Part shown: positions 1-64,000 of the stretch, piece after piece
Numbering within the stretch: position 1 is the first letter of the stretch
Layout of the letters: each line of letters starts with the position of its first letter
Source of the DNA: Janthinobacterium sp. 67
GTDB lineage: Bacteria; Pseudomonadota; Gammaproteobacteria; Burkholderiales; Burkholderiaceae_D
DNA: 64,000 nt
NCBI RefSeq assembly: GCF_002797895.1
Contig: NZ_PGES01000001.1
Span: 5,022,001-5,086,000 of the forward strand
Reading direction: 5' to 3'
Notes under the pieces: generated by a model
The model's database searches: none
Told to the model about the DNA's origin: nothing
What the model saw: the letters and a program-made list of their open reading frames with translations, nothing else
Made by a program: the position numbers and the translations under genes

Positions 1-23
1 GCATCGTTTGTCATAGAAAATAA

Positions 24-1508
24 ATGGATCATAAAACTTCTGGGGATTGGCCACTGCCCTCCGGCGCCTGGTACGTCGATGACGAGGGCGCATGGAGCAT
101 GCAGCGCAGCGCGGACGGCCAGAACGTCTCGCCCTTGGTGAGCGATGCCGATATCGGCAAGCTGATGCTCGCGCGGCGCCTGCCCGCAGCCGCCGGCGCA
201 CCCGTGCGCCAGTTTCCGCCCGAATTCTCGTTCGACCCCGCTTCGGGCGCGGCCTTGCAAGTGCCGCCCGACACTTCCGCCACGCCGCCGTGGGTGCCGC
301 CGTACGGCGCTTATCCCGTCAGCGACGTGCCGCCGGCCGGCCCTGCCGGCTTGCGCCAGGCCAGCGTGCCCCTGAAACTGGCCGACCAGCGCGCGCGCGA
401 AGAGCATGCGCAGGCCGATGCCTCGCTACCCATGCCGCCGCCCGGCGAATACGAATTCTTTTCCGCCCAGTTCGGCACCAGCGCGCCCGCGCTGCTGGCG
501 CTCGACCCGCGCAAGGCCGTCCTGCACGCGTGGCTGCCCGCTTCGAAACGCTGGCTGGCGCTGGACCCCGACTATGGCAGCCTGCTGGCCGAATCGGACC
601 TGGCCCACGGCGCCTGGCGCGCCGAGCTGGTGCCGGAGTTCAATAGCGTGCTGGTCTTGCCGACCAGCCATGGCCTGGCCTGCATCCGTCCCGACGTGCC
701 TTCGCTCACCTACGTGGTCGAGCACGTGGGCGGCGCGCCGTGCGTGGCCAGCCCCGTCTGGTTCCAGAACCGCCTGTGGGCGCCGCTGCGCGACGACGAT
801 GGCCGCATCCGCTTCGTCAACCTTGATGCCGCGCAAAAGCCGGGCAGCGACGTACTGCTCGACGGTGTGGTCGACCTGGGCACCGTCAGCGCGCCCGTGG
901 CCTACAACCGCATGGCCGTGTGGCCCTGCGCCAACGGCCAGCTGCGCTTGCAGCTGCAGCCGGACGGCAACGTGGCTGCGTCGTTTACGCCCTGGCCCGA
1001 AGGGCTGGTGCCGCATTTCGAATTCGGCAGCCCCTACGTGTCGCGCGACGGCGGCCTGTGGCAGCTGTGCTTCGAGCGCAGCCGCGGCACCTATGTCTAC
1101 GTGAAACTGGGCGCGCAGGCCGAACGGGCCGACGCGCTGGCGCCGCGCCTGTGTTCGGGCAGCTTCAATTACCGCTTCGCCACCAAGCTGAAAACGGCGC
1201 CGTGGGAAGAGCCGGAACACGGCGACGATGGCGGCAAGAACCAGGCCGTCATGCCGCTGCTGGAATCGAGCGTTGGCAACAGCGTCTTCGGCGTCAAGTT
1301 CGCCACCAGCGCCGGCCTGTCGAGCGTGCTGCGCTCGAACGAGCGCCTGGCGGCCCAGCTGGTGCAGGACGACGAATTGCGCGAAACCGTGTTCCACACG
1401 TTCGCCGTCAGCGAGCCGTGGCGTGTGCGCCTGTTTGTCCATGAAGGCATGCTGTGGGCGTACCACCCGCTGCTGTCGCGCATCGATGGCTGGGCCTTGC
1501 AGGCATGA
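24..1508 (+). CDS. Unrecognised soluble protein, first gene of tubulin-like operon
   Basis: 494 residues with no signal peptide or membrane segment, so probably cytoplasmic. I recognise no domain. Residues about 60-130 are rich in Pro and Ala. Residues about 145-490 are rich in aromatic and Gly-Asp turns, with short strand-like stretches resembling beta-propeller blades; that fold is a guess. The start has only a weak purine-rich ribosome site, and it lies 23 bases from the window edge, so an upstream gene or promoter may be cut off. Its TGA overlaps the ATG of the next gene, so the two are probably translationally coupled. The context suggests an accessory or adaptor role in the tubulin-like system encoded downstream. 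Confidence 0.75.
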   Translation: MDHKTSGDWPLPSGAWYVDDEGAWSMQRSADGQNVSPLVSDADIGKLMLARRLPAAAGAPVRQFPPEFSFDPASGAALQVPPDTSATPPWVPPYGAYPVSDVPPAGPAGLRQASVPLKLADQRAREEHAQADASLPMPPPGEYEFFSAQFGTSAPALLALDPRKAVLHAWLPASKRWLALDPDYGSLLAESDLAHGAWRAELVPEFNSVLVLPTSHGLACIRPDVPSLTYVVEHVGGAPCVASPVWFQNRLWAPLRDDDGRIRFVNLDAAQKPGSDVLLDGVVDLGTVSAPVAYNRMAVWPCANGQLRLQLQPDGNVAASFTPWPEGLVPHFEFGSPYVSRDGGLWQLCFERSRGTYVYVKLGAQAERADALAPRLCSGSFNYRFATKLKTAPWEEPEHGDDGGKNQAVMPLLESSVGNSVFGVKFATSAGLSSVLRSNERLAAQLVQDDELRETVFHTFAVSEPWRVRLFVHEGMLWAYHPLLSRIDGWALQA

Positions 1509-2974
1509 AAGCGCGCATCCTGATCGCGGCCTGCGCCGCTTTGCTCAGTGCGGCCGGCGTGCAGGCGGCCGGCATCCAGCAAGCCTTTCTCGTGCAAAAC
1601 TCGGGCTGGATGGAGCCGTTTTACACGGATGAACATTCGCAGCTGAAAGCCCTCGTGGGCGCCGTGGCGCAGGCCGCCACCAGCCCGTCCGATAAAGTCT
1701 ACACCCTGGCCTTCAGCCAGAGCAGCGGCAGCAATGTGTCGCCCTCGCTGATCGGGCAGGGGCAGGGCGGCGCCGGCGTGGCGGGCCAGCTGGCGAACTT
1801 GGGCCTGGCGCGCAAGAGCGCCGGCGGCGCGCTGGCCGATACGGATTTCCAGGAAGCCGTCACGAAGACCATCACGGGTCCTTTCCAGTCCGCTTCCGGC
1901 ATCGTGTGGATATTTACGAACAACAAGAACAGCCCGAACAACGACAGCCAGACGGCCGAGCGCAACCGCGACTTTTACCGGCTGCTGCACTTGGAACCGT
2001 CGATCACCAAGACGGTGGTGTTTCCGTTGCGTATGCCCGTGCAGGGCAAGCTGTACAGCGCCAAGGGCTTGATGGTGTATGCGCTCGCCTACGGCCAGCC
2101 GGCGTCCGAGGCGTTGAACCGCATCCTGGCCGAAGGGCGGCTGTCGCAAGTGCTGACGCGCCCGCCCGCGCGCCTGAAACCGGTGGACCAGGATGCCGTG
2201 CGCATCGTGCCGCAGTCCGTCAAGAACAGCGCCAATGTGCACGCCAGCCTGGGCCGCGACGGGCGCACCATCGTGCTCGACGTCGATGCGGCGAATCTGG
2301 TGCCGCAAGTGGTGCTGCAGGCGTCCCTGCAAAACATGTTTTTCCCGTACGTGATCGACAGCGCCAAAGTGCACGCCAGCCTGGCTGGCCGGAACGCGCC
2401 CCTGCACGTTGCGCCGGATCAAATCCGCCAGCTGCAGCCGGGCGCCAGCCAGTCCGTGCAGGTACAGTTTGCGCTGCCGATGGCGCAAATCCCGTCGCCA
2501 TGGTCGGCGCAGGCGATCGCCGCCATGGGCAAGCAGGTGATGCTGCCCATGCAGGCGCAGGTGGGGCTGTCGGAACAGCGGCTGGCGCTCGCGTCCAGCT
2601 TCGGCAAGGATTTGCAGGAACTGTTCCCCGGCGACCCGATCTCAAGCATGTTTACGCCACCCGACAGCGTGCGCGCGTCGCAGGCAACGATACCGCTGCT
2701 GGTGCGCATCCAGTATCCGCTGCTGCCCGTGCTGGTGATACTCGGCGGCGTGCTGGCGCTCGTGCTGGGCTTGCTGGCGCTGGGTTTGCTTGGCACGCGC
2801 GCCACGCGCTACAAGGTGATGGCCGACGGCGTGCAGCGGCAAGTGTTGTTGAAACCATTTAAAAGCGTGCAGATCCGCGACGATGACGGCCGCGACATCG
2901 GCGAACTCAAGCGGGGCCTGGGCAAGCCGGCCGTCGTGCGCGTGGCCGAGGGCCATACCCTGAGCCTGGCCTGA
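1505..2974 (+). CDS. vWA-like exported membrane protein with degenerate MIDAS
   Basis: 489 residues with an N-terminal signal peptide (residues 1 to about 21, ending in AAG after a Leu/Ala core). What follows resembles the first strand of a von Willebrand A domain, but the metal site reads QNSGWM instead of DxSxS. A later segment, IVWIFTNNKNS, resembles the vWA strand that normally ends in DG. The metal-ion site therefore looks lost; this reading comes from motif shape only. Near residue 400-430 is a strong transmembrane segment rich in Leu and Val, followed by a basic cytoplasmic tail of about 55 residues. The start at 1505 overlaps the previous stop codon. A vWA partner fits published comparative genomics of FtsZ/tubulin-like families. 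The alternative is an unrelated periplasmic beta-rich protein. Confidence 0.7.
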   Translation: MKARILIAACAALLSAAGVQAAGIQQAFLVQNSGWMEPFYTDEHSQLKALVGAVAQAATSPSDKVYTLAFSQSSGSNVSPSLIGQGQGGAGVAGQLANLGLARKSAGGALADTDFQEAVTKTITGPFQSASGIVWIFTNNKNSPNNDSQTAERNRDFYRLLHLEPSITKTVVFPLRMPVQGKLYSAKGLMVYALAYGQPASEALNRILAEGRLSQVLTRPPARLKPVDQDAVRIVPQSVKNSANVHASLGRDGRTIVLDVDAANLVPQVVLQASLQNMFFPYVIDSAKVHASLAGRNAPLHVAPDQIRQLQPGASQSVQVQFALPMAQIPSPWSAQAIAAMGKQVMLPMQAQVGLSEQRLALASSFGKDLQELFPGDPISSMFTPPDSVRASQATIPLLVRIQYPLLPVLVILGGVLALVLGLLALGLLGTRATRYKVMADGVQRQVLLKPFKSVQIRDDDGRDIGELKRGLGKPAVVRVAEGHTLSLA

Positions 2975-3018
2975 ACACAGATTCCTTTTTAATTAGTCAA
3001 ATCCACCAGAGGCATACC

Positions 3019-3459
3019 ATGGCGCAAGACACTCCCAAAGACAACGCAGGTTTCACTTTGCCAGCCCCGGCGTCCGCGCCGCCCGCCGCCGATGCACCTG
3101 CTGCCGGCGCAGCCGCCACCACGGCCACGACCGAACCTGCGCCCGCGCTCGACCCCGCCAGCACGACCGACACCTCGTCGCGCGACACCCTGATCGGCGG
3201 CGTCGTGCTGTTGCTGCTGTTCATCGCCTTTTTCTTTGCCAAGAATGCCTATGCGAATGGCCTGGTCGCCAAGCGCGTGCCGCCGAACAAGGCCAATGCC
3301 TCGGGCTGGTGGTTGTTCATCTTCCTGGCCAGCCTGGCGACCGGCGTCGTGCTGGCCGCCGTGAACGCGCATAAATTCCTCGCGCCATTGTTCATGGGAC
3401 CGCTGGTGCTGGTGGGCCTGGTTGCGTTACTGTTGACCTTTACTTCCAGCCGCCGCTAA
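3019..3459 (+). CDS. Small membrane protein with Ala/Pro/Thr-rich N-terminus
   Basis: 146 residues. The first 55 or so are low-complexity Ala, Pro and Thr, probably disordered and cytoplasmic. Three hydrophobic segments follow at roughly residues 57-75, 95-115 and 122-140. There is no signal peptide and no recognised family. The start is supported by AGAGG a few bases upstream. It lies 44 bases after the vWA-like gene and 34 bases before the tubulin-like gene, in one operon. It could be a membrane anchor for the tubulin-like protein; that is inference from position. Confidence 0.7.
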   Translation: MAQDTPKDNAGFTLPAPASAPPAADAPAAGAAATTATTEPAPALDPASTTDTSSRDTLIGGVVLLLLFIAFFFAKNAYANGLVAKRVPPNKANASGWWLFIFLASLATGVVLAAVNAHKFLAPLFMGPLVLVGLVALLLTFTSSRR

Positions 3460-3493
3460 GCACGCCGTAACACGTTTTATCCAAGGAATCACC

Positions 3494-6400
3494 ATGGCAG
3501 AGAACCTGAACCAAACCATCACCGGCGGCGCCAGCGAGCGCAAGCAGGACAAGATCATCGAACTGCGCCCGACCCTGTTCATCGGCATCGGCGGCACGGG
3601 CATGCAGGTGCTGATGCGCGTGCGCCGGCGCGTACTCAACACCCTGTGGGGCGGCGCGGGCAACCGCACGCGCATCGAGGGCTTGGCCGACTTTCCTATC
3701 GCGCAATTCATCCATTTCGACCTCGACAATGGCGCCGTGATCGAAAGCGGCGAGTCGCAGGCGAAGGACTTGCAGTTCGACCAGGTGAAGTTCACGGACG
3801 ATGACAAGGTGGTCGAATCGTTCGACATGGACAAGTACAGCCGTGATGAAGATTCCTTGGAAAAATATCCGCACATCAAGGAATGGCTGCCGTTGACGCC
3901 GCAGCGCATCCGCGAATTGCGTTTCGACATGAGCAGCGGCGCCGGCCAGATCCGCGCCGTATCGCGCCTGTATTTCTTCGACAAGTACGCAAAGATCCGC
4001 GACAAGATCCGTCTGAAATTGAAAGCCCTGAAGGCGGGCCTGTCGCATGAGCGCCAGCTGGCCGAGCTGGGTTTGCGCATGGAAACGAACCGTTTCCGCA
4101 TCGTCATCGTCGGTTCCGTGGCGGGTGGTACGGGTTCCGGCTCCTTCCTCGACATGGGCTTGCTGGCGCGCTGGCTGGCGCGCAGCGAAGTGGGCGCGGC
4201 CGACGTGGAGCTGATGTTGTTCTTGCCGACCGGCTACACCAAGGCCAACAAGGACCGGGTCGAGGCTAACGGCTATGCGGCGCTGATGGAGCTGGAATCG
4301 GCGATGATGGGCAACAAGGGTTATGTTGGCCGCTGGGATGCCTACGACCGTCCGGAACTGACGCGCGAGCCCTACAGCGAGGTTTACCTGATCGATTCGG
4401 GTAACCTTGCCCAGCAGCACACCAAGGATGTCAGCGACGTCTACCACATGGTGGCTGATTCGCTGTTCGAGGATTTCGCCTCGGCCGACTTCGCGCGCGC
4501 CAAGCGCTCGATCGCCGTCAACCAGGCGCAGCACAAAAACTCGCTGTACAACGCGCCCGTGCCGCAAGACCGCTTCGGCGACATGCGGCTGTATTTCTCG
4601 AAGCGCTTTTCCTCGTTCGGCATGGCCGTGCTCGACACGCGCCAGGAAGCGGCGCGCGACGAGCGGGCCCACCGCTGGGCCGGCGCCATGCTGCAAGCGT
4701 TCTTTGGCGTGGGCGGCACGGATGCGGGCGCCAACCGGGCCACGGATACGCAGCGCGATAACTTCCTCGCCGCCAATATGTTCCTGAAGGGCACGCCGTT
4801 CAGCGATTTCCCCGAGTTTTCCGACAAGAGCATCGAACTGAAGCGCTCCAGCGGCGACTTCATCGATTTCCGCGTCGTCGACGAATTGCTGGAAGACCGC
4901 CACGGCCACTTGCTGGCCGGCGTGGAAAACCGCGTCAACACGCGCATCAACGATATCCGCACGGGCTTTGACCGCAGCGAATGGCCGGCGCAAGTGCGCG
5001 ATGCCATGAAGCACCTGGAACGCGACGCCGTGCGCGACCAGGATTCCACGGCCGACACGACGGAAGACCGCATCAGCAAGCGCCGCCGCGAAGTGCTGGA
5101 AGACGTCAAGAAAGTCGTGCGCGACCAGCTGTATGGCTACCTGGACAACAAGGAATTCGGCGGCCTCGAATACGTGCTGTCGCTGGTGGAACAGATCAAG
5201 GATCGCATCGAGGCGCCGGGCAGCGGACTGACGGCGCAGATCGGCAACAATGCCGAGCGCTACCGCGAAATCAAGGAAGCCGTGCGTTCGCGCGAATACG
5301 AGCGCCTGCTGAACAACCTGGAGCAGACGCGCAGCACCTTCGGCTTCCTCAGCAACGGCGAAAAGCAGGCGGGCGTGGTGATGGACCATTTACGCACGGA
5401 AATGGCGAATGCGCTGAAATTCCATCTGCGCGCCAAGGCGGCGGACGAGTCCGTGATTTTGCTGGGCGAACTGTCGCGCTGGCTGGGCAATCGTGTCGGC
5501 GTCGACGCGCAAGGCCGCGCGCAGTGGAATGGCCTGGTGGGCGAGCTGCAAACGGGCCGCGAAGGCGTGCTGGCCATGCTGGCCGAATTGAAAACGGCGA
5601 ACACGATTTTGCAAAAGGACCTGGACAAGGAACACGCGACCCTGATCGTCATTCCCGTCACGGAAAAAGACATCGCGCTGCCATCGGCGGCCACCTTGCG
5701 CCAGTGGGCCGATGAAGCGTTCAAGGACATGGGCGGCTCGAAAGCGCTGTTCCCCATGCTGGGCGAACCGGCGCAGCGAGGCTTGATCCTGGCCAAAGTC
5801 ACGCGCATGGCCGAAAACATGATCGCCACGACCAGCCTCGTGGAAGGGGCGACGAGCACGCCCGACCCGCTGTTCGAAGCGCTCGAACAGATGGAGGTGT
5901 CCGAACGCCTGGACCGTTTCCGCAAGCTGCTGGCCTGCTCGATGCCGTGGATCGACGCCAATATGGCGGGCGACTTCACGGTCGTGTCGGACCAGTTCAA
6001 GTGCGTGATCGGCGTGGCCAACGCGGCCGCCTTCAAGGCGAAGTTCGGCGCCGAGCTCGAATCGTGCATGCCGACCCAGGTGGGCATCACGGTGAGCCAG
6101 CTGGAAATCGTCGAAACGGGCATCCGCGGTCGCGCCGTCTGCTATTGCGAGCTGGCCGGCGTGCCGATGACGGTGCTGCGCGGCCTGGAAGGCTGGCGCA
6201 CCAGTTACCGCAAGGAAGGCGACAACGACAAGGCGCCGACCCACACGCATATCGACCCGACGCAATTCACGCACCCGATCGCACCGAACACGGACGAGAT
6301 GAAGCGCCTGGCGGAAGACTTCGGCGAATTCCTGCAAGCGATCATGCTGGGCGTGCTGACGCGCCACACGGGCCGCGTCGTGCCGCCGGGCCAGTACCAG

Positions 6401-7189
6401 TTTGCCGTCGAGCCGGGCGACTTGCGCCGTATCGGCAACGAGCGGGCCATCCGCCAGAACGGCATGCCCGCCTCGTACCAGAAAAATATCGCCCTGCGCA
6501 TCGAGGAAAAATTGACGGCGCTTGACGCCGTGCAGACGGCCGCCATGGCGGCGCTGGCAAAATACTATGAACGCACCGTGTATGCGCCCAAGCTGGTGGC
6601 GCAGGCCGATGGTTCGCAGCTGCCCTACGTCGGTTTTGGCAGCGCCATTTCCGCCGAAGTGGGTGCGCGCCTGCGCGAGTCGGCGCGCCGCAAGGGCATG
6701 GCCAGCGACGAGCTCGACCGCACGGTGCAAACCCTGCTGGGCCGCCTGAAGGAATGGGCGAACGTCATCGGCGACTCCGACAGCGATGCCTATGACTGGG
6801 AAGTGCGCGAGCCGGAAGCGGACGGCCAGCCGCGCCTGAAGTACGCGATCAAGGCGGAAATGCTGGAAGCGGGGCGCCTCGAGCAATTGCTGCGCCCGGC
6901 CGGCGCGGCCGTTGCCCCGGCGGCGGCCGTGTTCGGCATGGCGCAGCCACCGCTGGGCGGCATGCCGCCGCTGGTGGAATACCAGTATTTCCTGGGCATT
7001 AATGGCCAGCAGCAGGGACCGTTTACGGCCCAGCAGATCGTGCAGTACGTGCAGGCGGGACAGGTCGCACCGGCCACCACCAAGGTGTGGCGCGCCGGCT
7101 TGCCGGCCTGGGCCGACTTGGCCCAGTTCCCCGAACTGGCGCCCTTGTTCCTCAGCGCGCCGCCACCGTTGATGCCGCCGCCCCTGTGA
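3494..7189 (+). CDS. Tubulin/FtsZ-like protein (Tubulin_2 type) with C-terminal GYF_2 domain
   Basis: 1231 residues, far longer than FtsZ (about 380) or tubulin (about 450). Near the N-terminus is a nucleotide-binding loop, GIGGTG (residues 31-36). At residues 210-216 is AGGTGSG, which matches the tubulin/FtsZ signature (A/S/G)GGTG(S/A/T)G that contacts GTP phosphates. The long middle part is charged and mostly helical. Residues about 1160-1218 form a GYF_2-type domain (YFLGINGQQQGPF start, WRAGLPAW centre), thought to bind proline-rich peptides. The next gene encodes a long proline-rich segment that could be its ligand. No membrane segments are seen. The start at 3494 is preceded by AAGGAA. 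GTPase activity and polymerisation are inferred from the signature only. Confidence 0.85.
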   Translation: MAENLNQTITGGASERKQDKIIELRPTLFIGIGGTGMQVLMRVRRRVLNTLWGGAGNRTRIEGLADFPIAQFIHFDLDNGAVIESGESQAKDLQFDQVKFTDDDKVVESFDMDKYSRDEDSLEKYPHIKEWLPLTPQRIRELRFDMSSGAGQIRAVSRLYFFDKYAKIRDKIRLKLKALKAGLSHERQLAELGLRMETNRFRIVIVGSVAGGTGSGSFLDMGLLARWLARSEVGAADVELMLFLPTGYTKANKDRVEANGYAALMELESAMMGNKGYVGRWDAYDRPELTREPYSEVYLIDSGNLAQQHTKDVSDVYHMVADSLFEDFASADFARAKRSIAVNQAQHKNSLYNAPVPQDRFGDMRLYFSKRFSSFGMAVLDTRQEAARDERAHRWAGAMLQAFFGVGGTDAGANRATDTQRDNFLAANMFLKGTPFSDFPEFSDKSIELKRSSGDFIDFRVVDELLEDRHGHLLAGVENRVNTRINDIRTGFDRSEWPAQVRDAMKHLERDAVRDQDSTADTTEDRISKRRREVLEDVKKVVRDQLYGYLDNKEFGGLEYVLSLVEQIKDRIEAPGSGLTAQIGNNAERYREIKEAVRSREYERLLNNLEQTRSTFGFLSNGEKQAGVVMDHLRTEMANALKFHLRAKAADESVILLGELSRWLGNRVGVDAQGRAQWNGLVGELQTGREGVLAMLAELKTANTILQKDLDKEHATLIVIPVTEKDIALPSAATLRQWADEAFKDMGGSKALFPMLGEPAQRGLILAKVTRMAENMIATTSLVEGATSTPDPLFEALEQMEVSERLDRFRKLLACSMPWIDANMAGDFTVVSDQFKCVIGVANAAAFKAKFGAELESCMPTQVGITVSQLEIVETGIRGRAVCYCELAGVPMTVLRGLEGWRTSYRKEGDNDKAPTHTHIDPTQFTHPIAPNTDEMKRLAEDFGEFLQAIMLGVLTRHTGRVVPPGQYQFAVEPGDLRRIGNERAIRQNGMPASYQKNIALRIEEKLTALDAVQTAAMAALAKYYERTVYAPKLVAQADGSQLPYVGFGSAISAEVGARLRESARRKGMASDELDRTVQTLLGRLKEWANVIGDSDSDAYDWEVREPEADGQPRLKYAIKAEMLEAGRLEQLLRPAGAAVAPAAAVFGMAQPPLGGMPPLVEYQYFLGINGQQQGPFTAQQIVQYVQAGQVAPATTKVWRAGLPAWADLAQFPELAPLFLSAPPPLMPPPL

Positions 7190-7222
7190 ACGCTGGAATG
7201 ACGCTGGAATGAAGGAATAGTT

Positions 7223-8437
7223 TTGGATATTTGTAACAAATGCAAGACGGGCCTGTGGACCGTTGTCAGCCATTGCCCGTACTGCGGTCACGTGGTGGCG
7301 GGTGCTGCCCAGCCAGCCGCGGCCGTGCCGCCGCCGCTGCCTGTGCCAGAGCCTTTGCCAGTGCCAGCACCGCCGCCGGTAGCGCCCAAGCCGCCGCCCG
7401 TGCCGGTGGCGCCTGCGCCTGCGCCGAAGGCGGTACCGAAACCGGCTGTCGTTCCACCGCCAGCGCCGCCGAAGCCGGTCCAGCCGCAAGCCGTGCCCAA
7501 GCCCGCGCCCGTGCCGCCATCGGTGCCACCCGTGCCATCACCGCCGCGCAAGTGGCTGCGCTGGCTGGGCGGCATCGCCGTGCTGGCGGCCGTCATCGTC
7601 TACATGAATGGCAAGCCGGGCGGCAAGAATGAATCGGCCTGCAATGACGCCATCGATAGCGGCCTCAAGCTGGTAGCGGATGGCAGCCTGGACGGCGCCC
7701 GCCAGAAGCTGGCGACGGCGAAGAATGTATGCACGGGCAAGTCCAGCGCGAAGGCCGACGATTTGCAGGCGGCCATCGGCAAGGCCGGCGCCGCGTCTAG
7801 CGGCTGCCAGCGCAGTGTGCGCGCCATCGAGCGCGCGATCGACGGCCATCAATTGCAGAGCGCCGCCAAGGGCATTGCCGCGCTCGACATCGATTGCGCG
7901 GGCGCATCGAGCGTCGATTCCTTGCGCAAGCAGCTGGCGCGCCAGCAGGCGGCAGCCGCGTCCGTGCTGGTGGGCGTGCGCCAGGCGCTCGACGGCAAGG
8001 ATGCGACGGCGGCACAAAATGGCATCGCCAGGCTGGAAGCGATCGACCGCGAAGCGGTGGAATTGCCGCAGTTGAAGGCGGACGTGCGGGCGCTGTCGGC
8101 GCCTGCCCCTGTTTCTGTCCAAGCCCCGGCGCCGGTATCAATGCCGGCACAGCAGGAACCGGCGCCCGCGCGCGCGGTCGAACGCTCAGCGCTGGCCGAA
8201 CGCCGTCCGCCGGAAACGGCGCCCGTCGATAGCGGCGCGGCCATGCGCAACGAGATGGCGCAATCGTTCCTGCGCGATGCCGAGCGTTCTTTGCTGGAAG
8301 GCAAATTCGATGCGGCCAAGACGTATCTGGAAAGCGCGCGCCGCGTCGATCCGGGCAATGCGCGCATCGACAATTTGTCGCGCCGCATCCGCGAGCGCGA
8401 ACGGCAAGTGCTGCAGACGGAAACAACGATCAATTAG
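7223..8437 (+). CDS. Zinc-ribbon, proline-rich, single-pass membrane protein
   Basis: 404 residues from a TTG start, chosen because GAAGGAA sits just upstream and because the next codons encode an N-terminal zinc ribbon (Cys4, Cys7, Cys18, Cys21). Residues about 30-108 are a Pro/Ala/Val repeat. One transmembrane helix follows at about 111-130. The C-terminal part (about 140-404) is Ala-rich and helical, with a TPR-like helical repeat at the very end. The expected topology is cytoplasmic zinc ribbon and proline-rich linker, then a periplasmic helical part. The proline stretch is a plausible ligand for the GYF_2 domain of the preceding tubulin-like protein. The rare TTG start may hold expression below that of its neighbours. 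Confidence 0.75.
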   Translation: MDICNKCKTGLWTVVSHCPYCGHVVAGAAQPAAAVPPPLPVPEPLPVPAPPPVAPKPPPVPVAPAPAPKAVPKPAVVPPPAPPKPVQPQAVPKPAPVPPSVPPVPSPPRKWLRWLGGIAVLAAVIVYMNGKPGGKNESACNDAIDSGLKLVADGSLDGARQKLATAKNVCTGKSSAKADDLQAAIGKAGAASSGCQRSVRAIERAIDGHQLQSAAKGIAALDIDCAGASSVDSLRKQLARQQAAAASVLVGVRQALDGKDATAAQNGIARLEAIDREAVELPQLKADVRALSAPAPVSVQAPAPVSMPAQQEPAPARAVERSALAERRPPETAPVDSGAAMRNEMAQSFLRDAERSLLEGKFDAAKTYLESARRVDPGNARIDNLSRRIRERERQVLQTETTIN

Positions 8438-8454
8438 CAATCTGGGGAGTCACC

Positions 8455-9225
8455 ATGCTGAACCACACTACCATGCGCGCTGCCGCTGCGCTGACCATCG
8501 CGGCCATGCTGGCCGGCTGCGCCACGGCGCCGATGAACCCGAACGGCGTACGCCAGGATAGTTCCTATCCGCAAGGCGGAACCCAGGCGGCCACGGATGA
8601 AGACCCGTGCAGCGTGGGCACCTCGGCCGCTGCCGGCGCGGCCGTGGGAGCGCTGCTGGGGGCATTGGCGGGAGGCAAGAATGGCGCGCTGAAGGGCGCG
8701 GCCATCGGCGGCGGCCTGGCGGCGGCCGGTTGCCTGGCCATCAATGTCAATTCGCGCCAGACCAAGACGGCGGCACAGGCCGACCGCGACTATATCCGCA
8801 CACGGGGCGCGCTGCCGCGCGAGCCGCAAGTGGTGTCGTACACGCCGCAGCTGAGCGCCTCGACCGTCAAGCGCGGCCAGCCGTTCAAGGTCAATTCGGT
8901 GGTGGAACTGGTCAACGGCAGCGCACAAAGCGTCAACGACGTGCGCGAAGAGCTGGTCGTGCTCGATCCGCAAGGCCAGCCGTTCAAGTCCGGCTCGAAA
9001 GCGCTGGCCAGCAACAACAAGTCGGGCGGGCGCTTTGAAAACTCGTTCCAGCTGACCTTTCCGGAAGGCGTGTCGCAAGGCGTGTATGGCGTCAGGACGA
9101 ATCTGTACGTGAACGGCAAGCTGGCCGCCACGCGCGACTTGCGTACGCAGCTGGTGATGCTGGATGTGGATACGCGCGTTGACGCGCAGCTGGCGCTGCG
9201 CAGATCGCCGTATGCAAACGGGTAG
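8455..9225 (+). CDS. Glycine-zipper lipoprotein
   Basis: 256 residues. The signal peptide ends in the lipobox LAGC, so the mature protein should be a lipoprotein beginning at Cys22. Residues about 57-100 are a glycine-zipper segment (repeated GxxxG and GAxxGA), as in outer-membrane lipoproteins with OmpA-like glycine zippers. The C-terminal 110 residues look like an Ig-like beta sandwich. The start has GGGGAG upstream; an internal ATG at 8473 is a less likely alternative. It is the last gene of the tubulin-like operon, 17 bases after the zinc-ribbon gene. Its TAG stop is formed by the left end of the repeat at 9222-9321. The likely role is the envelope end of the system. Confidence 0.75.
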   Translation: MLNHTTMRAAAALTIAAMLAGCATAPMNPNGVRQDSSYPQGGTQAATDEDPCSVGTSAAAGAAVGALLGALAGGKNGALKGAAIGGGLAAAGCLAINVNSRQTKTAAQADRDYIRTRGALPREPQVVSYTPQLSASTVKRGQPFKVNSVVELVNGSAQSVNDVREELVVLDPQGQPFKSGSKALASNNKSGGRFENSFQLTFPEGVSQGVYGVRTNLYVNGKLAATRDLRTQLVMLDVDTRVDAQLALRRSPYANG

Positions 9226-9321
9226 GTCGGATTAGCGGGGTAAAGCCCCGCGTAATCCGACAACACCACTAACGCCAACAATGTTGTCGGATTACGGCCC
9301 CTTGGGCCTAATCCGACCTAC
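9222..9321. repeat. Two-hairpin REP/BIME-like repeat between convergent genes
   Basis: The outer 14 bases form a perfect inverted repeat (9222-9235 GTAGGTCGGATTAG with 9308-9321). Inside are two separate hairpins that share the arms GTCGGATTA and TAATCCGAC: one at 9226-9261 with a CGGGG/CCCCG core and one at 9286-9317 with a GGCCC/GGGCC core. The TAG of the outer arm supplies the stop codon of the + strand lipoprotein gene. The mirror-image arm supplies the TAG of trmL on the minus strand. It probably also works as a bidirectional transcription barrier, though there is no T run. Confidence 0.85.
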
Positions 9322-9788
9322 GCGCCGCCCTGGTAGCCATGCTGGCGCCACGCTTCGTAGACGACCACGGCCACCGTATTCGACAGATTCAAACTGCGGT
9401 TGTCCGGGCGCATCGGCAGGCGGATGCGTTGTTCGGCGGGAAAGCCGTCGCGCAGGGCCGGTTCCAAGCCCTTTGTTTCCGAGCCGAATACGAATACGTC
9501 GCCCGGCAGGAAGGCCACGTCGCCGAACGGACGCGAGCCGCGCGTCGTCATGGCGAACATGCGGGACGGGTCGGGCTGGGTGTCGGCCAGGAACGCGTCC
9601 CAATTCTTGTGCACCTTCATGTTGGCGTAATCGTGGTAATCGAGGCCGGCGCGCTTCATCTTGGCATCGTCGAGCGGAAAGCCCAGCGGTTCGACCAGGT
9701 GCAGCTGCGCGCCCGTATTCGCGCACAGGCGGATGACGTTGCCCGTATTGGGCGGGATTTCAGGTTCTACCAAAACAACGTGAAACAA
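9318..9788 (-). CDS. trmL: tRNA (cytidine(34)-2'-O)-methyltransferase TrmL
   Basis: 156 residues, the usual length of this SPOUT-family enzyme. It 2'-O-methylates the wobble base (position 34) of tRNA-Leu isoacceptors using SAM. Visible family features are the N-terminal [10 protein letters not shown] motif, the central [11 protein letters not shown] loop and the C-terminal [11 protein letters not shown] stretch, which together form the knotted SAM site. Its stop lies in the repeat shared with the convergent lipoprotein gene. It is the second minus-strand gene after comF, with a 24-base gap, and may be cotranscribed with it. Confidence 0.95.
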
Positions 9789-9812
9789 AATGCTCTCCTT
9801 ATATAAGTGATG

Positions 9813-10568
9813 CTAGCGTGGCGGCGTGCGCGCCACCACCAGTATGCTGACCCTGGCCGCGCCCGCGCTCTTGCAGGCGGCCGCCAGGGCGTTGACGGTA
9901 TGGCCGCTGCTCATCACGTCGTCGACGATGCCGACATGACACCCTTGCAATAGCGGGGCGTGTTCGGGCGCGATGGCGAATGCGTGCGCCAGGTTGGCTT
10001 GCCGTTCCTGCGGCGCCACGCCGCTTTGCGCCCGGGTTTCGCGCACCCGCAGCGCCAGGCGGGGCTGCAGCGGAACGTCCAGCAGGCGCGCCAGCGGACG
10101 GGCAATTTCCAGCGCCTGATTAAAGCCCCGTTCGGCCAGCCGGGCCGGGCCCAAGGGCACCGGACACAGCAACTGCGGCGCCTCCCACTCTGGTTGTTGC
10201 TGAATGGCAACATGCAGCAGTTGCGCAAACAGGGGCGCCAGCGCCAGGCGCGCGCCGAATTTCAGCTGCAGCAGCAACTGGTCGACGGGCGCCGCATAAT
10301 CAAACGCCGTGATCGTGGCGTCATACGCGGGCCCGTGGCGCAAACAGCGTCCGCACAACAACGCCACCTCGATGTCCGCGAGCGGATTGGCGCACTGGCG
10401 GCAGCGGTGGCGCAGTTGCGCCAGATACTGCGCGCGGCAGGGCGGGCACAGCACTTGCGGGCAGCCCATGCCGCACAGCGCGCATTGCGCCGGCAGCACC
10501 GTGGCGCCCAGCCACAGCCGCAGCGCCTGCCACGCGGCATCAAGGCGGTGCCGGGTGGCCGTCCGCAT
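9813..10568 (-). CDS. comF: ComF family phosphoribosyltransferase-like protein
   Basis: 251 residues. The N-terminus carries cysteine pairs (CALC, CPPC, CRQC, CGRC) typical of the ComF double zinc ribbon. The C-terminal half has a type I phosphoribosyltransferase fold with the motif VDDVMSSGHT, the PRPP loop. ComF proteins act in natural transformation, probably in handling incoming single-stranded DNA; the substrate is not settled. It is divergent from the BioC-like methyltransferase gene across a 57-base gap, an arrangement common in betaproteobacteria. The ATG at 10568 fits the family length. Confidence 0.92.
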   Translation of the reverse strand: MRTATRHRLDAAWQALRLWLGATVLPAQCALCGMGCPQVLCPPCRAQYLAQLRHRCRQCANPLADIEVALLCGRCLRHGPAYDATITAFDYAAPVDQLLLQLKFGARLALAPLFAQLLHVAIQQQPEWEAPQLLCPVPLGPARLAERGFNQALEIARPLARLLDVPLQPRLALRVRETRAQSGVAPQERQANLAHAFAIAPEHAPLLQGCHVGIVDDVMSSGHTVNALAAACKSAGAARVSILVVARTPPR

Positions 10569-10625
10569 CGCGATGGCCTCGTTCCATGTACACTGCCGAC
10601 ATTATCTCACCTCACCCGATTCAAC

Positions 10626-11549
10626 ATGCCAGTTCCCACCAGTCCGCCCAAAATGAGTGCGCCCATCGATGCGGTGCAAGTACGCGATTTCTTTTCCCGT
10701 CCGGCGCGCGTCGCGCCATCGGACTTCCTGCGCCGCGAAGTGTCGGCACGCATGCACGAGCGCCTGGAGCTGGTGAAAATCACGCCCTTGCGCGTGCTCG
10801 ACGCCGGCTGCGGCCCGGGCGCGGACTTGGCGCAGTTGCACAAGGATTATCCCGCCGCGCAGATCATCGGTCTCGATGCAGCGCAAGCGATGATGCAGGC
10901 GGCGCGCGCGCCCGCGTCGAAACTGGCCGGCCTGAACCAGTTCCTGAGCAAACTCTTGCCGGCCAAGGCGGGTGTGGATTTGCTGTGCGGCGACCTGGGC
11001 GACTTGCCGCTGGCGGCCAACAGCGTCGACCTCGTATGGTCGAACCTGGCGCTGCACTGGCACGCCCAGCCCGACCGCGTGTTTGCGGAATGGCGGCGCG
11101 CGCTGCGCCTCGATGGCTTGCTGATGTTTTCCTGTTTCGGTCCCGACACCTTCCGCGAAGTGCGCGACGCCTTTGCCGAGGCGGACTTGTATCCGCACGC
11201 CTTGCCCTTTGTCGACATGCACGACTTTGGCGACATGCTGGTCGAGACGGGCTTTTCCACGCCCGTGCTGGACATGGAGATCATCACCGTGACCTACGAC
11301 ACGGCGGAAAAACTGCTGGCGGACGTGCGCGCCTTCGGCGGCAATCCGCTGACCACGCGCCGGCGCGGCCTGATGGGCAAGGCGGCCTGGCAGCGCATGC
11401 TGGCCGCGCTGGAAAAGATGCGCCGTCCCGACGGCAAGCTGGGCCTGAGTTTCGAGGTGATCTATGGCCACGCCTTCCGTCCCGCGCCGCGCGTGACGCG
11501 CAACGGCGAGGCGATCATCCGTTTCGACCTGCCGCGCAAGCCCAAATAA
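10626..11549 (+). CDS. SAM-dependent methyltransferase, BioC-like
   Basis: 307 residues. A class I methyltransferase core is clear: motif I VLDAGCGPGAD near residues 57-67, the acidic end of strand 2 in IIGLDAA, and a WSNLALHWH segment that closely resembles BioC (malonyl-ACP O-methyltransferase), which starts biotin synthesis by masking malonyl-ACP. No other bio gene is adjacent, so the exact substrate is inferred. The ATG at 10626 was chosen; a second ATG at 10653 is possible because the first nine residues are Pro/Ser-rich and unlike the core. Confidence 0.8.
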   Translation: MPVPTSPPKMSAPIDAVQVRDFFSRPARVAPSDFLRREVSARMHERLELVKITPLRVLDAGCGPGADLAQLHKDYPAAQIIGLDAAQAMMQAARAPASKLAGLNQFLSKLLPAKAGVDLLCGDLGDLPLAANSVDLVWSNLALHWHAQPDRVFAEWRRALRLDGLLMFSCFGPDTFREVRDAFAEADLYPHALPFVDMHDFGDMLVETGFSTPVLDMEIITVTYDTAEKLLADVRAFGGNPLTTRRRGLMGKAAWQRMLAALEKMRRPDGKLGLSFEVIYGHAFRPAPRVTRNGEAIIRFDLPRKPK

Positions 11550-12015
11550 AAGGGCAAAGAAACCGACACTTGGTCGGCATCCGCGCATGGATGTTGCAGC
11601 AAGCGTTGCAAAGCGCGCGGCGGCCGGGAGACGTGCGCGCACAAAGCCGATTATTGCTTGATGGATTCAAGTTTACTTGATTATAATCGTTGATTGTTTG
11701 TCAGCTTGCCAAGTAGAAAAAACAAGGGCTGCATACAAAATAAAAAAAACAAAGCGAGACGAATTCGAAGTTACTGCATTAGTATAGTAACCATCTTCCA
11801 CACGAGGCCATTTCGATGTGGGGAAGAAAAACAGGGTTCCAGCATGGTTGTGCGCCGCCGTTTTTGCTGCGGCAGCCAGCATGGAATTCGCTGGTGCTTG
11901 ACGCGCATGGCCGTATTCCGGCCGTGTTGCTTTCATGGAGGAGCGGCAGCGGTCCAGTACGGAGAAGTCCGCAGCCGTTTAAAATATCATTATTTTTTGG
12001 GTGGTTGGGGAAAAC
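11550..12015 (+). other. Long leader region of the cox operon
   Basis: 466 bases with no convincing gene. The first 100 bases are GC-rich. The stretch from about 11650 to 11810 is AT-rich and holds a good sigma-70-type promoter. This leaves a transcribed leader of about 320 bases before coxB. ORFs overlapping here look like chance readings, with no ribosome site and odd composition. The leader ends in an AT run (11980-12000) just before the ribosome site GGGG. Confidence 0.6.
11658..11687 (+). promoter_or_regulatory. Predicted promoter of the cox operon
   Basis: TTGATG (11658-11663), an 18-base spacer and a perfect TATAAT (11682-11687). The spacer contains an inverted repeat, TCAAG-TTTA-CTTGA (11667-11680), in the position of a repressor or activator site. 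The first gene downstream is coxB. Confidence 0.6.
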
Positions 12016-13224
12016 ATGACACATGCAAAGCGACTTCAATCGTTGCTGCTCGGGCTGTCTTTGACAGCGTTTGGCATCGGGCGATGGGCCACGGCGGCAC
12101 CGGCTGCCGGCACCTATCCCGGCACCGGCGGTCCCGTGCCGCTCGAAATGAATCTGCAGCCGCCGGCGACACAGATCGCCCATGAAATCTACGATTTGCA
12201 CACCCTGATGATGATCATCTGCCTGGTGATCTTCGTGGCCGTGTTCGGCGTCATGTTTTACTCCATCTTCAAGCACCGCAAGTCCCTGGGCCACAAGCCG
12301 GCCACTTTCCACGAAAGCACCACCGTCGAGATCGCCTGGACCGTCGTGCCTTTCCTGATCGTCATCGGCATGGCCCTGCCTGCCACGCGCACCGTCGTCG
12401 GCATGAAGGATACCTCGAACGCCGATATCACCATCAAGGCCACGGGCATGCAGTGGAAATGGGGCTATGACTACCTGAAAGGCGAAGGCGAAGGCATTTC
12501 CTTCCTTTCCAACCTGTCCACGCCGCGTTCGCAAGTGGGTGCGCCGGGCGCGCCGCCGACGGAAAAACGCGGTGAAAACTACCTGATCGAAGTCGATAAC
12601 GAAGTCGTCGTGCCGGTCAACAAGAAGATCCGCATGGTACTGACGGCCAACGACGTCATCCACGCCTGGTCCGTGCCCGCCTTCGGCGTCAAGCAGGATG
12701 CGATTCCCGGCTTCGTGCGCGACACCTGGTTCAAGGCCGACCATATCGGCACCTTCCGCGGCAATTGCGCCGAGCTGTGCGGCAAGGAACACGCGTTCAT
12801 GCCCATCGTCGTCAAGGTCGTATCGAACGAAGACTACAAGGCCTGGGTTGATGTAAAACAAAAGGAAATGGCCGCATTGGCTGATGATCCAAGCAAGGTG
12901 TGGACCATCGACGAATTGAAGGTCAAGGGCGAGAAAGTGTATACGGCCAACTGCGTGGTCTGCCACCAGGCGACGGGCAAGGGCGTGCCCGGTGCGTTCG
13001 CGCCGCTGGACGGCTCGGCCGTGGTGAATGGTCCGAAAGCGGCACAGATCCACGTCTTGCTGAACGGGCAAAAGAGCGGCAAGTATCCCGCTGAAATGCC
13101 AGCCTGGAAACAGCTGTCCGACACGGACATTGCCGCAGTGATCACTTACACGCGCAATTCGTGGTCGAACAAGGCCGCAGAGAACATCGTTCAACCAGCC
13201 GAAATCGTGGCTGCACGCAAGTAA
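12016..13224 (+). CDS. coxB: Cytochrome c oxidase subunit II with fused cytochrome c domain
   Basis: 402 residues. After a signal peptide and two transmembrane helices (about 58-80 and 103-120) comes the CuA domain, with ligands Cys251, Cys255 and His259 in NCAELCGKEH. A C-terminal cytochrome c domain has heme motif C313-V-V-C316-H317, which makes this a caa3-type subunit that takes electrons from cytochrome c and passes them to subunit I. ATG at 12016 was preferred over an in-frame GTG at 12001, because GGGG lies 6-9 bases before it and the signal peptide then begins with basic residues. It leads the operon coxB-ctaD-ctaG-ctaE. Confidence 0.96.
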   Translation: MTHAKRLQSLLLGLSLTAFGIGRWATAAPAAGTYPGTGGPVPLEMNLQPPATQIAHEIYDLHTLMMIICLVIFVAVFGVMFYSIFKHRKSLGHKPATFHESTTVEIAWTVVPFLIVIGMALPATRTVVGMKDTSNADITIKATGMQWKWGYDYLKGEGEGISFLSNLSTPRSQVGAPGAPPTEKRGENYLIEVDNEVVVPVNKKIRMVLTANDVIHAWSVPAFGVKQDAIPGFVRDTWFKADHIGTFRGNCAELCGKEHAFMPIVVKVVSNEDYKAWVDVKQKEMAALADDPSKVWTIDELKVKGEKVYTANCVVCHQATGKGVPGAFAPLDGSAVVNGPKAAQIHVLLNGQKSGKYPAEMPAWKQLSDTDIAAVITYTRNSWSNKAAENIVQPAEIVAARK

Positions 13225-13237
13225 TTAGGAGCCGCAT

Positions 13238-14836
13238 ATGAGTACTAGCACGAGCACCTTGGACCACGCCGGTCACGATCACGACCATGCCCACGACCAC
13301 CCGACTGGCTACCGCCGCTGGCTGTTTGCCACCAACCACAAGGATATCGGTACCCTGTACCTGTGGTTCTCGTTCATCATGCTGCTGTCGGGCGGCGTGC
13401 TGGCCCTGATGATACGCACGGAACTGTTTCACCCAGGCCTGCAATTTTTCCACCCAGAATTTTTCAATCAGCTGACCACGATGCACGGCCTGGTGATGGT
13501 GTTTGGCGCCATCATGCCGGCCTTCGTCGGCTACGCCAACTGGATGATCCCGCTGCAAGTGGGCGCGTCCGACATGGCGTTTGCCCGCATGAACAACTTC
13601 TCGTTCTGGTTGCTGCCACCGGCCGCGCTGCTGCTGGCCACGTCCTTCCTCGTGCCGGGCGGCGCCACGGCTGCCGGCTGGACCCTGTATGCGCCGCTGT
13701 CGACGCAGATGGGGCCCGGCATGGACATGGCGATTTTCGCCATGCACCTGATGGGCGCCTCGTCCATCATGGGTTCGATCAACATCATCGTCACCATCCT
13801 GAACATGCGCGCACCCGGCATGACCCTGATGAAAATGCCGATGTTCTGCTGGACCTGGCTCATTACCGCCTATCTGCTGATCGCCGTCATGCCCGTGCTG
13901 GCCGGCGCCATCACCATGACCCTGACGGACCGCCATTTCGGCACCTCGTTCTTTAACGCGGCAGGCGGCGGCGACCCCGTCATGTACCAGCACATCTTCT
14001 GGTTCTTCGGCCACCCCGAGGTCTACATCATGATTCTGCCGGCCTTCGGCATCGTCTCGCAGATCCTGCCCGCGTTTGCCCGCAAGCCTTTGTTCGGCTA
14101 CGCCTCGATGGTGTACGCCACGGCCTCGATCGCGATCCTGTCCTTCATCGTCTGGGCGCACCACATGTTTACCACCGGCATGCCGGTGACGAGCCAGCTG
14201 TTCTTCATGTACGCGACCATGCTGATCGCCGTGCCGACAGGCGTGAAAGTGTTCAACTGGATCGCCACGATGTGGAAGGGTTCCATGACGTTCGAGACGC
14301 CGATGCTGTTCTCGGTCGGCTTCATCTTCGTGTTCACCATGGGCGGCTTCACGGGCCTGATCCTGGCCGTGACGCCGATCGACATCCAGCTGCAGGATAC
14401 CTATTACGTGGTGGCGCACTTCCACTACGTGCTGGTGGCCGGTTCGCTGTTCGCCCTGTTCGCCGGCTTCTACTACTGGTCGCCGAAATGGACGGGCCAC
14501 ATGTACAACGAGACGCGCGGCAAGATCCACTTCTGGCTGTCCCTGATCACGTTCAACGTGACCTTCTTCCCCATGCACTTCCTGGGTCTGGCCGGCATGC
14601 CGCGCCGCTACGCCGACTATCCGGCGCAGTTCACGGACTTCAACATGATCGCCTCGATCGGCGGCTTCGGTTTCGGCCTGATGCAGGTGTACTTCCTGTT
14701 CTTCGTGGTCTTGCCGACCATCCGCGGCGGCAAGGCTGCGCCGGCGAAGCCATGGGAAGGCGCGGAAGGCCTGGAATGGACCGTGCCGAGCCCGGCGCCT
14801 TTCCACACGTTTGAAACGCCGCCGACCGTGAAATGA
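13238..14836 (+). CDS. ctaD: Cytochrome c oxidase subunit I
   Basis: 532 residues with twelve expected transmembrane helices. It is the catalytic heme-copper subunit that reduces oxygen and pumps protons. Visible signatures are the CuB/Tyr motif [10 protein letters not shown] (with the cross-linked His and Tyr) and AHFHYVLV carrying the heme a3 and heme a ligands. The first 22 residues are unusually His/Asp-rich ([12 protein letters not shown]), a possible metal-binding tail. The ribosome site AGGAG precedes the ATG. The gap to coxB is 13 bases. Confidence 0.97.
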
Positions 14837-14843
14837 GGTATCC

Positions 14844-14867
14844 CGGGCCGGCGTGTTGCGCGGCCCG
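14844..14867 (+). other. GC-rich stem-loop between ctaD and the small assembly gene
   Basis: CGGGCCG (14844-14850) and CGGCCCG (14861-14867) form a 7-bp stem with a 10-base loop. No T run follows, so it is not a classical terminator. It may stabilise the upstream mRNA or reduce expression of the downstream assembly genes relative to the structural subunit. Confidence 0.45.
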
Positions 14868-14887
14868 TCTTGCATAAAGTGCCTGTC

Positions 14888-14995
14888 ATGACCGAACGTA
14901 AAAAACCGAACAACCTGCGTACCGGGCTGATACTGGCCGCCCTGGCGGCCTTCTTCTTCCTGTCCGTGTTCGCCAAACGGCTGTGGCTGTCGTGA
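14888..14995 (+). CDS. Cytochrome oxidase small assembly protein (35 residues)
   Basis: A 35-codon ORF: a short basic N-terminus (MTERKKPNN), one transmembrane helix (about residues 12-28) and a basic end. Tiny single-helix proteins in this position, between subunit I and CtaG, are annotated in betaproteobacteria as cytochrome oxidase small assembly proteins. Its TGA overlaps the GTG start of ctaG (sequence GTGA), a sign that both are translated and coupled. The function is not established and is inferred from position. Confidence 0.75.
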   Translation: MTERKKPNNLRTGLILAALAAFFFLSVFAKRLWLS

Positions 14996-15564
14996 CGACG
15001 CCCGCGCAACAGGAAACACGCGGTCTGAACCGCAAGATGCTGGGCAAGCTGCTCGTCATTGCCGTGCTGATGTTCGGCTTTGGCTATGCCCTGATTCCCG
15101 TCTACAAGCAAATTTGCGAAGTGATGGGCATCAACGTGCTGACGCAAAAAGATGGCACGGTGGCTTACGACAACAATACGCAGGTCGACACGACGCGCAG
15201 CATCACCGTCGAGTTCGACGGCAATGCGCAGGGGCCTTGGCGCTTCCGCCCGACCGTGTCGAGCATGCAGGTGCATCCGGGCGAACTGGTGACCGTCATG
15301 TATGAAGTGGTCAACACGCAAAACCGCGTCGTCAATGCGCAAGCCATCCCCAGCTATGCGCCGCAAAGCGCCACGCCGCATTTCAAGAAGGTCGAGTGCT
15401 TCTGCTTCAAGCAGCAGACCCTGAAGGCCAAGGAAGCGCGGCAGATGCCGGTGGTGTTCTTTCTCGACCCGGCCCTGCCGAAAGAGGTGAAGACCATCAC
15501 CCTGTCGTACACGTTTTTCGAGATTGCCGGTCTGAGCCAGGCTCAGACGCCGGCCGTCCAATAG
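14992..15564 (+). CDS. ctaG: Cytochrome c oxidase assembly protein CtaG (Cox11)
   Basis: 190 residues. One N-terminal transmembrane helix (about 18-37) is followed by a periplasmic Ig-like copper-binding domain. The family's copper motif is visible as CFCFKQQ near residue 135. Cox11 delivers copper to the CuB site of subunit I. The GTG at 14992 was chosen because it overlaps the previous stop; an in-frame GTG at 14983 would add three residues. It sits in the cox operon before the DUF2970 and ctaE genes. Confidence 0.94.
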   Translation: MTTPAQQETRGLNRKMLGKLLVIAVLMFGFGYALIPVYKQICEVMGINVLTQKDGTVAYDNNTQVDTTRSITVEFDGNAQGPWRFRPTVSSMQVHPGELVTVMYEVVNTQNRVVNAQAIPSYAPQSATPHFKKVECFCFKQQTLKAKEARQMPVVFFLDPALPKEVKTITLSYTFFEIAGLSQAQTPAVQ

Positions 15565-15573
15565 GAGAGTGAC

Positions 15574-15780
15574 ATGGGCGAATCCAAGCAGCCTGAAAAA
15601 GCGTCGTTCCTGTACTCGCTGCGAGCCGTCGTATGGTCGTTTACAGGCTTGCGCCGCAAGAGCGATTTCGACACGGATTCGGCCAAGCTCAATCCCGTGC
15701 ACATCGTCATCGCCGGTTTCCTGGTGGTGGCTTGCCTGATCGGCATCCTGATTTCAATTGTTAAATTCGTCGTTTTATAA
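15574..15780 (+). CDS. DUF2970 small membrane protein
   Basis: 68 residues with a single C-terminal transmembrane helix (about 45-67). The central FTGLRRKSDFDTD segment is typical of DUF2970, a family found almost only in betaproteobacterial cox operons between ctaG and ctaE. Its function is unknown; an assembly or accessory-subunit role is inferred from the operon. A ribosome site (AGGAG) ends 6 bases before the ATG. Confidence 0.85.
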   Translation: MGESKQPEKASFLYSLRAVVWSFTGLRRKSDFDTDSAKLNPVHIVIAGFLVVACLIGILISIVKFVVL

Positions 15781-15820
15781 ATTATAAAAAACCACCCTAC
15801 AAGTTTTTGAGGAGATGATG

Positions 15821-16681
15821 ATGAGTTCCAACCACGCCGCCGCACCCTATTATTTCGTGCCCGGGCCGTCGCGCTGGCCCATGCTGGGCGGCGCCAGCCT
15901 GCTGCTGACCATGATCGGCGCCTCGGCCTGGGTCAATGACGTCTCCTGGGGCCCGTACGTGAACTACCTGGGCATCGCCGGGATCCTGCTGGTGCTGTAT
16001 TTCTGGTTCGGCGACGCCATCAGCGAGTCGGAGCAGGGCCTGTACAGCGAGCGCATCGACCACTCTTTCCGCTGGAGCATGAGCTGGTTCATCTTTTCGG
16101 AAGTCATGTTCTTCGCCGCCTTCTTCGGCGCCCTGTTCTATGCGCGCAGCATCTCGATGCCGTGGCTGGCCGACCTCGACCACAAGGTGATCTGGCCTGA
16201 TTTCGCCGCCCACTGGGGCAATACTGGCCCGGCCGGCACGGTGCAGGAATTCACCACCATGACGCCGTTCTGGATTCCAACCATCAATACGGCCCTGCTG
16301 CTGACGTCGGGCGTCACCTTGACGATTTCCCACCACGCGCTGCGCGCCGGCCACCGCGCCATGACGGCCCTGTTCCTGTTCGCCACCATCGTACTGGGCG
16401 CCATCTTCATGGGCTTCCAGGTCTACGAATACATGCACGCCTACAGCGAACTGAACTTGAAATTGACGTCGGGCATCTACGGCGCCACCTTCTTCATGCT
16501 GACGGGTTTCCACGGCTTCCACGTGACCCTGGGCGCCATCATGCTGTCCGTCATCTTGTACCGCGTGCTGAAAGGCCATTTCACGCCGGAACACCACTTC
16601 GGCTTCGAAGGCGCCGCCTGGTACTGGCACTTTGTCGACGTCGTCTGGCTGGGCCTGTACGTGGTCGTGTATTGGTTATAA
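15821..16681 (+). CDS. ctaE: Cytochrome c oxidase subunit III
   Basis: 286 residues with seven expected helices. Family signatures are present: WPMLGG near the start, a conserved acidic EVMFFAAFF helix, GFHGFHVTLG and the C-terminal WHFVDVVWLGLY. Subunit III stabilises the oxidase and the proton-uptake path. Three ATG codons lie in a row (15815, 15818, 15821). The last was chosen because AGGAG at 15810-15814 gives it a 6-base spacing. It is the last structural gene of the operon and is followed by a strong terminator. Confidence 0.96.
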   Translation: MSSNHAAAPYYFVPGPSRWPMLGGASLLLTMIGASAWVNDVSWGPYVNYLGIAGILLVLYFWFGDAISESEQGLYSERIDHSFRWSMSWFIFSEVMFFAAFFGALFYARSISMPWLADLDHKVIWPDFAAHWGNTGPAGTVQEFTTMTPFWIPTINTALLLTSGVTLTISHHALRAGHRAMTALFLFATIVLGAIFMGFQVYEYMHAYSELNLKLTSGIYGATFFMLTGFHGFHVTLGAIMLSVILYRVLKGHFTPEHHFGFEGAAWYWHFVDVVWLGLYVVVYWL

Positions 16682-16723
16682 TGGCGGGGAAGGGCGCGCG
16701 CAGTTAGCGCTTGCGCCGGCACC

Positions 16724-16767
16724 ATAAAAAAAGCCGTACCGGGACATCCTGGGTACGGCTTTTTTTC
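16724..16767 (+). terminator. Rho-independent terminator after ctaE
   Basis: A strong stem, AGCCGTACC paired with GGTACGGCT, with an A run before and a T run after (AAAAAAA and TTTTTTT). It could work in both directions and ends the coxB-ctaE transcript. Confidence 0.9.
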
Positions 16768-16826
16768 TGATGAGTGGATTTTTGCCATAGATGCAAGAGA
16801 ATGCTGACCCCAAACCCGTCGTACAG

Positions 16827-16896
16827 CCGGGGTCGGTCCCTGCGGGATTGGAATCCGCCCCATTGGGGCGCATTCCCCCTTCAGGTCCGACCCCGG
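16827..16896. repeat. Nested palindromic repeat element
   Basis: Outer arms are CCGGGGTCGGTCC (16827-16839) and GGTCCGACCCCGG (16884-16896), complementary except for one base. Inside lies a second hairpin, GGAAT-cc-GCCCC-att-GGGGC-gc-ATTCC (16850-16876). It sits between the cox terminator and the convergent DUF2909 gene and looks like an intergenic REP-type element. Confidence 0.7.
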
Positions 16897-16911
16897 TATT
16901 TGTCCTTGGGT

Positions 16912-17112
16912 TTAATGAATTCCCGTCGGCTGGATATAGCCGAGCTTGTGCGCCAGCAGGATCAGCAGGAACAGGGTGATCGACAAGCCCACGCGCAGGG
17001 CCAGCGCCTGCACCGTGCGGTTGCTCTTGCCCTTGTCGCGCATGAGGAAGAACAGGGCCGAGCCCAGGCTGCCCAGGATCAGGATGAAGGCGATGGCAAC
17101 GAGAATTTTCAT
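16912..17112 (-). CDS. Twin-transmembrane protein (DUF2909)
   Basis: 66 residues with two hydrophobic helices (about 3-22 and 38-57) joined by a basic loop, MRDKGKSN. This matches DUF2909, a small inner-membrane protein usually found next to SURF1 in betaproteobacterial oxidase loci. ATG at 17112 was chosen; a longer reading from 17166 adds 18 residues unlike the family. It is divergent from the SURF1 gene with a 36-base gap. The function is unknown. Confidence 0.85.
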   Translation of the reverse strand: MKILVAIAFILILGSLGSALFFLMRDKGKSNRTVQALALRVGLSITLFLLILLAHKLGYIQPTGIH

Positions 17113-17148
17113 GGATGGTAGCGCCAGGCTTGAGGAGGTTTCATTGTA

Positions 17149-17898
17149 ATGCGTATCCGCTTCCATTTTAGATGGATTCCATTTGTTGTAATGCTGCTAC
17201 TGGTGGCCCTGGGCGTGTCGCTGGCGCAATGGCAGCAGCGCCGTGGCGACGAGAAAGTCGCCCGCGCGGCCCGGCTCGCGGCGGGCAACCAGGCCGCACC
17301 GCTGGCATTGACGGCCGCGCCCATGCTGCCGGCCGATGCGCAAGCGATCGAATATCGCAGGATCACCGTCACGGGCCATTTCGTGCCCGCCTGGACGGTG
17401 TACCTGGACAACCGCCCCTACAAGGGCCAGGCCGGTTTCCACGTGCTCACGCCGTTCCGGATCGACGGTTCGGCCATGCACGTGCTGGTGGCGCAAGGCT
17501 GGCTGCCGCGCAACAATGCCGAGCGCACGCGCATTCCCGATTACGCCAAGCCCACGGGCACGGTGACGATTTCCGGCATCGCGCGCCTGAACGCGGGCCA
17601 TGTGATGGAACTGGGCACGGCGCCGGCCTTGGCGCCGCACGCCATCGTGCAAAATGCCGATATCGGCCAGCTGGCCCAGGCGAGCGGCCTGGCCTTGCAG
17701 CCCTTTATCCTCGAACAAACAGTTGATCCCGCAGCAACGGCGCCAGCGTCCAGCCAGCTTCCCGTGCGCGACTGGCCGGCGCCCGACCTGGGCGCCGACA
17801 AGCACCGCGGCTATGCATTCCAGTGGTACGCACTGGCACTGATGGCTTTTCTATTTTTTGTCTTTACAGGATTTCGACGTGCAAACAAACAGCCCTGA
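17149..17898 (+). CDS. SURF1 family oxidase assembly protein
   Basis: 249 residues with the classic SURF1 layout: a transmembrane helix at each end (about 9-25 and 225-242) and a periplasmic domain between. Recognisable family stretches are YRRITVTGHF, YLDNRPYKGQAGFHVLTPF and GYAFQWYALA. SURF1 helps insert or present heme a to subunit I. It starts a second oxidase-assembly operon (SURF1, thioredoxin-fold protein, ctaA, cyoE, SCO) and overlaps the next gene by 20 bases. Confidence 0.95.
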   Translation: MRIRFHFRWIPFVVMLLLVALGVSLAQWQQRRGDEKVARAARLAAGNQAAPLALTAAPMLPADAQAIEYRRITVTGHFVPAWTVYLDNRPYKGQAGFHVLTPFRIDGSAMHVLVAQGWLPRNNAERTRIPDYAKPTGTVTISGIARLNAGHVMELGTAPALAPHAIVQNADIGQLAQASGLALQPFILEQTVDPAATAPASSQLPVRDWPAPDLGADKHRGYAFQWYALALMAFLFFVFTGFRRANKQP

Positions 17899-18508
17899 CA
17901 CAACGCAAGACAGCAACGATAAGCAGGCGCAGAATACGGGACGATGGAAATTGCTGGCCGTCGTGGCCGTGTGCGCCTTTCCCATCATCGCTTCGTATTT
18001 CACGTATTACATCATCAAGCCCACGGGCCGCAACAATTACGGCGCCCTGATCGACCCGCGTTTGTACCCGATCCCCGAGGCACAGCTGCAGGTGACGGAA
18101 CTGGACGGCAAGGCGTCGCCGCTGGCGCAATTCAAGGGCAAGTGGGTATTGCTGCAAACGGGGCCATCCGATTGCCTGGAAGCGTGCAAGAAGCAATTGT
18201 TTGACATGCAACAACTGCGCCTCATGCAGGGCAAGGAGCGCGAACGCCTGGAACGGGTCTGGCTGGTGACGGATGGCCAGCCGCTCGACACCCTGGTGAT
18301 GCGCGAATTCGACGGCACCAGCATGCTGCGCGTCAATGGCGACGCCCTGAAGGCCTGGCTGCCCGTGGAGCCGGGAGGCAAGACCAGCGACCATCTGTAT
18401 TTGATCGATCCGCTGGGCAATCTGATGATGCGTTTCCCGAAAGACGCGGACCCGAACAAGATCAAGAAAGACATCGCCAAGCTGCTCAAAGCTTCGGCGA
18501 TCGGTTGA
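17879..18508 (+). CDS. Membrane-anchored thioredoxin-fold (SCO-like) protein in oxidase operon
   Basis: 209 residues: a polar N-terminus, one transmembrane helix (about 24-43), then a thioredoxin-like domain with GKWVLLQTGPSDCLEACKKQL. The pair C-LEA-C replaces the CPDVC copper motif of SCO1, and the ending DPLGNLMMRFPKD matches the SCO/thioredoxin fold. Copper binding is possible but unproven. The GTG at 17879 inside the SURF1 end was chosen; an in-frame TTG at 17858 has no ribosome site. The position between SURF1 and ctaA supports a role in oxidase maturation. Confidence 0.82.
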   Translation: MQTNSPDTTQDSNDKQAQNTGRWKLLAVVAVCAFPIIASYFTYYIIKPTGRNNYGALIDPRLYPIPEAQLQVTELDGKASPLAQFKGKWVLLQTGPSDCLEACKKQLFDMQQLRLMQGKERERLERVWLVTDGQPLDTLVMREFDGTSMLRVNGDALKAWLPVEPGGKTSDHLYLIDPLGNLMMRFPKDADPNKIKKDIAKLLKASAIG

Positions 18509-18517
18509 GGAGTCCGC

Positions 18518-19702
18518 ATGCCGACGATGCATCTCTCCGCGCTGGCCCAGCTGGGCCTGACGGGTCTGCTGGTGGCGCTGCTGCCGCTGACCATGGTCTG
18601 GGTGTCCGCGGACGCCAATAAATACCGCAAGCTCGTGTGGATCGCCGTCTTCCTGACGGTCGACCTGATCATGTTTGGCGGCTTTACGCGCCTGTCCGAT
18701 TCCGGCCTCGGCTGCCCGGACTGGCCCGGCTGCTACGGTTCGGCCAATCCTTTCCTTGCGCACGAGCATATCGTCGCGGCGGAAACCCTGATGCCGACGG
18801 GCCCCGTGACGGTGGTCAAGGCCTGGATCGAAATGACGCACCGCTACCTGGCCATGGCCATCGGCGTCTTGATCGTGGCGATGATGGTGCAGGCATGGCG
18901 CCAGTGGCGCAAAAGCCAACGGCAGGAATTTGCGCCCGCGCTGCCGACGGCGCTGTTCCTGTTCGTCTGCCTGCAGGGCGCGTTCGGCGCCTGGACGGTG
19001 ACATTGAAACTGCAGCCGGTGATCGTCACCATCCACTTGCTGCTGGGCATGGGCTTGCTGGCCATGCTGACGTGGCTGGGCGGGCGCCAGGACCATGCCG
19101 TGAAACCCTTGCTGCGCGCCGATGCGGACGCTGCCGTGCTGCGCCCGGTGCGCGCGCTGGCCGTCATGTCGCTCGTGCTGTTGACGGTGCAGATCGCGCT
19201 GGGCGGCTGGGTGAGTACCAACTACGCCACGCTGGCCTGCACGGATTTCCCCCTGTGCGGCGGCAAGGTGATTCCGGAAATGGATTTCGAGCATGGTTTC
19301 CATCTGTGGCGCGAGCTGGGCAAGACGGCCGCCGGACATTATTTACCGTTTTCCGCGCTGACGGCCATCCACTGGGTGCACCGCAATTTCGCCTTCATCG
19401 TGCTGGCCGGCGTCGGCTACACCGTGTTTCGCGCATGGAAACTGCCGTCCCTGCGCGGCACGGCACGCTGGGTCGCGCTGGTGCTGGCCCTGCAGGCGGC
19501 CACGGGCCTGGCGACGATCTACCTGAGCTGGCCGCTGTCGATTGCTGTCCTGCATAACGGCGGGGCGGCGCTGCTCGTGTTATTGCTGACCATGTTAAAC
19601 TACAAGGCTAAATTCCAACTCGATGTAGCGCGCAACGTTCAGCGCGCTTGCGCCTCCGCGCCAGTGCCCTCGGCACAAGCCAGTCCTTCCCGTACCGCAT
19701 AA
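18518..19702 (+). CDS. ctaA: Heme A synthase (COX15/CtaA)
   Basis: 394 residues with about eight helices. It oxidises the C8 methyl of heme O to the formyl group of heme A. Visible signatures include FGGFTRLSDSGLGCPDWPGCYG, EMTHRYLAM and WVHRNFAF, which carry the conserved His pairs. The start has GAGGAG just upstream. Its TAA is directly followed by the ATG of cyoE. The last 30 residues are Ala/Pro/Ser-rich and probably disordered. Confidence 0.96.
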   Translation: MPTMHLSALAQLGLTGLLVALLPLTMVWVSADANKYRKLVWIAVFLTVDLIMFGGFTRLSDSGLGCPDWPGCYGSANPFLAHEHIVAAETLMPTGPVTVVKAWIEMTHRYLAMAIGVLIVAMMVQAWRQWRKSQRQEFAPALPTALFLFVCLQGAFGAWTVTLKLQPVIVTIHLLLGMGLLAMLTWLGGRQDHAVKPLLRADADAAVLRPVRALAVMSLVLLTVQIALGGWVSTNYATLACTDFPLCGGKVIPEMDFEHGFHLWRELGKTAAGHYLPFSALTAIHWVHRNFAFIVLAGVGYTVFRAWKLPSLRGTARWVALVLALQAATGLATIYLSWPLSIAVLHNGGAALLVLLLTMLNYKAKFQLDVARNVQRACASAPVPSAQASPSRTA

Positions 19703-20602
19703 ATGACTACTCAGACCATCAGCCGTAAACCTTCCCCCCGCATCGCCCAGTATTGGGCGCTGACCAAGCCCCGCGTGACGCAACTGGCCGTGTTTTGCGC
19801 CGTCATCGGCATGTTCCTGGCCAGCGAAGAGTTGCCCGACTGGCACGCGGTGGTGTTCGGCACCATCGGTATTTGGCTGCTGGCCGGCGCCGCGTTTGCC
19901 GTCAATTGCCTGGCCGAGCGCGAAATCGATGCGCGCATGGCCCGCACGGCGCGCCGCCCGATGGCCATGGGCGACATCACGGTGAAACAGACCGTGGTGT
20001 TCGCGCTGCTGATCGGCGGCCTGGGCATGGCGATTTTGTACCACCTCGTCAATCCGCTGACCATGTGGCTGACCTTTGTCACCTTTGTCGGCTATGCCCT
20101 GATCTACACCATGGTATTGAAACCGGCCACGCCGCAGAACATCGTCATCGGCGGCCTGTCCGGCGCCATGCCGCCCGCGCTGGGCTGGGCGGCCGTCGCC
20201 AACGACGTGCCGATGCAGGCCTGGCTGCTGGTCCTGATCATTTTCGTATGGACGCCGCCGCACTTCTGGGCCCTGGCCATGTACCGCCGCGACGATTACG
20301 CGCGCTCGGGCCTGCCCATGCTGCCTGTCACGCACGGCATGCAATTCACGCAATTCCACGTCTGGCTGTACTCGATCGCGCTGGCCGCCACCACCTTGCT
20401 GCCGTACGCGGTGCGCATGAGCGGCCTGATCTACCTGGCGTCTGCCGTGCTGCTCAACGCCGGCTTCCTGTACTACGCGTGGAAGATGTACCGCCACTAC
20501 ACGGACCTGATCGCGCGCAAGGCGTTTACTTTTTCCATCATCTACCTGGCATTGCTGTTCGCGGCCTTGCTGGTCGACCACTACATTCCTATCGGCTCAT
20601 GA
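19703..20602 (+). CDS. cyoE: Protoheme IX farnesyltransferase (heme O synthase)
   Basis: 299 residues, a UbiA-family integral membrane prenyltransferase that adds a farnesyl group to heme B, giving heme O for CtaA. Signatures are LTKPRVTQL near residue 17, [19 protein letters not shown] (the aspartate-rich Mg-diphosphate motif) and the second acidic region [16 protein letters not shown]. It starts immediately after the ctaA stop, and its TGA overlaps the ATG of the SCO gene. Also named ctaB. Confidence 0.97.
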
Positions 20603-21192
20603 AAAAATACCTGACCCTGTTGCTGGCGGCCGCGCTGGTCGCCGTCCTGGCCGGCTGCGGCAAGCCTGCCGTACCGAAGCTGGCATTCAAGAACACGGAC
20701 GTGACGGGCCTGGGCTATGCGCGCGAGTTCGCGCTGACGGACCACACGGGCCATCCGCGCACCCTGGCCGACTACAAGGGCAAGCTGGTGCTGATGTTCT
20801 TCGGCTACACGCAATGCCCGGACGTCTGCCCCACCACCATGGCCGACATGGCCCAGGTGATGCGGGAAATGGGCCCGCAGGCGGACCAGGTGCAAGTGCT
20901 GTTCGTCACGGTCGACCCCGAGCGCGACACGCAGCAATTGCTGGCGCAATACGTGCCCGCCTTCGACAAGCGTTTCGTGGGCCTCTACGGCAGCCTCGAA
21001 GCGACGGCCAAGGTAGCCAAGGAATTCAAGGTGTACTACGCCAAGGTCGAGGGCGAGACGGACAGCAGCTACACGGTCGACCACACGGCCGGCACCTATG
21101 TCTTCGACCGCGAAGGCAAGATTCGCCTGTTCGTGCGCCACGGTGAAAAGCCTGCCGCCATCGCGCACGATCTTAAACTTCTGCTATCCTGA
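20599..21192 (+). CDS. SCO1/SenC copper chaperone lipoprotein
   Basis: 197 residues. The signal peptide ends in lipobox LAGC, so it is a membrane-anchored lipoprotein. The thioredoxin fold carries the copper motif Cys73-PDV-Cys77 in [12 protein letters not shown], and a conserved His in [13 protein letters not shown] is the third ligand. SCO delivers copper to CuA of subunit II. It overlaps cyoE by 4 bases (ATGA) and is the last gene of the assembly operon. Confidence 0.95.
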
Positions 21193-21234
21193 CCCGGTCG
21201 CGCCCGAGGGCGCCATCTTCAGGATATGCAGTAC

Positions 21235-22311
21235 ATGGACAAACGTTTCGAGCCCCACGCCCGCCTGGCAGCCATCATCTTTTTGTTGATCGGCTGCTTT
21301 TTCGTCTTGCGGCCCTTCCTGGCCGCCATGCTGTTTGCCGCCTGCGTGGGTATTTCCAGCTGGCCCCTGTATCTGCTGCTGCTGGAACGCCTGAAAGGCC
21401 GGCGCAACTGGGCGGCCGCCATCATGACCCTGTCGCTGCTGCTCGTCATCGTGCTGCCGCTGGCCCTCGTCACCTACAATCTGGCCGACAATGTGTCGCG
21501 CATCTATGAACAGTTGCGCGCCGCGCTGGAAGCGGGCGGCCTGCATCCGCCGGCCTGGCTGGCCAGCATTCCCGTGGTGGGCGAAACCATCGCCGGCTAC
21601 GTGGAGCGCCTGCTCGGTGACCGCGAGGAATTACTCAATCTGGGCAAGACGATGCTGGAGCCGGCGCGCCATTTCCTCGCCTCCGGCGGCATCCTGCTGG
21701 GTACGGGCCTGGCGCAGACCAGCCTGGCCGTGTTCGTCAGCTTCTTCCTCTACCGCGACGGCCAGCAGCTGAGCCGCGCCCTGATGACGGGCGCCGGGCG
21801 CATCATCGGCGACAGCGCGCCGGGCGTGGGCCTGACCATCAGCCGCACCGTGCGCGGCGTCATGTACGGTTTGCTGGGTACGGCGCTGGCGCAGGCGCTG
21901 GTGGCCGTGGTCGGCTTTCTGATCGCCGGCGTGCCGGCCGTGGCCCTGCTGGGCGTGGCCACCTTCATCTTTTCGCTGATCCCCGTCGGACCGCCCCTGA
22001 TCTGGGGCGGCGCCGCCATCTGGCTGTTTTCCGACGGCCAGACGGGCTGGGGCATCTTCATGCTGGTGTGGGGCGCCTTGCTGATCAGCGGCGTGGATAA
22101 CGTCGTCAAACCCATGCTGATCAGCCGGGGCAGCAGCCTGCCGTTTTTGCTGGTGTTGCTCGGCGTGCTGGGCGGTGTGCTGGCCTTCGGCTTCGTCGGC
22201 ATCTTTATCGGGCCGACCCTGCTGGCGGTGCTGTACAGCTTGCTGCAAACGTGGACGGTGGGCGAGACCACCGTGCCGCAGGGCAAAGATACCCTGACGA
22301 GCAAGAAGTAA
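21235..22311 (+). CDS. AI-2E family transporter (PerM-like)
   Basis: 358 residues with about seven transmembrane helices, in the AI-2 exporter/PerM superfamily. Family features are the ISRTVRGVMYGLLGTALAQA region, the GVPAVALLGVATFIFSLIPVG stretch and the C-terminal SRGSSLPFLLVLLGVLGG. Substrate is unknown; members have been linked to AI-2 export or Na+/H+ antiport. ATG at 21235 was preferred over 21226, because AGGA at 21221-21224 is too close to the first. Its TAA abuts the TAA of the convergent CBS protein gene with no base between. Confidence 0.9.
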   Translation: MDKRFEPHARLAAIIFLLIGCFFVLRPFLAAMLFAACVGISSWPLYLLLLERLKGRRNWAAAIMTLSLLLVIVLPLALVTYNLADNVSRIYEQLRAALEAGGLHPPAWLASIPVVGETIAGYVERLLGDREELLNLGKTMLEPARHFLASGGILLGTGLAQTSLAVFVSFFLYRDGQQLSRALMTGAGRIIGDSAPGVGLTISRTVRGVMYGLLGTALAQALVAVVGFLIAGVPAVALLGVATFIFSLIPVGPPLIWGGAAIWLFSDGQTGWGIFMLVWGALLISGVDNVVKPMLISRGSSLPFLLVLLGVLGGVLAFGFVGIFIGPTLLAVLYSLLQTWTVGETTVPQGKDTLTSKK

Positions 22312-23652
22312 TTAATCTCTTAAATCGGCATCCAGATCCCGTTCCTGCTTCGGGATCACTTTAATGAGCACGATGCGGGGTCCGTTCATCTTCTTGACGA
22401 CGATGTCGAAGTCGACAAAGGTGATGCGCTGGCCCTGCTTCGGAATGTCACCGAGCTTGACCATGATCAGGCCGCCCACCGATTCCACGTCGTCCAGTCC
22501 CAGCTCCTCGTTTTCGATATCGATGCCGAGGATGCGTTCGAGCGAAAAGATGGGCAGGCTGGCCTTGCCGATCAGGGTGCCGTCGCTTTGCTTGAGCCAG
22601 TCGTTTTCATTGCGGCGGAATTCGTCGCGGATTTCGCCGACCATGGCGCCGAGCAAGTTGTCCAGGGTGATGAAACCCAGCGGGCGCTTGCCCTTTTCGC
22701 CGATCAGGGCGAAGTGGGGCGCGCCGTCGCGAAAGCGCCGGAACAGTTCCAGCGCCGGCGTGCGCGCGGAAATGATGTCGACGGGACGCAGGAACGGCGT
22801 GAGCGAGGTGATCGGCTTGCCCGCCTGCTGGGCAAAGAACAGATCCTTCAGGTGCACCACGCCCAGCACGTCGTCTTCATTCGTGTCGAAATACGGATAG
22901 CGGCTGAAGCGGTTGCGCAGCACCGTGTCGAGGTTTTCTTCCAGGGTGTTCGAGGCGTGCAGGGCGATTACTTCATTGATCGGGCGCATCAGGTCCGACA
23001 CCGTCATCTGTTCGAAATCGAGCGACTGGGCCAGGATGTTGCGCTCGTCGCGCGTAAACTTTTCGCCGGGCTGGCTGGTGCGCAGGATCAGTTTCAGTTC
23101 TTCGGACGAGTAATGGGCGTCGTGGCCGCCCTTGCCGGACAGGCCCGCCAGGCGCAGCACCCAGTTGGCGCTGGCGTTGAGCAGGTAGATGGCCGGGTAC
23201 ATGGTCCAGTAAAAGCCGTACAGGGGAATCGCGCTCCACAGGCCCACGGCTTCCGGGTTGCGGATGGCCATCGATTTGGGTGCCAGCTCGCCCACGACGA
23301 TATGCAGGAAGGAAATCACGCTGAAGGCGACGACGAAGGACACGCCATGGATCAGCTCTTGCGAGGTGACGCCGATGGCGCCGAACAGCGGCTCGAGCAG
23401 GCCGGCGAATGCCGGTTCGCCGACCCAGCCCAGGCCCAGCGACGCCAGGGTGATGCCCAGCTGGCAGGCGGACAGATAGGCGTCCAGCTGGCCATGCACC
23501 TTGGCCAGGATGCGGCCCCGCAGTCCCTGCGTCTTGGCGATGGCGCGGATGCGTGTGCGCCGCAAGGTGACGATGCCAAACTCGGCGGCAACAAAAAAAC
23601 CGTTCAGCGCGACCAGGAAGAGGGCGAGCAGGACTAGCAAGACATTGTGCAT
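22312..23652 (-). CDS. CNNM/CorC-type membrane protein with CBS pair (hemolysin family)
   Basis: 446 residues. An N-terminal DUF21/CNNM domain (about 1-190, four helices, with NGFFVAAEFGIVTLRRTRI) is followed by two CBS domains (about 210-330) and a CorC_HlyC/transporter-associated domain at the end (about 345-430, VESVGGLIMVKLGDIP). This family is linked to Mg2+ or Co2+ efflux; the old name hemolysin C is misleading. ATG at 23652 fits the family start. An ATG at 23685 would add 11 residues. Neither has a clear ribosome site. Confidence 0.92.
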   Translation of the reverse strand: MHNVLLVLLALFLVALNGFFVAAEFGIVTLRRTRIRAIAKTQGLRGRILAKVHGQLDAYLSACQLGITLASLGLGWVGEPAFAGLLEPLFGAIGVTSQELIHGVSFVVAFSVISFLHIVVGELAPKSMAIRNPEAVGLWSAIPLYGFYWTMYPAIYLLNASANWVLRLAGLSGKGGHDAHYSSEELKLILRTSQPGEKFTRDERNILAQSLDFEQMTVSDLMRPINEVIALHASNTLEENLDTVLRNRFSRYPYFDTNEDDVLGVVHLKDLFFAQQAGKPITSLTPFLRPVDIISARTPALELFRRFRDGAPHFALIGEKGKRPLGFITLDNLLGAMVGEIRDEFRRNENDWLKQSDGTLIGKASLPIFSLERILGIDIENEELGLDDVESVGGLIMVKLGDIPKQGQRITFVDFDIVVKKMNGPRIVLIKVIPKQERDLDADLRD

Positions 23653-23719
23653 GGGGGCGCTGAAGATGGGCTGGTAAAACGTCATCTTAAACGACGAAGG
23701 GCGCCATAGCCTAATTTTG

Positions 23720-23752
23720 CCGCGCGCCACCCGGCCAGGGGCGGGCGCGCGG
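23720..23752 (-). other. GC-rich stem-loop after the MFS gene
   Basis: CCGCGCGCC (23720-23728) and GGCGCGCGG (23744-23752) form a 9-bp stem. It lies between the MFS stop and the start of the downstream CBS protein gene on the same strand. It lacks a T run, so it is at most a weak or Rho-assisted terminator. Confidence 0.45.
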
Positions 23753-23761
23753 ACGGCGGCC

Positions 23762-25096
23762 CTAGGCTTTGGCGGCCGTTTGCGGTCCGCCGCGCATGGC
23801 AAAGACCATGGCGGCCGAGACGACGGCGGGGATGGCGACGACGAGGAAGATCGTGCTGTTGGGCCAGTTCAGGCGGATCAACTCGCCACCGAGCACGGGA
23901 CCGATGATGGAGCCGATGCGGCCCACGCCCAGGCTCCAGCCTATGCCCGTCGAGCGCAGGGTGGTCGGGTAGTAGCTGGCCGCCAGGGCGTTGACGGCAG
24001 GCTGGCCGCCCACCACGCAAAAGCCGGCGATGAAAATCGTGATGAACAGGAAGGCCAGCGACACGTCCGGACGGCCGATCAGGGCAATGGCGACGGCGGC
24101 AACGAGGAAGCACGGCAGCAGGATGCGGCGGAAGCTCGAGCGGTCGATCAGCTGGCCCATGACGAGGGTGCCGAGGGTGCCGCCCACTTGCAGGGCCGTG
24201 CCGGCCAGCACGGCGTTGGCGGTCGACAAGCCCGCTTCCTTGGCGATCGTCGGCAGCCAGTTCGACAGGAAATACAGGTTCAGCAAGTTCATGAAGTTGA
24301 TGACCCACAGCAGTATCGTCATCTTGGCGCGGCCGCCCGTAAACAATTGCAGCACGGGCGCGCCCTTGTGTTCCTTCTCATGCACGACATACTGCGTGTC
24401 GGCCGTGATGCTCACCGTCGGATCGATGCGTTTCAACCACTGCGCCACCTTGTCCAGCTTGCGTTTTTTCAGCACGAGGAATTGCATCGATTCCGGCAGC
24501 AGGAAGAACATCAGCACGCCGATGACGAGCGGCACCACGCCGCCCACGTAAAACACGGATTGCCAGCCGAAGGCGGGAATCAGCGCGGCGGACAATAAAC
24601 CGCCGAGCACGGCGCCCAGGGTAAAGCCGCACGAGACCAGCATCATCAGGGTGACTTTCCTGCGCAGGGGGCTGTATTCGCCGGCCAGCGCCATGGCGTT
24701 CGGCATCACGGCGCCCAGGCCCAGCCCGGTAATGAAGCGTATCAGCTGCAATTGCTCGATGTTGGTTGCCAGCGGCGTGACCAGCATGCAGAGGGAAAAG
24801 AAGATGGTCGAGCCGATCAGCACCGGGCGGCGGCCGAATTTGTCGGCCGTGATGCTGAACACGAGCGAGCCGACCAGCATGCCCAGCAGGCCCGCGCCGA
24901 ACACGGGACCCAGGTTGGCCTTGCTCACATGCCAGTCCGCGATGATGGCGGGCGCCACGTAGCCCATCGCCTGCACGTCGAAACCATCCATGATGACGCA
25001 CAGCCCGCACAGGATCAGCATGCCGATCTGGAAGGAGCCGATCCTGTTGTTATTGATGAGATCGGGAATATCGATCGTCTTGCCTGCCATGGACAT
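23762..25096 (-). CDS. MFS transporter, aromatic acid:H+ symporter (AAHS) type
   Basis: 444 residues with twelve expected helices. The helix 1 motif VIMDGFDVQAMGYVAPAI, with its DGFD aspartate, is characteristic of the AAHS family (PcaK, BenK). The loop 2-3 motif GxLADKxGRR appears as ITADKFGRRPVL. It probably takes up an aromatic acid such as hydroxybenzoate, but no catabolic genes lie nearby, so the substrate is open. It shares its strand with the LysR gene upstream (122-base gap holding an AT-rich region) and may be its target. Confidence 0.9.
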   Translation of the reverse strand: MSMAGKTIDIPDLINNNRIGSFQIGMLILCGLCVIMDGFDVQAMGYVAPAIIADWHVSKANLGPVFGAGLLGMLVGSLVFSITADKFGRRPVLIGSTIFFSLCMLVTPLATNIEQLQLIRFITGLGLGAVMPNAMALAGEYSPLRRKVTLMMLVSCGFTLGAVLGGLLSAALIPAFGWQSVFYVGGVVPLVIGVLMFFLLPESMQFLVLKKRKLDKVAQWLKRIDPTVSITADTQYVVHEKEHKGAPVLQLFTGGRAKMTILLWVINFMNLLNLYFLSNWLPTIAKEAGLSTANAVLAGTALQVGGTLGTLVMGQLIDRSSFRRILLPCFLVAAVAIALIGRPDVSLAFLFITIFIAGFCVVGGQPAVNALAASYYPTTLRSTGIGWSLGVGRIGSIIGPVLGGELIRLNWPNSTIFLVVAIPAVVSAAMVFAMRGGPQTAAKA

Positions 25097-25190
25097 GGTG
25101 CCGCTCCTGTTTTTATGGTGATCGCGTCCTTCCGGCGAGGGAAGGGCGCGTGTTTGTCTCAGGCTTCATTACAATCGCTTTTGATTGATT

Positions 25191-25211
25191 ATTCAAACGT
25201 TATTTTCGAAT
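25191..25211 (-). promoter_or_regulatory. Possible LysR-type operator upstream of the MFS gene
   Basis: An ATTC-N13-GAAT interrupted inverted repeat (25191-25194 and 25208-25211) in an AT-rich stretch between the LysR gene end and the MFS gene start. Its shape suits a LysR-type site. This is a weak, pattern-only call. Confidence 0.3.
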
Positions 25212-25218
25212 GGATTTA

Positions 25219-26133
25219 TCAGGTTTCCTTGTGAATCTTTGGCGCGCGCTCGATGGCGGCCAGGATCACGTCCAGCGCCGGATGCATGATCTTGCGCTCG
25301 TTCGAGATGACGTAGAACTGCTCGCGCAGGGATGAGGCGTCGCCGACCAGCACGGCGCCGAATTGCTCCTCGATATCGGCCGCCAGGCTGGCGGACGCGA
25401 AGAACAGGCCCAGGCCCTTGCGGCCAAATGCGTTGAGCATGGCGTTGTCTTCGAATTCGCCGACGACGTCGGGGCGCACGCCTTGCTGCACCATCCATTC
25501 GTCGATGCGCCCGCGCAAGGCGTTATTGCGCGCGGGCAGCAGGAAAGGCGCGCCGTGCAGGCTGTGCGGGAAATTGTCGCGGTATTGCTCGGCCAGCGCG
25601 GGGCTGCCGAACAGTTTCATGGCGCTCTCGCCCCACAGGTGGCTCGATACGCGCAGGCTGGCGCCGGCGGGCACGGCGCGGTCCGTCAATACCAGGTCCA
25701 GCTTGTGCAAGGCCAGGTCGGCCAGCAGCGATTCGAATTCATCTTCCAGGCACACGAGCTTGATGGGCTGGTCCAGGCTGCGCGTGGCGTCAAGCATGCG
25801 ATAGGCCATCAGTTTCGGCAGCGAATCGGAAATGCCCACGGTCAGGCGCATCTTTTCCGCGTCGGCGTCGGCCAGCGCGTCCTGCATCTGCTCGCCCAGC
25901 AGGAAAATCTGGTCCGCATAGCCGAGCGCCAGGCGGCCCGCTTCCGTCGGCACCAATCGCCGTCCCTGCGGCTGCAGCAGCGACTTGCCCAGCTCCTTTT
26001 CCAGCAAGGCCAGTTGGGTGCTGATGGTTTGCACGGCCAGGCCCAGCCGCTCGGCCGCGCGCGTCACGCCGCCTTCCTTGGCGACCACCCAAAAGAAGTA
26101 CAAATGGCGGTAATTGAAGCCCGTGGTTTTCAT
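25219..26133 (-). CDS. LysR-type regulator, NhaR-like
   Basis: 304 residues. The N-terminal helix-turn-helix (FNYRHLYFFWVVAKEGGVTR, then AAERLGLAVQTISTQLALLE) closely resembles NhaR, which in enterobacteria activates the Na+/H+ antiporter gene nhaA. The rest is a LysR substrate-binding domain. No nhaA is near. It is divergent from the DUF475 gene that opens the Ter island across 117 bases with notable repeats, so that island is the likelier target, with the MFS gene second. Confidence 0.92.
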   Translation of the reverse strand: MKTTGFNYRHLYFFWVVAKEGGVTRAAERLGLAVQTISTQLALLEKELGKSLLQPQGRRLVPTEAGRLALGYADQIFLLGEQMQDALADADAEKMRLTVGISDSLPKLMAYRMLDATRSLDQPIKLVCLEDEFESLLADLALHKLDLVLTDRAVPAGASLRVSSHLWGESAMKLFGSPALAEQYRDNFPHSLHGAPFLLPARNNALRGRIDEWMVQQGVRPDVVGEFEDNAMLNAFGRKGLGLFFASASLAADIEEQFGAVLVGDASSLREQFYVISNERKIMHPALDVILAAIERAPKIHKET

Positions 26134-26146
26134 CGATCCATCCTCT

Positions 26147-26192
26147 ATCTTCTGTTTTTACGAAGTAATACTTCCATTATCTTCTATTTTTA
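26147..26192. promoter_or_regulatory. Direct repeats around a palindrome in the LysR/Ter-island divergent promoter
   Basis: Two nearly identical 14-base direct repeats, ATCTTCTgTTTTTA (26147-26160) and ATCTTCTaTTTTTA (26179-26192), start 32 bases apart, about three helical turns. Between them is a perfect palindrome, GAAGTA-A-TACTTC (26162-26174). A short palindrome, GTGT-C-ACAC (26196-26204), follows. This looks like a multi-site operator, probably for the divergent NhaR-like LysR protein. Confidence 0.6.
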
Positions 26193-26250
26193 AATGTGTC
26201 ACACGTCCCTATACTACCTTCCATTGAATTTGGATAAAGGGGAACTATCG

Positions 26251-27333
26251 ATGAAACATTTCAGAGTGTCATTCTTGGTGACATTCATCTGCCTGGGCAT
26301 TTCCGCCTGGTGGGGTTACACGCACGGTGGCGTGCAGACGATGCTGGCGGCGCTCGGTATCGCGGTAATCCTGGGCGTGATGGAAGTGTCGCTGTCGTTT
26401 GACAACGCGGTGGTCAATGCGTCGGTGCTGAAGAACTGGGACAAGTTCTGGCAGAACCTGTTCCTGGGCGTGGGCATCATCATTGCCGTCTTCGGCATGC
26501 GTTTGCTGTTCCCGCTGGTTATCGTGGCGCAAGCGGCGGACCTGGGTTTGATGGAAGTATGGAATCTGGCACTGAGCAATCCGGAACAGTACTCGATGCA
26601 CCTGACGAACCACCATGCGGAAGTGGCGGCTTTCGGCGGCATTTTCCTGCTGCTGGTGTTCCTGAACTTCCTGCTGGATGACGAAAAAGAAACGCACTGG
26701 CTGGGCCGTATTGAAGAAAAACTGGGCGCGCTGGGCAAGGTATCGTCGATTTCCGTGATGATCGCGCTGGGCACCCTGATGGCCAGCCTGTCGATGATCG
26801 ATGAAGGCCAGAAACTGGTGGTCCTGACGGCCGGCCTGTGGGGCATCCTGACCTACGTGGGTGTCGATGTGATCAGTGGCTTGCTGGAAGGCGACAACGG
26901 CGACGGCAACATGGGCGACATCGTCAAGCGTGGCGGTATCGGCGGCTTCCTGTACCTGGAAGTACTCGATGCATCGTTCAGCTTTGACGGCGTGATCGGC
27001 GCGTTCGCCATCACCAAGGATGTCGTGATCATCATGCTGGGCCTGGCTATCGGCGCGATGTTCGTGCGGTCGATGACGGTGTTCCTGGTGCGCAAGGGCA
27101 CGCTCGACGAGTTCGTTTATCTGGAGCACGGCGCGCACTATGCGATCGGTATCCTGGCCGTGATCATGTTGGTCAGCATGAAGTTCCACATTCCCGAGAT
27201 CTTCACGGGGCTGATCGGCGTGGCCTTCATTCTCGCTTCGCTGTGGTCGTCGATCCGTTACAAGCGACGCATGGCCTTGCTGGAAGGCACGGACGATAAA
27301 CAGCCTGAGCTGGAAGCAGCAGCCAAGGCGTAA
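26251..27333 (+). CDS. DUF475 membrane protein, TerC superfamily
   Basis: 360 residues with about nine helices. The repeated acidic membrane motifs EVSLSFDNAVVNA and LDASFSFDGVIGAF are the hallmark of TerC-like proteins (E-x-x-L-S-x-D-N), thought to bind or move divalent metal ions. The cytoplasmic C-terminus is acidic and Ala-rich. ATG at 26251 was chosen, with AAGGGGAA just upstream; a longer reading from 26194 lacks this support. It opens the Ter island and is divergent from the LysR gene. The role in tellurite or metal stress is inferred from family and neighbours. Confidence 0.9.
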   Translation: MKHFRVSFLVTFICLGISAWWGYTHGGVQTMLAALGIAVILGVMEVSLSFDNAVVNASVLKNWDKFWQNLFLGVGIIIAVFGMRLLFPLVIVAQAADLGLMEVWNLALSNPEQYSMHLTNHHAEVAAFGGIFLLLVFLNFLLDDEKETHWLGRIEEKLGALGKVSSISVMIALGTLMASLSMIDEGQKLVVLTAGLWGILTYVGVDVISGLLEGDNGDGNMGDIVKRGGIGGFLYLEVLDASFSFDGVIGAFAITKDVVIIMLGLAIGAMFVRSMTVFLVRKGTLDEFVYLEHGAHYAIGILAVIMLVSMKFHIPEIFTGLIGVAFILASLWSSIRYKRRMALLEGTDDKQPELEAAAKA

Positions 27334-27464
27334 GAGATACGCGGCAAACGCCACACCCGTTTGCCAGCGTGATGCAGCAAGCGCCATCCCTGGTCCGGGG
27401 AGTCGGACCGGAGAAGGCGCCAGGTGTACCAATCGTTTTTTATTTCACATAGGAGAAATACATC

Positions 27465-28040
27465 ATGGCAATCAGTCTGCAAAAAGGCGGCAACGTCAAC
27501 CTGAGCAAGGAAGCTCCCGGCATCTCGAAGATGATCATCGGCCTGGGCTGGGATGCCCGCGCCACGGATGGCGCCGCGTTCGACATCGACGGTTCCGTGT
27601 TCCTGTTGAAGGCGGACGGCAAGGTGCGCGCCGACCTCGACATGATTTTCTACAACAACCTGAAATCGAGCGACGGCTCCGTCACCCACTCGGGCGACAA
27701 CACCACGGGCGCCGGCGATGGCGATGATGAAACCGTCATCGTCGACCTGGCCACGGTGCCAGCCGAGATCGACAAGATCGCCGTCTGCGTGACGATACAC
27801 GATGCCGAAGCGCGCAAGCAAAACTTTGGTATGGTATCGAAGGCGTACGTACGCTGCGTGAATGCCAACGGCAACACGGAAATCGCCCGCTTCGACCTGT
27901 CGGAAGACGGTTCGGCCGAAACGGCCATGGTCTTCGGCGAAATCTACCGCAATGGCGGCGATTGGAAATTCAAGGCCATCGGCCAGGGTTATAAAGGCGG
28001 TCTGGGGCCACTGGCTGCCTCGTTCGGCGTCGGCGTATAA
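27465..28040 (+). CDS. terD: TerD family calcium-binding stress protein
   Basis: 191 residues in a single TerD domain. It shows MIIGLGWDAR near residue 28, then the Ca2+-binding loop GDNTTGAGDGDDE around residues 77-89, and the ending MVFGEIYRNGGDWKFKAIGQG. TerD proteins bind Ca2+ and act in tellurite, phage and envelope stress responses. A good ribosome site (AGGAG) precedes the ATG. It is the first of two TerD paralogues in this island. Confidence 0.93.
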   Translation: MAISLQKGGNVNLSKEAPGISKMIIGLGWDARATDGAAFDIDGSVFLLKADGKVRADLDMIFYNNLKSSDGSVTHSGDNTTGAGDGDDETVIVDLATVPAEIDKIAVCVTIHDAEARKQNFGMVSKAYVRCVNANGNTEIARFDLSEDGSAETAMVFGEIYRNGGDWKFKAIGQGYKGGLGPLAASFGVGV

Positions 28041-28069
28041 GGTAGCCACACCAAACCTACTGCGCGGTG

Positions 28070-28130
28070 CGCTTTGCGGCCGGCGATGCTCACCGTACTA
28101 AAGTACGGTTGCGCTTCTCGGCCACAAATC
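28070..28130. repeat. Long imperfect hairpin repeat between terD and AIM24 genes
   Basis: At its centre is the perfect stem ACCGTACT (28092-28099), loop AA, AGTACGGT (28102-28109). The flanks continue as an imperfect stem (GGCCG at left, CGGCC at right, with GCG/TGC stretches). It sits in a 194-base gap inside the island. The mosaic look suggests a dispersed repeat unit rather than a plain terminator. The gap holds no gene. Confidence 0.55.
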
Positions 28131-28234
28131 ACATCCGCTCGCTACGGTTTTGTGCGGCACCGTTACTCTGTATTAACGGCGGTTCATTATGGGAGCCGTC
28201 TCCATCATTGCCTAGTTGAGGAAGGAACAGTCAG

Positions 28235-28930
28235 ATGCCAGTGTTTACTATTACCGGGGACGTCGACCCGTTCCTGCATGTGTCGCTTGCCAAGGGCGAG
28301 AAGATTTATTGCGAATCCAATGCGATGGTGATGATGGAAACCAATCTTGAGCTGAAAGGCAAGATGACGGGCGGCATAGGCGCCGCGCTGATGCGCACCT
28401 TTGCCAACGGGGAATCGTTCTTTCAGCAGCATATCGAGGCCATGCGTGGCGACGGCGACTGTCTGCTGTCGCCCACCTTGCCTGGCGCGATGCGGGTGCT
28501 TGAGATTGGCGCCCAGCAATACATGATCAGCGACGGCGCCTTCGTGGCGGCCAGCGCTGGCGTGGAATTGAAGGTGCGCACGCAGAGCCTTGGCAATGCG
28601 CTGTTTGCCCAGAGCGGTGGCTTTTTCATTACCGAGACGGCAGGCAGCGGCCAGTTGGCGGTGTCCGGTTTTGGCGCGATGTCGATACTGGAAGTGACGC
28701 CTGGCAAGGACGTGGTGATCGATAACTCGCACGTCGTGTGCTGGGACAACCGCCTGCAATACGAAATTTCCATGACGACCGGCAGCAGCGGCGGCTTTCT
28801 GGGGAACCTGATCAACAGCCAGACCAGCGGCGAGGGCGTGGTACTGAAGTTTTCAGGCACGGGAAAAATCCTCGTCTGCTCGCGCAACCGCGCGGCCTTC
28901 CTCGCCTGGACCCAAAGCAAGCCGGCGTAA
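28235..28930 (+). CDS. AIM24 / TIGR00266 family protein
   Basis: 231 residues, a beta-rich AIM24-type protein. It shows the LHVSLAKGEKIYCESNAMVMME start, GGFFITETAGSGQLAVSGFG in the middle and DNSHVVCWDNRLQYEI later, all typical of the TIGR00266 family. There is no signal peptide. The biochemical role is unknown. Comparative studies of Ter systems have noted AIM24-like proteins beside TerD genes. Here it lies between the two terD genes. Confidence 0.9.
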   Translation: MPVFTITGDVDPFLHVSLAKGEKIYCESNAMVMMETNLELKGKMTGGIGAALMRTFANGESFFQQHIEAMRGDGDCLLSPTLPGAMRVLEIGAQQYMISDGAFVAASAGVELKVRTQSLGNALFAQSGGFFITETAGSGQLAVSGFGAMSILEVTPGKDVVIDNSHVVCWDNRLQYEISMTTGSSGGFLGNLINSQTSGEGVVLKFSGTGKILVCSRNRAAFLAWTQSKPA

Positions 28931-28969
28931 CTAATATTTGATGTAACCAAGCAAACAGGAGCTATGCGT

Positions 28970-29551
28970 ATGTCTGTCAATTTGAGCAAGGGCCAGAAGA
29001 TTTCTCTGGACAAAGAAGCTGGTACCACCCTGACCCGTATCACCATGGGCCTGGGCTGGGATGCGGCCAAGACCAAGGGTTTCCTCGGTTTCGGTTCGAA
29101 GACGGAAGCCGTCGACCTGGACGCCTCGTGCGTCATGTTCGATGAAAACAAGAGCACGTCCGACATCGTCTGGTTCCGCCAGCTGAAAAGCAAGGACGGC
29201 AGCATTGTCCACACGGGCGACAACCGCACGGGCGCGGGCGATGGCGATGACGAACAGATCAATGTCGATCTGTCGACAGTGCCGGCGCACGTGAAAAGCC
29301 TCGTTTTCACCGTCAACAGCTTTACTGGCCAGAACTTCTCGCAGGTGGAAAACGCCTATTGCCGCATCTTGAATGCCAGCAATAACCAGGAAGTCGCGCG
29401 TTTCAACCTGTCTGTGCAAGGTTCCCACACGGCACAGATCATGGCCAAGCTGTACCGCCATAACGGCGAATGGAAGATGCACGCCATCGGCGAAAACGGC
29501 AACGGTCGCACGTTTGACGACTTGATGCCGCAAATCGCCGTGCATCTATAA
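28970..29551 (+). CDS. terD: TerD family protein, second paralogue
   Basis: 193 residues. TerD domain with ITMGLGWDAAKTKGFLGFGS, the Ca2+ loop GDNRTGAGDGDDE and the C-terminal AKLYRHNGEWKMHAIGE. Compared with the first copy it keeps a longer loop after GLGWDA, closer to TerZ/TerD of classical ter operons. ATG at 28970 was chosen, because AGGAG at 28957-28961 is 8 bases away; the ATG at 28964 is too close. It probably shares a transcript with AIM24 and YqaE. Confidence 0.93.
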   Translation: MSVNLSKGQKISLDKEAGTTLTRITMGLGWDAAKTKGFLGFGSKTEAVDLDASCVMFDENKSTSDIVWFRQLKSKDGSIVHTGDNRTGAGDGDDEQINVDLSTVPAHVKSLVFTVNSFTGQNFSQVENAYCRILNASNNQEVARFNLSVQGSHTAQIMAKLYRHNGEWKMHAIGENGNGRTFDDLMPQIAVHL

Positions 29552-29630
29552 GGAGCAGTACGCAGCGGGCGGGGGACGGACCGGATACCGGCCCTTGTCC
29601 GCTGCTCTAAATTTAGGAGAGTATGTCGTG

Positions 29631-29849
29631 ATGCGATTGCTGATAGCCTTGCTACTTCCGTGTCTCACGTTTTTCATGCTGGGGCGCCCGCTGGCCGGTG
29701 CCGCCGCCTTGATTCTGCAGTGCACTGTGATCGGCTGGGTGCCGGCGGCCCTGTGGGCCCTGTACACGGTGAACCAGCATAAAACGGAGCAGGAACTGGA
29801 AGGTGCGTTAAGCCGCAGCTACATGCGCAGGCGTAGTCGGTTGATCTAG
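29631..29849 (+). CDS. YqaE/Pmp3-like small membrane protein
   Basis: 72 residues with two hydrophobic helices (about 3-20 and 23-45) and a basic, Arg-rich tail. This is the Pmp3/YqaE layout of small stress-linked membrane proteins, although the usual PP..V motif is not clear. A GTG at 29628 directly before the ATG is an alternative start; AGGAGA lies at 29615-29620. It is the last gene of the island and is followed by a strong terminator. Confidence 0.75.
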   Translation: MRLLIALLLPCLTFFMLGRPLAGAAALILQCTVIGWVPAALWALYTVNQHKTEQELEGALSRSYMRRRSRLI

Positions 29850-29878
29850 ATCAAGCGGGCGCTTGGAATCCTTGCGCT

Positions 29879-29916
29879 AATGACACTCACGAGTAATCGT
29901 GCGTGTCATTTTTTTT
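29879..29916 (+). terminator. Terminator closing the Ter island
   Basis: AATGACAC-t-CACGA (29879-29892), loop GTAA, TCGTG-c-GTGTCATT (29897-29910), then T8. A long, nearly perfect stem with a T tract. Confidence 0.92.
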
Positions 29917-30008
29917 GGGCCGGACAGATATTTACGCTCGGGGAAAGTTTCCATCGGTTAATTTTGCTTGATATACTTGCTATTTTATTTCCCATGATCG
30001 AGTAATGT

Positions 30009-30896
30009 ATGCTGTTATCTAAAGTAATTTCCTACGTGATGGCTGGCGCGCTGGTGTTGGCCAGTAATTTATCGCAAGCCCAAGAAAACTTTCTTAAAGA
30101 AACGCACGAGCGGCAGTTGAAACTGGCGCAGATTTTGGGAAAAAAGGAGCTTAGTGATAAAAGTAAGGCGGACATACTGATAATGCAAGCAGCCTCGCTG
30201 GACTCCCTGGAGCGTTCGCAAGAAGCTTTGCCTTTGGTCGAGCAAGCTTTGCGGATTGCCACGCCGGAACAGCAAGCGTCTTTCACTGTTACCAAAGCAA
30301 CGATTTTTTTTACCCAAGGACGTGTAGCCGATGCATTGGCCCTACTGGCGCCGCTACTTGACAGTGAACGCCAGGCAGCGGCTGCCGCCAAACCGGATGA
30401 GCGGGCCGGCAGGCTGGCAGTGCATCAATCCGGCTTCATACTCGCCGCTTTTTCCAGCGTTGAATTGGGTGATTGGAAAAACGCGTTGGCCTATCTGGCG
30501 GATACGGAATTTACGTCCGATGAACCTGAATTCGCGGAATATCGGGCAGTGGTCTATCGCTATATCATGGCGCGTGCAAACGATGCTTCGCTTGCCAATG
30601 CAAATCTTGAAAAGCAGGCTGTCCATATTGAAAAGAATAGCAAATCGCATTATGGCGCGCTGTTAAGAATGTGGCAGGGCGCGGATAATCTGACGGAGTT
30701 ATCTCGCTTAATCGCGCGCAAGGACGCTGAAGAACAGCAGGATGCCTTTGCCGAAAGCTTGTTTTATATCGGCGCCTATACAAAATATGTCAAACGCGAT
30801 CCTTCCTTGGCACTCAATTCCTTGCAGCAACTGAACCGGATATCACCTTATGGCAGCTTGGAATGGGTGCACGGCAAGCGCGTGCTGGCGTTGTAG
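30009..30896 (+). CDS. Exported TPR-like protein of unknown function
   Basis: 295 residues with a signal peptide (about 1-24, ending SQA). The rest is helical. Pairs such as SLERSQEALPLVEQALRIAT and FTQGRVADALALLAPLL look like tetratricopeptide repeats, so a periplasmic scaffold is likely. I recognise no specific family. The gene is visibly AT-richer than its neighbours, uses codons such as AAA, GAA and TTT more freely, and has a poor ribosome site; it may have been acquired. It converges on the patatin gene with a 39-base gap. Confidence 0.7.
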   Translation: MLLSKVISYVMAGALVLASNLSQAQENFLKETHERQLKLAQILGKKELSDKSKADILIMQAASLDSLERSQEALPLVEQALRIATPEQQASFTVTKATIFFTQGRVADALALLAPLLDSERQAAAAAKPDERAGRLAVHQSGFILAAFSSVELGDWKNALAYLADTEFTSDEPEFAEYRAVVYRYIMARANDASLANANLEKQAVHIEKNSKSHYGALLRMWQGADNLTELSRLIARKDAEEQQDAFAESLFYIGAYTKYVKRDPSLALNSLQQLNRISPYGSLEWVHGKRVLAL

Positions 30897-30935
30897 CCGC
30901 CTTTGCCAACTGCCGGGCAGGCCGTGCCAAGGCGC

Positions 30936-32609
30936 TCACTTCTTGCAGCGTATCGGCACGTTCACGGAATTGCCGTCCGAACTCAGGTTGCGGTACTGCA
31001 GGTCTTCGCTTTCGATGGCGAAGCGGGGCACGGCGTGGACATAGCGCTGCTTGCAGACGGTGTCGTCATTGATCAGCTTACCCGCCAGCATGTAGTCGCA
31101 CAGGGCGAAGCGCGATTCCTCGTCGTCGAGGATCAGCACGCGCGCGGCGCTGTACAGGGCCGATTGCAGCACTTCCGGGCTGCAGTTTTCCGGGCCTGTC
31201 AGCTTCAGATGGGTTTTCGTCTGCGTGGCCAGGCGCTGCAGCTTGACGAGGGCGGCGCGTTCTTCCTTGCGGGCGCTGTCGATGTGCGCATCGCCGCTGG
31301 ACAGGCGCAGCGCCAGCGAGGCGATCTGGTCGATGGAAATATGCCAGGCAAAGCCTTCGAGCCACGTGCGGATCTGGCCGGGCAAGGGATCGGCCGCGTC
31401 GATTTCGCAGCGGTACTGGCCCAGGTGGGGGCGGCACAGCACGGGGATGGCAAAGGCCGAGGTGCGCTTGCTCTTGACGAATTTTTGGCTCAGGTCGCCA
31501 AAATTTTCATGCGTGATAGTATCGAAGCGGGCTTGCCCAAAACCCATCTTGACGAGATTTTCCTTGCGCTGGCGCGAAAACAGGGCGTCGACGGCATCGT
31601 AGATATTCTTGTTGAAGATGCGGTCCAGCGGCTGGCGCTCGTCCGACATCTTTTCGAAGACGGCGCTGGAATTGGGCGCGTTGGCGTCGATGGACATGAG
31701 GATGAAGGGCTTGCTGTTCAGGCGCGGCGGCACGACGGCCATGTCGTTGCCGTACAGCTGCGTCAAGGCCACGTCCCACAGGGTTTCCACGCCCAGGTTG
31801 TCGGCCGCGCCGCCATCGAACAGGTGCACGTACGACGGCGACTCGCGCGACTCGGAACCGAGCTCCGGCACGAAGGTGTTTTTCGGGCGGAAACGTTCGA
31901 AGGTGACGGAATCGAACACGCCGGGAAAGGCGGCCGAGGTGGCCACAGCCGTGGCCAGGCGGATATCCTGGATCGGCGAATGCAGGGTGCCGTAAAAATA
32001 CTCATAGGAAAACACCACGCGCTTGCCGCCATCGGTGGCGTCCGTCGCGTTGGCCAGGAAGATGGGGCCGTCGTGCGGCAAGTCCTCGTAGGTTTTTTTG
32101 TCGTACAGCACATCGTCAAACACGTCGGACAGGAAGGAGGTACGCGTCTTGTTCGTCAACAACATCGTCGTCAGGTTGGCCGGTTTCAAAATGGTCTGGC
32201 CGAAGAAATCCGTTTTCAGCTTGCTGCGCAGCAGGGGCCAATCCGTCTGCTTGCCATGCAGCGCATAGTAGCCGCCGGCGATGGCGCCGCCCGAGACGCC
32301 GGAGATGGCCGAGGCGCCGCTGACGAGGCCGAACTGTTCCAGTTGCTCCAGCGAGGCGGCCGAGAAATTGGCCGCGCGGCTGCCCCCGCCGGACAGGGCG
32401 ATGCCGATGAAATGGTCGTTGGGCATGGGGATCTGGATGCGCGCCTTGGGCGCGTCGATGCGCAGGCGCGGGGTTTCCTGCACGGTAAACGTGCGGTTTT
32501 CGACGCCGCTGTTGGGGCGCAGGGCGAGGACCGTGCAGCCGCTCAGCAGCGCGACGAGGAGAAGTGGGGCGAACAAGCGTGGATACATGCGCGATCTGTG
32601 CGTAGTCAT
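30936..32609 (-). CDS. Patatin-like phospholipase lipoprotein
   Basis: 557 residues. A signal peptide ends in lipobox LLSGC, so it is a lipoprotein. The patatin domain shows all its parts: oxyanion loop SGGGSRA, nucleophile elbow GVSGG (Ser) and the catalytic Asp in DGGAADNLG. It should hydrolyse acyl esters of phospholipids in the envelope. The C-terminal 200 residues are extra and contain several Cys, perhaps disulfide-bonded. Starts at 32609 or 32588 are both possible; neither has a ribosome site. Confidence 0.88.
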   Translation of the reverse strand: MTTHRSRMYPRLFAPLLLVALLSGCTVLALRPNSGVENRTFTVQETPRLRIDAPKARIQIPMPNDHFIGIALSGGGSRAANFSAASLEQLEQFGLVSGASAISGVSGGAIAGGYYALHGKQTDWPLLRSKLKTDFFGQTILKPANLTTMLLTNKTRTSFLSDVFDDVLYDKKTYEDLPHDGPIFLANATDATDGGKRVVFSYEYFYGTLHSPIQDIRLATAVATSAAFPGVFDSVTFERFRPKNTFVPELGSESRESPSYVHLFDGGAADNLGVETLWDVALTQLYGNDMAVVPPRLNSKPFILMSIDANAPNSSAVFEKMSDERQPLDRIFNKNIYDAVDALFSRQRKENLVKMGFGQARFDTITHENFGDLSQKFVKSKRTSAFAIPVLCRPHLGQYRCEIDAADPLPGQIRTWLEGFAWHISIDQIASLALRLSSGDAHIDSARKEERAALVKLQRLATQTKTHLKLTGPENCSPEVLQSALYSAARVLILDDEESRFALCDYMLAGKLINDDTVCKQRYVHAVPRFAIESEDLQYRNLSSDGNSVNVPIRCKK

Positions 32610-32655
32610 TGGTTGGGATACGGACGGAAACGTGTGCGATTCTAGCAAATAAACA

Positions 32656-34977
32656 TCACTTGCCCAGCTGGAACGCCAGGATGACCGCGTTATAGCCCGC
32701 ATGTACGAGCATGGGCGCCAGCAGCGATCCGCTGCGTTCGTACGCGAGTCCCGTGCACAGGCCCAGCACGAACACGGGCAGCATCGACGCGGGTGGATGC
32801 ACGACGGCAAACAGGGCGGCGGCGATGCCGATCGCTTGCCAGGCCGGCAGCGAGCGGCGCAAGCCTCCCTGGATCAGGCCGCGGAAAATGAATTCCTCGC
32901 ACAGGGGCGCGGCCAGTACCGTCAAGCCCAATAGCCACAGGCCGGTCCACGGACTGGCGCCCGCTGGCGCTGCCGCAGGCGGTTGCAGCATCAGCGTGCA
33001 GGCGATGCCGCAGAGGGCCGATATGGCCGCGCCTGCCGTACCCCAGCGCCAGGGGTGTTTGCCATGCGCCATGCGCGGCACGCCGGCCGTCTTGCTACGC
33101 CAGTAGACCAGGCGCACCAGCGCGTACGTGAGCGCGCCGGCGCCGCCGAAGGCGATGGCCACTTGCGCCAGCGGCTCGGCCACCTTGCCCTTAAGCAGGA
33201 GCAAGGCCAGGGTTTGCAGGGTGAAGAACAGCATGGCGGCGATCAGGCCGTCCGACGCGGAAACTCTGGCTGGCGGCGAGGCGGCCGGATCGAGCAGGTA
33301 GGGTATTTCATCGCGCGCTTTTTGCCACAGGGCCACTGCCAGCGCCGCCGTCAGCACGACGAAGGCCAGCTGCTGCGCCAGGCTGCCGGCCGCCAGGGCG
33401 GCGATGTACAGGCCCGTCAGCAGCAGGTACAGATACGTGTAGGCAGGCCGTATTTTTGACGTCGCCTCGGTGGCCAGCGGATCGCTGGCAAACACGCCCA
33501 GCGCCACGGCAATCAGCGAGTACAGGGGGATGCCGGCCAGGGCCAGCAGCATCAGACCCGCCATGTCCCAGCGCCAGGCGTCTTGCCAGGCCAGCGCCGC
33601 GCCGAACAGGATCACGGGGTAGAGCAGGGCCAGCGCGGCCCACAGCTGGGCTTTTTGCCGCAGCGCCTGTTCGACGGAAACGGGAAACGTGTACAGCAGC
33701 CACAGCGCGCCGCCTTCCTTGTTGAGGGTCTGGAAGGCCGACATCATCAGCACGTAAGTGCCGAGGAAAAAGCCGGTGGAGGCCAGCAAGGCGGGGCTGG
33801 ACAGCAGCTCGTGCAGGTCGCGCGCCTGGCCCGAGAACAAGGCCTGGCCGCCGAGGATCAGCAGCGGCATCAGCAGGGTCTGCACGAGAAAATTGCGGTC
33901 GCGCAGCAGCAAGCTCAGTTCGCGGCGCTGGATCACCGTACCGATGCCGGCGCGCCACCTGCCTGCAGGCGGTGCCGCCGGGACGGGCTTGCGGCTGGCT
34001 TCGCGCTGGCCCGCGCCCACCACGCCGTGGCGCAGCTGGCGGCGCAGCAGCGCCATGCCCAGCAGCATCAGGCACAGGCATTGCGCCAGCAGCAGGGCGG
34101 CCGGCAGCGCTGCCGCCGCACCCTTGGCATTGAGCAAACTCACCAGCAGGCCCGGAGGCGTCCAGGCGCTCCAGGCGGGCATGGCCGCCGCCCACGCGTG
34201 GGCAAAGCCGCCCGTGCCCATGCCGAACGACATGCCCATATACATGGGAAACAGGCCGGCTACCGACAGCAGCGCCTGCAGGTTGCCCAGCTGCGCGGGG
34301 CTGAGCGACAGGCGCAAGCCCGTGTCGACCAGGGTACGCAGCATGGCCGCCAGTGCCAGCAGGAGCAGGCAGGCAAGGAGACCCGACAGCGGTGCGAACC
34401 AGCCCTGGTTCGAGTACCACGCGATCATGGTGGTGCAGGGCCACAGCACCAGCAGGCCGAGCGGGTTGACCAGCGTGCGCTCGAGCACGCGCGCCCACAG
34501 CAGGGTGCCCTTGTCGACGGGCAGGGTGACCAGCCATTCCAGGTCCCAGTCCGGCTTCGACAGCTCTCCCATGCCCAGCGGCAGCAGCAGGCTCACCAGC
34601 CACAGCAGCGCCAATTGCAGGGTCAGGGCGCCTGCCAGCGCCGTACTGAAAGGCTGCTCGATCAAGTGGGCGATGACGGGCGCCAGCACGCGCTCGCCCG
34701 CGTTCATGCTGCCCTTGGCCTGGCAAACGGCCACCTGGTCGAGCAGGCAATGCATGTTCAGCAGGTTGTGACGGGCGATATTGCCGGACGAAAACAGCAT
34801 GGGCAAGAGCAGCAGGGCGCCCAGCAGCCAGCGCCCCCGTTTCTTGCCCGGCGTGGCGGCACGGCTCGTGGCGCCCTTCTTGAAAGAAAAACCCTTGCCG
34901 CTGACGTTGAGCAGGCGCTGCAGGCGCAAGCGGGTCAGCAGCCAGACGGCGCGCCAGGCGCCTGGTGGCGCGGGCAT
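32656..34977 (-). CDS. ABC-2 type permease fused to CPBP intramembrane protease domain
   Basis: 773 residues. The first 530 or so form an ABC-2/NatB-like permease with about a dozen helices and large loops. The C-terminal 240 residues carry a CPBP (CAAX protease and bacteriocin-processing) domain, with the motifs EEFIFRG, FAVVH and HAGYN holding the expected Glu-Glu, Arg and His residues. One chain thus joins exporter and protease. The ATG at 34977 overlaps the TGA of the ATPase gene, so the two are coupled. Cargo is unknown; a peptide or lipid-linked substrate is a guess. The ORF could be read further upstream, but that part is a shadow of the ATPase gene. Confidence 0.88.
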   Translation of the reverse strand: MPAPPGAWRAVWLLTRLRLQRLLNVSGKGFSFKKGATSRAATPGKKRGRWLLGALLLLPMLFSSGNIARHNLLNMHCLLDQVAVCQAKGSMNAGERVLAPVIAHLIEQPFSTALAGALTLQLALLWLVSLLLPLGMGELSKPDWDLEWLVTLPVDKGTLLWARVLERTLVNPLGLLVLWPCTTMIAWYSNQGWFAPLSGLLACLLLLALAAMLRTLVDTGLRLSLSPAQLGNLQALLSVAGLFPMYMGMSFGMGTGGFAHAWAAAMPAWSAWTPPGLLVSLLNAKGAAAALPAALLLAQCLCLMLLGMALLRRQLRHGVVGAGQREASRKPVPAAPPAGRWRAGIGTVIQRRELSLLLRDRNFLVQTLLMPLLILGGQALFSGQARDLHELLSSPALLASTGFFLGTYVLMMSAFQTLNKEGGALWLLYTFPVSVEQALRQKAQLWAALALLYPVILFGAALAWQDAWRWDMAGLMLLALAGIPLYSLIAVALGVFASDPLATEATSKIRPAYTYLYLLLTGLYIAALAAGSLAQQLAFVVLTAALAVALWQKARDEIPYLLDPAASPPARVSASDGLIAAMLFFTLQTLALLLLKGKVAEPLAQVAIAFGGAGALTYALVRLVYWRSKTAGVPRMAHGKHPWRWGTAGAAISALCGIACTLMLQPPAAAPAGASPWTGLWLLGLTVLAAPLCEEFIFRGLIQGGLRRSLPAWQAIGIAAALFAVVHPPASMLPVFVLGLCTGLAYERSGSLLAPMLVHAGYNAVILAFQLGK

Positions 34978-35708
34978 CACGCGGCAGCCGTTTCGTCGGT
35001 GAGCTGTAAAAAGATGTCTTCCAGGCTGCCGTCGCTGGACAGCTGCTGGCGGATATCGTCCAGGCTGCCCGTGGCCGCCAGGGCGCCCCGGTGGATGATG
35101 GCAACCCTGCTGCACAGCTTTTGCGCCATATCGAGCAGATGCGTGGAAACGAAGATGGTGGTGCCGGCCGCGGCGATGCGCAGCAGGCGTTCCTGCACGT
35201 CGCGCGAAGCACGCGGGTCGAGGCCGTTGATCGGTTCGTCGAGGATCAGCACGGCAGGATCGTGTATCAGCGCGCACGCGAGGCCCAGCTTTTTCTTCAT
35301 GCCCAGCGAGTAATTGACGGCGAAATCTTCGCTTGCCTCGTCCAGTCCGAATTCCGTCAGCAGACGCGCGGCGCGGGCGGCCGCTTCCACACGCGGGTAA
35401 CCATGCATTTCGGCGACGAATTGCAGGATTTCGCGGCCCCGCAAATAATCGTAAAAGATGGGGTTGTCGGGCAAATAGCCGACCTTGCGCTTGACGGCGG
35501 CGCCGTCGCGGTGGCAATCGAGGCCATCGATCAGCACCTTGCCGGCGCTGGGCACGAGGATGCCCATCAGCATGCGGATGGTGGTGGTCTTGCCGGCGCC
35601 ATTCGGTCCCAGGAAGCCGAAGACTTCGCCTTTATTCACCTGCAAGCTGAGCGGCTTGACGGCCTCGAACGTGCCGTAGCGCTTGGCCAAACCCTGGAAT
35701 GCGATCAT
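34977..35708 (-). CDS. ABC transporter ATPase (NatA-like)
   Basis: 243 residues. Walker A GPNGAGKTT, signature NYSLGMKKKLGLA (a variant of LSGGQ usual in ABC-2 exporters), Walker B LILDEPINGLDP and the switch His in STHLL are all present. It powers the fused permease encoded directly downstream. ATG at 35708 was chosen, because GAGGG lies just upstream; an ATG at 35726 lacks a ribosome site. It lies 60 bases after the ArsR gene on the same strand, with a palindrome in the gap. Confidence 0.93.
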   Translation of the reverse strand: MIAFQGLAKRYGTFEAVKPLSLQVNKGEVFGFLGPNGAGKTTTIRMLMGILVPSAGKVLIDGLDCHRDGAAVKRKVGYLPDNPIFYDYLRGREILQFVAEMHGYPRVEAAARAARLLTEFGLDEASEDFAVNYSLGMKKKLGLACALIHDPAVLILDEPINGLDPRASRDVQERLLRIAAAGTTIFVSTHLLDMAQKLCSRVAIIHRGALAATGSLDDIRQQLSSDGSLEDIFLQLTDETAAA

Positions 35709-35727
35709 CGTATGCCCTCGTGTCATT

Positions 35728-35741
35728 TCAATACATATTGA
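35728..35741 (-). promoter_or_regulatory. AT-rich palindrome before the ABC ATPase gene, possible ArsR operator
   Basis: TCAATA-CA-TATTGA, with perfect 6-base arms, lies between the ArsR-type gene and the ABC genes. Its shape and position fit an ArsR-family operator controlling the exporter. Confidence 0.45.
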
Positions 35742-35768
35742 GTAAGTGGCAAGATGATAGCGTGCCTT

Positions 35769-36461
35769 TCAGCCGCCGCCAAATGCGGCCAGCAGGCGCC
35801 GCTCGCCGGCCGGCGTGATGCGCAGGGCGCGGCTGTCGAGTTCGCGCTCGGCCCAGCGCTGGCGCAGGGCCAGTTGCAGCAGGGCGGCTCCCAGCGCGCC
35901 GCCCAGGTGGGCACGCCGTTCGCTCCAGTCCAGGCAGGCACAGGCGAAGCGGCGGCGCTGCTGGAGCAATTGCGGCACGTCGATGCCCAGGGCCGCCATG
36001 CCGGCCGCGCCCGCTTCCGACAGACGATATTCTCCGCCGTCGTCCAGCAGCCAGCCCTGCGCGTGCAACTGGTCGTGCAGGGCGACGGCGACGGTGCCGG
36101 CCATGTGGTCGTAGCAGGTGCGCGCATGGCGCAAGCGGTCCGGTGTCGAAGGGGTAAACGGCGTTGCCGGCACGCCGGCCACCACCAGCAGCGCTTCGAG
36201 GGCTTGGCCCACTTCCGCGCTGGCCAGGCGGTAATAGCGGTGCTTGCCCTGCGCCACCATTGACAGCAAGCCATCGTCGCGCAAGCGGCTCAAATGGGCG
36301 CTGGCCGTCGAGGCGCCCACTTCGGCCAGCGTGGCCAATTCCGTGGCCGTGCGCGCATGGCCATCGAGCAGGCTGCACAGCATGCGCGCGCGGGCCGGTT
36401 CGGCGATGGCGCCGGCCAGTTGCGCCAGGCCCATGTCGGCCGAGGAAAGTTTGTCATCCAT
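35769..36461 (-). CDS. ArsR-type winged-helix regulator with C-terminal extension
   Basis: 230 residues. The N-terminal 90 are an ArsR winged helix (EPARARMLCSLLDG, TATELATLAEVGASTASAHL, GKHRYYRL). The remainder is an extension seen in a larger ArsR subfamily, with Cys residues at CACLDW and one near residue 115. The ligand is unknown. ATG at 36461 gives a standard N-terminus. It probably regulates the ABC exporter downstream and perhaps the divergent P450 operon. Confidence 0.88.
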   Translation of the reverse strand: MDDKLSSADMGLAQLAGAIAEPARARMLCSLLDGHARTATELATLAEVGASTASAHLSRLRDDGLLSMVAQGKHRYYRLASAEVGQALEALLVVAGVPATPFTPSTPDRLRHARTCYDHMAGTVAVALHDQLHAQGWLLDDGGEYRLSEAGAAGMAALGIDVPQLLQQRRRFACACLDWSERRAHLGGALGAALLQLALRQRWAERELDSRALRITPAGERRLLAAFGGG

Positions 36462-36537
36462 GATTCGTTCGCCGGCGAAGTGTTGTGGTGGAAGGATCAG
36501 CATACTCGTGTCCCAACCTTACCGCAATGGAAGCCAT

Positions 36538-37641
36538 ATGCATCTCGTCGACCCTGCCGACCCTTTTTCCGCCGTCACCCACATGGCGCCGTATGACTAC
36601 TATCGCCGCCTGGCCGATGGCCCGCCGCTGCGCTTCGACGCTACGCTCGACTGCTGGCTGGCGACGGGCGCGGCTGGCGTGCAGGCCGTGCTCGAGCATC
36701 CCGCTTGCCGCGTCCGCCCGCCGGGCTTGGCCGTGCCGCAGAATCTGGCTGGCACGCCGTGCGGCGCGATTTTTGCGGAACTGGTGCGCATGAACGATGG
36801 CGAACGGCATGTCGTGCCGAAACAGGTGCTGGCGCGTGCGCTGGGCCAGGTGGACCTGCTTCGCCTGCAAGTACAGACATCGCGCATGGCAGGCGACCGC
36901 GTGCCCGCCAGCGCGGCCCAGCTCAACGAAGCGATTTTTCAATTGCCCCTGTTTGCCATGGCGGACTTGCTGGGCTTTGCGCCAGCGCAATGGCCGGCGC
37001 TGGCCGAATGGACGCGCGCTTTTGTCGCTTGCCTGTCGCCGCTGAGCAATGGTGAGCAACTGGCTGGCGCGCAGGAAGCGGCCGACGCCTTGCTGCAAGG
37101 TTTTGGCCACTTGCTGCGCGAGGGCGACGCGCGGCCGGGCAGCCTGCTGGCGAGTATCGTGACAGAGACCGATGCCATGGGGAACGGCTTGCTGGCCAAC
37201 CTCGTGGGTTTGCTGTCGCAAACGTGCGACGCGACGGCCGGCTTGCTGGGCAATGCCATTGTTGCCTTGCGCACGCAGCCGGAGTTGCTGGCGCAATTGC
37301 GTGCAACGCCTGAGCGATGGCCGGCCATGCTGCGCGAGGTCAGCCAGTGTGATCCTTCGGTCCACAACACGCGCCGCTACACGGCGCAAGACGTGGAGTT
37401 CGACGGCGTGCGCGTGCCAGCCGGGCAGATGATCGTCGTCGTGCTGGCCAGCGCCGGCCAGGCGGCCTTGGGTTTTGGCCATGGCCGCCACGTCTGTCCG
37501 GGCCAGTCCATCGCGCACGCGATCGCCACGGCTTGCCTGCAGGCGTGGTCCGACGGGCTGGAAGGCATGCCGCTGGCGTGGCGTTATCTGCCGTCGTTGA
37601 ATGCCCGCATCCCCGTGTTTACGCAAGGAGAAAATGCATGA
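36538..37641 (+). CDS. Atypical, shortened cytochrome P450
   Basis: 367 residues, short for a bacterial P450 (about 400). The heme loop FGHGRHVCPG is intact, with Cys near residue 320, and VHNTRRY plus VRVPAGQ match the region after helix K. Two things are unusual. The helix K motif ExxR reads EVSQ. The usual NRDP..F.DPDRFD segment between the beta sheet and the heme loop is missing, with LASAGQAALGFGHGRH in its place, a gap of about 25 residues. Oxygenase activity is therefore doubtful. It overlaps the ABM gene by 4 bases. Confidence 0.85.
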   Translation: MHLVDPADPFSAVTHMAPYDYYRRLADGPPLRFDATLDCWLATGAAGVQAVLEHPACRVRPPGLAVPQNLAGTPCGAIFAELVRMNDGERHVVPKQVLARALGQVDLLRLQVQTSRMAGDRVPASAAQLNEAIFQLPLFAMADLLGFAPAQWPALAEWTRAFVACLSPLSNGEQLAGAQEAADALLQGFGHLLREGDARPGSLLASIVTETDAMGNGLLANLVGLLSQTCDATAGLLGNAIVALRTQPELLAQLRATPERWPAMLREVSQCDPSVHNTRRYTAQDVEFDGVRVPAGQMIVVVLASAGQAALGFGHGRHVCPGQSIAHAIATACLQAWSDGLEGMPLAWRYLPSLNARIPVFTQGENA

Positions 37642-38006
37642 TCGCCGTGATTTTTGAAGTCTGGCCCAGCGCCGAAGGGCGCCAGCAGTATCTGGATATG
37701 GCGACCGCGCTGCGGCCCCTGCTCGACGAGGTCGATGGTTTCATTTCCATCGAGCGCTTCGGCAGCCTGAGCGAGCCAGGCAAATTGCTGTCGCTGTCCT
37801 TCTTTCGCGACGAAGCGGCGCTGGCGCAGTGGCGGCAGCTGGAAGCGCACCGCGCGGCGCAAACGGCCGGCCGGCAGGGCGTGTTTGACGATTACCGCTT
37901 GCGCATCGCCGCCGTCGTGCGCGATTACGGCATGCTGGAGCGGCAACAGGCGCCGACCGACAGCCGCCAGCATCACGACGTTAGCGGGGCAGGGCGCCCT
38001 GCGTGA
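37638..38006 (+). CDS. Antibiotic biosynthesis monooxygenase (ABM) domain protein
   Basis: 122 residues, a dimeric alpha-beta barrel of the ABM superfamily. The MIAVIFEVWPSAEGRQQYLD start, GFISIERFGSLSEPGKLLSLSF core and W-R-Q-L-E-A-H helix are typical. The family includes quinone-forming monooxygenases and heme-degrading enzymes, so the substrate cannot be told. It is translationally coupled to the P450 gene (ATGA overlap). Its last 26 bases overlap the end of the convergent lipoprotein gene. Confidence 0.88.
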   Translation: MIAVIFEVWPSAEGRQQYLDMATALRPLLDEVDGFISIERFGSLSEPGKLLSLSFFRDEAALAQWRQLEAHRAAQTAGRQGVFDDYRLRIAAVVRDYGMLERQQAPTDSRQHHDVSGAGRPA

Positions 38007-38433
38007 TCTTGACCTTGACCCGATACGCAGGCTCGGCCGCATTCAGGGCCGGCGGCGTGGCCGGGTCGACGTCGAGCAGGGTGAACGTCAGGTGGTTGAC
38101 GGTGACGGAACTGGAAGCGCCGGGCATGGATTCGGACAGGACGATGTCCGTGGCGCCCGCGCTGTTGAGCAGGCTGAAACTGTAGCTGACGTAGCCTTTC
38201 CACACGCACACGGCGCCCTTGCGGCAGCGGCTGTCGTTGACACGTTCGAGTTTCAGGGTATCGGTGGCCGTGATGGCGACCTGTTCGCCGGGCGACAGCA
38301 CGTGGGTGACGCTGCGCGGCGTGTTTTCCGCGTCGCCGGCGCTGCCGGCCGCGCCGCAGCCGGCCAGCATCGCCAGGCAGGCGATGAGCAAGGGGAGCAG
38401 GACGGTACGGTAAGAGCGGGTCAGAGATTGCAT
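37981..38433 (-). CDS. Small lipoprotein with RC..G..CVW motif
   Basis: 150 residues. The signal peptide ends in lipobox LAGC. The mature part contains NDSRCRKGAVCVWKG, a two-Cys motif seen in a family of small secreted proteins of unknown function (pattern D-S-R-C-x-x-G-x-x-C-x-W-x-G), probably a disulfide in a beta sandwich. ATG at 38433 is supported by AGGA upstream. The end overlaps the ABM gene. Confidence 0.8.
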   Translation of the reverse strand: MQSLTRSYRTVLLPLLIACLAMLAGCGAAGSAGDAENTPRSVTHVLSPGEQVAITATDTLKLERVNDSRCRKGAVCVWKGYVSYSFSLLNSAGATDIVLSESMPGASSSVTVNHLTFTLLDVDPATPPALNAAEPAYRVKVKITQGALPR

Positions 38434-38611
38434 GTTTTTCCTTTCAGGCAGAGCGTCCCGGGCATGCCTGTGCACGCATGGGATGAAATGATAATAACAA
38501 AATGATATTTTTCCGGCGCACTATTGGCGCGCTGCCGATGAATTGACGCGCCGGCCACGCGGCGCGCCGATTACTGCGTAAAATGGCTGTTTTGAAAATC
38601 AGGAAACAACC

Positions 38612-38878
38612 ATGAAAAAAACCGACCTGGCCAAAAGCGATGCCAAGAAACTGATGGGAAAGATGAATGTTCCCGGCGCCGGTGCATTCGGTAAGGAAGC
38701 GGTCGTCGTCGACCGCCGCGAGCAGCGCAAGCGCGACCAGGCCCTGGGCCTGGTGCCATTCGCCGTCAAGCTGAACAGCGATCTGGTCTTGCAATTGCAG
38801 ACCCTGGCCAAGGAACGCGGCGTGGATCTGAATGAAGTGGTCGCCGAGCTGATCACCAAAGGCTTGGCTGCAGCTTAA
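38612..38878 (+). CDS. Small conserved-looking basic protein
   Basis: 88 residues, Lys-rich at the start, with a C-terminal predicted helix pair (KLNSDLVLQLQTLAKERGVD, then LNEVVAELITKGLAAA) that resembles a ribbon-helix-helix or similar small DNA-binding fold; this is only a shape argument. It has an AGGA ribosome site and its own terminator. The function is unknown. Confidence 0.7.
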   Translation: MKKTDLAKSDAKKLMGKMNVPGAGAFGKEAVVVDRREQRKRDQALGLVPFAVKLNSDLVLQLQTLAKERGVDLNEVVAELITKGLAAA

Positions 38879-38887
38879 CGGCCGACC

Positions 38888-38909
38888 ATGTTTATCTGTT
38901 GATAAACAT
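38888..38909. other. Perfect AT-rich stem-loop
   Basis: ATGTTTATC, loop TGTT, GATAAACAT, just after the small gene at 38612-38878. No T run follows. It may be an operator-like site or part of a double hairpin with the terminator that follows. Confidence 0.5.
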
Positions 38910-38922
38910 CATTTGTAAAACT

Positions 38923-38946
38923 AAAAGGCGCCTCGCGGCGCCTTTT
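38923..38946. terminator. Bidirectional terminator between the small gene and rpoH
   Basis: AAAAGGCGCC, loop TCGC, GGCGCCTTTT. The stem has A and T runs on both sides, so it serves both convergent transcripts. Confidence 0.9.
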
Positions 38947-38967
38947 ACATTGCGGCATGGCTGGCGA

Positions 38968-39867
38968 TTACACGTAGGCGGCCAGGGCGCCCTTCATTTT
39001 TTTCAGCGCCGCCACTTCGATTTGACGGATGCGTTCGGCCGATACGCCGAACTCGTCCGCCAGCGCGTGCAAGGTGGCGCCGGAGCCGTCGTCGTTGGCC
39101 AGCCAGCGCGCTTCGATGATGCGGCGCGAACGGGCGTCGAGCTTGCTCAAGGCCGTTTCCAGGCCTTCCGATTGCAAACGCGTCACTTGTTCCGCTTCCA
39201 GCACCTTGGTCGGCTCGCTTTGCTCCGACGACAGGTAGGCGATCGGTGAAAACTTGTCGTCTTCATCGTCGGTCGGCGATTCCAGCGCGATGTCGCGGCC
39301 GCTCAAACGCGTTTCCATCTCGATCACTTCTTCGCGCTTCACGTCGAGCAGCTTGGCCAGCGCATCGATCTGCTTCGGCGTCATCGCGTCCAGGCCCGTC
39401 TTGTGGCTGCGCAGGTTGAAGAACAGCTTGCGCTGTGCCTTCGTCGTCGCGACCTTGACCAGGCGCCAGTTTTTCAGGATGTACTCGTGCATCTCGGCTT
39501 TCACCCAGTGCATGGCGTACGACACCAGGCGCACGCCCTGGTCCGGATCGAAACGTTTCACGGCTTTCATCAAGCCGATATTGCCTTCCTGAATCAGGTC
39601 GGCATGCGGCAAGCCATAGCCCAGGTAGCCGCGGGCAATCGAGACCACCAGGCGCAGGTGCGACAGCACCAGCTCTTGCGCGGCGGCCAGGTCATTTTTT
39701 TCGCGCAGGCGTTTCGCCAGCGAAATTTCTTCGTCGTGGGTCAACATGGGCAGGCGGTTCACGGCCGAAATATAGGCGTCGATATTGCCCAGATTGCCAG
39801 TGAAACCGAGGCCCAGCGCATTACTTTTGGTCGGAACCAATGCGGACGTTGCGGACATCATAGTCAT
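38968..39867 (-). CDS. rpoH: Heat-shock sigma factor RpoH (sigma-32)
   Basis: 299 residues, the usual RpoH length. Sigma region 2 (LVLSHLRLVVSIARGYLGYG, DLIQEGNIGLMKAVKRFDP) is followed by the RpoH box QRKLFFNLR, which is diagnostic, and region 4 (LHALADEFGVSAERIRQIEV). It directs RNA polymerase to heat-shock promoters. ATG at 39867 follows AGGGAGAAAAC. A 150-base leader separates it from the promoter with the CIRCE operator; in many proteobacteria such a leader folds as an RNA thermometer. Confidence 0.97.
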   Translation of the reverse strand: MTMMSATSALVPTKSNALGLGFTGNLGNIDAYISAVNRLPMLTHDEEISLAKRLREKNDLAAAQELVLSHLRLVVSIARGYLGYGLPHADLIQEGNIGLMKAVKRFDPDQGVRLVSYAMHWVKAEMHEYILKNWRLVKVATTKAQRKLFFNLRSHKTGLDAMTPKQIDALAKLLDVKREEVIEMETRLSGRDIALESPTDDEDDKFSPIAYLSSEQSEPTKVLEAEQVTRLQSEGLETALSKLDARSRRIIEARWLANDDGSGATLHALADEFGVSAERIRQIEVAALKKMKGALAAYV

Positions 39868-40017
39868 GTTTTCTCCCTCGTAGTCTTGCTTTGTTCCAGT
39901 TGGCCACGTCACGCGACGTGGTCCTGTTGTCTGTTTGCGTATTCGGTCTTGCACTTTGCAGAGCGCGGCACCATCTTCATCTGGCGTCCATGGCGCTACT
40001 GCCTTTGGTATGTCCCT

Positions 40018-40047
40018 ATATTAGCACTCTCTGCTTGAGAGTGCCAA
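40018..40047 (-). promoter_or_regulatory. rpoH promoter with embedded CIRCE (HrcA) operator
   Basis: On the + strand, TTAGCACTC (40021-40029), 9 bases, then GAGTGCCAA (40039-40047). This is the CIRCE consensus with one mismatch. Read on the minus strand, TTGGCA (40047-40042), an 18-base spacer and TAATAT (40023-40018) form a sigma-70 promoter whose two boxes are the ends of the CIRCE element. HrcA binding should block RNA polymerase directly. Confidence 0.88.
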
Positions 40048-40253
40048 TCAGCACATTTAATCGTCCTGATAGCCTAAATACTATGGCGGGTTAATGCTTG
40101 ATATATATCTCTGAACAGCGATTTGAACACGTAACCAGTCTACGACCTCTGGCTGAAGCGAACCTTAAGAATACTTGCTAAACATCAAGATAACAGCAGA
40201 TGGGGAGGGTGAGGCGCATGGCGGCACCGCAGGCGCCGCCATGGAAGGGAAGG

Positions 40254-41174
40254 TCAGTTCAGGCGCGCCAGGTGGCGCTGCACGCAGAGGAAGGCGCCGA
40301 TCAGGCCCAGGCCGGCGCTGACGGCCAGCAAGCCGGCCATCGGCAGCGGCGCCAGCGGCACCAGCTGGAATTCGGACGCGTACAGGCGGGCAAATTCGGC
40401 AATCGCGGTATTGAGCGGTTGCAAGGCCAGCGCGACGGCGCCCAGGGCCAGCGCGCCGGCACACAGGCCCAGCAGGGCGCCCGTGTAATAGAAGGGGCGG
40501 TGGATGAAGGTGTCCGTGGCGCCGATCAGTTTCGAAATGCTGATTTCATCGCGCTGCTGCATCACCTGCAGGCGGATGGTATTGAAGACCACGGCGATCA
40601 CGGCCACGCCCAGGGTGATGGCCAGCAGCAGCAGCACCAGGCGCAGCACGCCCAGCAGGGCCGCCAGGCGCTTGACCCAGGCCGAATCGACCTGCGCCGA
40701 TTCCACGCCGGGCAAGTGGCGCAGCTGTTCCGCCACCGCGTCGACGTCCCGCGCTTCGCTGGCGCTGCTGAAGGCATCGAGTTTCAGCACATAGCTGTCG
40801 GGCAGGGGATTGTCGCCCAGGGTGCTGAGCACGTCTGCCAGGCCATTCTTGTTTTTCAGGGTATCGAGCGCCTGTTCGCGCGGGATGAAGACGATCTTCG
40901 CCTTTTGCTCGCCGACGATCTTGCGCATGGAACTGGCCAGGGCCACGGCTTGCTCGCGCGGCGTGTCGATCTTCAGGAAGACGCTGATTTCCGGATCGAC
41001 CGACATCTGTTCCGACATGGGACGCACGTTGTCGAGCATGGTCAAGCCGGCGAACGGCAGCGACAGCGCGATGGCGACCACGACGACGTTCAACAGGAAG
41101 CCGCCCGGCGACTTGCGCAGGTGAATCAGCGCCGAACCCAGCGCGAAACGGTGTTGCCGGAACCAGCCTCTCAT
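40254..41174 (-). CDS. ftsX: Cell division protein FtsX
   Basis: 306 residues with four transmembrane helices: one near the N-terminus (about 24-44) and three in the C-terminal third, with a large periplasmic loop between. This is the FtsX layout. With FtsE it forms an ABC-like complex that activates septal murein hydrolases. The start overlaps the ftsE end by 4 bases. A hairpin ATGGCGGC/GCCGCCAT lies beyond the stop (40218-40242). Confidence 0.96.
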   Translation of the reverse strand: MRGWFRQHRFALGSALIHLRKSPGGFLLNVVVVAIALSLPFAGLTMLDNVRPMSEQMSVDPEISVFLKIDTPREQAVALASSMRKIVGEQKAKIVFIPREQALDTLKNKNGLADVLSTLGDNPLPDSYVLKLDAFSSASEARDVDAVAEQLRHLPGVESAQVDSAWVKRLAALLGVLRLVLLLLAITLGVAVIAVVFNTIRLQVMQQRDEISISKLIGATDTFIHRPFYYTGALLGLCAGALALGAVALALQPLNTAIAEFARLYASEFQLVPLAPLPMAGLLAVSAGLGLIGAFLCVQRHLARLN

Positions 41175-41914
41175 GACTGTTCTCCCTGCGCGTCGTCCTG
41201 GTCGGGCGATGGCGCAAAATTGGGATCGGGCGGCGCGAAGACGGGCGCCTGCGTGGCCTTGTCGATGGCCACCAGCTGGCCGTTCTTCAGGTGGATCACG
41301 CGGGCGGCGGCGTCGAGCATCTGTTCGTCATGGCTGGAAATGAGGCAGGTCACGCCCACGGAGTGGAAGGCCTTCAGGGCGTCGAGCACCTTGTTGGCGC
41401 TGGCGCGGTCCAGGTTGGCCGTCGGTTCGTCGGCCAGGATGATCTGCGGCCGGTTGACGATGGCGCGCGCGATCGATACGCGCTGCTGCTCGCCGCCCGA
41501 CAGCGACAGCGGACGCGCCATGGCGCGGTCCAGCAATCCCACCTTGTCGAGTGCGGCGCGCGCGCGCTGCTCGGCGGCCGCCTTGTGGGCGCCGACGACG
41601 AGCAGCGGCAGCATGACGTTGGCCAGGATGGAGCGGTCGTTCAATAATTTTTGCTGCTGGAAGATCAGGCCCATGTTACGGCGCAAAAACGGCACGCCTG
41701 CCGGCTTGATCTTGGCCATGTCCTGGCCATTGACGATCAGCTTGCCCGACGTGGGGCGTTCCATGGCGGCGATCATTTTCAGCAGGGTGGATTTGCCGGC
41801 GCCGGACGGGCCGGCCAGAAACACCAGCTCGCCCTTGGCAATACTGAGCGAAATGTCGCTGAGCGCCACGGCATCGGGGGAGTATTGCTTGGAGACGTGC
41901 TGAAATTCAATCAT
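41171..41914 (-). CDS. ftsE: Cell division ATP-binding protein FtsE
   Basis: 247 residues. Walker A GPSGAGKST, signature LSGGEQQR and Walker B IILADEPTANLD are intact. The C-terminal 30 residues (PVFAPPDPNFAPSPDQDD) are an acidic, Pro-rich extension not usual for FtsE of about 220 residues. ATG at 41914 starts the family-typical MIEFQHVSKQY. It lies 10 bases after ftsY, in the operon ftsY-ftsE-ftsX. Confidence 0.97.
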   Translation of the reverse strand: MIEFQHVSKQYSPDAVALSDISLSIAKGELVFLAGPSGAGKSTLLKMIAAMERPTSGKLIVNGQDMAKIKPAGVPFLRRNMGLIFQQQKLLNDRSILANVMLPLLVVGAHKAAAEQRARAALDKVGLLDRAMARPLSLSGGEQQRVSIARAIVNRPQIILADEPTANLDRASANKVLDALKAFHSVGVTCLISSHDEQMLDAAARVIHLKNGQLVAIDKATQAPVFAPPDPNFAPSPDQDDAQGEQS

Positions 41915-41924
41915 GTAGGTAGGC

Positions 41925-42983
41925 TTATCCGAGCAGCGCTTCGACAAATTCGGCAGCCACGAAAGGCTGCAAGTCTTCAATTTTCTCACCGATGCCGATG
42001 AAATACACGGGTACGGGACGCACGCGGGCAATTGCCGCCAGCACGCCGCCCTTGGCGGTACCGTCCAGCTTGGTGATCACCAGGCCGCTCAACTGCAGGG
42101 CATCGTCGAACGCTTTCACTTGCGTGAGGGCGTTCTGGCCGGTGTTGCCGTCGATGACGAGCAGGGTTTCATGCGGCGCGCCATCCATGCCCTTGCCGAT
42201 CACGCGCTTGATTTTCTTCAATTCTTCCATCAGGTGCAACTGCGTCGGCAAGCGTCCCGCCGTATCGACCATGACCACGTCAATGCCGCGCGCCTTTGCC
42301 GATTGCACGGAGTCGTAGGCCACGGCGGCCGGGTCGCCCGACTCCTGCGAAATTACGGTGACGTTGTTGCGCTCGCCCCAGACCATCAGCTGCTCGCGCG
42401 CGGCGGCGCGGAAGGTGTCGCCGGCGGCCAGCAGCACGGACTGGTTGTTCGACTGCATGTGCTTGGCCAGCTTGCCGATGGTGGTGGTCTTGCCGGCGCC
42501 ATTCACGCCGGAAATCATCATCACCAGCGGCTTGTGGCGGCCCAGTTCGAAGCGCTTTTCCAGCGGCAGCAAAAGGTCGATCAGCAGCACTTTCAGCGCG
42601 GCCTTGACGGCGGCGGCGTCGAGCAACTTGTCTTCCTTGACCTTCTTCTTCAATTCCGTCAGCAGGAATTCCGTGGCGTCGATGCCCGCGTCGGACATCA
42701 GCAGCGCCGCTTCCAGCTCTTCGTACAGGGCGTCGTCGATCTTCGCGCCGACGAACAGCACGGATAAAGTATTCGAGGTTTTCGACAGGCCGGCCTTGAG
42801 GCGCGTCATCCACGATTTTTTCTCGGGTTCGGCGGCCACGATCACGGGCACGAGCTCGGCCGGCGCGCCGCTCAGGGGCGTAGCGGCAGGCTGCGGTGCA
42901 GGCGGCGTGGCGGCGGGAGGGACGAGGGGCTCGGCTGGCGCAGCCTCGGGAGCGATGGGTTTTTTCTTGAAGAAACTAAACAT
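41925..42983 (-). CDS. ftsY: Signal recognition particle receptor FtsY
   Basis: 352 residues. An N-terminal Pro/Ala-rich acidic segment (about 8-55) is followed by the NG GTPase domain, with GVNGAGKTTTIGKLA, DTAGRLPTQ and TKLDGTAKGG. It is the membrane receptor that docks SRP with nascent membrane proteins. It is the first gene of the ftsYEX operon. No hairpin or clear promoter was assigned in the 164 bases upstream. Confidence 0.97.
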   Translation of the reverse strand: MFSFFKKKPIAPEAAPAEPLVPPAATPPAPQPAATPLSGAPAELVPVIVAAEPEKKSWMTRLKAGLSKTSNTLSVLFVGAKIDDALYEELEAALLMSDAGIDATEFLLTELKKKVKEDKLLDAAAVKAALKVLLIDLLLPLEKRFELGRHKPLVMMISGVNGAGKTTTIGKLAKHMQSNNQSVLLAAGDTFRAAAREQLMVWGERNNVTVISQESGDPAAVAYDSVQSAKARGIDVVMVDTAGRLPTQLHLMEELKKIKRVIGKGMDGAPHETLLVIDGNTGQNALTQVKAFDDALQLSGLVITKLDGTAKGGVLAAIARVRPVPVYFIGIGEKIEDLQPFVAAEFVEALLG

Positions 42984-43147
42984 GGATGTGTGGTGGCGGG
43001 TGCTGACCTAAGGCCCGGCGGCGCCGGACACTGTGTTACGGGCTATTCTACCAGAGCACGCCCGGCCCTTCATGCTTTACTGTTCGATTGGCAACATTGC
43101 GCGCCTATCCACGGAGATCGCCGCAGTTGCCGCGCTTTTCAGCCGGT

Positions 43148-44089
43148 TCAGTGGGTTTGCAGCGCGTGTGCCTGATGGCGGCGGCGCCAGTCGGCGATGC
43201 TTTCCTCGACTTGCCGCAAGTCCAGCACGTGCAAAAACGGCGGCGGCTGCTTGGTCAGCACGGGACTGCGTCCGCCGGCCCACAATTCCATCTCTGGCGG
43301 CAAGCTTGCATGCAACTGCTGCAGGCTGTCGCGCGTCTGCCGTTGCTTGCTGGCGCTGGAAAACGACAGCGCCACGATATCGGCCCGCTGCGCGCGGGCG
43401 GCCGCGATGATGTCCGTCAGCGGCGTTTCCACGCCCAGCGACAGGCACTGTGCGCCGGCCGCCGCGCACAGCGCCTCGGCCATCAGCAGCCCCAGGCCAT
43501 GACGCTCCTGCGGCAAGGTACTGAGGACGATGCGCGGCGTGCGCGTGGACGGGCTGCTCGCTTGCGGCAGGGAAAAGATGGCGTGGCGCATCACTGTCTG
43601 TAAGGTTTCGCTATACAGATGCTCTTCATATACGGCCAGGTCGCCGCAAGCCCACGCTTCGCCCACCATGCTCGTAAGGGGGGCGATGACGTCGATGGTG
43701 AAGGCCTTCAAGCCCAGCACGGCCAGCGCCTGACGCAGGGCGCCGCCCAATTCCGCCATCTGGTGACCGCGGCACAGGGCCAGGTAGTGCTCGAGTTGCG
43801 GTGGCGGCGCGGGCGGCGCCGCGCTGCCGGCGCTGGCCAGCTGCTGCAGTTGCACGGTGCTGTGCTGCATGATTTTTCCCGGACGAAATCCGAGGTCCAG
43901 CAGGCGCTTGACCATGCGCAATTTTTGCACTTGCTCGGCTGGATAGCTGCGCTCGCCAAAGGCATCGCGCTGGGGCTGGGGAAAGGCGTAGCGGCGCTCC
44001 CAGACACGCAAGGTTTCCTTGGCCAGCCCGGTGTCGCGTTCGACATCGCTGATGCTGAAGGCGGGAGAGGGTTGCAGGTCAGTATCCAT
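43148..44089 (-). CDS. MerR-family regulator with B12-binding domain (LitR/CarH type)
   Basis: 313 residues. The N-terminal MerR helix-turn-helix (SISDVERDTGLAKETLRVWE, RRYAFPQP) is followed by a cobalamin-binding region. It shows a W-x9-EH motif (WACGDLAVYEEH), as in CarH photoreceptors, and E-x-H-x-x-G (ERHGLG), the B12 lower-ligand motif with E in place of D. These proteins bind adenosylcobalamin, repress in the dark and release DNA on light. It is divergent from the lipid operon, its likely target. Light response is inferred from motifs. Confidence 0.88.
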   Translation of the reverse strand: MDTDLQPSPAFSISDVERDTGLAKETLRVWERRYAFPQPQRDAFGERSYPAEQVQKLRMVKRLLDLGFRPGKIMQHSTVQLQQLASAGSAAPPAPPPQLEHYLALCRGHQMAELGGALRQALAVLGLKAFTIDVIAPLTSMVGEAWACGDLAVYEEHLYSETLQTVMRHAIFSLPQASSPSTRTPRIVLSTLPQERHGLGLLMAEALCAAAGAQCLSLGVETPLTDIIAAARAQRADIVALSFSSASKQRQTRDSLQQLHASLPPEMELWAGGRSPVLTKQPPPFLHVLDLRQVEESIADWRRRHQAHALQTH

Positions 44090-44165
44090 ACCAGGGGGGG
44101 CTTTGCTCGCTTGCGGAAGAACGTGGCTTGCATTTTACGCCTTCCGCCGCCCCTTACCAAATAGC

Positions 44166-44276
44166 TGAATCCGATCAGAAATTGCCGGCGTATAAGTTTG
44201 TGAACTGCTGAGAGCGCTCATTGACATAAATCAATATTTCATCGATTATCCATGAGGCTTATTTGTCCAGGACAAA
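44166..44276 (+). promoter_or_regulatory. Divergent promoter region of the lipid operon
   Basis: Four elements are visible. (a) TGAATCC (44166-44172), 16 bases, CGTATAAG (44189-44196), resembling an ECF sigma promoter of the RpoE-ChrR type. (b) TTGACA (44221-44226), 17 bases, GATTAT (44244-44249), a sigma-70 type promoter. (c) TTGAC-ATAA-ATCAA (44221-44234), an FNR-type box overlapping the second promoter. (d) A perfect palindrome, TTTGTCC-A-GGACAAA (44262-44276), just downstream, a candidate operator for the MerR/B12 regulator. The elements are visible; their use is inferred. Confidence 0.55.
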
Positions 44277-44294
44277 CTTAATACAGGTGCATTC

Positions 44295-45605
44295 ATGAAA
44301 ATTGCCGTCGTCGGAGCAGGAATCGCAGGATTGTCGTGTGCCTATCGCCTGGTGCAGGCGGGCCAGGACGTCACCTTGTACGAGGCGGGCGACTATTTTG
44401 GCGGCCACAGCCATACGGTCGATGTCACGCTCGATGGCGTCACGCATGGCGTCGACACGGGTTTTCTCGTGTTCAACCACGCCACCTATCCGAACCTGGT
44501 GCAACTGTTCGATGAACTCGGTGTCGAGGCGGCCGACAGTGACATGTCGTTTTCCGTGAAAATGCCGATGGGCACGGCATCCGACGCCCGCGTGCTGGAA
44601 TGGGCGGGCGCCAATGTCGATACCGTGTTTACCCAGCGCAGCAATCTGCTGCGCCCGGCATTCCTGCGCATGCTGCGCGATATCCTGCGCTTCAACCGCC
44701 AGGCCAGTGCCCTGGCGACGGCAAGCGTGCCGGCGCCGGCCATGCCGCTCGGTGAATTCCTGGATCTGCACAATTATGGCGACGAGTTCCGCCACTGGTA
44801 TCTGCTGCCGATGGCCGCCTGCATCTGGTCGTGCCCAGCGCGCCAGATGCTGGCCTTTCCCTTGGCCACCTTCATCCGTTTCTGTCACAACCATGGCTTG
44901 CTGCAAGTCAATGACAGGCCGCAATGGCGCACGGTGCGGGGCGGATCGCGCGTCTATGTGGAAAAACTGCTGGCCGGCATCCCGCAGCAGCGCCTCGCTT
45001 GCCCCGTGCTGGCCGTGCGCCGCCAGCCGCACGATGGCGCGCGCATGGTCGAGCTGCATACGGTCGCCGGCGTCGAGCACGTCGATCACGTCGTGCTCGC
45101 TTGCCACAGCGACCAGTCGCTGGCCTTGCTGGCCGACATCCGCGACGACGAGCGCTCCGTGCTCGAAGCCGTGCGCTACCAGCCTAACCGGGCCGTGCTG
45201 CATACGGATGCGTCCTGCCTGCCGCAGCGCCGCAAGGCCTGGTCCGCCTGGAACTACCAGGGCCGGCCGGCCGCGCAAGGCGATGCGCCGCAAGTGTGCG
45301 TGCATTATTTGCTGAACCAGCTGCAACCCTTGCCATTTACTACGCCCGTCATCGTCTCGCTCAATCCGCTCGACGAGCCCGCTCCGGCCAGCATCATCGA
45401 CGAGTTTTCGTATGCCCACCCCGTGTTCGATGGCGCGGCCATTGCCGCCCAGGCACGCCTGGCCGGTTTCCAGGGTGCGCAGCACACGTGGTTCGCGGGC
45501 GCCTGGACGGGCTATGGTTTCCATGAAGACGGCTTGAAGTCGGGCCTGGCCGTGGCGCAAATACTCAATGGCATGGCGGCGGCGGAGCTCGGCCATGCCG
45601 CGTGA
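44295..45605 (+). CDS. FAD-dependent amine-oxidase-like oxidoreductase
   Basis: 436 residues. An N-terminal Rossmann FAD motif, VVGAGIAGLSCAYRL (G-x-G-x-x-G), is followed by EAGDYFGGHSHTV and a C-terminal FAD-contacting stretch with FAGAWTGYGFHEDGLKSGL. The protein belongs to the flavin amine oxidase/desaturase-like group that accompanies DUF1365 and Cfa-like genes in light- or singlet-oxygen-induced clusters. It probably acts on a lipid acyl chain; the reaction is not established here. It is the first gene of the eight-gene operon and overlaps the next by 11 bases. Confidence 0.88.
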   Translation: MKIAVVGAGIAGLSCAYRLVQAGQDVTLYEAGDYFGGHSHTVDVTLDGVTHGVDTGFLVFNHATYPNLVQLFDELGVEAADSDMSFSVKMPMGTASDARVLEWAGANVDTVFTQRSNLLRPAFLRMLRDILRFNRQASALATASVPAPAMPLGEFLDLHNYGDEFRHWYLLPMAACIWSCPARQMLAFPLATFIRFCHNHGLLQVNDRPQWRTVRGGSRVYVEKLLAGIPQQRLACPVLAVRRQPHDGARMVELHTVAGVEHVDHVVLACHSDQSLALLADIRDDERSVLEAVRYQPNRAVLHTDASCLPQRRKAWSAWNYQGRPAAQGDAPQVCVHYLLNQLQPLPFTTPVIVSLNPLDEPAPASIIDEFSYAHPVFDGAAIAAQARLAGFQGAQHTWFAGAWTGYGFHEDGLKSGLAVAQILNGMAAAELGHAA

Positions 45606-46392
45606 TCCATCACTGCCCGTGGCGCCGCAGCCCCAGTTGTGCCTGGGGCAAGTGCGCCATGCACGGCTGCGCCCGCGCAAGCATGCTTTCAGTTACGGCA
45701 TGTTTTATCTGCGCCTGCCCTTGCGCAGCATGGGCGCGCGTGATTTTCCTGCCCGTTTGATGTCGCGCAACCGCGCCAATGTGCTGTCCTTCCGCGACAG
45801 CGACCATGGCGATGGGGCAACGCCGCTGCCGGACTGGATCGACGGCTTGCTGCGTGAACATGGCGTGACGGATGCGGGTGGTGAAATCTGGCTGCAAACC
45901 ATGCCGCGCATGTTCGGTTATGTCTTCAATCCCGTCAGCTTCTGGTTTTGCCACCGCCCGGATGGCGCGTTGCGGGCCGTGGTCTGCGACGTGCGCAATA
46001 CCTTTGGCGAGCGCCACCTGTACCTGCTCGAACAGGGCGGCGCCATCGCGTATGGCAGCGAGTTGCGCGCCAATAAAATTTTCCATGTTTCGCCGTTTTG
46101 CAAGGTGGAAGGAAATTATCGTTTCCGTTTCTTGCGCAACAGCGAACAGAACGGCGAACGCCACCTGGCCCGTGTCGATTATGACGACCTCGACGGCCCG
46201 CTGCTGCAAACGAGCTTGTCCGGCACGGCGCGGCCGCTGCGCGATGGCGCCATCGCCTGGGCCTTGCTGCGCTACCCGCTGATGACGTTAGGCGTGATGG
46301 CGCGCATCCATTGGCAAGCCTTGCGCCTGTGGCTGCGCCGCGTGCCGTTTTTCAGCAAACCCCTTCCACCACAAGAAAAGGTGTCCCGATGA
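45595..46392 (+). CDS. DUF1365 family protein
   Basis: 265 residues. Family motifs seen are the GQVRHARLRPRKHAFSYGMF start, PRMFGYVFNPVSFWFCHRPDG and KIFHVSPF. DUF1365 proteins sit almost always between the FAD oxidoreductase and the Cfa-like gene and are thought to act with them on fatty acyl chains. No catalytic mechanism is known. ATG at 45595 gives the expected N-terminus. The stop overlaps the start of the next gene (ATGA). Confidence 0.9.
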   Translation: MPRDPSLPVAPQPQLCLGQVRHARLRPRKHAFSYGMFYLRLPLRSMGARDFPARLMSRNRANVLSFRDSDHGDGATPLPDWIDGLLREHGVTDAGGEIWLQTMPRMFGYVFNPVSFWFCHRPDGALRAVVCDVRNTFGERHLYLLEQGGAIAYGSELRANKIFHVSPFCKVEGNYRFRFLRNSEQNGERHLARVDYDDLDGPLLQTSLSGTARPLRDGAIAWALLRYPLMTLGVMARIHWQALRLWLRRVPFFSKPLPPQEKVSR

Positions 46393-47636
46393 GCTCCGAT
46401 TCCCTGCCGACCGGCCTGCAGGCGCGCGCCTGCGTCCGTCCCGACCACACGGCCGATCACACGCACTTGGACGTGCCCGCTTCAGGACGCGTGATCCTGC
46501 GCCTGCTGGAAAAATTGCAGCATGGCGCTTTGCGCCTGCGCACGCCCGACGGCAGCATCTTGCTGTATGGCGACGGCAGCCATCCCGTCACCCTGGACTT
46601 GCACAACTGGCGCCTGTGCTCGGCCGTGCTGCGCTCGGGCGACATCGGCTTTGCGGAAACGTTTATCGCCGGCGACTGGCGCACGGACAATTTGCCGGGC
46701 TTGATCGAATTGATGATACGCAACCGCGCGCAGATCGAATCGCTGATCTACGGCAACTGGTGGGGCAACCTCGTCTACAAGCTCAGGCATTTGCTCAACC
46801 GCAATTCGCGGGCCGGCAGCAAGAAGAACATCCACGCCCATTACGACATCGGCAATGCTTTTTATCAGCTGTGGCTCGATCCGTCGATGACGTATTCGAG
46901 CGCGCTGTTCAGCGAAGGCGCCAGCCTGGAGCAGGCGCAAGGCGCCAAATACCGGCGCATCGCCGACCAGCTGCAGCTGCAGCCGGATGCCAGGGTGCTG
47001 GAAATCGGCTGCGGCTGGGGCGGCTTTGCGGAAACGGCGGCGCGCAGCTACGGCGCGCACGTGACGGGGTTGACCTTGTCGACCGAACAGCTGGCCTATG
47101 CGCGCCAGCGCCTGCACGACGCGGGGCTGGCAGGGCAAGCCGACCTGCAGCTGTGCGACTACCGCGACAGCGCCGGCCAGTACGACGCCATCGCCTCGAT
47201 CGAAATGTTCGAAGCCGTGGGGCAAAGCTACTGGCCCGGCTATTTCGCATGCGTGGCGCGCAACCTGAAGCCGGGCGGCCGGGCCTGCATCCAGACCATC
47301 GTCATTGCCGACGACTTGTTCGAGCGCTACAGCAAGAGCACGGATTTCATCCAGCAATACATCTTCCCGGGCGGCATGCTGCCGTCGCCGGCCGAGTTTC
47401 GCCGCGCCGCCGAGGCGCAGGGCTTGCGCGTGGAAGATTCCTTCAGCTTTGGCCTCGATTATGCGGAAACCCTGCGCCAGTGGCGCGCCAGCTTCCTGGC
47501 CCAGCGCACGGCGCTGGAAAAGCAGGGTTTCGATGGTCGTTTCCTGCTGACCTGGGAGTTTTACCTCGCGTATTGCGAGGCCGCCTTCCAGGCGCACAAC
47601 ACGGATGTGATGCAATTTACCCTGATCAAGGACTGA
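46389..47636 (+). CDS. cfa: Cyclopropane-fatty-acyl-phospholipid synthase family methyltransferase
   Basis: 415 residues. The C-terminal SAM methyltransferase has motif I VLEIGCGWGGFAETAA and the family stretch HYDIGNAFYQLWLDPSMTYSS, where Cfa binds lipid and bicarbonate. It transfers a methylene or methyl group to the double bond of membrane phospholipid acyl chains. In this cluster it could be a cyclopropane synthase or a methyltransferase of methyl-branched/furan fatty acid synthesis. The start is coupled to DUF1365. Confidence 0.92.
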   Translation: MSSDSLPTGLQARACVRPDHTADHTHLDVPASGRVILRLLEKLQHGALRLRTPDGSILLYGDGSHPVTLDLHNWRLCSAVLRSGDIGFAETFIAGDWRTDNLPGLIELMIRNRAQIESLIYGNWWGNLVYKLRHLLNRNSRAGSKKNIHAHYDIGNAFYQLWLDPSMTYSSALFSEGASLEQAQGAKYRRIADQLQLQPDARVLEIGCGWGGFAETAARSYGAHVTGLTLSTEQLAYARQRLHDAGLAGQADLQLCDYRDSAGQYDAIASIEMFEAVGQSYWPGYFACVARNLKPGGRACIQTIVIADDLFERYSKSTDFIQQYIFPGGMLPSPAEFRRAAEAQGLRVEDSFSFGLDYAETLRQWRASFLAQRTALEKQGFDGRFLLTWEFYLAYCEAAFQAHNTDVMQFTLIKD

Positions 47637-47638
47637 CC

Positions 47639-48187
47639 ATGCGCCGTTTGCTTGCCGCTGTCGTGCTGTTGTTGACCATGTCCGCTGCCGTGGCAGCGCC
47701 GCCTGCCTTTATCGCCGCCGACGTGCCCGAAGCCCGGCTGGCGGGCGAGGGCGAATACACGTGGTTCGGCATGCGTATTTATCGGGCGCAGCTGTGGGTG
47801 GGCCCGCAAGGCTACCAGGGCGCGGCGTCGGCAACGGCGCCTTTCGTGCTGGAATTGCGCTATGCGCGTGCGCTCGACGGCAAGAAGATCGCCGAAGCCA
47901 GCTATGAACAGATGCAGAAAATCGGCGCGGGCACGCCGGAGCAGCGGCTGGCCTGGTTGTCCACCATGCAGCGTATCTTTCCTGATGTTAAGGAAGACCA
48001 GCGCATCGCGGGTGCCTACCGGGCCGGCATCGCGCCCGGCGTGCGCTTTTACCTTGATGGCAAGATGCTGGCCGACGTGAGCGATGGCGACTTCGCGCGC
48101 GCCTTCTTTGCCATCTGGCTCTCGCCGTCGACGACGGCGCCCAAGCTGCGCGCGGCCTTGCTGCAGAGTGCGGCGCCGCTGCCATGA
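47639..48187 (+). CDS. Exported chalcone-isomerase-like protein
   Basis: 182 residues with a signal peptide (about 1-19, ending AVAA). The mature part matches the bacterial chalcone isomerase-like family: WFGMRIYRAQLWV, ELRYARALDGKKIAEASYEQM and FYLDGKMLADVSDGDFARAFFAIWL. Plant homologues include fatty-acid-binding proteins, so a lipid-binding role in the periplasm is plausible. It begins 2 bases after the cfa stop and ends overlapping the MFS gene. Confidence 0.88.
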   Translation: MRRLLAAVVLLLTMSAAVAAPPAFIAADVPEARLAGEGEYTWFGMRIYRAQLWVGPQGYQGAASATAPFVLELRYARALDGKKIAEASYEQMQKIGAGTPEQRLAWLSTMQRIFPDVKEDQRIAGAYRAGIAPGVRFYLDGKMLADVSDGDFARAFFAIWLSPSTTAPKLRAALLQSAAPLP

Positions 48188-49464
48188 ATGCCGTGGGCAG
48201 CGCCTTGAACTTGCCGGCCTTGTTCAGTTATGGCCTGTTCGGCTTGCCGCTGGCCATGCTGGCGCTGCCCATCTATATATATGTGGCGCCGTTTTATGCG
48301 CAGCGCAGCAGCCTGGACCTGGCGCAGATCGGCGCCGTGCTGCTGGCGGCCCGCATCGCCGCCGCCTTCATCGACCCGGCCTTGGGTGCGTGGATGGCGC
48401 GCGGCGGGCGCAGCTATGCCGCGCTGATCGGCGCCTCGCTGCCCTTGCTGCTGCTGGGCTTTGGCGCCCTGTTCCATCCGCCGGCCATGCGTGAAGCGGC
48501 GACCCTGGCCTGGTTCCTGGCTGCCTTGCTGCTCGTCTACACCGCTTATGGCCTGGCCGGCATCGCGCACCAGAGCTGGGGCGCGGCCTTGAGCCAGCTG
48601 CGCGCGCAGCGGGCGCGCGTGACGGCCGTGCGCGAAGGCTGCGGTTTGCTGGGCGTGATCCTGGCCGCGGGGCTCACTTCCGTGTTCGGCTATGACGGCT
48701 TGTCGCTGGCCTTTGCCGCCTGCCTGCTGGCGGCGGGCGCGCTGCTGCTGGCGCGCGCGCCGCGTCCGGCTTTGCGCAGTGCCGCAGAAGCGGTTTCCGG
48801 CAAAGGCTGGCGGCTGCCATTTCGCCAGCGCGCGTTTCGCTGGCTGTTTGCCGTCCTGCTCGTCAATGGCGTGGCGGCCGCCATTCCCGCCACCCTGTTC
48901 CTGTTCTTTGCCGGCGACTACCTGCGCCTGGGCCATTATGCGGGACCGTTTTTGATCGTCTACTTTTGCGCGGCGGCCGCCTCGATGCCCGCGTGGGTGG
49001 CGCTGGCGCGCCACTTTGGCGAAGCGCGCGCCTGGGGCGGCGCCATGCTGCTGGCCGCGACCGTGTTCGTCTGGGCATATGGCCTGGGGGCGGGCGCCGC
49101 CTGGGGTTTTGCCGGCATCTGCCTGCTGTCGGGCCTGGCGCTGGGCGCCGACCTGGCCTTGCCGCCGGCCCTGCTGGCGGGGCTGATCGGCGCGGCCGGC
49201 CATGCTGGGCGGCACGAAGCGGCGTATTTCGGCTGGTGGAACTGGGGTGTGCAGATGAGCCTGGCACTGGCGGCCGGCATCGCCTTGCCCCTGCTGGCCT
49301 GGCTCGGCTATGTGCCGGGCGGCAGCGGCGGCTTGTCGGCCCTGTCTGCCGCCTACGCCTTGCTGCCCTGCGCCTTGAAACTGCTGGCGGCGGCGCTGCT
49401 GTGGCGCGCGCCCCTGCAACATATATATAGCGACCATCTGGAGAATCGACCATGCACCTCATGA
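48184..49464 (+). CDS. MFS (GPH-type) transporter
   Basis: 426 residues with about twelve helices, in the glycoside-pentoside-hexuronide:cation symporter branch. It shows YGLFGLPLAMLALPIYIYV at helix 1 and FIDPALGAWMARGG after helix 2, the family's cytoplasmic motif. In related light or singlet-oxygen clusters this position is held by a similar transporter of unknown substrate. It overlaps the previous gene by 4 bases and the next by 13. Confidence 0.88.
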   Translation: MNAVGSALNLPALFSYGLFGLPLAMLALPIYIYVAPFYAQRSSLDLAQIGAVLLAARIAAAFIDPALGAWMARGGRSYAALIGASLPLLLLGFGALFHPPAMREAATLAWFLAALLLVYTAYGLAGIAHQSWGAALSQLRAQRARVTAVREGCGLLGVILAAGLTSVFGYDGLSLAFAACLLAAGALLLARAPRPALRSAAEAVSGKGWRLPFRQRAFRWLFAVLLVNGVAAAIPATLFLFFAGDYLRLGHYAGPFLIVYFCAAAASMPAWVALARHFGEARAWGGAMLLAATVFVWAYGLGAGAAWGFAGICLLSGLALGADLALPPALLAGLIGAAGHAGRHEAAYFGWWNWGVQMSLALAAGIALPLLAWLGYVPGGSGGLSALSAAYALLPCALKLLAAALLWRAPLQHIYSDHLENRPCTS

Positions 49465-50012
49465 AATGTTGCCGGCGCGGCATGACGGCGGCCGCCTTGC
49501 TGCTGGCGCTGGCCGCCTGTTCCACGCCGCCCACGCCGGCCATCTACGCGCAGGAATTGCCCGTACTCGACCTGCAGCAGTATTTCAAAGGCATCCTGGA
49601 TGCGCACGGCATCTTCCAGGATCGCTCGGGCAAGGTGGTCAAGCGTTTTACGGTCGTGATGCGCGCCAGCTGGGTGGGCGAGACGGGAACCCTGGACGAG
49701 GATTTCACGTATTCGGACGGCAGCAAACAACGGCGCGTGTGGACCCTGCGCAAGACGGCGCCCGGGCGCTTCATCGGCACGGCGCCCGACGTGATCGGCG
49801 AAGCCGTCGGCGAAGTGGCCGGCAATGCGCTGCGCTGGCAATACGTGCTGGCGCTGCCCGTCGACGGCACGGTCTACCACGTCGACTTCGAGGACTGGAT
49901 GTTCCTGATGGATGACAAGGTCATGCTGAACCGCGCCGCCATGAGCAAGTTCGGCTTTGGCCTGGGCGCCGTCACCTTATCGTTCAGCAAGCGTTCGCAG
50001 GCGGTCCCATGA
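49452..50012 (+). CDS. DUF3833 lipoprotein
   Basis: 186 residues. The signal peptide ends in LAAC, so it should be lipidated. The mature part has the DUF3833 pattern: LDLQQYFKGILDAHGIFQDR, then DEDFTYSDGSKQRRVW and DWMFLMDDKVMLNRA. This lipocalin-like beta fold of unknown function is nearly always found in this operon type. It could carry a lipid between membranes; that is inferred. Confidence 0.9.
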   Translation: MHLMKCCRRGMTAAALLLALAACSTPPTPAIYAQELPVLDLQQYFKGILDAHGIFQDRSGKVVKRFTVVMRASWVGETGTLDEDFTYSDGSKQRRVWTLRKTAPGRFIGTAPDVIGEAVGEVAGNALRWQYVLALPVDGTVYHVDFEDWMFLMDDKVMLNRAAMSKFGFGLGAVTLSFSKRSQAVP

Positions 50013-50776
50013 ATCGAAAGATCAGCAATTGGGCCGGCAAGCACGTGTGGATCATCGGCGCTTCCAGCGGCATCGGCGCCGCCTGCTCCACCTTGCTGCT
50101 GGAGCAGGGGGCGAGCGTGGCCCTGTCGGCCCGCCATCGGGCGAGCCTCGAGCAGTTGTGTGAAGGACAGCCGCTGGCGCAGGCCTTGCCGCTCGATATC
50201 ACCCAGCATGCGCAGCTGCGGGCCGTCTGCGCGCAATTGCAGCAGCAATGGACGCATATTGACCTGATACTGGTGGTCGCCGGCGGCTATCAGGCCATGC
50301 GCGCCGACAGCTTCGACCTCGAGGCGGCCCAGGGCTTGCTGGCCCTGAATGTGGGCGGCGTCTTCAATTGCCTGGAGCAAGCCTTGCCGTGGCTGTTGCG
50401 CCAGGGCAGCGGCGGCATCGGCATCGTCGCTTCGGTGGCCGGTTATGGCGGCTTGCCCAAGGCGCTCGCGTACGGCGCCAGCAAGGCGGCGCTGATCAAT
50501 CTGACGGAGTCGCTGTATCTGGATTTGCATCCACGCGGGATTGATGTGTATCAAATCAACCCCGGTTTCGTCGCCACGCCCTTGACGGCCGACAACGATT
50601 TCACGATGCCGGCCTTGATGACGGCGCAGGACGCGGCCGCCGCCATGCTCGACGGCATCGAGCGGGGCCAGTTCCACATCCATTTCCCCAAGCGCTTTAC
50701 CAATACCATGCGCCTGGCGCGGCTGTTGCCGTACCGCGCCTATTTCTGGCTGATTCGCAAGGTGACGGGCTTATGA
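50009..50776 (+). CDS. Short-chain dehydrogenase/reductase (SDR)
   Basis: 255 residues. The coenzyme loop reads IIGASSGIG (a classical SDR G-x3-GIG), the active site is Y-G-A-S-K (Tyr-x3-Lys) and the serine region is SVAGYGG. It oxidises or reduces a hydroxy/oxo group with NAD(P)H. Substrate is unknown; a lipid-derived intermediate fits the operon. The start overlaps the DUF3833 stop (ATGA), and its own stop overlaps the next gene. Confidence 0.92.
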   Translation: MNRKISNWAGKHVWIIGASSGIGAACSTLLLEQGASVALSARHRASLEQLCEGQPLAQALPLDITQHAQLRAVCAQLQQQWTHIDLILVVAGGYQAMRADSFDLEAAQGLLALNVGGVFNCLEQALPWLLRQGSGGIGIVASVAGYGGLPKALAYGASKAALINLTESLYLDLHPRGIDVYQINPGFVATPLTADNDFTMPALMTAQDAAAAMLDGIERGQFHIHFPKRFTNTMRLARLLPYRAYFWLIRKVTGL

Positions 50777-51231
50777 ATACAAGCATGCCGGACATGACGG
50801 AACGCGTGGAGGAGGCGCTGGCGCGCCTGGTGGCGTTTTATGAGCACCTGAGCCTGGAAAGCCTGGCCCAGCTGGGCGCCGTGTATGCACCGGGCGCCCG
50901 GTTCAAGGACCCGTTCAACGAGGTGGCGGGCCATGCCGCCATCCTGGCCATCTTCGAGCACATGTTCGTGCAAGTCGATGCGCCCCGGTTTGTCGTGCTG
51001 GAAAGCCTGGGACAGGGGCAGCAAGCGTTCCTGACGTGGGAATTTCACTTCCGCATGAAACGGCTGGTATCTGGCGAACAGTGCATACGCGGCGCCACCC
51101 ATGTGCGCTTCGATGCGCAGGGAAGGGTGGTCATGCACCGCGATTACTGGGATGCGGCGGAAGAACTGTATGAAAAGTTACCGTTGCTGGGTGGTTTCAT
51201 GCGCATGCTCCGGCGCGCAAGCCGGCGCTAA
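50773..51231 (+). CDS. NTF2/SnoaL-like family protein
   Basis: 152 residues, a cone-shaped alpha-beta fold of the NTF2 superfamily. The pattern YAPGARFKDPFNEVAGHAAILAIFEHMF and HVRFDAQGRVVMHRDYWDAAEELY is typical of small steroid-isomerase-like or polyketide-cyclase-like proteins. Substrate is unknown. It is the last gene of the operon, with a 4-base overlap to the SDR gene. No strong terminator follows. Confidence 0.88.
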   Translation: MNTSMPDMTERVEEALARLVAFYEHLSLESLAQLGAVYAPGARFKDPFNEVAGHAAILAIFEHMFVQVDAPRFVVLESLGQGQQAFLTWEFHFRMKRLVSGEQCIRGATHVRFDAQGRVVMHRDYWDAAEELYEKLPLLGGFMRMLRRASRR

Positions 51232-52205
51232 GGCCGTTTCTTGATGCTTTTAAGCAAAAAATACGAAAAAGAAAAAGTAAATTGTGCGGAAGGGGGCGCG
51301 TGAAAACTTGATTTCCGTCAAAGTGTCGTTTTTTAGACACAAATATATCAAAATATTGAGAAGGCAACATTGTAAGAAATTGTTTCAACTGATGCGCAAT
51401 TTGCAAGCAAGAGTCGTCCTCATCCGTTCCAATCGGGTAGTTGAGGCGTAGCCTGGAAAACATGAAAAACATTTCTATGTGAGCAATTTAAATTACCGGA
51501 AAGTCAGTAATTTCGTTAATACTCTGCCTATTTTTCTGACGCGCGCGCCGACGTCGAAAATGGCGTCTACGCCCCTGAATAATGCGGCAATGCACCAAAA
51601 CAGGGCGCAATATTTCCCGTTTTGGGGCCTTCGGCAGCAAACATTGGCGATGCCGTGTATGCTTCGTCCCGTTTATCCATTATCGCCTGACAAATTGTGC
51701 GCTTTGTCGTGTAAATCTTGGAGGGCAAATGACGGGTAAAGCATGTTGACGTTTTAATCACTCGCCTGATACTGTTGCACTAATACAACGGATGTCGACA
51801 AGGCATGCGCTATGATGGAATGGTCAATCAGGCCAATGCATTGGTTGGCAAGGGGCACTGGCTCTGTCGCGTAGTACGGTTGGCGATGGTCGGGATGCCT
51901 GAAAAAGCCCTCGGCCTGGTACCGGAAGTAACATGTTGGAACTTGATGGAATGTGAAACGGTCGTTATAGTGCCGCTTCCGGTGCCCTTTGAGCACCGAA
52001 CCGGCGCATGAAAATACGGCCGCTTCGCAGCCTTCAAGCTTATCGGCGCAATAGCGTGCCGATACCGATATGAATGTTCCTCTGACCGGAACAGCAATGT
52101 GGCAGGTGGAGACCTTGCCCTCACTCATAAAAAGCGCTCTGCTAGAGCGCAGCTCGAGATGCATAGGCTGTATTACTTTTTGCTTCAAAATTAAAGGAAA
52201 TCGCA
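51232..52205. other. Long non-coding region upstream of the porin gene
   Basis: 974 bases without a convincing gene. The first half (about 51240-51560) is AT-rich and holds an FNR-type box, TTGAT-TTCC-GTCAA (51308-51321), and a small inverted repeat, GTGTC/GACAC (about 51322-51339). A hairpin, CCAAAAC-a-GGG with CCC-GTTTTGG, spans 51595-51625. TTGACG near 51744 with GATACT downstream could be a promoter. Open frames between 51754 and 52206 on both strands have odd composition and no ribosome site, and may be remains of a decayed gene or element. Confidence 0.55.
52134..52150 (+). promoter_or_regulatory. Hairpin in the porin mRNA leader
   Basis: GCGCTCT, loop GCT, AGAGCGC: a perfect 7-bp stem ending 55 bases before the porin ATG. 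It could stabilise this abundant mRNA or be a target of a small RNA. Confidence 0.5.
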
Positions 52206-53291
52206 ATGAAAAAAACTCTGATCACCCTGGCAGTTCTGGCAGCGGCCACTGGCGTCGCCCAAGCTCAATCGAGCGTTGTTATCTACGGTACCGTTGACGC
52301 TGGTTTCGTCAGCGAGCGCGGCGGTGTTAACGGCAACGTTAACAAGCTGGACAGCGGCATTGCTTCGGCTTCCCGTATCGGCTTCAAAGGCACCGAAGAT
52401 CTGGGCAGCGGCCTGTCGGCACTGTTCGTTCTGGAAACAGGTTTCAACGTTGATAACGGTACGCAAGACAAAGCCGGTTCGATCTTCAACCGTCAAGCTT
52501 ACGTTGGCCTGAGCAGCAAAACGACCGGTACCCTGACCCTGGGTCGTCAATACACCCCTTGGTACAACACCCTGTCGAAAGTTGCTGATCCATTCGCAGC
52601 TGGCTACGCTGGTTCCGCCAAAAACCTGTTCACAGCGAACACCCGCACCAGCAACACCGTGGTTTACGCTTCGCCAAGCTTCAACGGCTTTGACGCTGAC
52701 GTGGCTTACACCTTCGGCGAGAACGCTGAGTCGAACAAAATCGGCCGCCAAATCGGCGCGTCGGCTGGCTACTCGAACGGTCCTCTGAACGCTCGCTTTG
52801 CTTACAACAACACCGACAACACCCAGTTCCAAATCGGTAGCGCACGTAACTACCTGCTGGCAGCTAACTACGACTTCGCAGTTGTTAAAGCTTACGTCGC
52901 ATACGGCGTGAACAAAGGCTACAACAGCATGATCGCTAACAACGCCGTACAAAACGCTAACGGTTCGTTCTCGTCCCGTAACGCATTCGGTGGCGTCGAC
53001 GCTGCCTTCAGCCGCGATAGCAACAACATCCTGGTTGGCGCAACCGTACCAGTTGGCACCGCTGGCACCGTGATGGCTTCGTTCATCCGCACGAACGATA
53101 AAGACGTCGCCAATGCTGACGCTGATCAATGGGCACTGGGCTACTCGTACGCTCTGTCGAAGCGCACGAGCACCTATGCTTCGTACGCCAAGATCAAAAA
53201 CAAAAACGGCGCAGGCTACACCGTTGGTAACAACAGCAATGTTGGTACGGGCGACAAAGCCTTCAACGTTGGCGTTCGTCACTCGTTCTAA
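52206..53291 (+). CDS. Gram-negative porin (OmpC-like, betaproteobacterial)
   Basis: 361 residues. A signal peptide (about 1-20, ending AQAQ) is followed by the standard betaproteobacterial porin start, SSVVIYGTVDAGFVSE. The chain alternates as expected for a 16-strand barrel, with LSALFVLETGFN, RQAYVGLSSKTTGTLTLGRQ and the terminal FNVGVRHSF ending in Phe, the outer-membrane assembly signal. Codon use is strongly biased to a few codons (GTT, GCT, AAC, CGT), as in very highly expressed genes, unlike its GC-rich neighbours. Ribosome site AAAGGAAA. Confidence 0.96.
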   Translation: MKKTLITLAVLAAATGVAQAQSSVVIYGTVDAGFVSERGGVNGNVNKLDSGIASASRIGFKGTEDLGSGLSALFVLETGFNVDNGTQDKAGSIFNRQAYVGLSSKTTGTLTLGRQYTPWYNTLSKVADPFAAGYAGSAKNLFTANTRTSNTVVYASPSFNGFDADVAYTFGENAESNKIGRQIGASAGYSNGPLNARFAYNNTDNTQFQIGSARNYLLAANYDFAVVKAYVAYGVNKGYNSMIANNAVQNANGSFSSRNAFGGVDAAFSRDSNNILVGATVPVGTAGTVMASFIRTNDKDVANADADQWALGYSYALSKRTSTYASYAKIKNKNGAGYTVGNNSNVGTGDKAFNVGVRHSF

Positions 53292-53323
53292 TATTCGCGC
53301 AAGCGAAGCTTAGTTCCGCTGCC

Positions 53324-53343
53324 AGCATCCCTTCGGGGATGCT
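53324..53343 (+). terminator. UUCG stem-loop after the porin gene
   Basis: AGCATCCC, loop TTCG, GGGATGCT. A very stable tetraloop hairpin 33 bases after the stop. There is no T run, so it may protect the mRNA 3' end rather than terminate by itself. Confidence 0.65.
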
Positions 53344-53442
53344 GATAAGCAAGGAAACGCGTCTCCAGGCTAGTCCTGGCGGCGCGTTTTTGCATTGGCG
53401 GCGCCAGTTGTAATGGCGCCGTTACTCAAGTAAAGGAATGCC

Positions 53443-53985
53443 ATGTATTCATCCACATCGCCGCGCCTGGCCGCCATGCTGGCCGCGCTGCTGCTCGCTG
53501 GCGCCACGGGCGCCGCTGCCGCTGCCGTCAAGGGCAAGAAGCCGGCCGGACTGGAGCGCTACGGCGTGGCCGTCTACTCCGACCTGTGCCTGCAAAAGGA
53601 CAGCGGCGAAATCGGCGGCCAGCGCGTCACCCTGCACCGCTTTGCCGAAGCCGATTCCGTCATCTATGAGTTCACGGCTGGCGCCCTGAGCTGGCCCATC
53701 GTGGCCAATGACGTCAACCTGGACGCGGTCACGGGCGTTTTCGACTTCACCATCGCCGGCGCCGACGGCGAGGAGCGCACCATCGTCGGCAAGTTTTCCA
53801 GGGATGGCCAGACCCTGACCCTGGAAGGCGATTACTGCGGCGGCAACGTGCGCATGCCCATGAAACTGAGCCGCGTGCGCGATTTCGGCCGTCCCCTGAA
53901 AAACTGCACGCCATGCCCGCCGACGCCGCAAGCGCCCGCCGAGACAGTGCCTGCCGAGGAAAGCGCGACTGTGCCCGCTGCCTGA
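53443..53985 (+). CDS. Exported protein of unknown function
   Basis: 180 residues with a signal peptide (about 1-28, Ala/Leu-rich). The mature protein is beta-rich with Cys in DLCLQK, DYCGGN and a CTPCPP end, perhaps disulfide-linked, and a Pro/Glu/Ala-rich tail. I recognise no family. A typical ribosome site (AAAGGAA) precedes the ATG. It is a single gene between the porin and a terminator. Confidence 0.7.
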   Translation: MYSSTSPRLAAMLAALLLAGATGAAAAAVKGKKPAGLERYGVAVYSDLCLQKDSGEIGGQRVTLHRFAEADSVIYEFTAGALSWPIVANDVNLDAVTGVFDFTIAGADGEERTIVGKFSRDGQTLTLEGDYCGGNVRMPMKLSRVRDFGRPLKNCTPCPPTPQAPAETVPAEESATVPAA

Positions 53986-54008
53986 GCGATCACTGCTGCC
54001 AAAAAGAA

Positions 54009-54034
54009 AAAGGCCCGGTATCGACCGGGCCTTT
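54009..54034. terminator. Terminator between the exported protein and TPP enzyme genes
   Basis: AAAGGCCCGGT, loop ATCG, ACCGGGCCTTT. A strong stem with A and T flanks on each side; it serves both convergent genes. Confidence 0.88.
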
Positions 54035-54058
54035 GTTATTTGCAGCGTCGCAAGAGGC

Positions 54059-55762
54059 TTACTTTGCCGCCTGTGCCTTTTCCGCCGTGGTGCGGATGGT
54101 GGCCAGGGTGGCGTTCGGCGTGATCAGGTTGCCGTCGTAGCGCAACTCGATCAGGGCCGGCAAGTTGTGCGCCTTGGCGTGCGCCAGCGCCCGTTGCAGG
54201 GCAGGGGCGAACTCTTCCGTCGCATTCACCACTTCGCCCTGCGCGCCATACGCTTGCGCCAGCGCCGCGAAATCCGGGTTGTGCAGGGTCGTGCCCGAGA
54301 CGCGGCCCGGGTAGTCGCGCTCCTGGTGCATACGGATGGTGCCGAACATCTGGTTATTGAAGACGATGATGACCACGCCCGCCTGGTATTGCACGGCGGT
54401 GGCCAGTTCCTGGCCATTCATCATGTATTCGCCATCGCCGGCAAACGTGATCACGGTGCGTTCCGGATGCACGATTTTCGCCGCCACGCCTGATGGCACG
54501 CCGTAGCCCATGGCGCCGTTGGTTGGCGCCAGCTGGGTGCGCATGCCGCCGTAGCGGTAGAAGCGGTGCGCCCACGAGGCGTAGTTGCCGGCGCCGTTCG
54601 TCAGGATGGTGTCGGCCGGCACTTGCGCCATGATCTCCTGCGTTACCTGCCACAGGTCCAGCGGCGCCTGGCCATCCTGGAAGATGGGCGGGCGCTCCTG
54701 GTAGGCGGCCAGCTCGGCCTTGGCCTCGGCCGGCGTGTGCTGCCAGGCGGTAGCGTCGACGGGAGCCATGGCGGCCAGCATGGCGCACACTTGCGGCATG
54801 CCGCTGTTGATCATCAGCTCGGCCTGGTAGACGCTGCCCAGTTCCTCGGCATCCGTATGGATGTGCACGAGGCGCTGGCGCGGCACGGGCGAGTCGAACA
54901 GGGTGTAGCCCCCCGTCGTCATTTCACCGAGGCGCGGCCCGATGGCGATGACCAGGTCGGCATTTTTCACGCGCGCGGCCAGTTTCGGGTTGATGCCGAT
55001 GCCGACGTCGCCGATGTAGTTCGGGTGCGCATTGTCGAGCAAGTCCTGGAAGCGGAAGGCGCAGGCGACGGGCAGGTGGTTGCTTTCCGCAAACTGTTGC
55101 AGGTCGGCGCAGGCCTGCGGCGTCCAGGTGGCACCGCCCAGCAAGACCAGCGGCTGTTTCGCGGTGGCCAGCATGGCGCGCAGTTGCTGCATTTGCGCGT
55201 CGGATGGTGCCGCCTGCACGGGCTGGTAGGCGCGCGTGTCGGCCACGGTGGCCAGCGAAATGAGCATGTCTTCCGGCAGGGCCAGCACGACGGGGCCGGG
55301 GCGCCCGCTGGTGGCCACCTGGAAGGCGCGCGCCAGGTATTCGGGGATGCGCTCGGCGCGGTCGATCTGCGCCACCCACTTGGCCATCTGGCCGTACATG
55401 CGGCGGTAGTCGATTTCCTGGAACGCTTCGCGGTCGACGAAATCGTTGCCCACCTGGCCGATGAACAGGATCATCGGGGTGGAATCCTGGTAAGCCGTGT
55501 GTACGCCGATCGAGGCGTTGGTGGCGCCCGGTCCGCGCGTGACGAAGCAGATGCCCGGCTTGCCCGTCAGCTTGCCGTAGGCTTCGGCCATGAAGGCGGC
55601 GCCGCCTTCCTGGCGGTTGATGATGAAGCGGATGCCGGAATCGTGCAGGGCGTCGAGCACGTCCAGGTAGCTTTCGCCAGGCACGCCAAAGGCGGTGTCG
55701 ACACCGTGGATCTGCAGGGCATCGACCAGGATCTGGCCGCCGGTACGGGATTGTTGCGTCAT
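54059..55762 (-). CDS. Thiamine-diphosphate enzyme, acetolactate-synthase-like
   Basis: 567 residues with the three-domain ThDP fold. The N-terminal catalytic Glu is in NRQEGGAAFMAEAYG, and the ThDP/Mg2+ motif GDGEYMMNGQELATAVQYQ (GDG..N) lies in the C-terminal domain. The sequence resembles large subunits of acetolactate synthase and glyoxylate carboligase-type decarboxylases, but no regulatory subunit or ilv gene is adjacent, so the real substrate is open. ATG at 55762 gives the family-typical start. It is a single gene. Confidence 0.9.
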   Translation of the reverse strand: MTQQSRTGGQILVDALQIHGVDTAFGVPGESYLDVLDALHDSGIRFIINRQEGGAAFMAEAYGKLTGKPGICFVTRGPGATNASIGVHTAYQDSTPMILFIGQVGNDFVDREAFQEIDYRRMYGQMAKWVAQIDRAERIPEYLARAFQVATSGRPGPVVLALPEDMLISLATVADTRAYQPVQAAPSDAQMQQLRAMLATAKQPLVLLGGATWTPQACADLQQFAESNHLPVACAFRFQDLLDNAHPNYIGDVGIGINPKLAARVKNADLVIAIGPRLGEMTTGGYTLFDSPVPRQRLVHIHTDAEELGSVYQAELMINSGMPQVCAMLAAMAPVDATAWQHTPAEAKAELAAYQERPPIFQDGQAPLDLWQVTQEIMAQVPADTILTNGAGNYASWAHRFYRYGGMRTQLAPTNGAMGYGVPSGVAAKIVHPERTVITFAGDGEYMMNGQELATAVQYQAGVVIIVFNNQMFGTIRMHQERDYPGRVSGTTLHNPDFAALAQAYGAQGEVVNATEEFAPALQRALAHAKAHNLPALIELRYDGNLITPNATLATIRTTAEKAQAAK

Positions 55763-55961
55763 GTTCGGCTCTTTATATTCTAGTGGGTGGCAAAGAAATG
55801 GGGCAAGCGGTGCGCATGCGCCTGCATGCAAGCAGCTTGCCTCATTCTATGTGAGCCGATTTGGCCCGGCTTTTGAAATGGCGACACCGAATTACACAAT
55901 CCCCCGTACCCGGAGCCCGACGAGGTGCCCGGCGAGCGGTGTCGTGCCGGCACAGGCCTTT

Positions 55962-55991
55962 TTGCAGAAACATGCTGCGGCGCGGTACAAT
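55962..55991 (+). promoter_or_regulatory. rnpB promoter
   Basis: TTGCAG (55962-55967), an 18-base spacer and TACAAT (55986-55991). The start point expected 6-7 bases on coincides with the 5' end of the RNA. Confidence 0.8.
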
Positions 55992-55996
55992 GGCGG

Positions 55997-56358
55997 GTGA
56001 AGCAGGCCAGACAGTCGCTGGCCGGCGCAGCAATGCGCTGGCGGGAGGAAGGTCCGGACTCCATAGAGCGGGGTGACGGTTAACGGCCGTCCGCTGAAAG
56101 CCTACTCGACGTACTTGTACGGAGAGGGGGTATAAGGCGAGGAATAGGGCCACAGAGACGAGCGTATTAAGTTACGGTGAAACGCGGTAACCTCCACCTG
56201 GTGCAATTTCAAATAGGCACGCGATGATGCTGCTCGCGGAGCGTGCGGGTAGAAAGCTTGAGCGCCCGAGTAATCTGGCGCCTAGAGGAATGACTGTCAT
56301 AGCGCCAACCTGCAAGGGAAGGCGCCGTAACAAAATCCGGCCTATCGGCCTGCTTCAC
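55997..56358 (+). ncRNA. rnpB: RNase P RNA (bacterial class A)
   Basis: About 362 bases. The ends pair as helix P1 (GUGAAGCAGGCC at 55997-56008 with GGCCUGCUUCAC at 56347-56358). Conserved blocks are the GGAGGAAGGUCCGGACUCC region (about 56044-56062), GAGGAAUGACUGUCAUAG near 56283 (P4 and J4/5 part) and the late CAAAAUCCGGCCUAUCGG part. The RNA is the catalytic part of RNase P, which trims tRNA 5' ends. Ends were assigned from the P1 pairing, so a few bases are uncertain. Confidence 0.95.
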
Positions 56359-56428
56359 TTGAATTCCCGCTTCCTGGCTTGCCAGGGAGTATCTCGGCCG
56401 CGGCAGCGTTGACTGCCGCGCGCCAATC

Positions 56429-56455
56429 AAAAGCCCCCGCAACGGGGCTTTTTTT
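56429..56455 (+). terminator. rnpB terminator
   Basis: AAAAGCCCC, short loop, GGGGCTTTTTTT. It is preceded by a second stem, CGGCAG/CTGCCG, at about 56401-56418. Confidence 0.9.
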
Positions 56456-56899
56456 GTTTCTAAAAATAAGGCAATCGAGATAAAGTTGTATAGACAAGTA
56501 AAAATGGACAATTGGTTAAAGTTTCTTGGTTCTAATTAATTGCTGCATTGCAAAAATAGTTTTCCCACATCAGGCCAGCCCCGGAAAACAGGGCCGGCAG
56601 GCGCCATGGACGATTATTTTTTGCTTTAAACCAAGTCTTTCGCTGCGGACGATTGCTGTTGTGCCTGGATGACGAAATTATTGTCATGTGTCAACTAACT
56701 GTAAAAAATTCAATTTTTTGATTTCGTTTTTTTCGATGTTTACGGTAGGAAAACACATGTGTGCAGATGAGGTAGCACATTCACTATCTTTCATAAGTAT
56801 CTAATTTATCGATATATTTTTATTTGAGACTCCTTCAACGATATGCGCTAAGTCCTTAATTTCATTAATAAAATTCCTGTTTTGCCAATCGGAAACCGC
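56456..56899. other. AT-rich leader region before the mra promoter
   Basis: 444 bases with no gene. Long A and T runs and a short palindrome, ACACATGTGT (56753-56762), are present. No ribosome site or open frame of note was seen. It may hold further regulatory sites for the dcw cluster. Confidence 0.6.
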
Positions 56900-56961
56900 T
56901 TGACCACTATCTTTGCTTCCTCTAAAGTGGGCAACTGTGTGAAAAAGTGTGTTTTTGTGGG
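56900..56961 (+). promoter_or_regulatory. mra promoter with four MraZ-box-like repeats
   Basis: TTGACC (56900-56905), 17 bases, TAAAGT (56923-56928). GTGGG, GTGTG, GTGTG and GTGGG follow at 56927, 56937, 56947 and 56957, each exactly 10 bases apart. MraZ binds TGGG-type direct repeats with 10-base spacing. The first repeat overlaps the -10 box and the rest cover the start point, so MraZ should repress its own operon. Confidence 0.8.
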
Positions 56962-57022
56962 AAATTTTCCCTTTTTATCGCGATGCGCAAGCGTCGCAAC
57001 CCAAGCTCAAAAAAGGTCTTTC

Positions 57023-57451
57023 GTGTTTCAAGGCGCGTCCGCAATCAATCTCGATGCCAAAGGCAGGATGTCTATCCCTGCCAAGCACCGTGACGCGCTG
57101 GCGATTCAATGCGAAGGCCGCTTGACCCTGACGAAACACCCCGATGGCTGCCTGCTGTTTTTCCCCCGTCCCGTGTGGGAAAGCCACCGCCAGCAAATCG
57201 CCGCCTGGCCCATGTCGGCGCGCGCCTGGCAGCGCATCTTCCTCGGCAACGCCGTTGACGTCGAGCTGGACTCGGCCGGCCGCGTGCTCATCTCGCCCGA
57301 ATTGCGCAACGCCGTCGGACTGGCGCGCGAAGTCATGATGATCGGCATGGGCAGCCACTTTGAAATATGGGATGCCGCCAAATTGGCCGAAAAAGAACAG
57401 CAGGCGATCGATGCCGGCACCCCCGATGTACTTTCCAATTTTTCTTTCTAA
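57023..57451 (+). CDS. mraZ: Transcriptional regulator MraZ
   Basis: 142 residues from a GTG start, with AAAGG 7 bases upstream. Longer readings would add sequence unlike MraZ and cross the operator repeats. Two SpoVT/AbrB-type halves each carry a conserved turn: [13 protein letters not shown] and [13 protein letters not shown]. It forms a ring and binds repeats upstream of its own gene. It is the first gene of the dcw cluster, 9 bases before rsmH. Confidence 0.95.
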
Positions 57452-57460
57452 GGCTCCGTA

Positions 57461-58438
57461 ATGACACAACTCACGGTGCCGGAATTTCAGCATCGCACGG
57501 TGCTGCTCGATGAAGCGGTCGATGCGCTCGACCTGTCGGGCGACCGCGCGCACGGCGTTTACGTCGACGGCACGTTCGGCCGCGGCGGCCATAGCCGATT
57601 GATTTTGTCGCGCCTGGCGCCCGACGCGCGCCTGATCGGCTTCGACAAGGACTTGCAAGCGATCGCCACGGCCGAACAGATCGCCGACCCCCGTTTCCAG
57701 ATCGTCCATGACAGCTTTGCCACCATGACGGCCAGCCTGGCCGAACGCGGCGTGCGGCAGGTGGACGGCATTTTGCTTGACCTGGGCATCTCGTCGCCGC
57801 AAGTCGACGACGCGGCGCGCGGTTTCAGCTTCCGCAACGACGGACCGCTGGACATGCGCATGGATACCACGCGCGGCATCTCTGCGGCCGAGTGGCTGGC
57901 CGTGGAGACCGAGCAGAATTTAGAGAAAGTGATACGCGATTATGGGGAAGAACGGTTTGCTTTTCAGATTGCAAAGGCGATTGTTGCTGGCCGGGCAGTC
58001 CAGCCAATTTCAAGCACACGACAGCTTGCCGGCATCGTGGCAGGCGCCGTCAAGACCCGCGAGAAGGGTAAGGACCCCGCTACCCGCACCTTTCAGGCCA
58101 TACGCATTTTCATTAACAAAGAGCTCGAGGATCTCGAGATCGGCCTGAACCAGGCGTATGCCTGCCTGGCGCCCGGCGCGCGCATGGCCGTGATCAGTTT
58201 TCATTCGCTGGAAGACCGCATGGTCAAGCGCTTCTTCGCTTCGAAGGCGAACGTGGTGCAGCCTGACCGCCGCCTGCCGATTCGCGCCGTGGACTTGCCG
58301 CAGCCGGAAATGAAGCTGATTTCGAAGATGAAGCCGTCCGATGCCGAGATCGAGGGCAACCCGCGCTCGCGTTCGGCCGTGATGCGCGTGGCGCAGCGTT
58401 TGCCGCTGGCCGCTCCTGCAAACGGCGGCGCCCGATGA
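57461..58438 (+). CDS. rsmH: 16S rRNA (cytosine(1402)-N4)-methyltransferase RsmH
   Basis: 325 residues. Family motifs seen: [15 protein letters not shown] (SAM site), [30 protein letters not shown] and [13 protein letters not shown]. It methylates C1402 of 16S rRNA. Also known as mraW. Its stop overlaps the ftsL start by 4 bases. Confidence 0.97.
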
Positions 58439-58704
58439 CTGGCAAGCTGTGTGTCGTGCTGTCGGCCCTGCTGGTGTGCTGCGGCCTGTCGCTGGTGAAC
58501 GCGCAGTACCAGTCGCGCCACCTGCTGATCGACCTGGAACGCGCGCAAGCGCTGTCGCGCCAGCTCGATATCGACTGGGCGCAGCTGCAGCTGGACCAGT
58601 CCACTTTGGGCAAGCATGAACGCATCGAATCGATCGCACGGCGCGACCTGAGCATGACGCCGCTGACGGCGGCGCGTACGCAATACCTGACGGAGGGCGA
58701 ATAA
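58435..58704 (+). CDS. ftsL: Cell division protein FtsL
   Basis: 89 residues: one transmembrane helix at the start (about 5-23), then a coiled-coil-like segment ([18 protein letters not shown] and on). Length, topology and place between rsmH and ftsI identify it. With FtsB and FtsQ it recruits and activates the septal synthase FtsWI. The ends overlap both neighbours. Confidence 0.93.
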
Positions 58705-60482
58705 TGAAGTTGGGCGGTAATAGCAACGGCCGGGTGGCGGCATCGAAAGGCGTGCCATTCTCGAAGAACCCCGTACTGGCGGTGCGTCTGCCCGTCTGGC
58801 GTTCGCGCGTCGTGCTGTTCCTGCTGTTCTTCGCTTTCGCCGGCCTGGGGGCGCGCGCGCTGTGGCTGCAGGGCGTGTCGACGCAGTTCCTGCAAAAGCA
58901 GGGCAAGGCACGCTATGAGCGCACCCTGGAATTGCCGGCCACGCGCGGCAAGATCACCGACCGCAATGGCCAGGTGCTCGCCTCGTCCGTCCCCGTGAAA
59001 GCCATCTGGGCCATTCCCGACGACGTGCTGCAGGCAACACCCGAAAAAATCAATGCGCTGGCCGGCCTGCTGGAAATGAACGTCAACGAATTGCGCAAGA
59101 AGCTCGATTCGGACCGCAGCTTCGTTTACCTGAAACGCCAGGTCGAGATGGACGTGGCCGACAAGATTTCCAAGCTGGGCATCGACGGCATCGACGAACG
59201 CAAGGAATACAAGCGCTTCTATCCGCAGGGCGAAGTGATGACCCACGTGGTCGGCTTTACCAACGTGGAAGACGTGGGCCAGGAAAGCATGGAACTGGCG
59301 CAGCAGAAAACCCTCGTCGGCACCACCGGCAGCCGCCGCGTGATCAAGGACCGCCTGGGCCACATCGTCGAAGACATCGGCTTCATCCACGAACCGCACG
59401 ACGGCAAGGACCTGACCCTGTCCGTCGACAGCAAGATCCAGTACATCGCCTTCACGCAGCTGAAGGAAGCGGTGGAGAAATTCAACGCCAAGGCCGGCGG
59501 CGCCGTGGTGCTCGACGTGCACACGGGCGAAGTGCTGGCCCTGGCCAATTACCCGAGCTACGACCCGAACGACCGCCGCAAGCTCACGGGCCAGCAGCTG
59601 CGCAACCGCGTCATGACCGATACCTTCGAACCCGGTTCGACCCTGAAGCCGATCACGGTCTCGCTGGCGCTCGACACGGGCCGCGTCAAGCCGGGCACCC
59701 TGATCGACACGGGCCCGGGCCGCTATACCATCGCCGACCGCACGATCACCGACACCAAGCCGCATGGCGTGATCAGCGTGGCCGAGATCATCGAAATGTC
59801 GTCGAACATCGGCACCTCGAAGATTGCGCTGGGCATGCCGTCGCAGGAAATGTGGGAAATGTTTACCAAGGTGGGCTTCGGCCAGCAGCCGAAATGGGGC
59901 TTCCCTGGCGCCGTGGCCGGCAGAGTACGGCCCTATAAATCGTGGCGCCCGGTGGAGCAGGCGACCATGAGCTACGGTAACGGCATTTCCGTGTCGCTGA
60001 TCCAGCTGGCGCGCTCCTACATGATGTTCGCGCGCGATGGCGACACGATTCCCCTGTCGTTCCAGAAGGTCAATGAACTGCCCGTGGGCCAGCAAGTGAT
60101 CAAGCCGAAGACGGCCGCCGAAATGCGCGCCATGCTCGAACTGGTGGTCTCCGGCGCGCACGGCTCGGCCAAGCGTGCCCAGGTCGCCGGCTACCGCGTG
60201 GGCGGCAAGACGGGTACCGCCTACAAGGTTGAAAACGGCCGCTATGCGATGCCGCGCAAATACATCGGCTCTTTCGTGGGCATGGTGCCGATGTCGGCGC
60301 CGCGCTTCATCATTGCCGTGATGATCGATGAACCGACTGGCCCCGCCCACTATGGCGGCCAGGTTGCCGCTCCCGCTTTCGCGGCGATTGCGACCAACGC
60401 GCTGCGCGCGATGAACGTGCCGCCCGATTCCTCCGTTACCGAAATCGTGGTCCCGGCCAATGCCGGCCCGGAGGCCATGTGA
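58704..60482 (+). CDS. ftsI: Septal peptidoglycan transpeptidase FtsI (PBP3)
   Basis: 592 residues. One N-terminal transmembrane helix (about 33-55), a dimerisation domain, then the penicillin-binding domain with S312-T-L-K315 (active serine and lysine), SSN in EMSSNIGT and KTG in GGKTGTAYK. It cross-links septal peptidoglycan. The start overlaps the ftsL stop by one base; the stop overlaps the murE GTG. Confidence 0.97.
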   Translation: MKLGGNSNGRVAASKGVPFSKNPVLAVRLPVWRSRVVLFLLFFAFAGLGARALWLQGVSTQFLQKQGKARYERTLELPATRGKITDRNGQVLASSVPVKAIWAIPDDVLQATPEKINALAGLLEMNVNELRKKLDSDRSFVYLKRQVEMDVADKISKLGIDGIDERKEYKRFYPQGEVMTHVVGFTNVEDVGQESMELAQQKTLVGTTGSRRVIKDRLGHIVEDIGFIHEPHDGKDLTLSVDSKIQYIAFTQLKEAVEKFNAKAGGAVVLDVHTGEVLALANYPSYDPNDRRKLTGQQLRNRVMTDTFEPGSTLKPITVSLALDTGRVKPGTLIDTGPGRYTIADRTITDTKPHGVISVAEIIEMSSNIGTSKIALGMPSQEMWEMFTKVGFGQQPKWGFPGAVAGRVRPYKSWRPVEQATMSYGNGISVSLIQLARSYMMFARDGDTIPLSFQKVNELPVGQQVIKPKTAAEMRAMLELVVSGAHGSAKRAQVAGYRVGGKTGTAYKVENGRYAMPRKYIGSFVGMVPMSAPRFIIAVMIDEPTGPAHYGGQVAAPAFAAIATNALRAMNVPPDSSVTEIVVPANAGPEAM

Positions 60483-61999
60483 AGTCACTCATGACCATAC
60501 AAGACATCAGTTTGTGGATCAAAACGGCTGCCCCGTCCGGGCAGCTGACGTCCGATTCGCGCCGCGTGCAGCGCGGCGACGTGTTTTTCGCCTATGCGGG
60601 CGCCACGCAGTTCATCGCCGCCGCCATCGCGCAGGGCGCCGCCGCCATCGTGCATGACGCCGTCGAATGGAATGCCGCATGGACCGTGCCGCACCTGCTG
60701 GTCAGCGACCTGAAGCGCCTGGCCGGCCCCGTGGCGCATGTTTTTTACGGCATGCCCGACAGCGCCATGTTCAGCGCCGGCGTGACGGGCACGAATGGCA
60801 AGACCTCGTGCGCGCTGTGGCTGGCGCAAGCGCTGGCGCGCCTCGGTGTAACATCGTCCGTCATCGGTACCTTGGGCGTGGGCCTGTGCAAGCCGCGCGG
60901 CGCCATCGAGTTCGACGTCACCGGCTACACCACGCCGGACGCCGTGCTGCTGGCGCGCAAGCTCGCCGTCATGCGCGACGCCGGCGCGCAAGCGGTCGCC
61001 ATCGAAGTGTCGTCGATCGGCCTGGACCAGGAACGCGCGGCGGGCATGCATTTCGACGTGGCCATGTTTACCAATCTGACGCGCGACCACCTCGACTACC
61101 ACGGCGACATGGCGGCCTACGAGGCGGCCAAGGTAAAACTGTTCGACTGGCCAGGCTTGAAAACGGCCGTCATCAACCTCGACGATGCCATGGGCCTGCG
61201 CCTGGCGCGCCACGTGGACGGCAAGCTGTCCGGCCAATACCCGGTCATCGGCTACACCTTGCAGGATGCGGCGGCCTTGCCCGACTTGCCGGGCGTATTG
61301 ATGCTGCGCGCCAGCCAGTTCCGCAGCCGCAATGCCGGCACCGACTTCCACCTGGAATGCCCGCTCGGCGTGGCGCTGGTCAAGACGCAGCTGGTGGGCC
61401 ACTTCAATATCAGCAACGCGCTGGCCGTGCTGGGCGCCTTGCTGGCGCACGGCACCGGCCTGCGCGCCGCCATCGACGGCATCGAATCGCTGCAGCCGGC
61501 CCCGGGCCGCATGCAGCAGGTGGGCGGCCAGGAAGCGCCGATGGTCGTCATCGATTACGCGCATACGCCGGACGCGCTGGAAAAAACCCTGGCCGCCTTG
61601 CGCCAGGTGGCGCAGGAGCGGGGCGGCCAGCTGTGGTGCGTGTTCGGCTGCGGCGGCGACCGCGATCCGGGCAAGCGCCCGCAGATGGGCGCCATCGCGC
61701 AGCTGGCCGATCATGTGCTGGTCACCAGCGACAATCCGCGCAGCGAAGACCCGCACGCCATCATCGCGCAGATCGTCGCCGGCATGCGCGCCGACGGCCC
61801 GCAGCCGCAAGCCATCGAAGACCGCGCCGCCGCCATCCTGTCGGCCATCAAGCACGCGGCCAAGCCGGACGTGATCCTGCTGGCGGGCAAGGGCCATGAG
61901 CCATACCAGGAAATCAAGGGCAAGAAACTGCCGTTCTCCGATGCCGACCATGCGCAGCTGGCCCTGTCCGCGCGCCTGACGATGATGAGGACGAACTGA
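60479..61999 (+). CDS. murE: UDP-MurNAc-tripeptide ligase MurE
   Basis: 506 residues. The ATP loop is GVTGTNGKTS, and DNPR (in SDNPRSEDP) is the motif that selects meso-diaminopimelate. It adds meso-DAP to UDP-MurNAc-L-Ala-D-Glu. The GTG at 60479 was chosen because GGAGG at 60470-60474 is well spaced; an ATG at 60491 is an alternative. TGATG overlap with murF. Confidence 0.96.
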   Translation: MKSLMTIQDISLWIKTAAPSGQLTSDSRRVQRGDVFFAYAGATQFIAAAIAQGAAAIVHDAVEWNAAWTVPHLLVSDLKRLAGPVAHVFYGMPDSAMFSAGVTGTNGKTSCALWLAQALARLGVTSSVIGTLGVGLCKPRGAIEFDVTGYTTPDAVLLARKLAVMRDAGAQAVAIEVSSIGLDQERAAGMHFDVAMFTNLTRDHLDYHGDMAAYEAAKVKLFDWPGLKTAVINLDDAMGLRLARHVDGKLSGQYPVIGYTLQDAAALPDLPGVLMLRASQFRSRNAGTDFHLECPLGVALVKTQLVGHFNISNALAVLGALLAHGTGLRAAIDGIESLQPAPGRMQQVGGQEAPMVVIDYAHTPDALEKTLAALRQVAQERGGQLWCVFGCGGDRDPGKRPQMGAIAQLADHVLVTSDNPRSEDPHAIIAQIVAGMRADGPQPQAIEDRAAAILSAIKHAAKPDVILLAGKGHEPYQEIKGKKLPFSDADHAQLALSARLTMMRTN

Positions 62000-63441
62000 T
62001 GGATCGCCTCATGCACGCAAGCCTGACGGAACTGATGCCATCGCTGCAAGGCGCGCAGCTGACGGGCGACGCCGTTTTTGACGGCGTCTCGACCGACAGC
62101 CGCAGCGCCCCGGCCGGCTCGCTGTTCGTCGCCCTGCGCGGCGAGAGTTTCGACGCCCACGATTTCCTCGATCAGGTGGCCGCGCGCGGCGTCGCCGCCG
62201 TGGTGGTCGAGCGCCTGCCCGAAGGCTGGGACAGCGGCAAGGTGCCGGCCATCGTGGTGGCCGATACCTTGGTGGCGCTGGGCCGCATTGCCAACCACTG
62301 GCGCGGCCGCTTCAATTTGCCTGTCATCGGCGTCACCGGCAGCAACGGCAAGACCACCGTCAAGGAGATGATTTCGTCCATCCTGGCGGCGGCCTTCGGC
62401 GAAGAAGGCCGGCTGGCCACGCGCGGCAACCTGAATAACGAGATCGGCGTGCCGCTGACCCTGTTCCGCCTGAGCGGGGAGCACAAGGCGGCCGTCATCG
62501 AGATGGGCATGAACCATCCTGGCGAGATCGCCCGCCTGGCCGCGATTGCCGCGCCGACCCTGGCGATGGTCAACAACGCGCAGCGCGAACACCAGGAATT
62601 CATGCATACGGTGGAAGCCGTGGCGCGCGAGAACGGCGCCGCGCTGGCGGCCCTGGCCGACGACGGCGTGGCCGTCTTCCCGCATGGCGACGAATTCACA
62701 CCCGTGTGGCGCGAGCTGGCCGGCGCTCGCGCCGTCATCACCTTCGGCCTGTCGAAAGACGCCGACGTCAGTTGCACGCACCGCGCGGCCGAGGATTTTG
62801 GCAGCGACCTGTTCGTCAGCGTGCGCGCACGGGACGGCGGCTTGCGCCAGTTTTTTGTCGGCCTGCAGGCGGCGGGCGAACACAATGTGCGCAATGCGCT
62901 GGCGGCCGTGGCATGCGCCGTCGGCGCCGGCATCGCCATCGAACATATTCAGCAGGGCCTGGAGGCATTTTCTCCCGTGAATGGCCGCCTGCAGAAAAAA
63001 CGTGCCGCCAATGGCGCCACCATCATCGACGACACGTATAACGCCAATCCGGATTCGGCGCGCGCGGCCATCGATGTGCTGGCGCAGGCCGCGGCACCAC
63101 GCATCCTGGTGCTTGGCGAGATGGGCGAAGTCGGCACGCAGGGGCAGCAGTTCCACGAAGAGATCGGCGCCTACGCCGCCGCCAAAGGCATCGAACACGT
63201 GCTGGCGACGGGCGGCCTGGCGCGCCATCTGGTCAATGCGGCGCAGGTCGCCGCGAGCCGGGAATCAGGCACGGTCGTGGAGTATTTCGAACAGTTCGAC
63301 GGTTTGCTGGCGGCGCTCGATGCGCATTTGTCCGGCCGTTCGGATGCAACAGTATTAATCAAGGGCTCCCGTTTCATGAAGATGGAACGGGCCGTGCAGC
63401 ATTTGATTGGTTCAAACAACAATAACAAGGAAGCTCACTAA
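61999..63441 (+). CDS. murF: UDP-MurNAc-pentapeptide ligase MurF
   Basis: 480 residues. The ATP loop is [14 protein letters not shown], and family stretches such as [17 protein letters not shown] and [10 protein letters not shown] are present. It adds D-Ala-D-Ala to the UDP-MurNAc-tripeptide. It begins inside the murE stop. The following gene starts two bases after its TAA. Confidence 0.97.
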
Positions 63442-63443
63442 TC

Positions 63444-64000
63444 ATGCTGCTCTGGCTCGCTCATTATTTCCAGGACGACATTGGCCCACTGCGGGTCTTT
63501 AACTTCATCACGTTCCGCGCCGTCTTCGCCACCCTGACGGCGATCCTGATCGGCCTGTGCGCCGGTCCCGCCGTGATCCGCATGCTCACGCGCATGAAGG
63601 TCGGCCAGGCCGTGCGTACGGACGGCCCGCAAACGCATCTGAAAAAACACGGCACGCCCACCATGGGCGGTGTGCTGATCCTCATCGCCATCGGCATTTC
63701 CACCCTGCTGTGGGCCGACCTGTCGAACCGCTTCATCTGGCCGGTCTTGATCGTCACCCTGGGCTTTGGCGCCGTCGGCTGGGCCGACGACTACCGCAAG
63801 GTGGTGCACCAGGACCCGGAAGGCATGCGCTCGCGCGAAAAATACTTCTGGCAGTCGCTGATCGGCATCGTCGCCGCGTTTTACCTGGCGTTTTCCGTCT
63901 CCGTGTCGGAACCTGACGCGGGCCACGTGTGGAATCTGATCTACGCCTGGGTACAGTCCGGCTTCGCCATGGACCTGCCGCCGAAGGCCGATCTGATCGT
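63444..64000 (+). CDS. mraY: Phospho-MurNAc-pentapeptide translocase MraY (partial)
   Basis: Only the first 185 codons are in the window; the gene runs off the end. The MraY start, [20 protein letters not shown], the loop [22 protein letters not shown] and the Mg2+ motif ADDYRK are clear. MraY makes lipid I at the inner membrane from UDP-MurNAc-pentapeptide and undecaprenyl phosphate. It follows murF with a ribosome site (AAGGAAG). Confidence 0.96.

Follow-up and report, generated by a model that had tools for sequence, protein, structure and literature searches.

A conserved six-gene cassette in Janthinobacterium encodes an FtsZl1-family tubulin together with predicted envelope proteins

We find that six adjacent genes of Janthinobacterium sp. 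67 form a co-inherited cassette, kept as one block, which belongs to the FtsZl1 (Tubulin_2, PF13809) family whose operons with vWA genes were described by Makarova and Koonin in 2010 (PMC2875224). The genes occupy positions 24-9225 of the 64,000-nucleotide stretch of DNA analyzed here (the window) as six co-directional plus-strand open reading frames, g1 to g6, separated by a 4-base overlap and then by 44, 34, 33 and 17 bases. This matches the run of same-strand genes with short gaps or overlaps that the initial annotation had described, except that the start of g2 was moved from the GTG at 1454 in its ORF list to the in-frame ATG at 1505, the first codon of the hydrophobic leader, with a 4-base overlap at the g1 stop. 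The features are as follows.

24..1508, + strand: g1, soluble protein of 494 aa
1505..2974, + strand: g2, hydrophobic leader, vWA, Ig-like domain, one transmembrane (TM) helix and small cytoplasmic beta domain (predicted), 489 aa
1562..2167, + strand: g2 vWA domain, residues 20-221 (predicted)
1595..1612, + strand: g2 altered MIDAS motif QNSGWM
2195..2719, + strand: g2 Ig-like or chaperone-like beta domain, residues 231-405 (predicted)
2723..2797, + strand: g2 TM helix, residues 407-431, followed by 58 C-terminal residues predicted to be cytoplasmic
3019..3459, + strand: g3, protein with three TM helices
3494..7189, + strand: g4, Tubulin_2 (FtsZl1) protein with C-terminal GYF_2, 1231 aa
3575..4690, + strand: g4 Tubulin_2 domain, residues 28-399 (Pfam)
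3584..3601, + strand: g4 GTP-binding loop GIGGTG (T1-like)
4121..4141, + strand: g4 GTP-binding loop AGGTGSG (T4-like)
4562..4591, + strand: g4 candidate T7 loop with conserved Asp363 (low model confidence)
4718..5950, + strand: g4 long stretch, largely helical, of about residues 409-819; the model places it within the C-terminal tubulin domain
5996..6163, + strand: g4 residues 835-890, proposed as S8-S10 and H10 of the C-terminal tubulin domain (model)
6986..7138, + strand: g4 GYF_2 domain, residues 1165-1215 (Pfam)
7223..8437, + strand: g5, zinc ribbon, proline-rich linker, TM helix and long Cys-containing periplasmic part, 404 aa, TTG start
7232..7285, + strand: g5 zinc ribbon CNKC...CPYC
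7313..7546, + strand: g5 proline-rich linker
7556..7606, + strand: g5 single TM helix, residues 112-128, with Lys/Arg on its N-terminal side
8455..9225, + strand: g6, lipoprotein with lipobox Cys22 and glycine zipper

Conservation of the gene order in relatives, on which the initial annotation had staked its reading, was borne out. The order g1-g4 was kept in all 23 loci found on contigs of related genomes, and g5 and g6 came next in 19/19 of those with uncut contigs, the contigs of the other four (L003, L005, L008 and L009) ending too early for this count. The six-gene order extends across six named genera, and the flanking genes vary. In the window, a cytidylyltransferase-like gene ends 126 bases before g1, and a SpoU-methylase gene follows g6 on the opposite strand. 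As judged from four flank queries, every named Janthinobacterium locus (15/15) shares the upstream flank, and every one that extends far enough (11/11) shares the downstream flank; neither was found at loci of other genera or at L051 and L054, two loci of the same genus that carry a divergent (about 42%) version. Among 145 genomes searched, all 31 with Tubulin_2 above the cut-off also carried the vWA gene g2 on the same contig. In nine distant loci, g6 went undetected in five and g5 in one. Caspase-like and CHAT genes were seen near other Tubulin_2 loci. A scan for promoters returned no promoter-like site in either stretch scanned, a terminator scan of window positions 1-9400 gave 10 terminator-like sites versus 8.6 expected, with none at the operon end, and an Rfam search of 1-9400 yielded no match.

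That g4 has a tubulin fold, the test set beforehand for the initial annotation, was found both by Pfam profile (206.1 bits versus a cut-off of 27; E = 1.2e-60) and by structure alignment. Among g4 relatives longer than 1150 aa, GxGGTG was present in 117/119 and AGGTG[SA]G in 119/119. Structure alignment of the g4 model, which is of middling overall confidence (pTM 0.57), covered the whole FtsZ/tubulin/CetZ chain, which would make g4 an entire tubulin fold split by a helical insertion of about 400 residues. The predicted protein would thus resemble FtsZ, CetZ, TubZ and tubulin in its fold over almost the whole chain and in its GTP-binding loops, but would differ from them in the helical interruption of its C-terminal domain, as well as in a poorly kept T7 and in extra C-terminal and GYF domains. 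The T7 loop of FtsZ has two acidic residues, and one alone is evident in g4; Asp363 was kept in 14 of 16 rows, among the rows listed. Since the T7 region of the model also has a pLDDT below 50, GTP hydrolysis by g4 is doubtful.

Sequence profiles gave no support to the predicted interruption of the C-terminal domain and were too weak to refute it. When a g4 profile (43 rows, Neff 2.8) was compared by hhalign with 23 FtsZ proteins, the T4 loop was recovered at a probability of 2.5%, along with one spurious stretch at 0.2%. In sliding windows, the T7-H9 piece of FtsZ scored best near the T4 loop, away from the proposed T7. For the S8-S10 piece, overlapping windows gave their top scores at one common set of 11 columns, corresponding to model residues 801-811; these lie immediately ahead of the proposed S8 and face FtsZ S9-S10, out of the expected register, at a probability of about 1%. 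A predicted C-terminal tubulin domain is new for FtsZl1, in which the 2010 authors found neither T6-H7 nor that domain (PMC2875224).

The initial annotation had linked the genes to reported FtsZ/tubulin families associated with vWA and OmpA-type proteins, and the family concerned is FtsZl1 (PMC2875224). Like the operons described there, the cassette combines an FtsZ-like N-terminal domain and a long coiled-coil or helical middle with a vWA neighbor and several membrane proteins, in a genome with a separate canonical FtsZ. Unlike them, its six proteins showed no OmpA domain, kinase or P-loop GTPase partner in Pfam searches, such partners being frequent in FtsZl1 operons but not required (PMC2875224). 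It further differs in its fixed six-gene order, in the C-terminal tubulin domain predicted by the model, in the GYF_2 domain of its tubulin (the main text of PMC2875224 makes no mention of GYF) and in its altered vWA metal motif, which that paper reports as intact in most cases. The first reading had noted neither the GYF domain nor the change at the vWA metal site, nor the predicted interruption of the C-terminal tubulin domain.

In the AlphaFold model of g2, a vWA domain and an Ig-like domain lie in the periplasm, a single TM helix follows, and the protein ends in a small domain on the cytoplasmic side; on this predicted structure we regard the vWA fold as settled. Assignment of g2 to a known Pfam family was rejected, the window protein having no significant match; VWA_2 appeared in 2 of 40 aligned members (best E = 0.068), a profile search against PDB sequences retrieved no vWA and one unrelated match (E = 0.82), and the top Foldseek matches of the model were other, mostly beta-rich, proteins. 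The metal site is altered yet conserved. The canonical motif, DxSxS (MIDAS), occurred in the first 200 residues of none of the 120 g2 relatives listed, of which 115 read LVQNSGWM and four LIQNSGWM, the last being a fragment without that end; TNN[KR]NSP was present in all 120. At L050, by contrast, where a distant Tubulin_2 also has a vWA gene next to it, that gene reads DRSGS.

The proteins fit the layout that had been proposed, with a cytoplasmic tubulin, inner-membrane parts and an outer-membrane lipoprotein; the leader peptide, lipobox and TM positions agree with this predicted arrangement. The TM helix of g5 was called by eye, being under the hydrophobicity threshold of our script. The g5 linker contains 43% Pro in two Janthinobacterium copies and 8-26% in eight others (8% in L035), as measured in 10 of 27 sequences; the other 17, window g5 included, gave no pattern match to the zinc ribbon or TM helix. 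Homology of g5 with a Cys-rich, single-TM, TPR-containing protein beside the Tubulin_2 of L052 was rejected (hhalign probability 15%, over the TPR-like stretch alone), and what the two share is a likeness of layout. By the positive-inside rule, the N-terminus of g3 lies outside, leaving little of the protein in the cytoplasm, and a short GF[TSAK][LV]P motif stands near that terminus in 25/28 sequences. The C-terminal region of g6 matched MG2 in 3/15 members. No Pfam family was found for g1; repeated W/G motifs lead us to suspect a beta-propeller, and in some distant relatives the N-terminus forms a zinc ribbon, whose cysteines are absent from the window protein.

We give an even chance to the reading that a tubulin polymer in the cytoplasm is tied to the cell envelope by the cassette, and infer its working as follows. 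Protein g4 would bind GTP and assemble beneath the inner membrane into a polymer from which the long helical insertion stands out, and its C-terminal GYF domain might dock to a proline-rich peptide, either the g5 linker or g4's own PPPL segments. GYF ligands of the PPG type were absent from window g5 and present in few of its relatives. The state of the polymer would be relayed across the inner membrane by g5, through its zinc ribbon, linker, single TM helix and periplasmic helices, and likewise by g2, whose vWA and Ig-like domains in the periplasm are joined through one TM helix to a cytoplasmic tail; g3 would serve as a partner in the membrane, and the lipoprotein g6 would form the end at the outer membrane. 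As a whole, the device may act as a switchable anchor or reshape the envelope locally. Against this reading stand the T7 findings and the middling confidence of the g4 model, the missing profile support for its C-terminal tubulin domain, the low linker proline of L035, the scarcity of PPG-type ligands, the orientation of g3, and the distant loci in which g5 or g6 went undetected.

An unlikely alternative is a transmembrane signaling or transport device in which a ligand in the periplasm is sensed by vWA/Ig, with g4 acting as a non-filamentous GTP switch or scaffold. Transport or signaling was proposed by a reviewer of Makarova and Koonin (PMC2875224). The conserved alteration of the vWA metal site would fit a conserved ligand site, and the weak T7 points the same way; however, alignment of the g4 model takes in the whole tubulin chain, all characterized members of the superfamily form filaments, as the 2010 authors argue (PMC2875224), and Pfam detected no kinase, transporter or response-regulator domain in the six proteins. 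A complex for adhesion or motility of the gliding type, working like the Glt/Agl machinery of Myxococcus, seems to us very improbable. It is suggested by the GYF domain of g4, whose nearest solved relative by sequence is that of an adventurous gliding motility protein (7z3c), which we take to be Myxococcus AglX, the same as GltJ, and by a match of the NCBIfam model gliding_GltJ at this position (E = 9e-6), weak in that its 25 bits fall far below the cut-off of 450. GltJ has zinc ribbon, linker and TM parts, which recur in g5; in the cassette the parts of GltJ are spread over two proteins. Yet GYF domains are common peptide binders, the match is limited to the GYF stretch, no tubulin domain is known in AglX/GltJ and its operon is different, none of the other Glt or Agl models gave a match to any of the six, and the tubulin domain is their sole GTPase domain.

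We also consider it improbable that the cassette serves in conflict (anti-phage defense) in the manner of the GTPase-centered systems with tubulin described by Kaur and colleagues (2020). In the portion of that paper used here (PMC7159879), tubulin genes lie beside vWA proteins with TM helices in predicted conflict systems, as in the cassette; the tubulin-bearing GAP1-N2 systems are there restricted to Firmicutes and Actinobacteria, and their GAP1-type GTPase and FNIII components were not found in our cassette. Consistent with such a role, Tubulin_2 is patchy across the order (10/399 genomes, own included), the flanks differ between genera and in the two divergent same-genus loci, and there are the caspase-like and CHAT neighbors mentioned above. 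Against it, g4 relatives occur in 38/40 Janthinobacterium genomes searched, where the named loci share their upstream neighbor (15/15); Pfam found in the six proteins no TRAFAC GTPase core component or other GTPase partner, no HSP70 and no effector domain of a known kind; and PADLOC (2023 library, incomplete) matched none of them at E <= 0.1.

Returning to the coupling of a tubulin polymer to the envelope, we tentatively extend it to the family as a possibility less likely than not: FtsZl1 proteins may be complete tubulins with a helical arm set into the C-terminal domain between H9 and S8, forming FtsZ-like polymers with one arm per subunit, and in this lineage the PPPL-flanked GYF domain might link subunits or grip the zinc-ribbon anchor, giving an armed filament that would be connected through the envelope with a lipoprotein of the outer membrane. 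The part of the tubulin missing from FtsZl1 may lie about 400 residues further along g4. Among the operon's proteins are some with predicted ends to either side of the inner membrane; one carries a proline-rich linker and a zinc ribbon, another a short cytoplasmic tail. The genus, Janthinobacterium, is in culture.

The six genes, which all lie on the forward strand, occupy bases 24-9225 of the window, itself bases 5,022,001-5,086,000 of a 6.2 Mb contig. Among named organisms, the nearest relatives of the window belong to Janthinobacterium. One start among the six had to be corrected, that of g2, which was placed at the ATG at 1505 instead of the GTG at 1454 in the ORF list. The cassette is bordered by two genes:

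L002:11415-11897 (locus L002), upstream of g1: cytidylyltransferase-like gene
Downstream of g6, strand opposite to the six genes: SpoU-type methylase gene

A class A bacterial RNase P RNA was also found at window positions 55999-56360. The N-terminal zinc ribbon of some distant relatives of g1 lacks its cysteines in the window copy (24-1508).

The six-gene order, proposed in the initial annotation as an operon, proved to be conserved in relatives. The g1-g4 order was kept in 23/23 loci of named genomes, and g5 and g6 followed g4 in all 19 loci with an uncut contig, including those of Rhodoferax, Duganella, Rubrivivax, Azohydromonas and Paraburkholderia. Nine distant loci (g4 identity, 38-64%) each retained g1-g4; four had six genes, four had five and one had four, and g6 was not found in the four five-gene loci. 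At L038:4966-5361, L039:12625-13014 and L042:5110-5418, a different small lipoprotein-like gene lies directly 3' of g5, with g6 not detected there. Among 145 family genomes, g2 was present in 32 and an above-cut-off Tubulin_2 in 31, and all 31 carried both on one contig, counting one genome (G894) whose tubulin match is split across two contigs, one of them bearing g2. The thirty-second g2 genome (G809) is 80% complete in 790 contigs; one further family genome (G826) had a below-cut-off Tubulin_2 match and no g2.

All 15 of the named Janthinobacterium loci share the upstream flank, and the 11 that extend far enough all share the downstream one. Flanks of this type were found neither in other-genus loci nor in L051 and L054, which belong to the same genus by kinship label at a g4 identity of only about 42%. 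Thus, the six genes are shared and their neighbours are not. When flanking ORFs of 16 loci were compared, common flanks occurred only inside two lineages (L038-L042 with L051 and L054; L015 with L016), except for one cluster that by eye is ABC transporter-like. In the Janthinobacterium locus L006, ∼1.8 kb of extra DNA (about 13763-15588) separates g6 from the methylase gene.

Of the 40 genomes searched in the genus, 38 matched g4, 32 with at least 72% identity and 6 with about 42-48%. In one (G420:C47:5378-9033), the match is split into two segments that differ in frame, which may reflect a misassembly or a disrupted gene. Tubulin_2 was found in 10/399 genomes of the order (own genome counted; g2-g3-g4 neighbourhood in 8 of these 10), 5/369 of the class (4 over cut-off) and 8/398 of the phylum (7 over cut-off), these three samples overlapping. 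The genome also contains one canonical FtsZ gene, which makes it improbable that g4 serves as the division tubulin. Other Tubulin_2 neighbourhoods were also seen. At L052:5893-13292 (G424, same genus), a second and distinct Tubulin_2 gene lies near a caspase-like gene and adjoins a gene for a paired-Cys-motif, TM-helix, TPR-repeat protein, followed by a MORN-repeat gene; by eye, L053 has a second Tubulin_2 gene in a similar neighbourhood. At L037:617-9851 (G264), the genes around another distant Tubulin_2 encode a pair of small single-TM proteins rich in Cys, a caspase-like protein and a CHAT-domain protein.

In canonical vWA domains, as PMC2875224 describes, DxSxS is the motif that binds metal. 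Within the first 200 residues of the best 120 of 734 g2 relatives, DxSxS occurred in none. TNN[KR]NSP was present in 120/120 and LVQNSGWM in 115, the remaining five being four with LIQNSGWM and one fragment missing that end. The vWA gene adjoining the distant Tubulin_2 of L050 retains DRSGS. The strict conservation of this altered site suggests that g2 has kept a function, probably one independent of metal.

By sequence, the solved structure closest to the g4 GYF domain is that of a Myxococcus protein of adventurous gliding motility (7z3c). PPPL precedes the GYF domain in 88 of the 104 g4 relatives (of 119) in which a simple pattern could locate that domain, and PP[LMS] falls inside the final 8 residues in 115/119; among the rows listed, the distant lineage has IPDP in its tail instead. 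In three distant relatives (L039, L040 and L042), the linker of g5 contains PPPPGV, a sequence similar to known GYF ligands; no such ligand was seen in the window's g5. Given these peptides, the GYF partner may be g4 itself or g5.

The analysis established gene order, domains, topology signals, co-inheritance and predicted folds; the working of the cassette can be read in several ways. It might be a signal device in which g4 does not polymerise, a conflict system of the GTPase-centred kind that combines tubulin and vWA proteins, or a complex resembling the gliding machinery to which GltJ/AglX of Myxococcus belongs. In the literature searched, which left most subscription journals outside its coverage, we found neither this set of six genes described nor a Tubulin_2 whose C-terminal domain is interrupted. 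We favour a model in which g4 would form a GTP-dependent polymer at the inner membrane; its GYF domain, together with those segments of g5 and g2 that lie in the cytoplasm, would tie the polymer to the periplasmic domains and to the lipoprotein g6. Such an assembly would work as a switchable envelope anchor.
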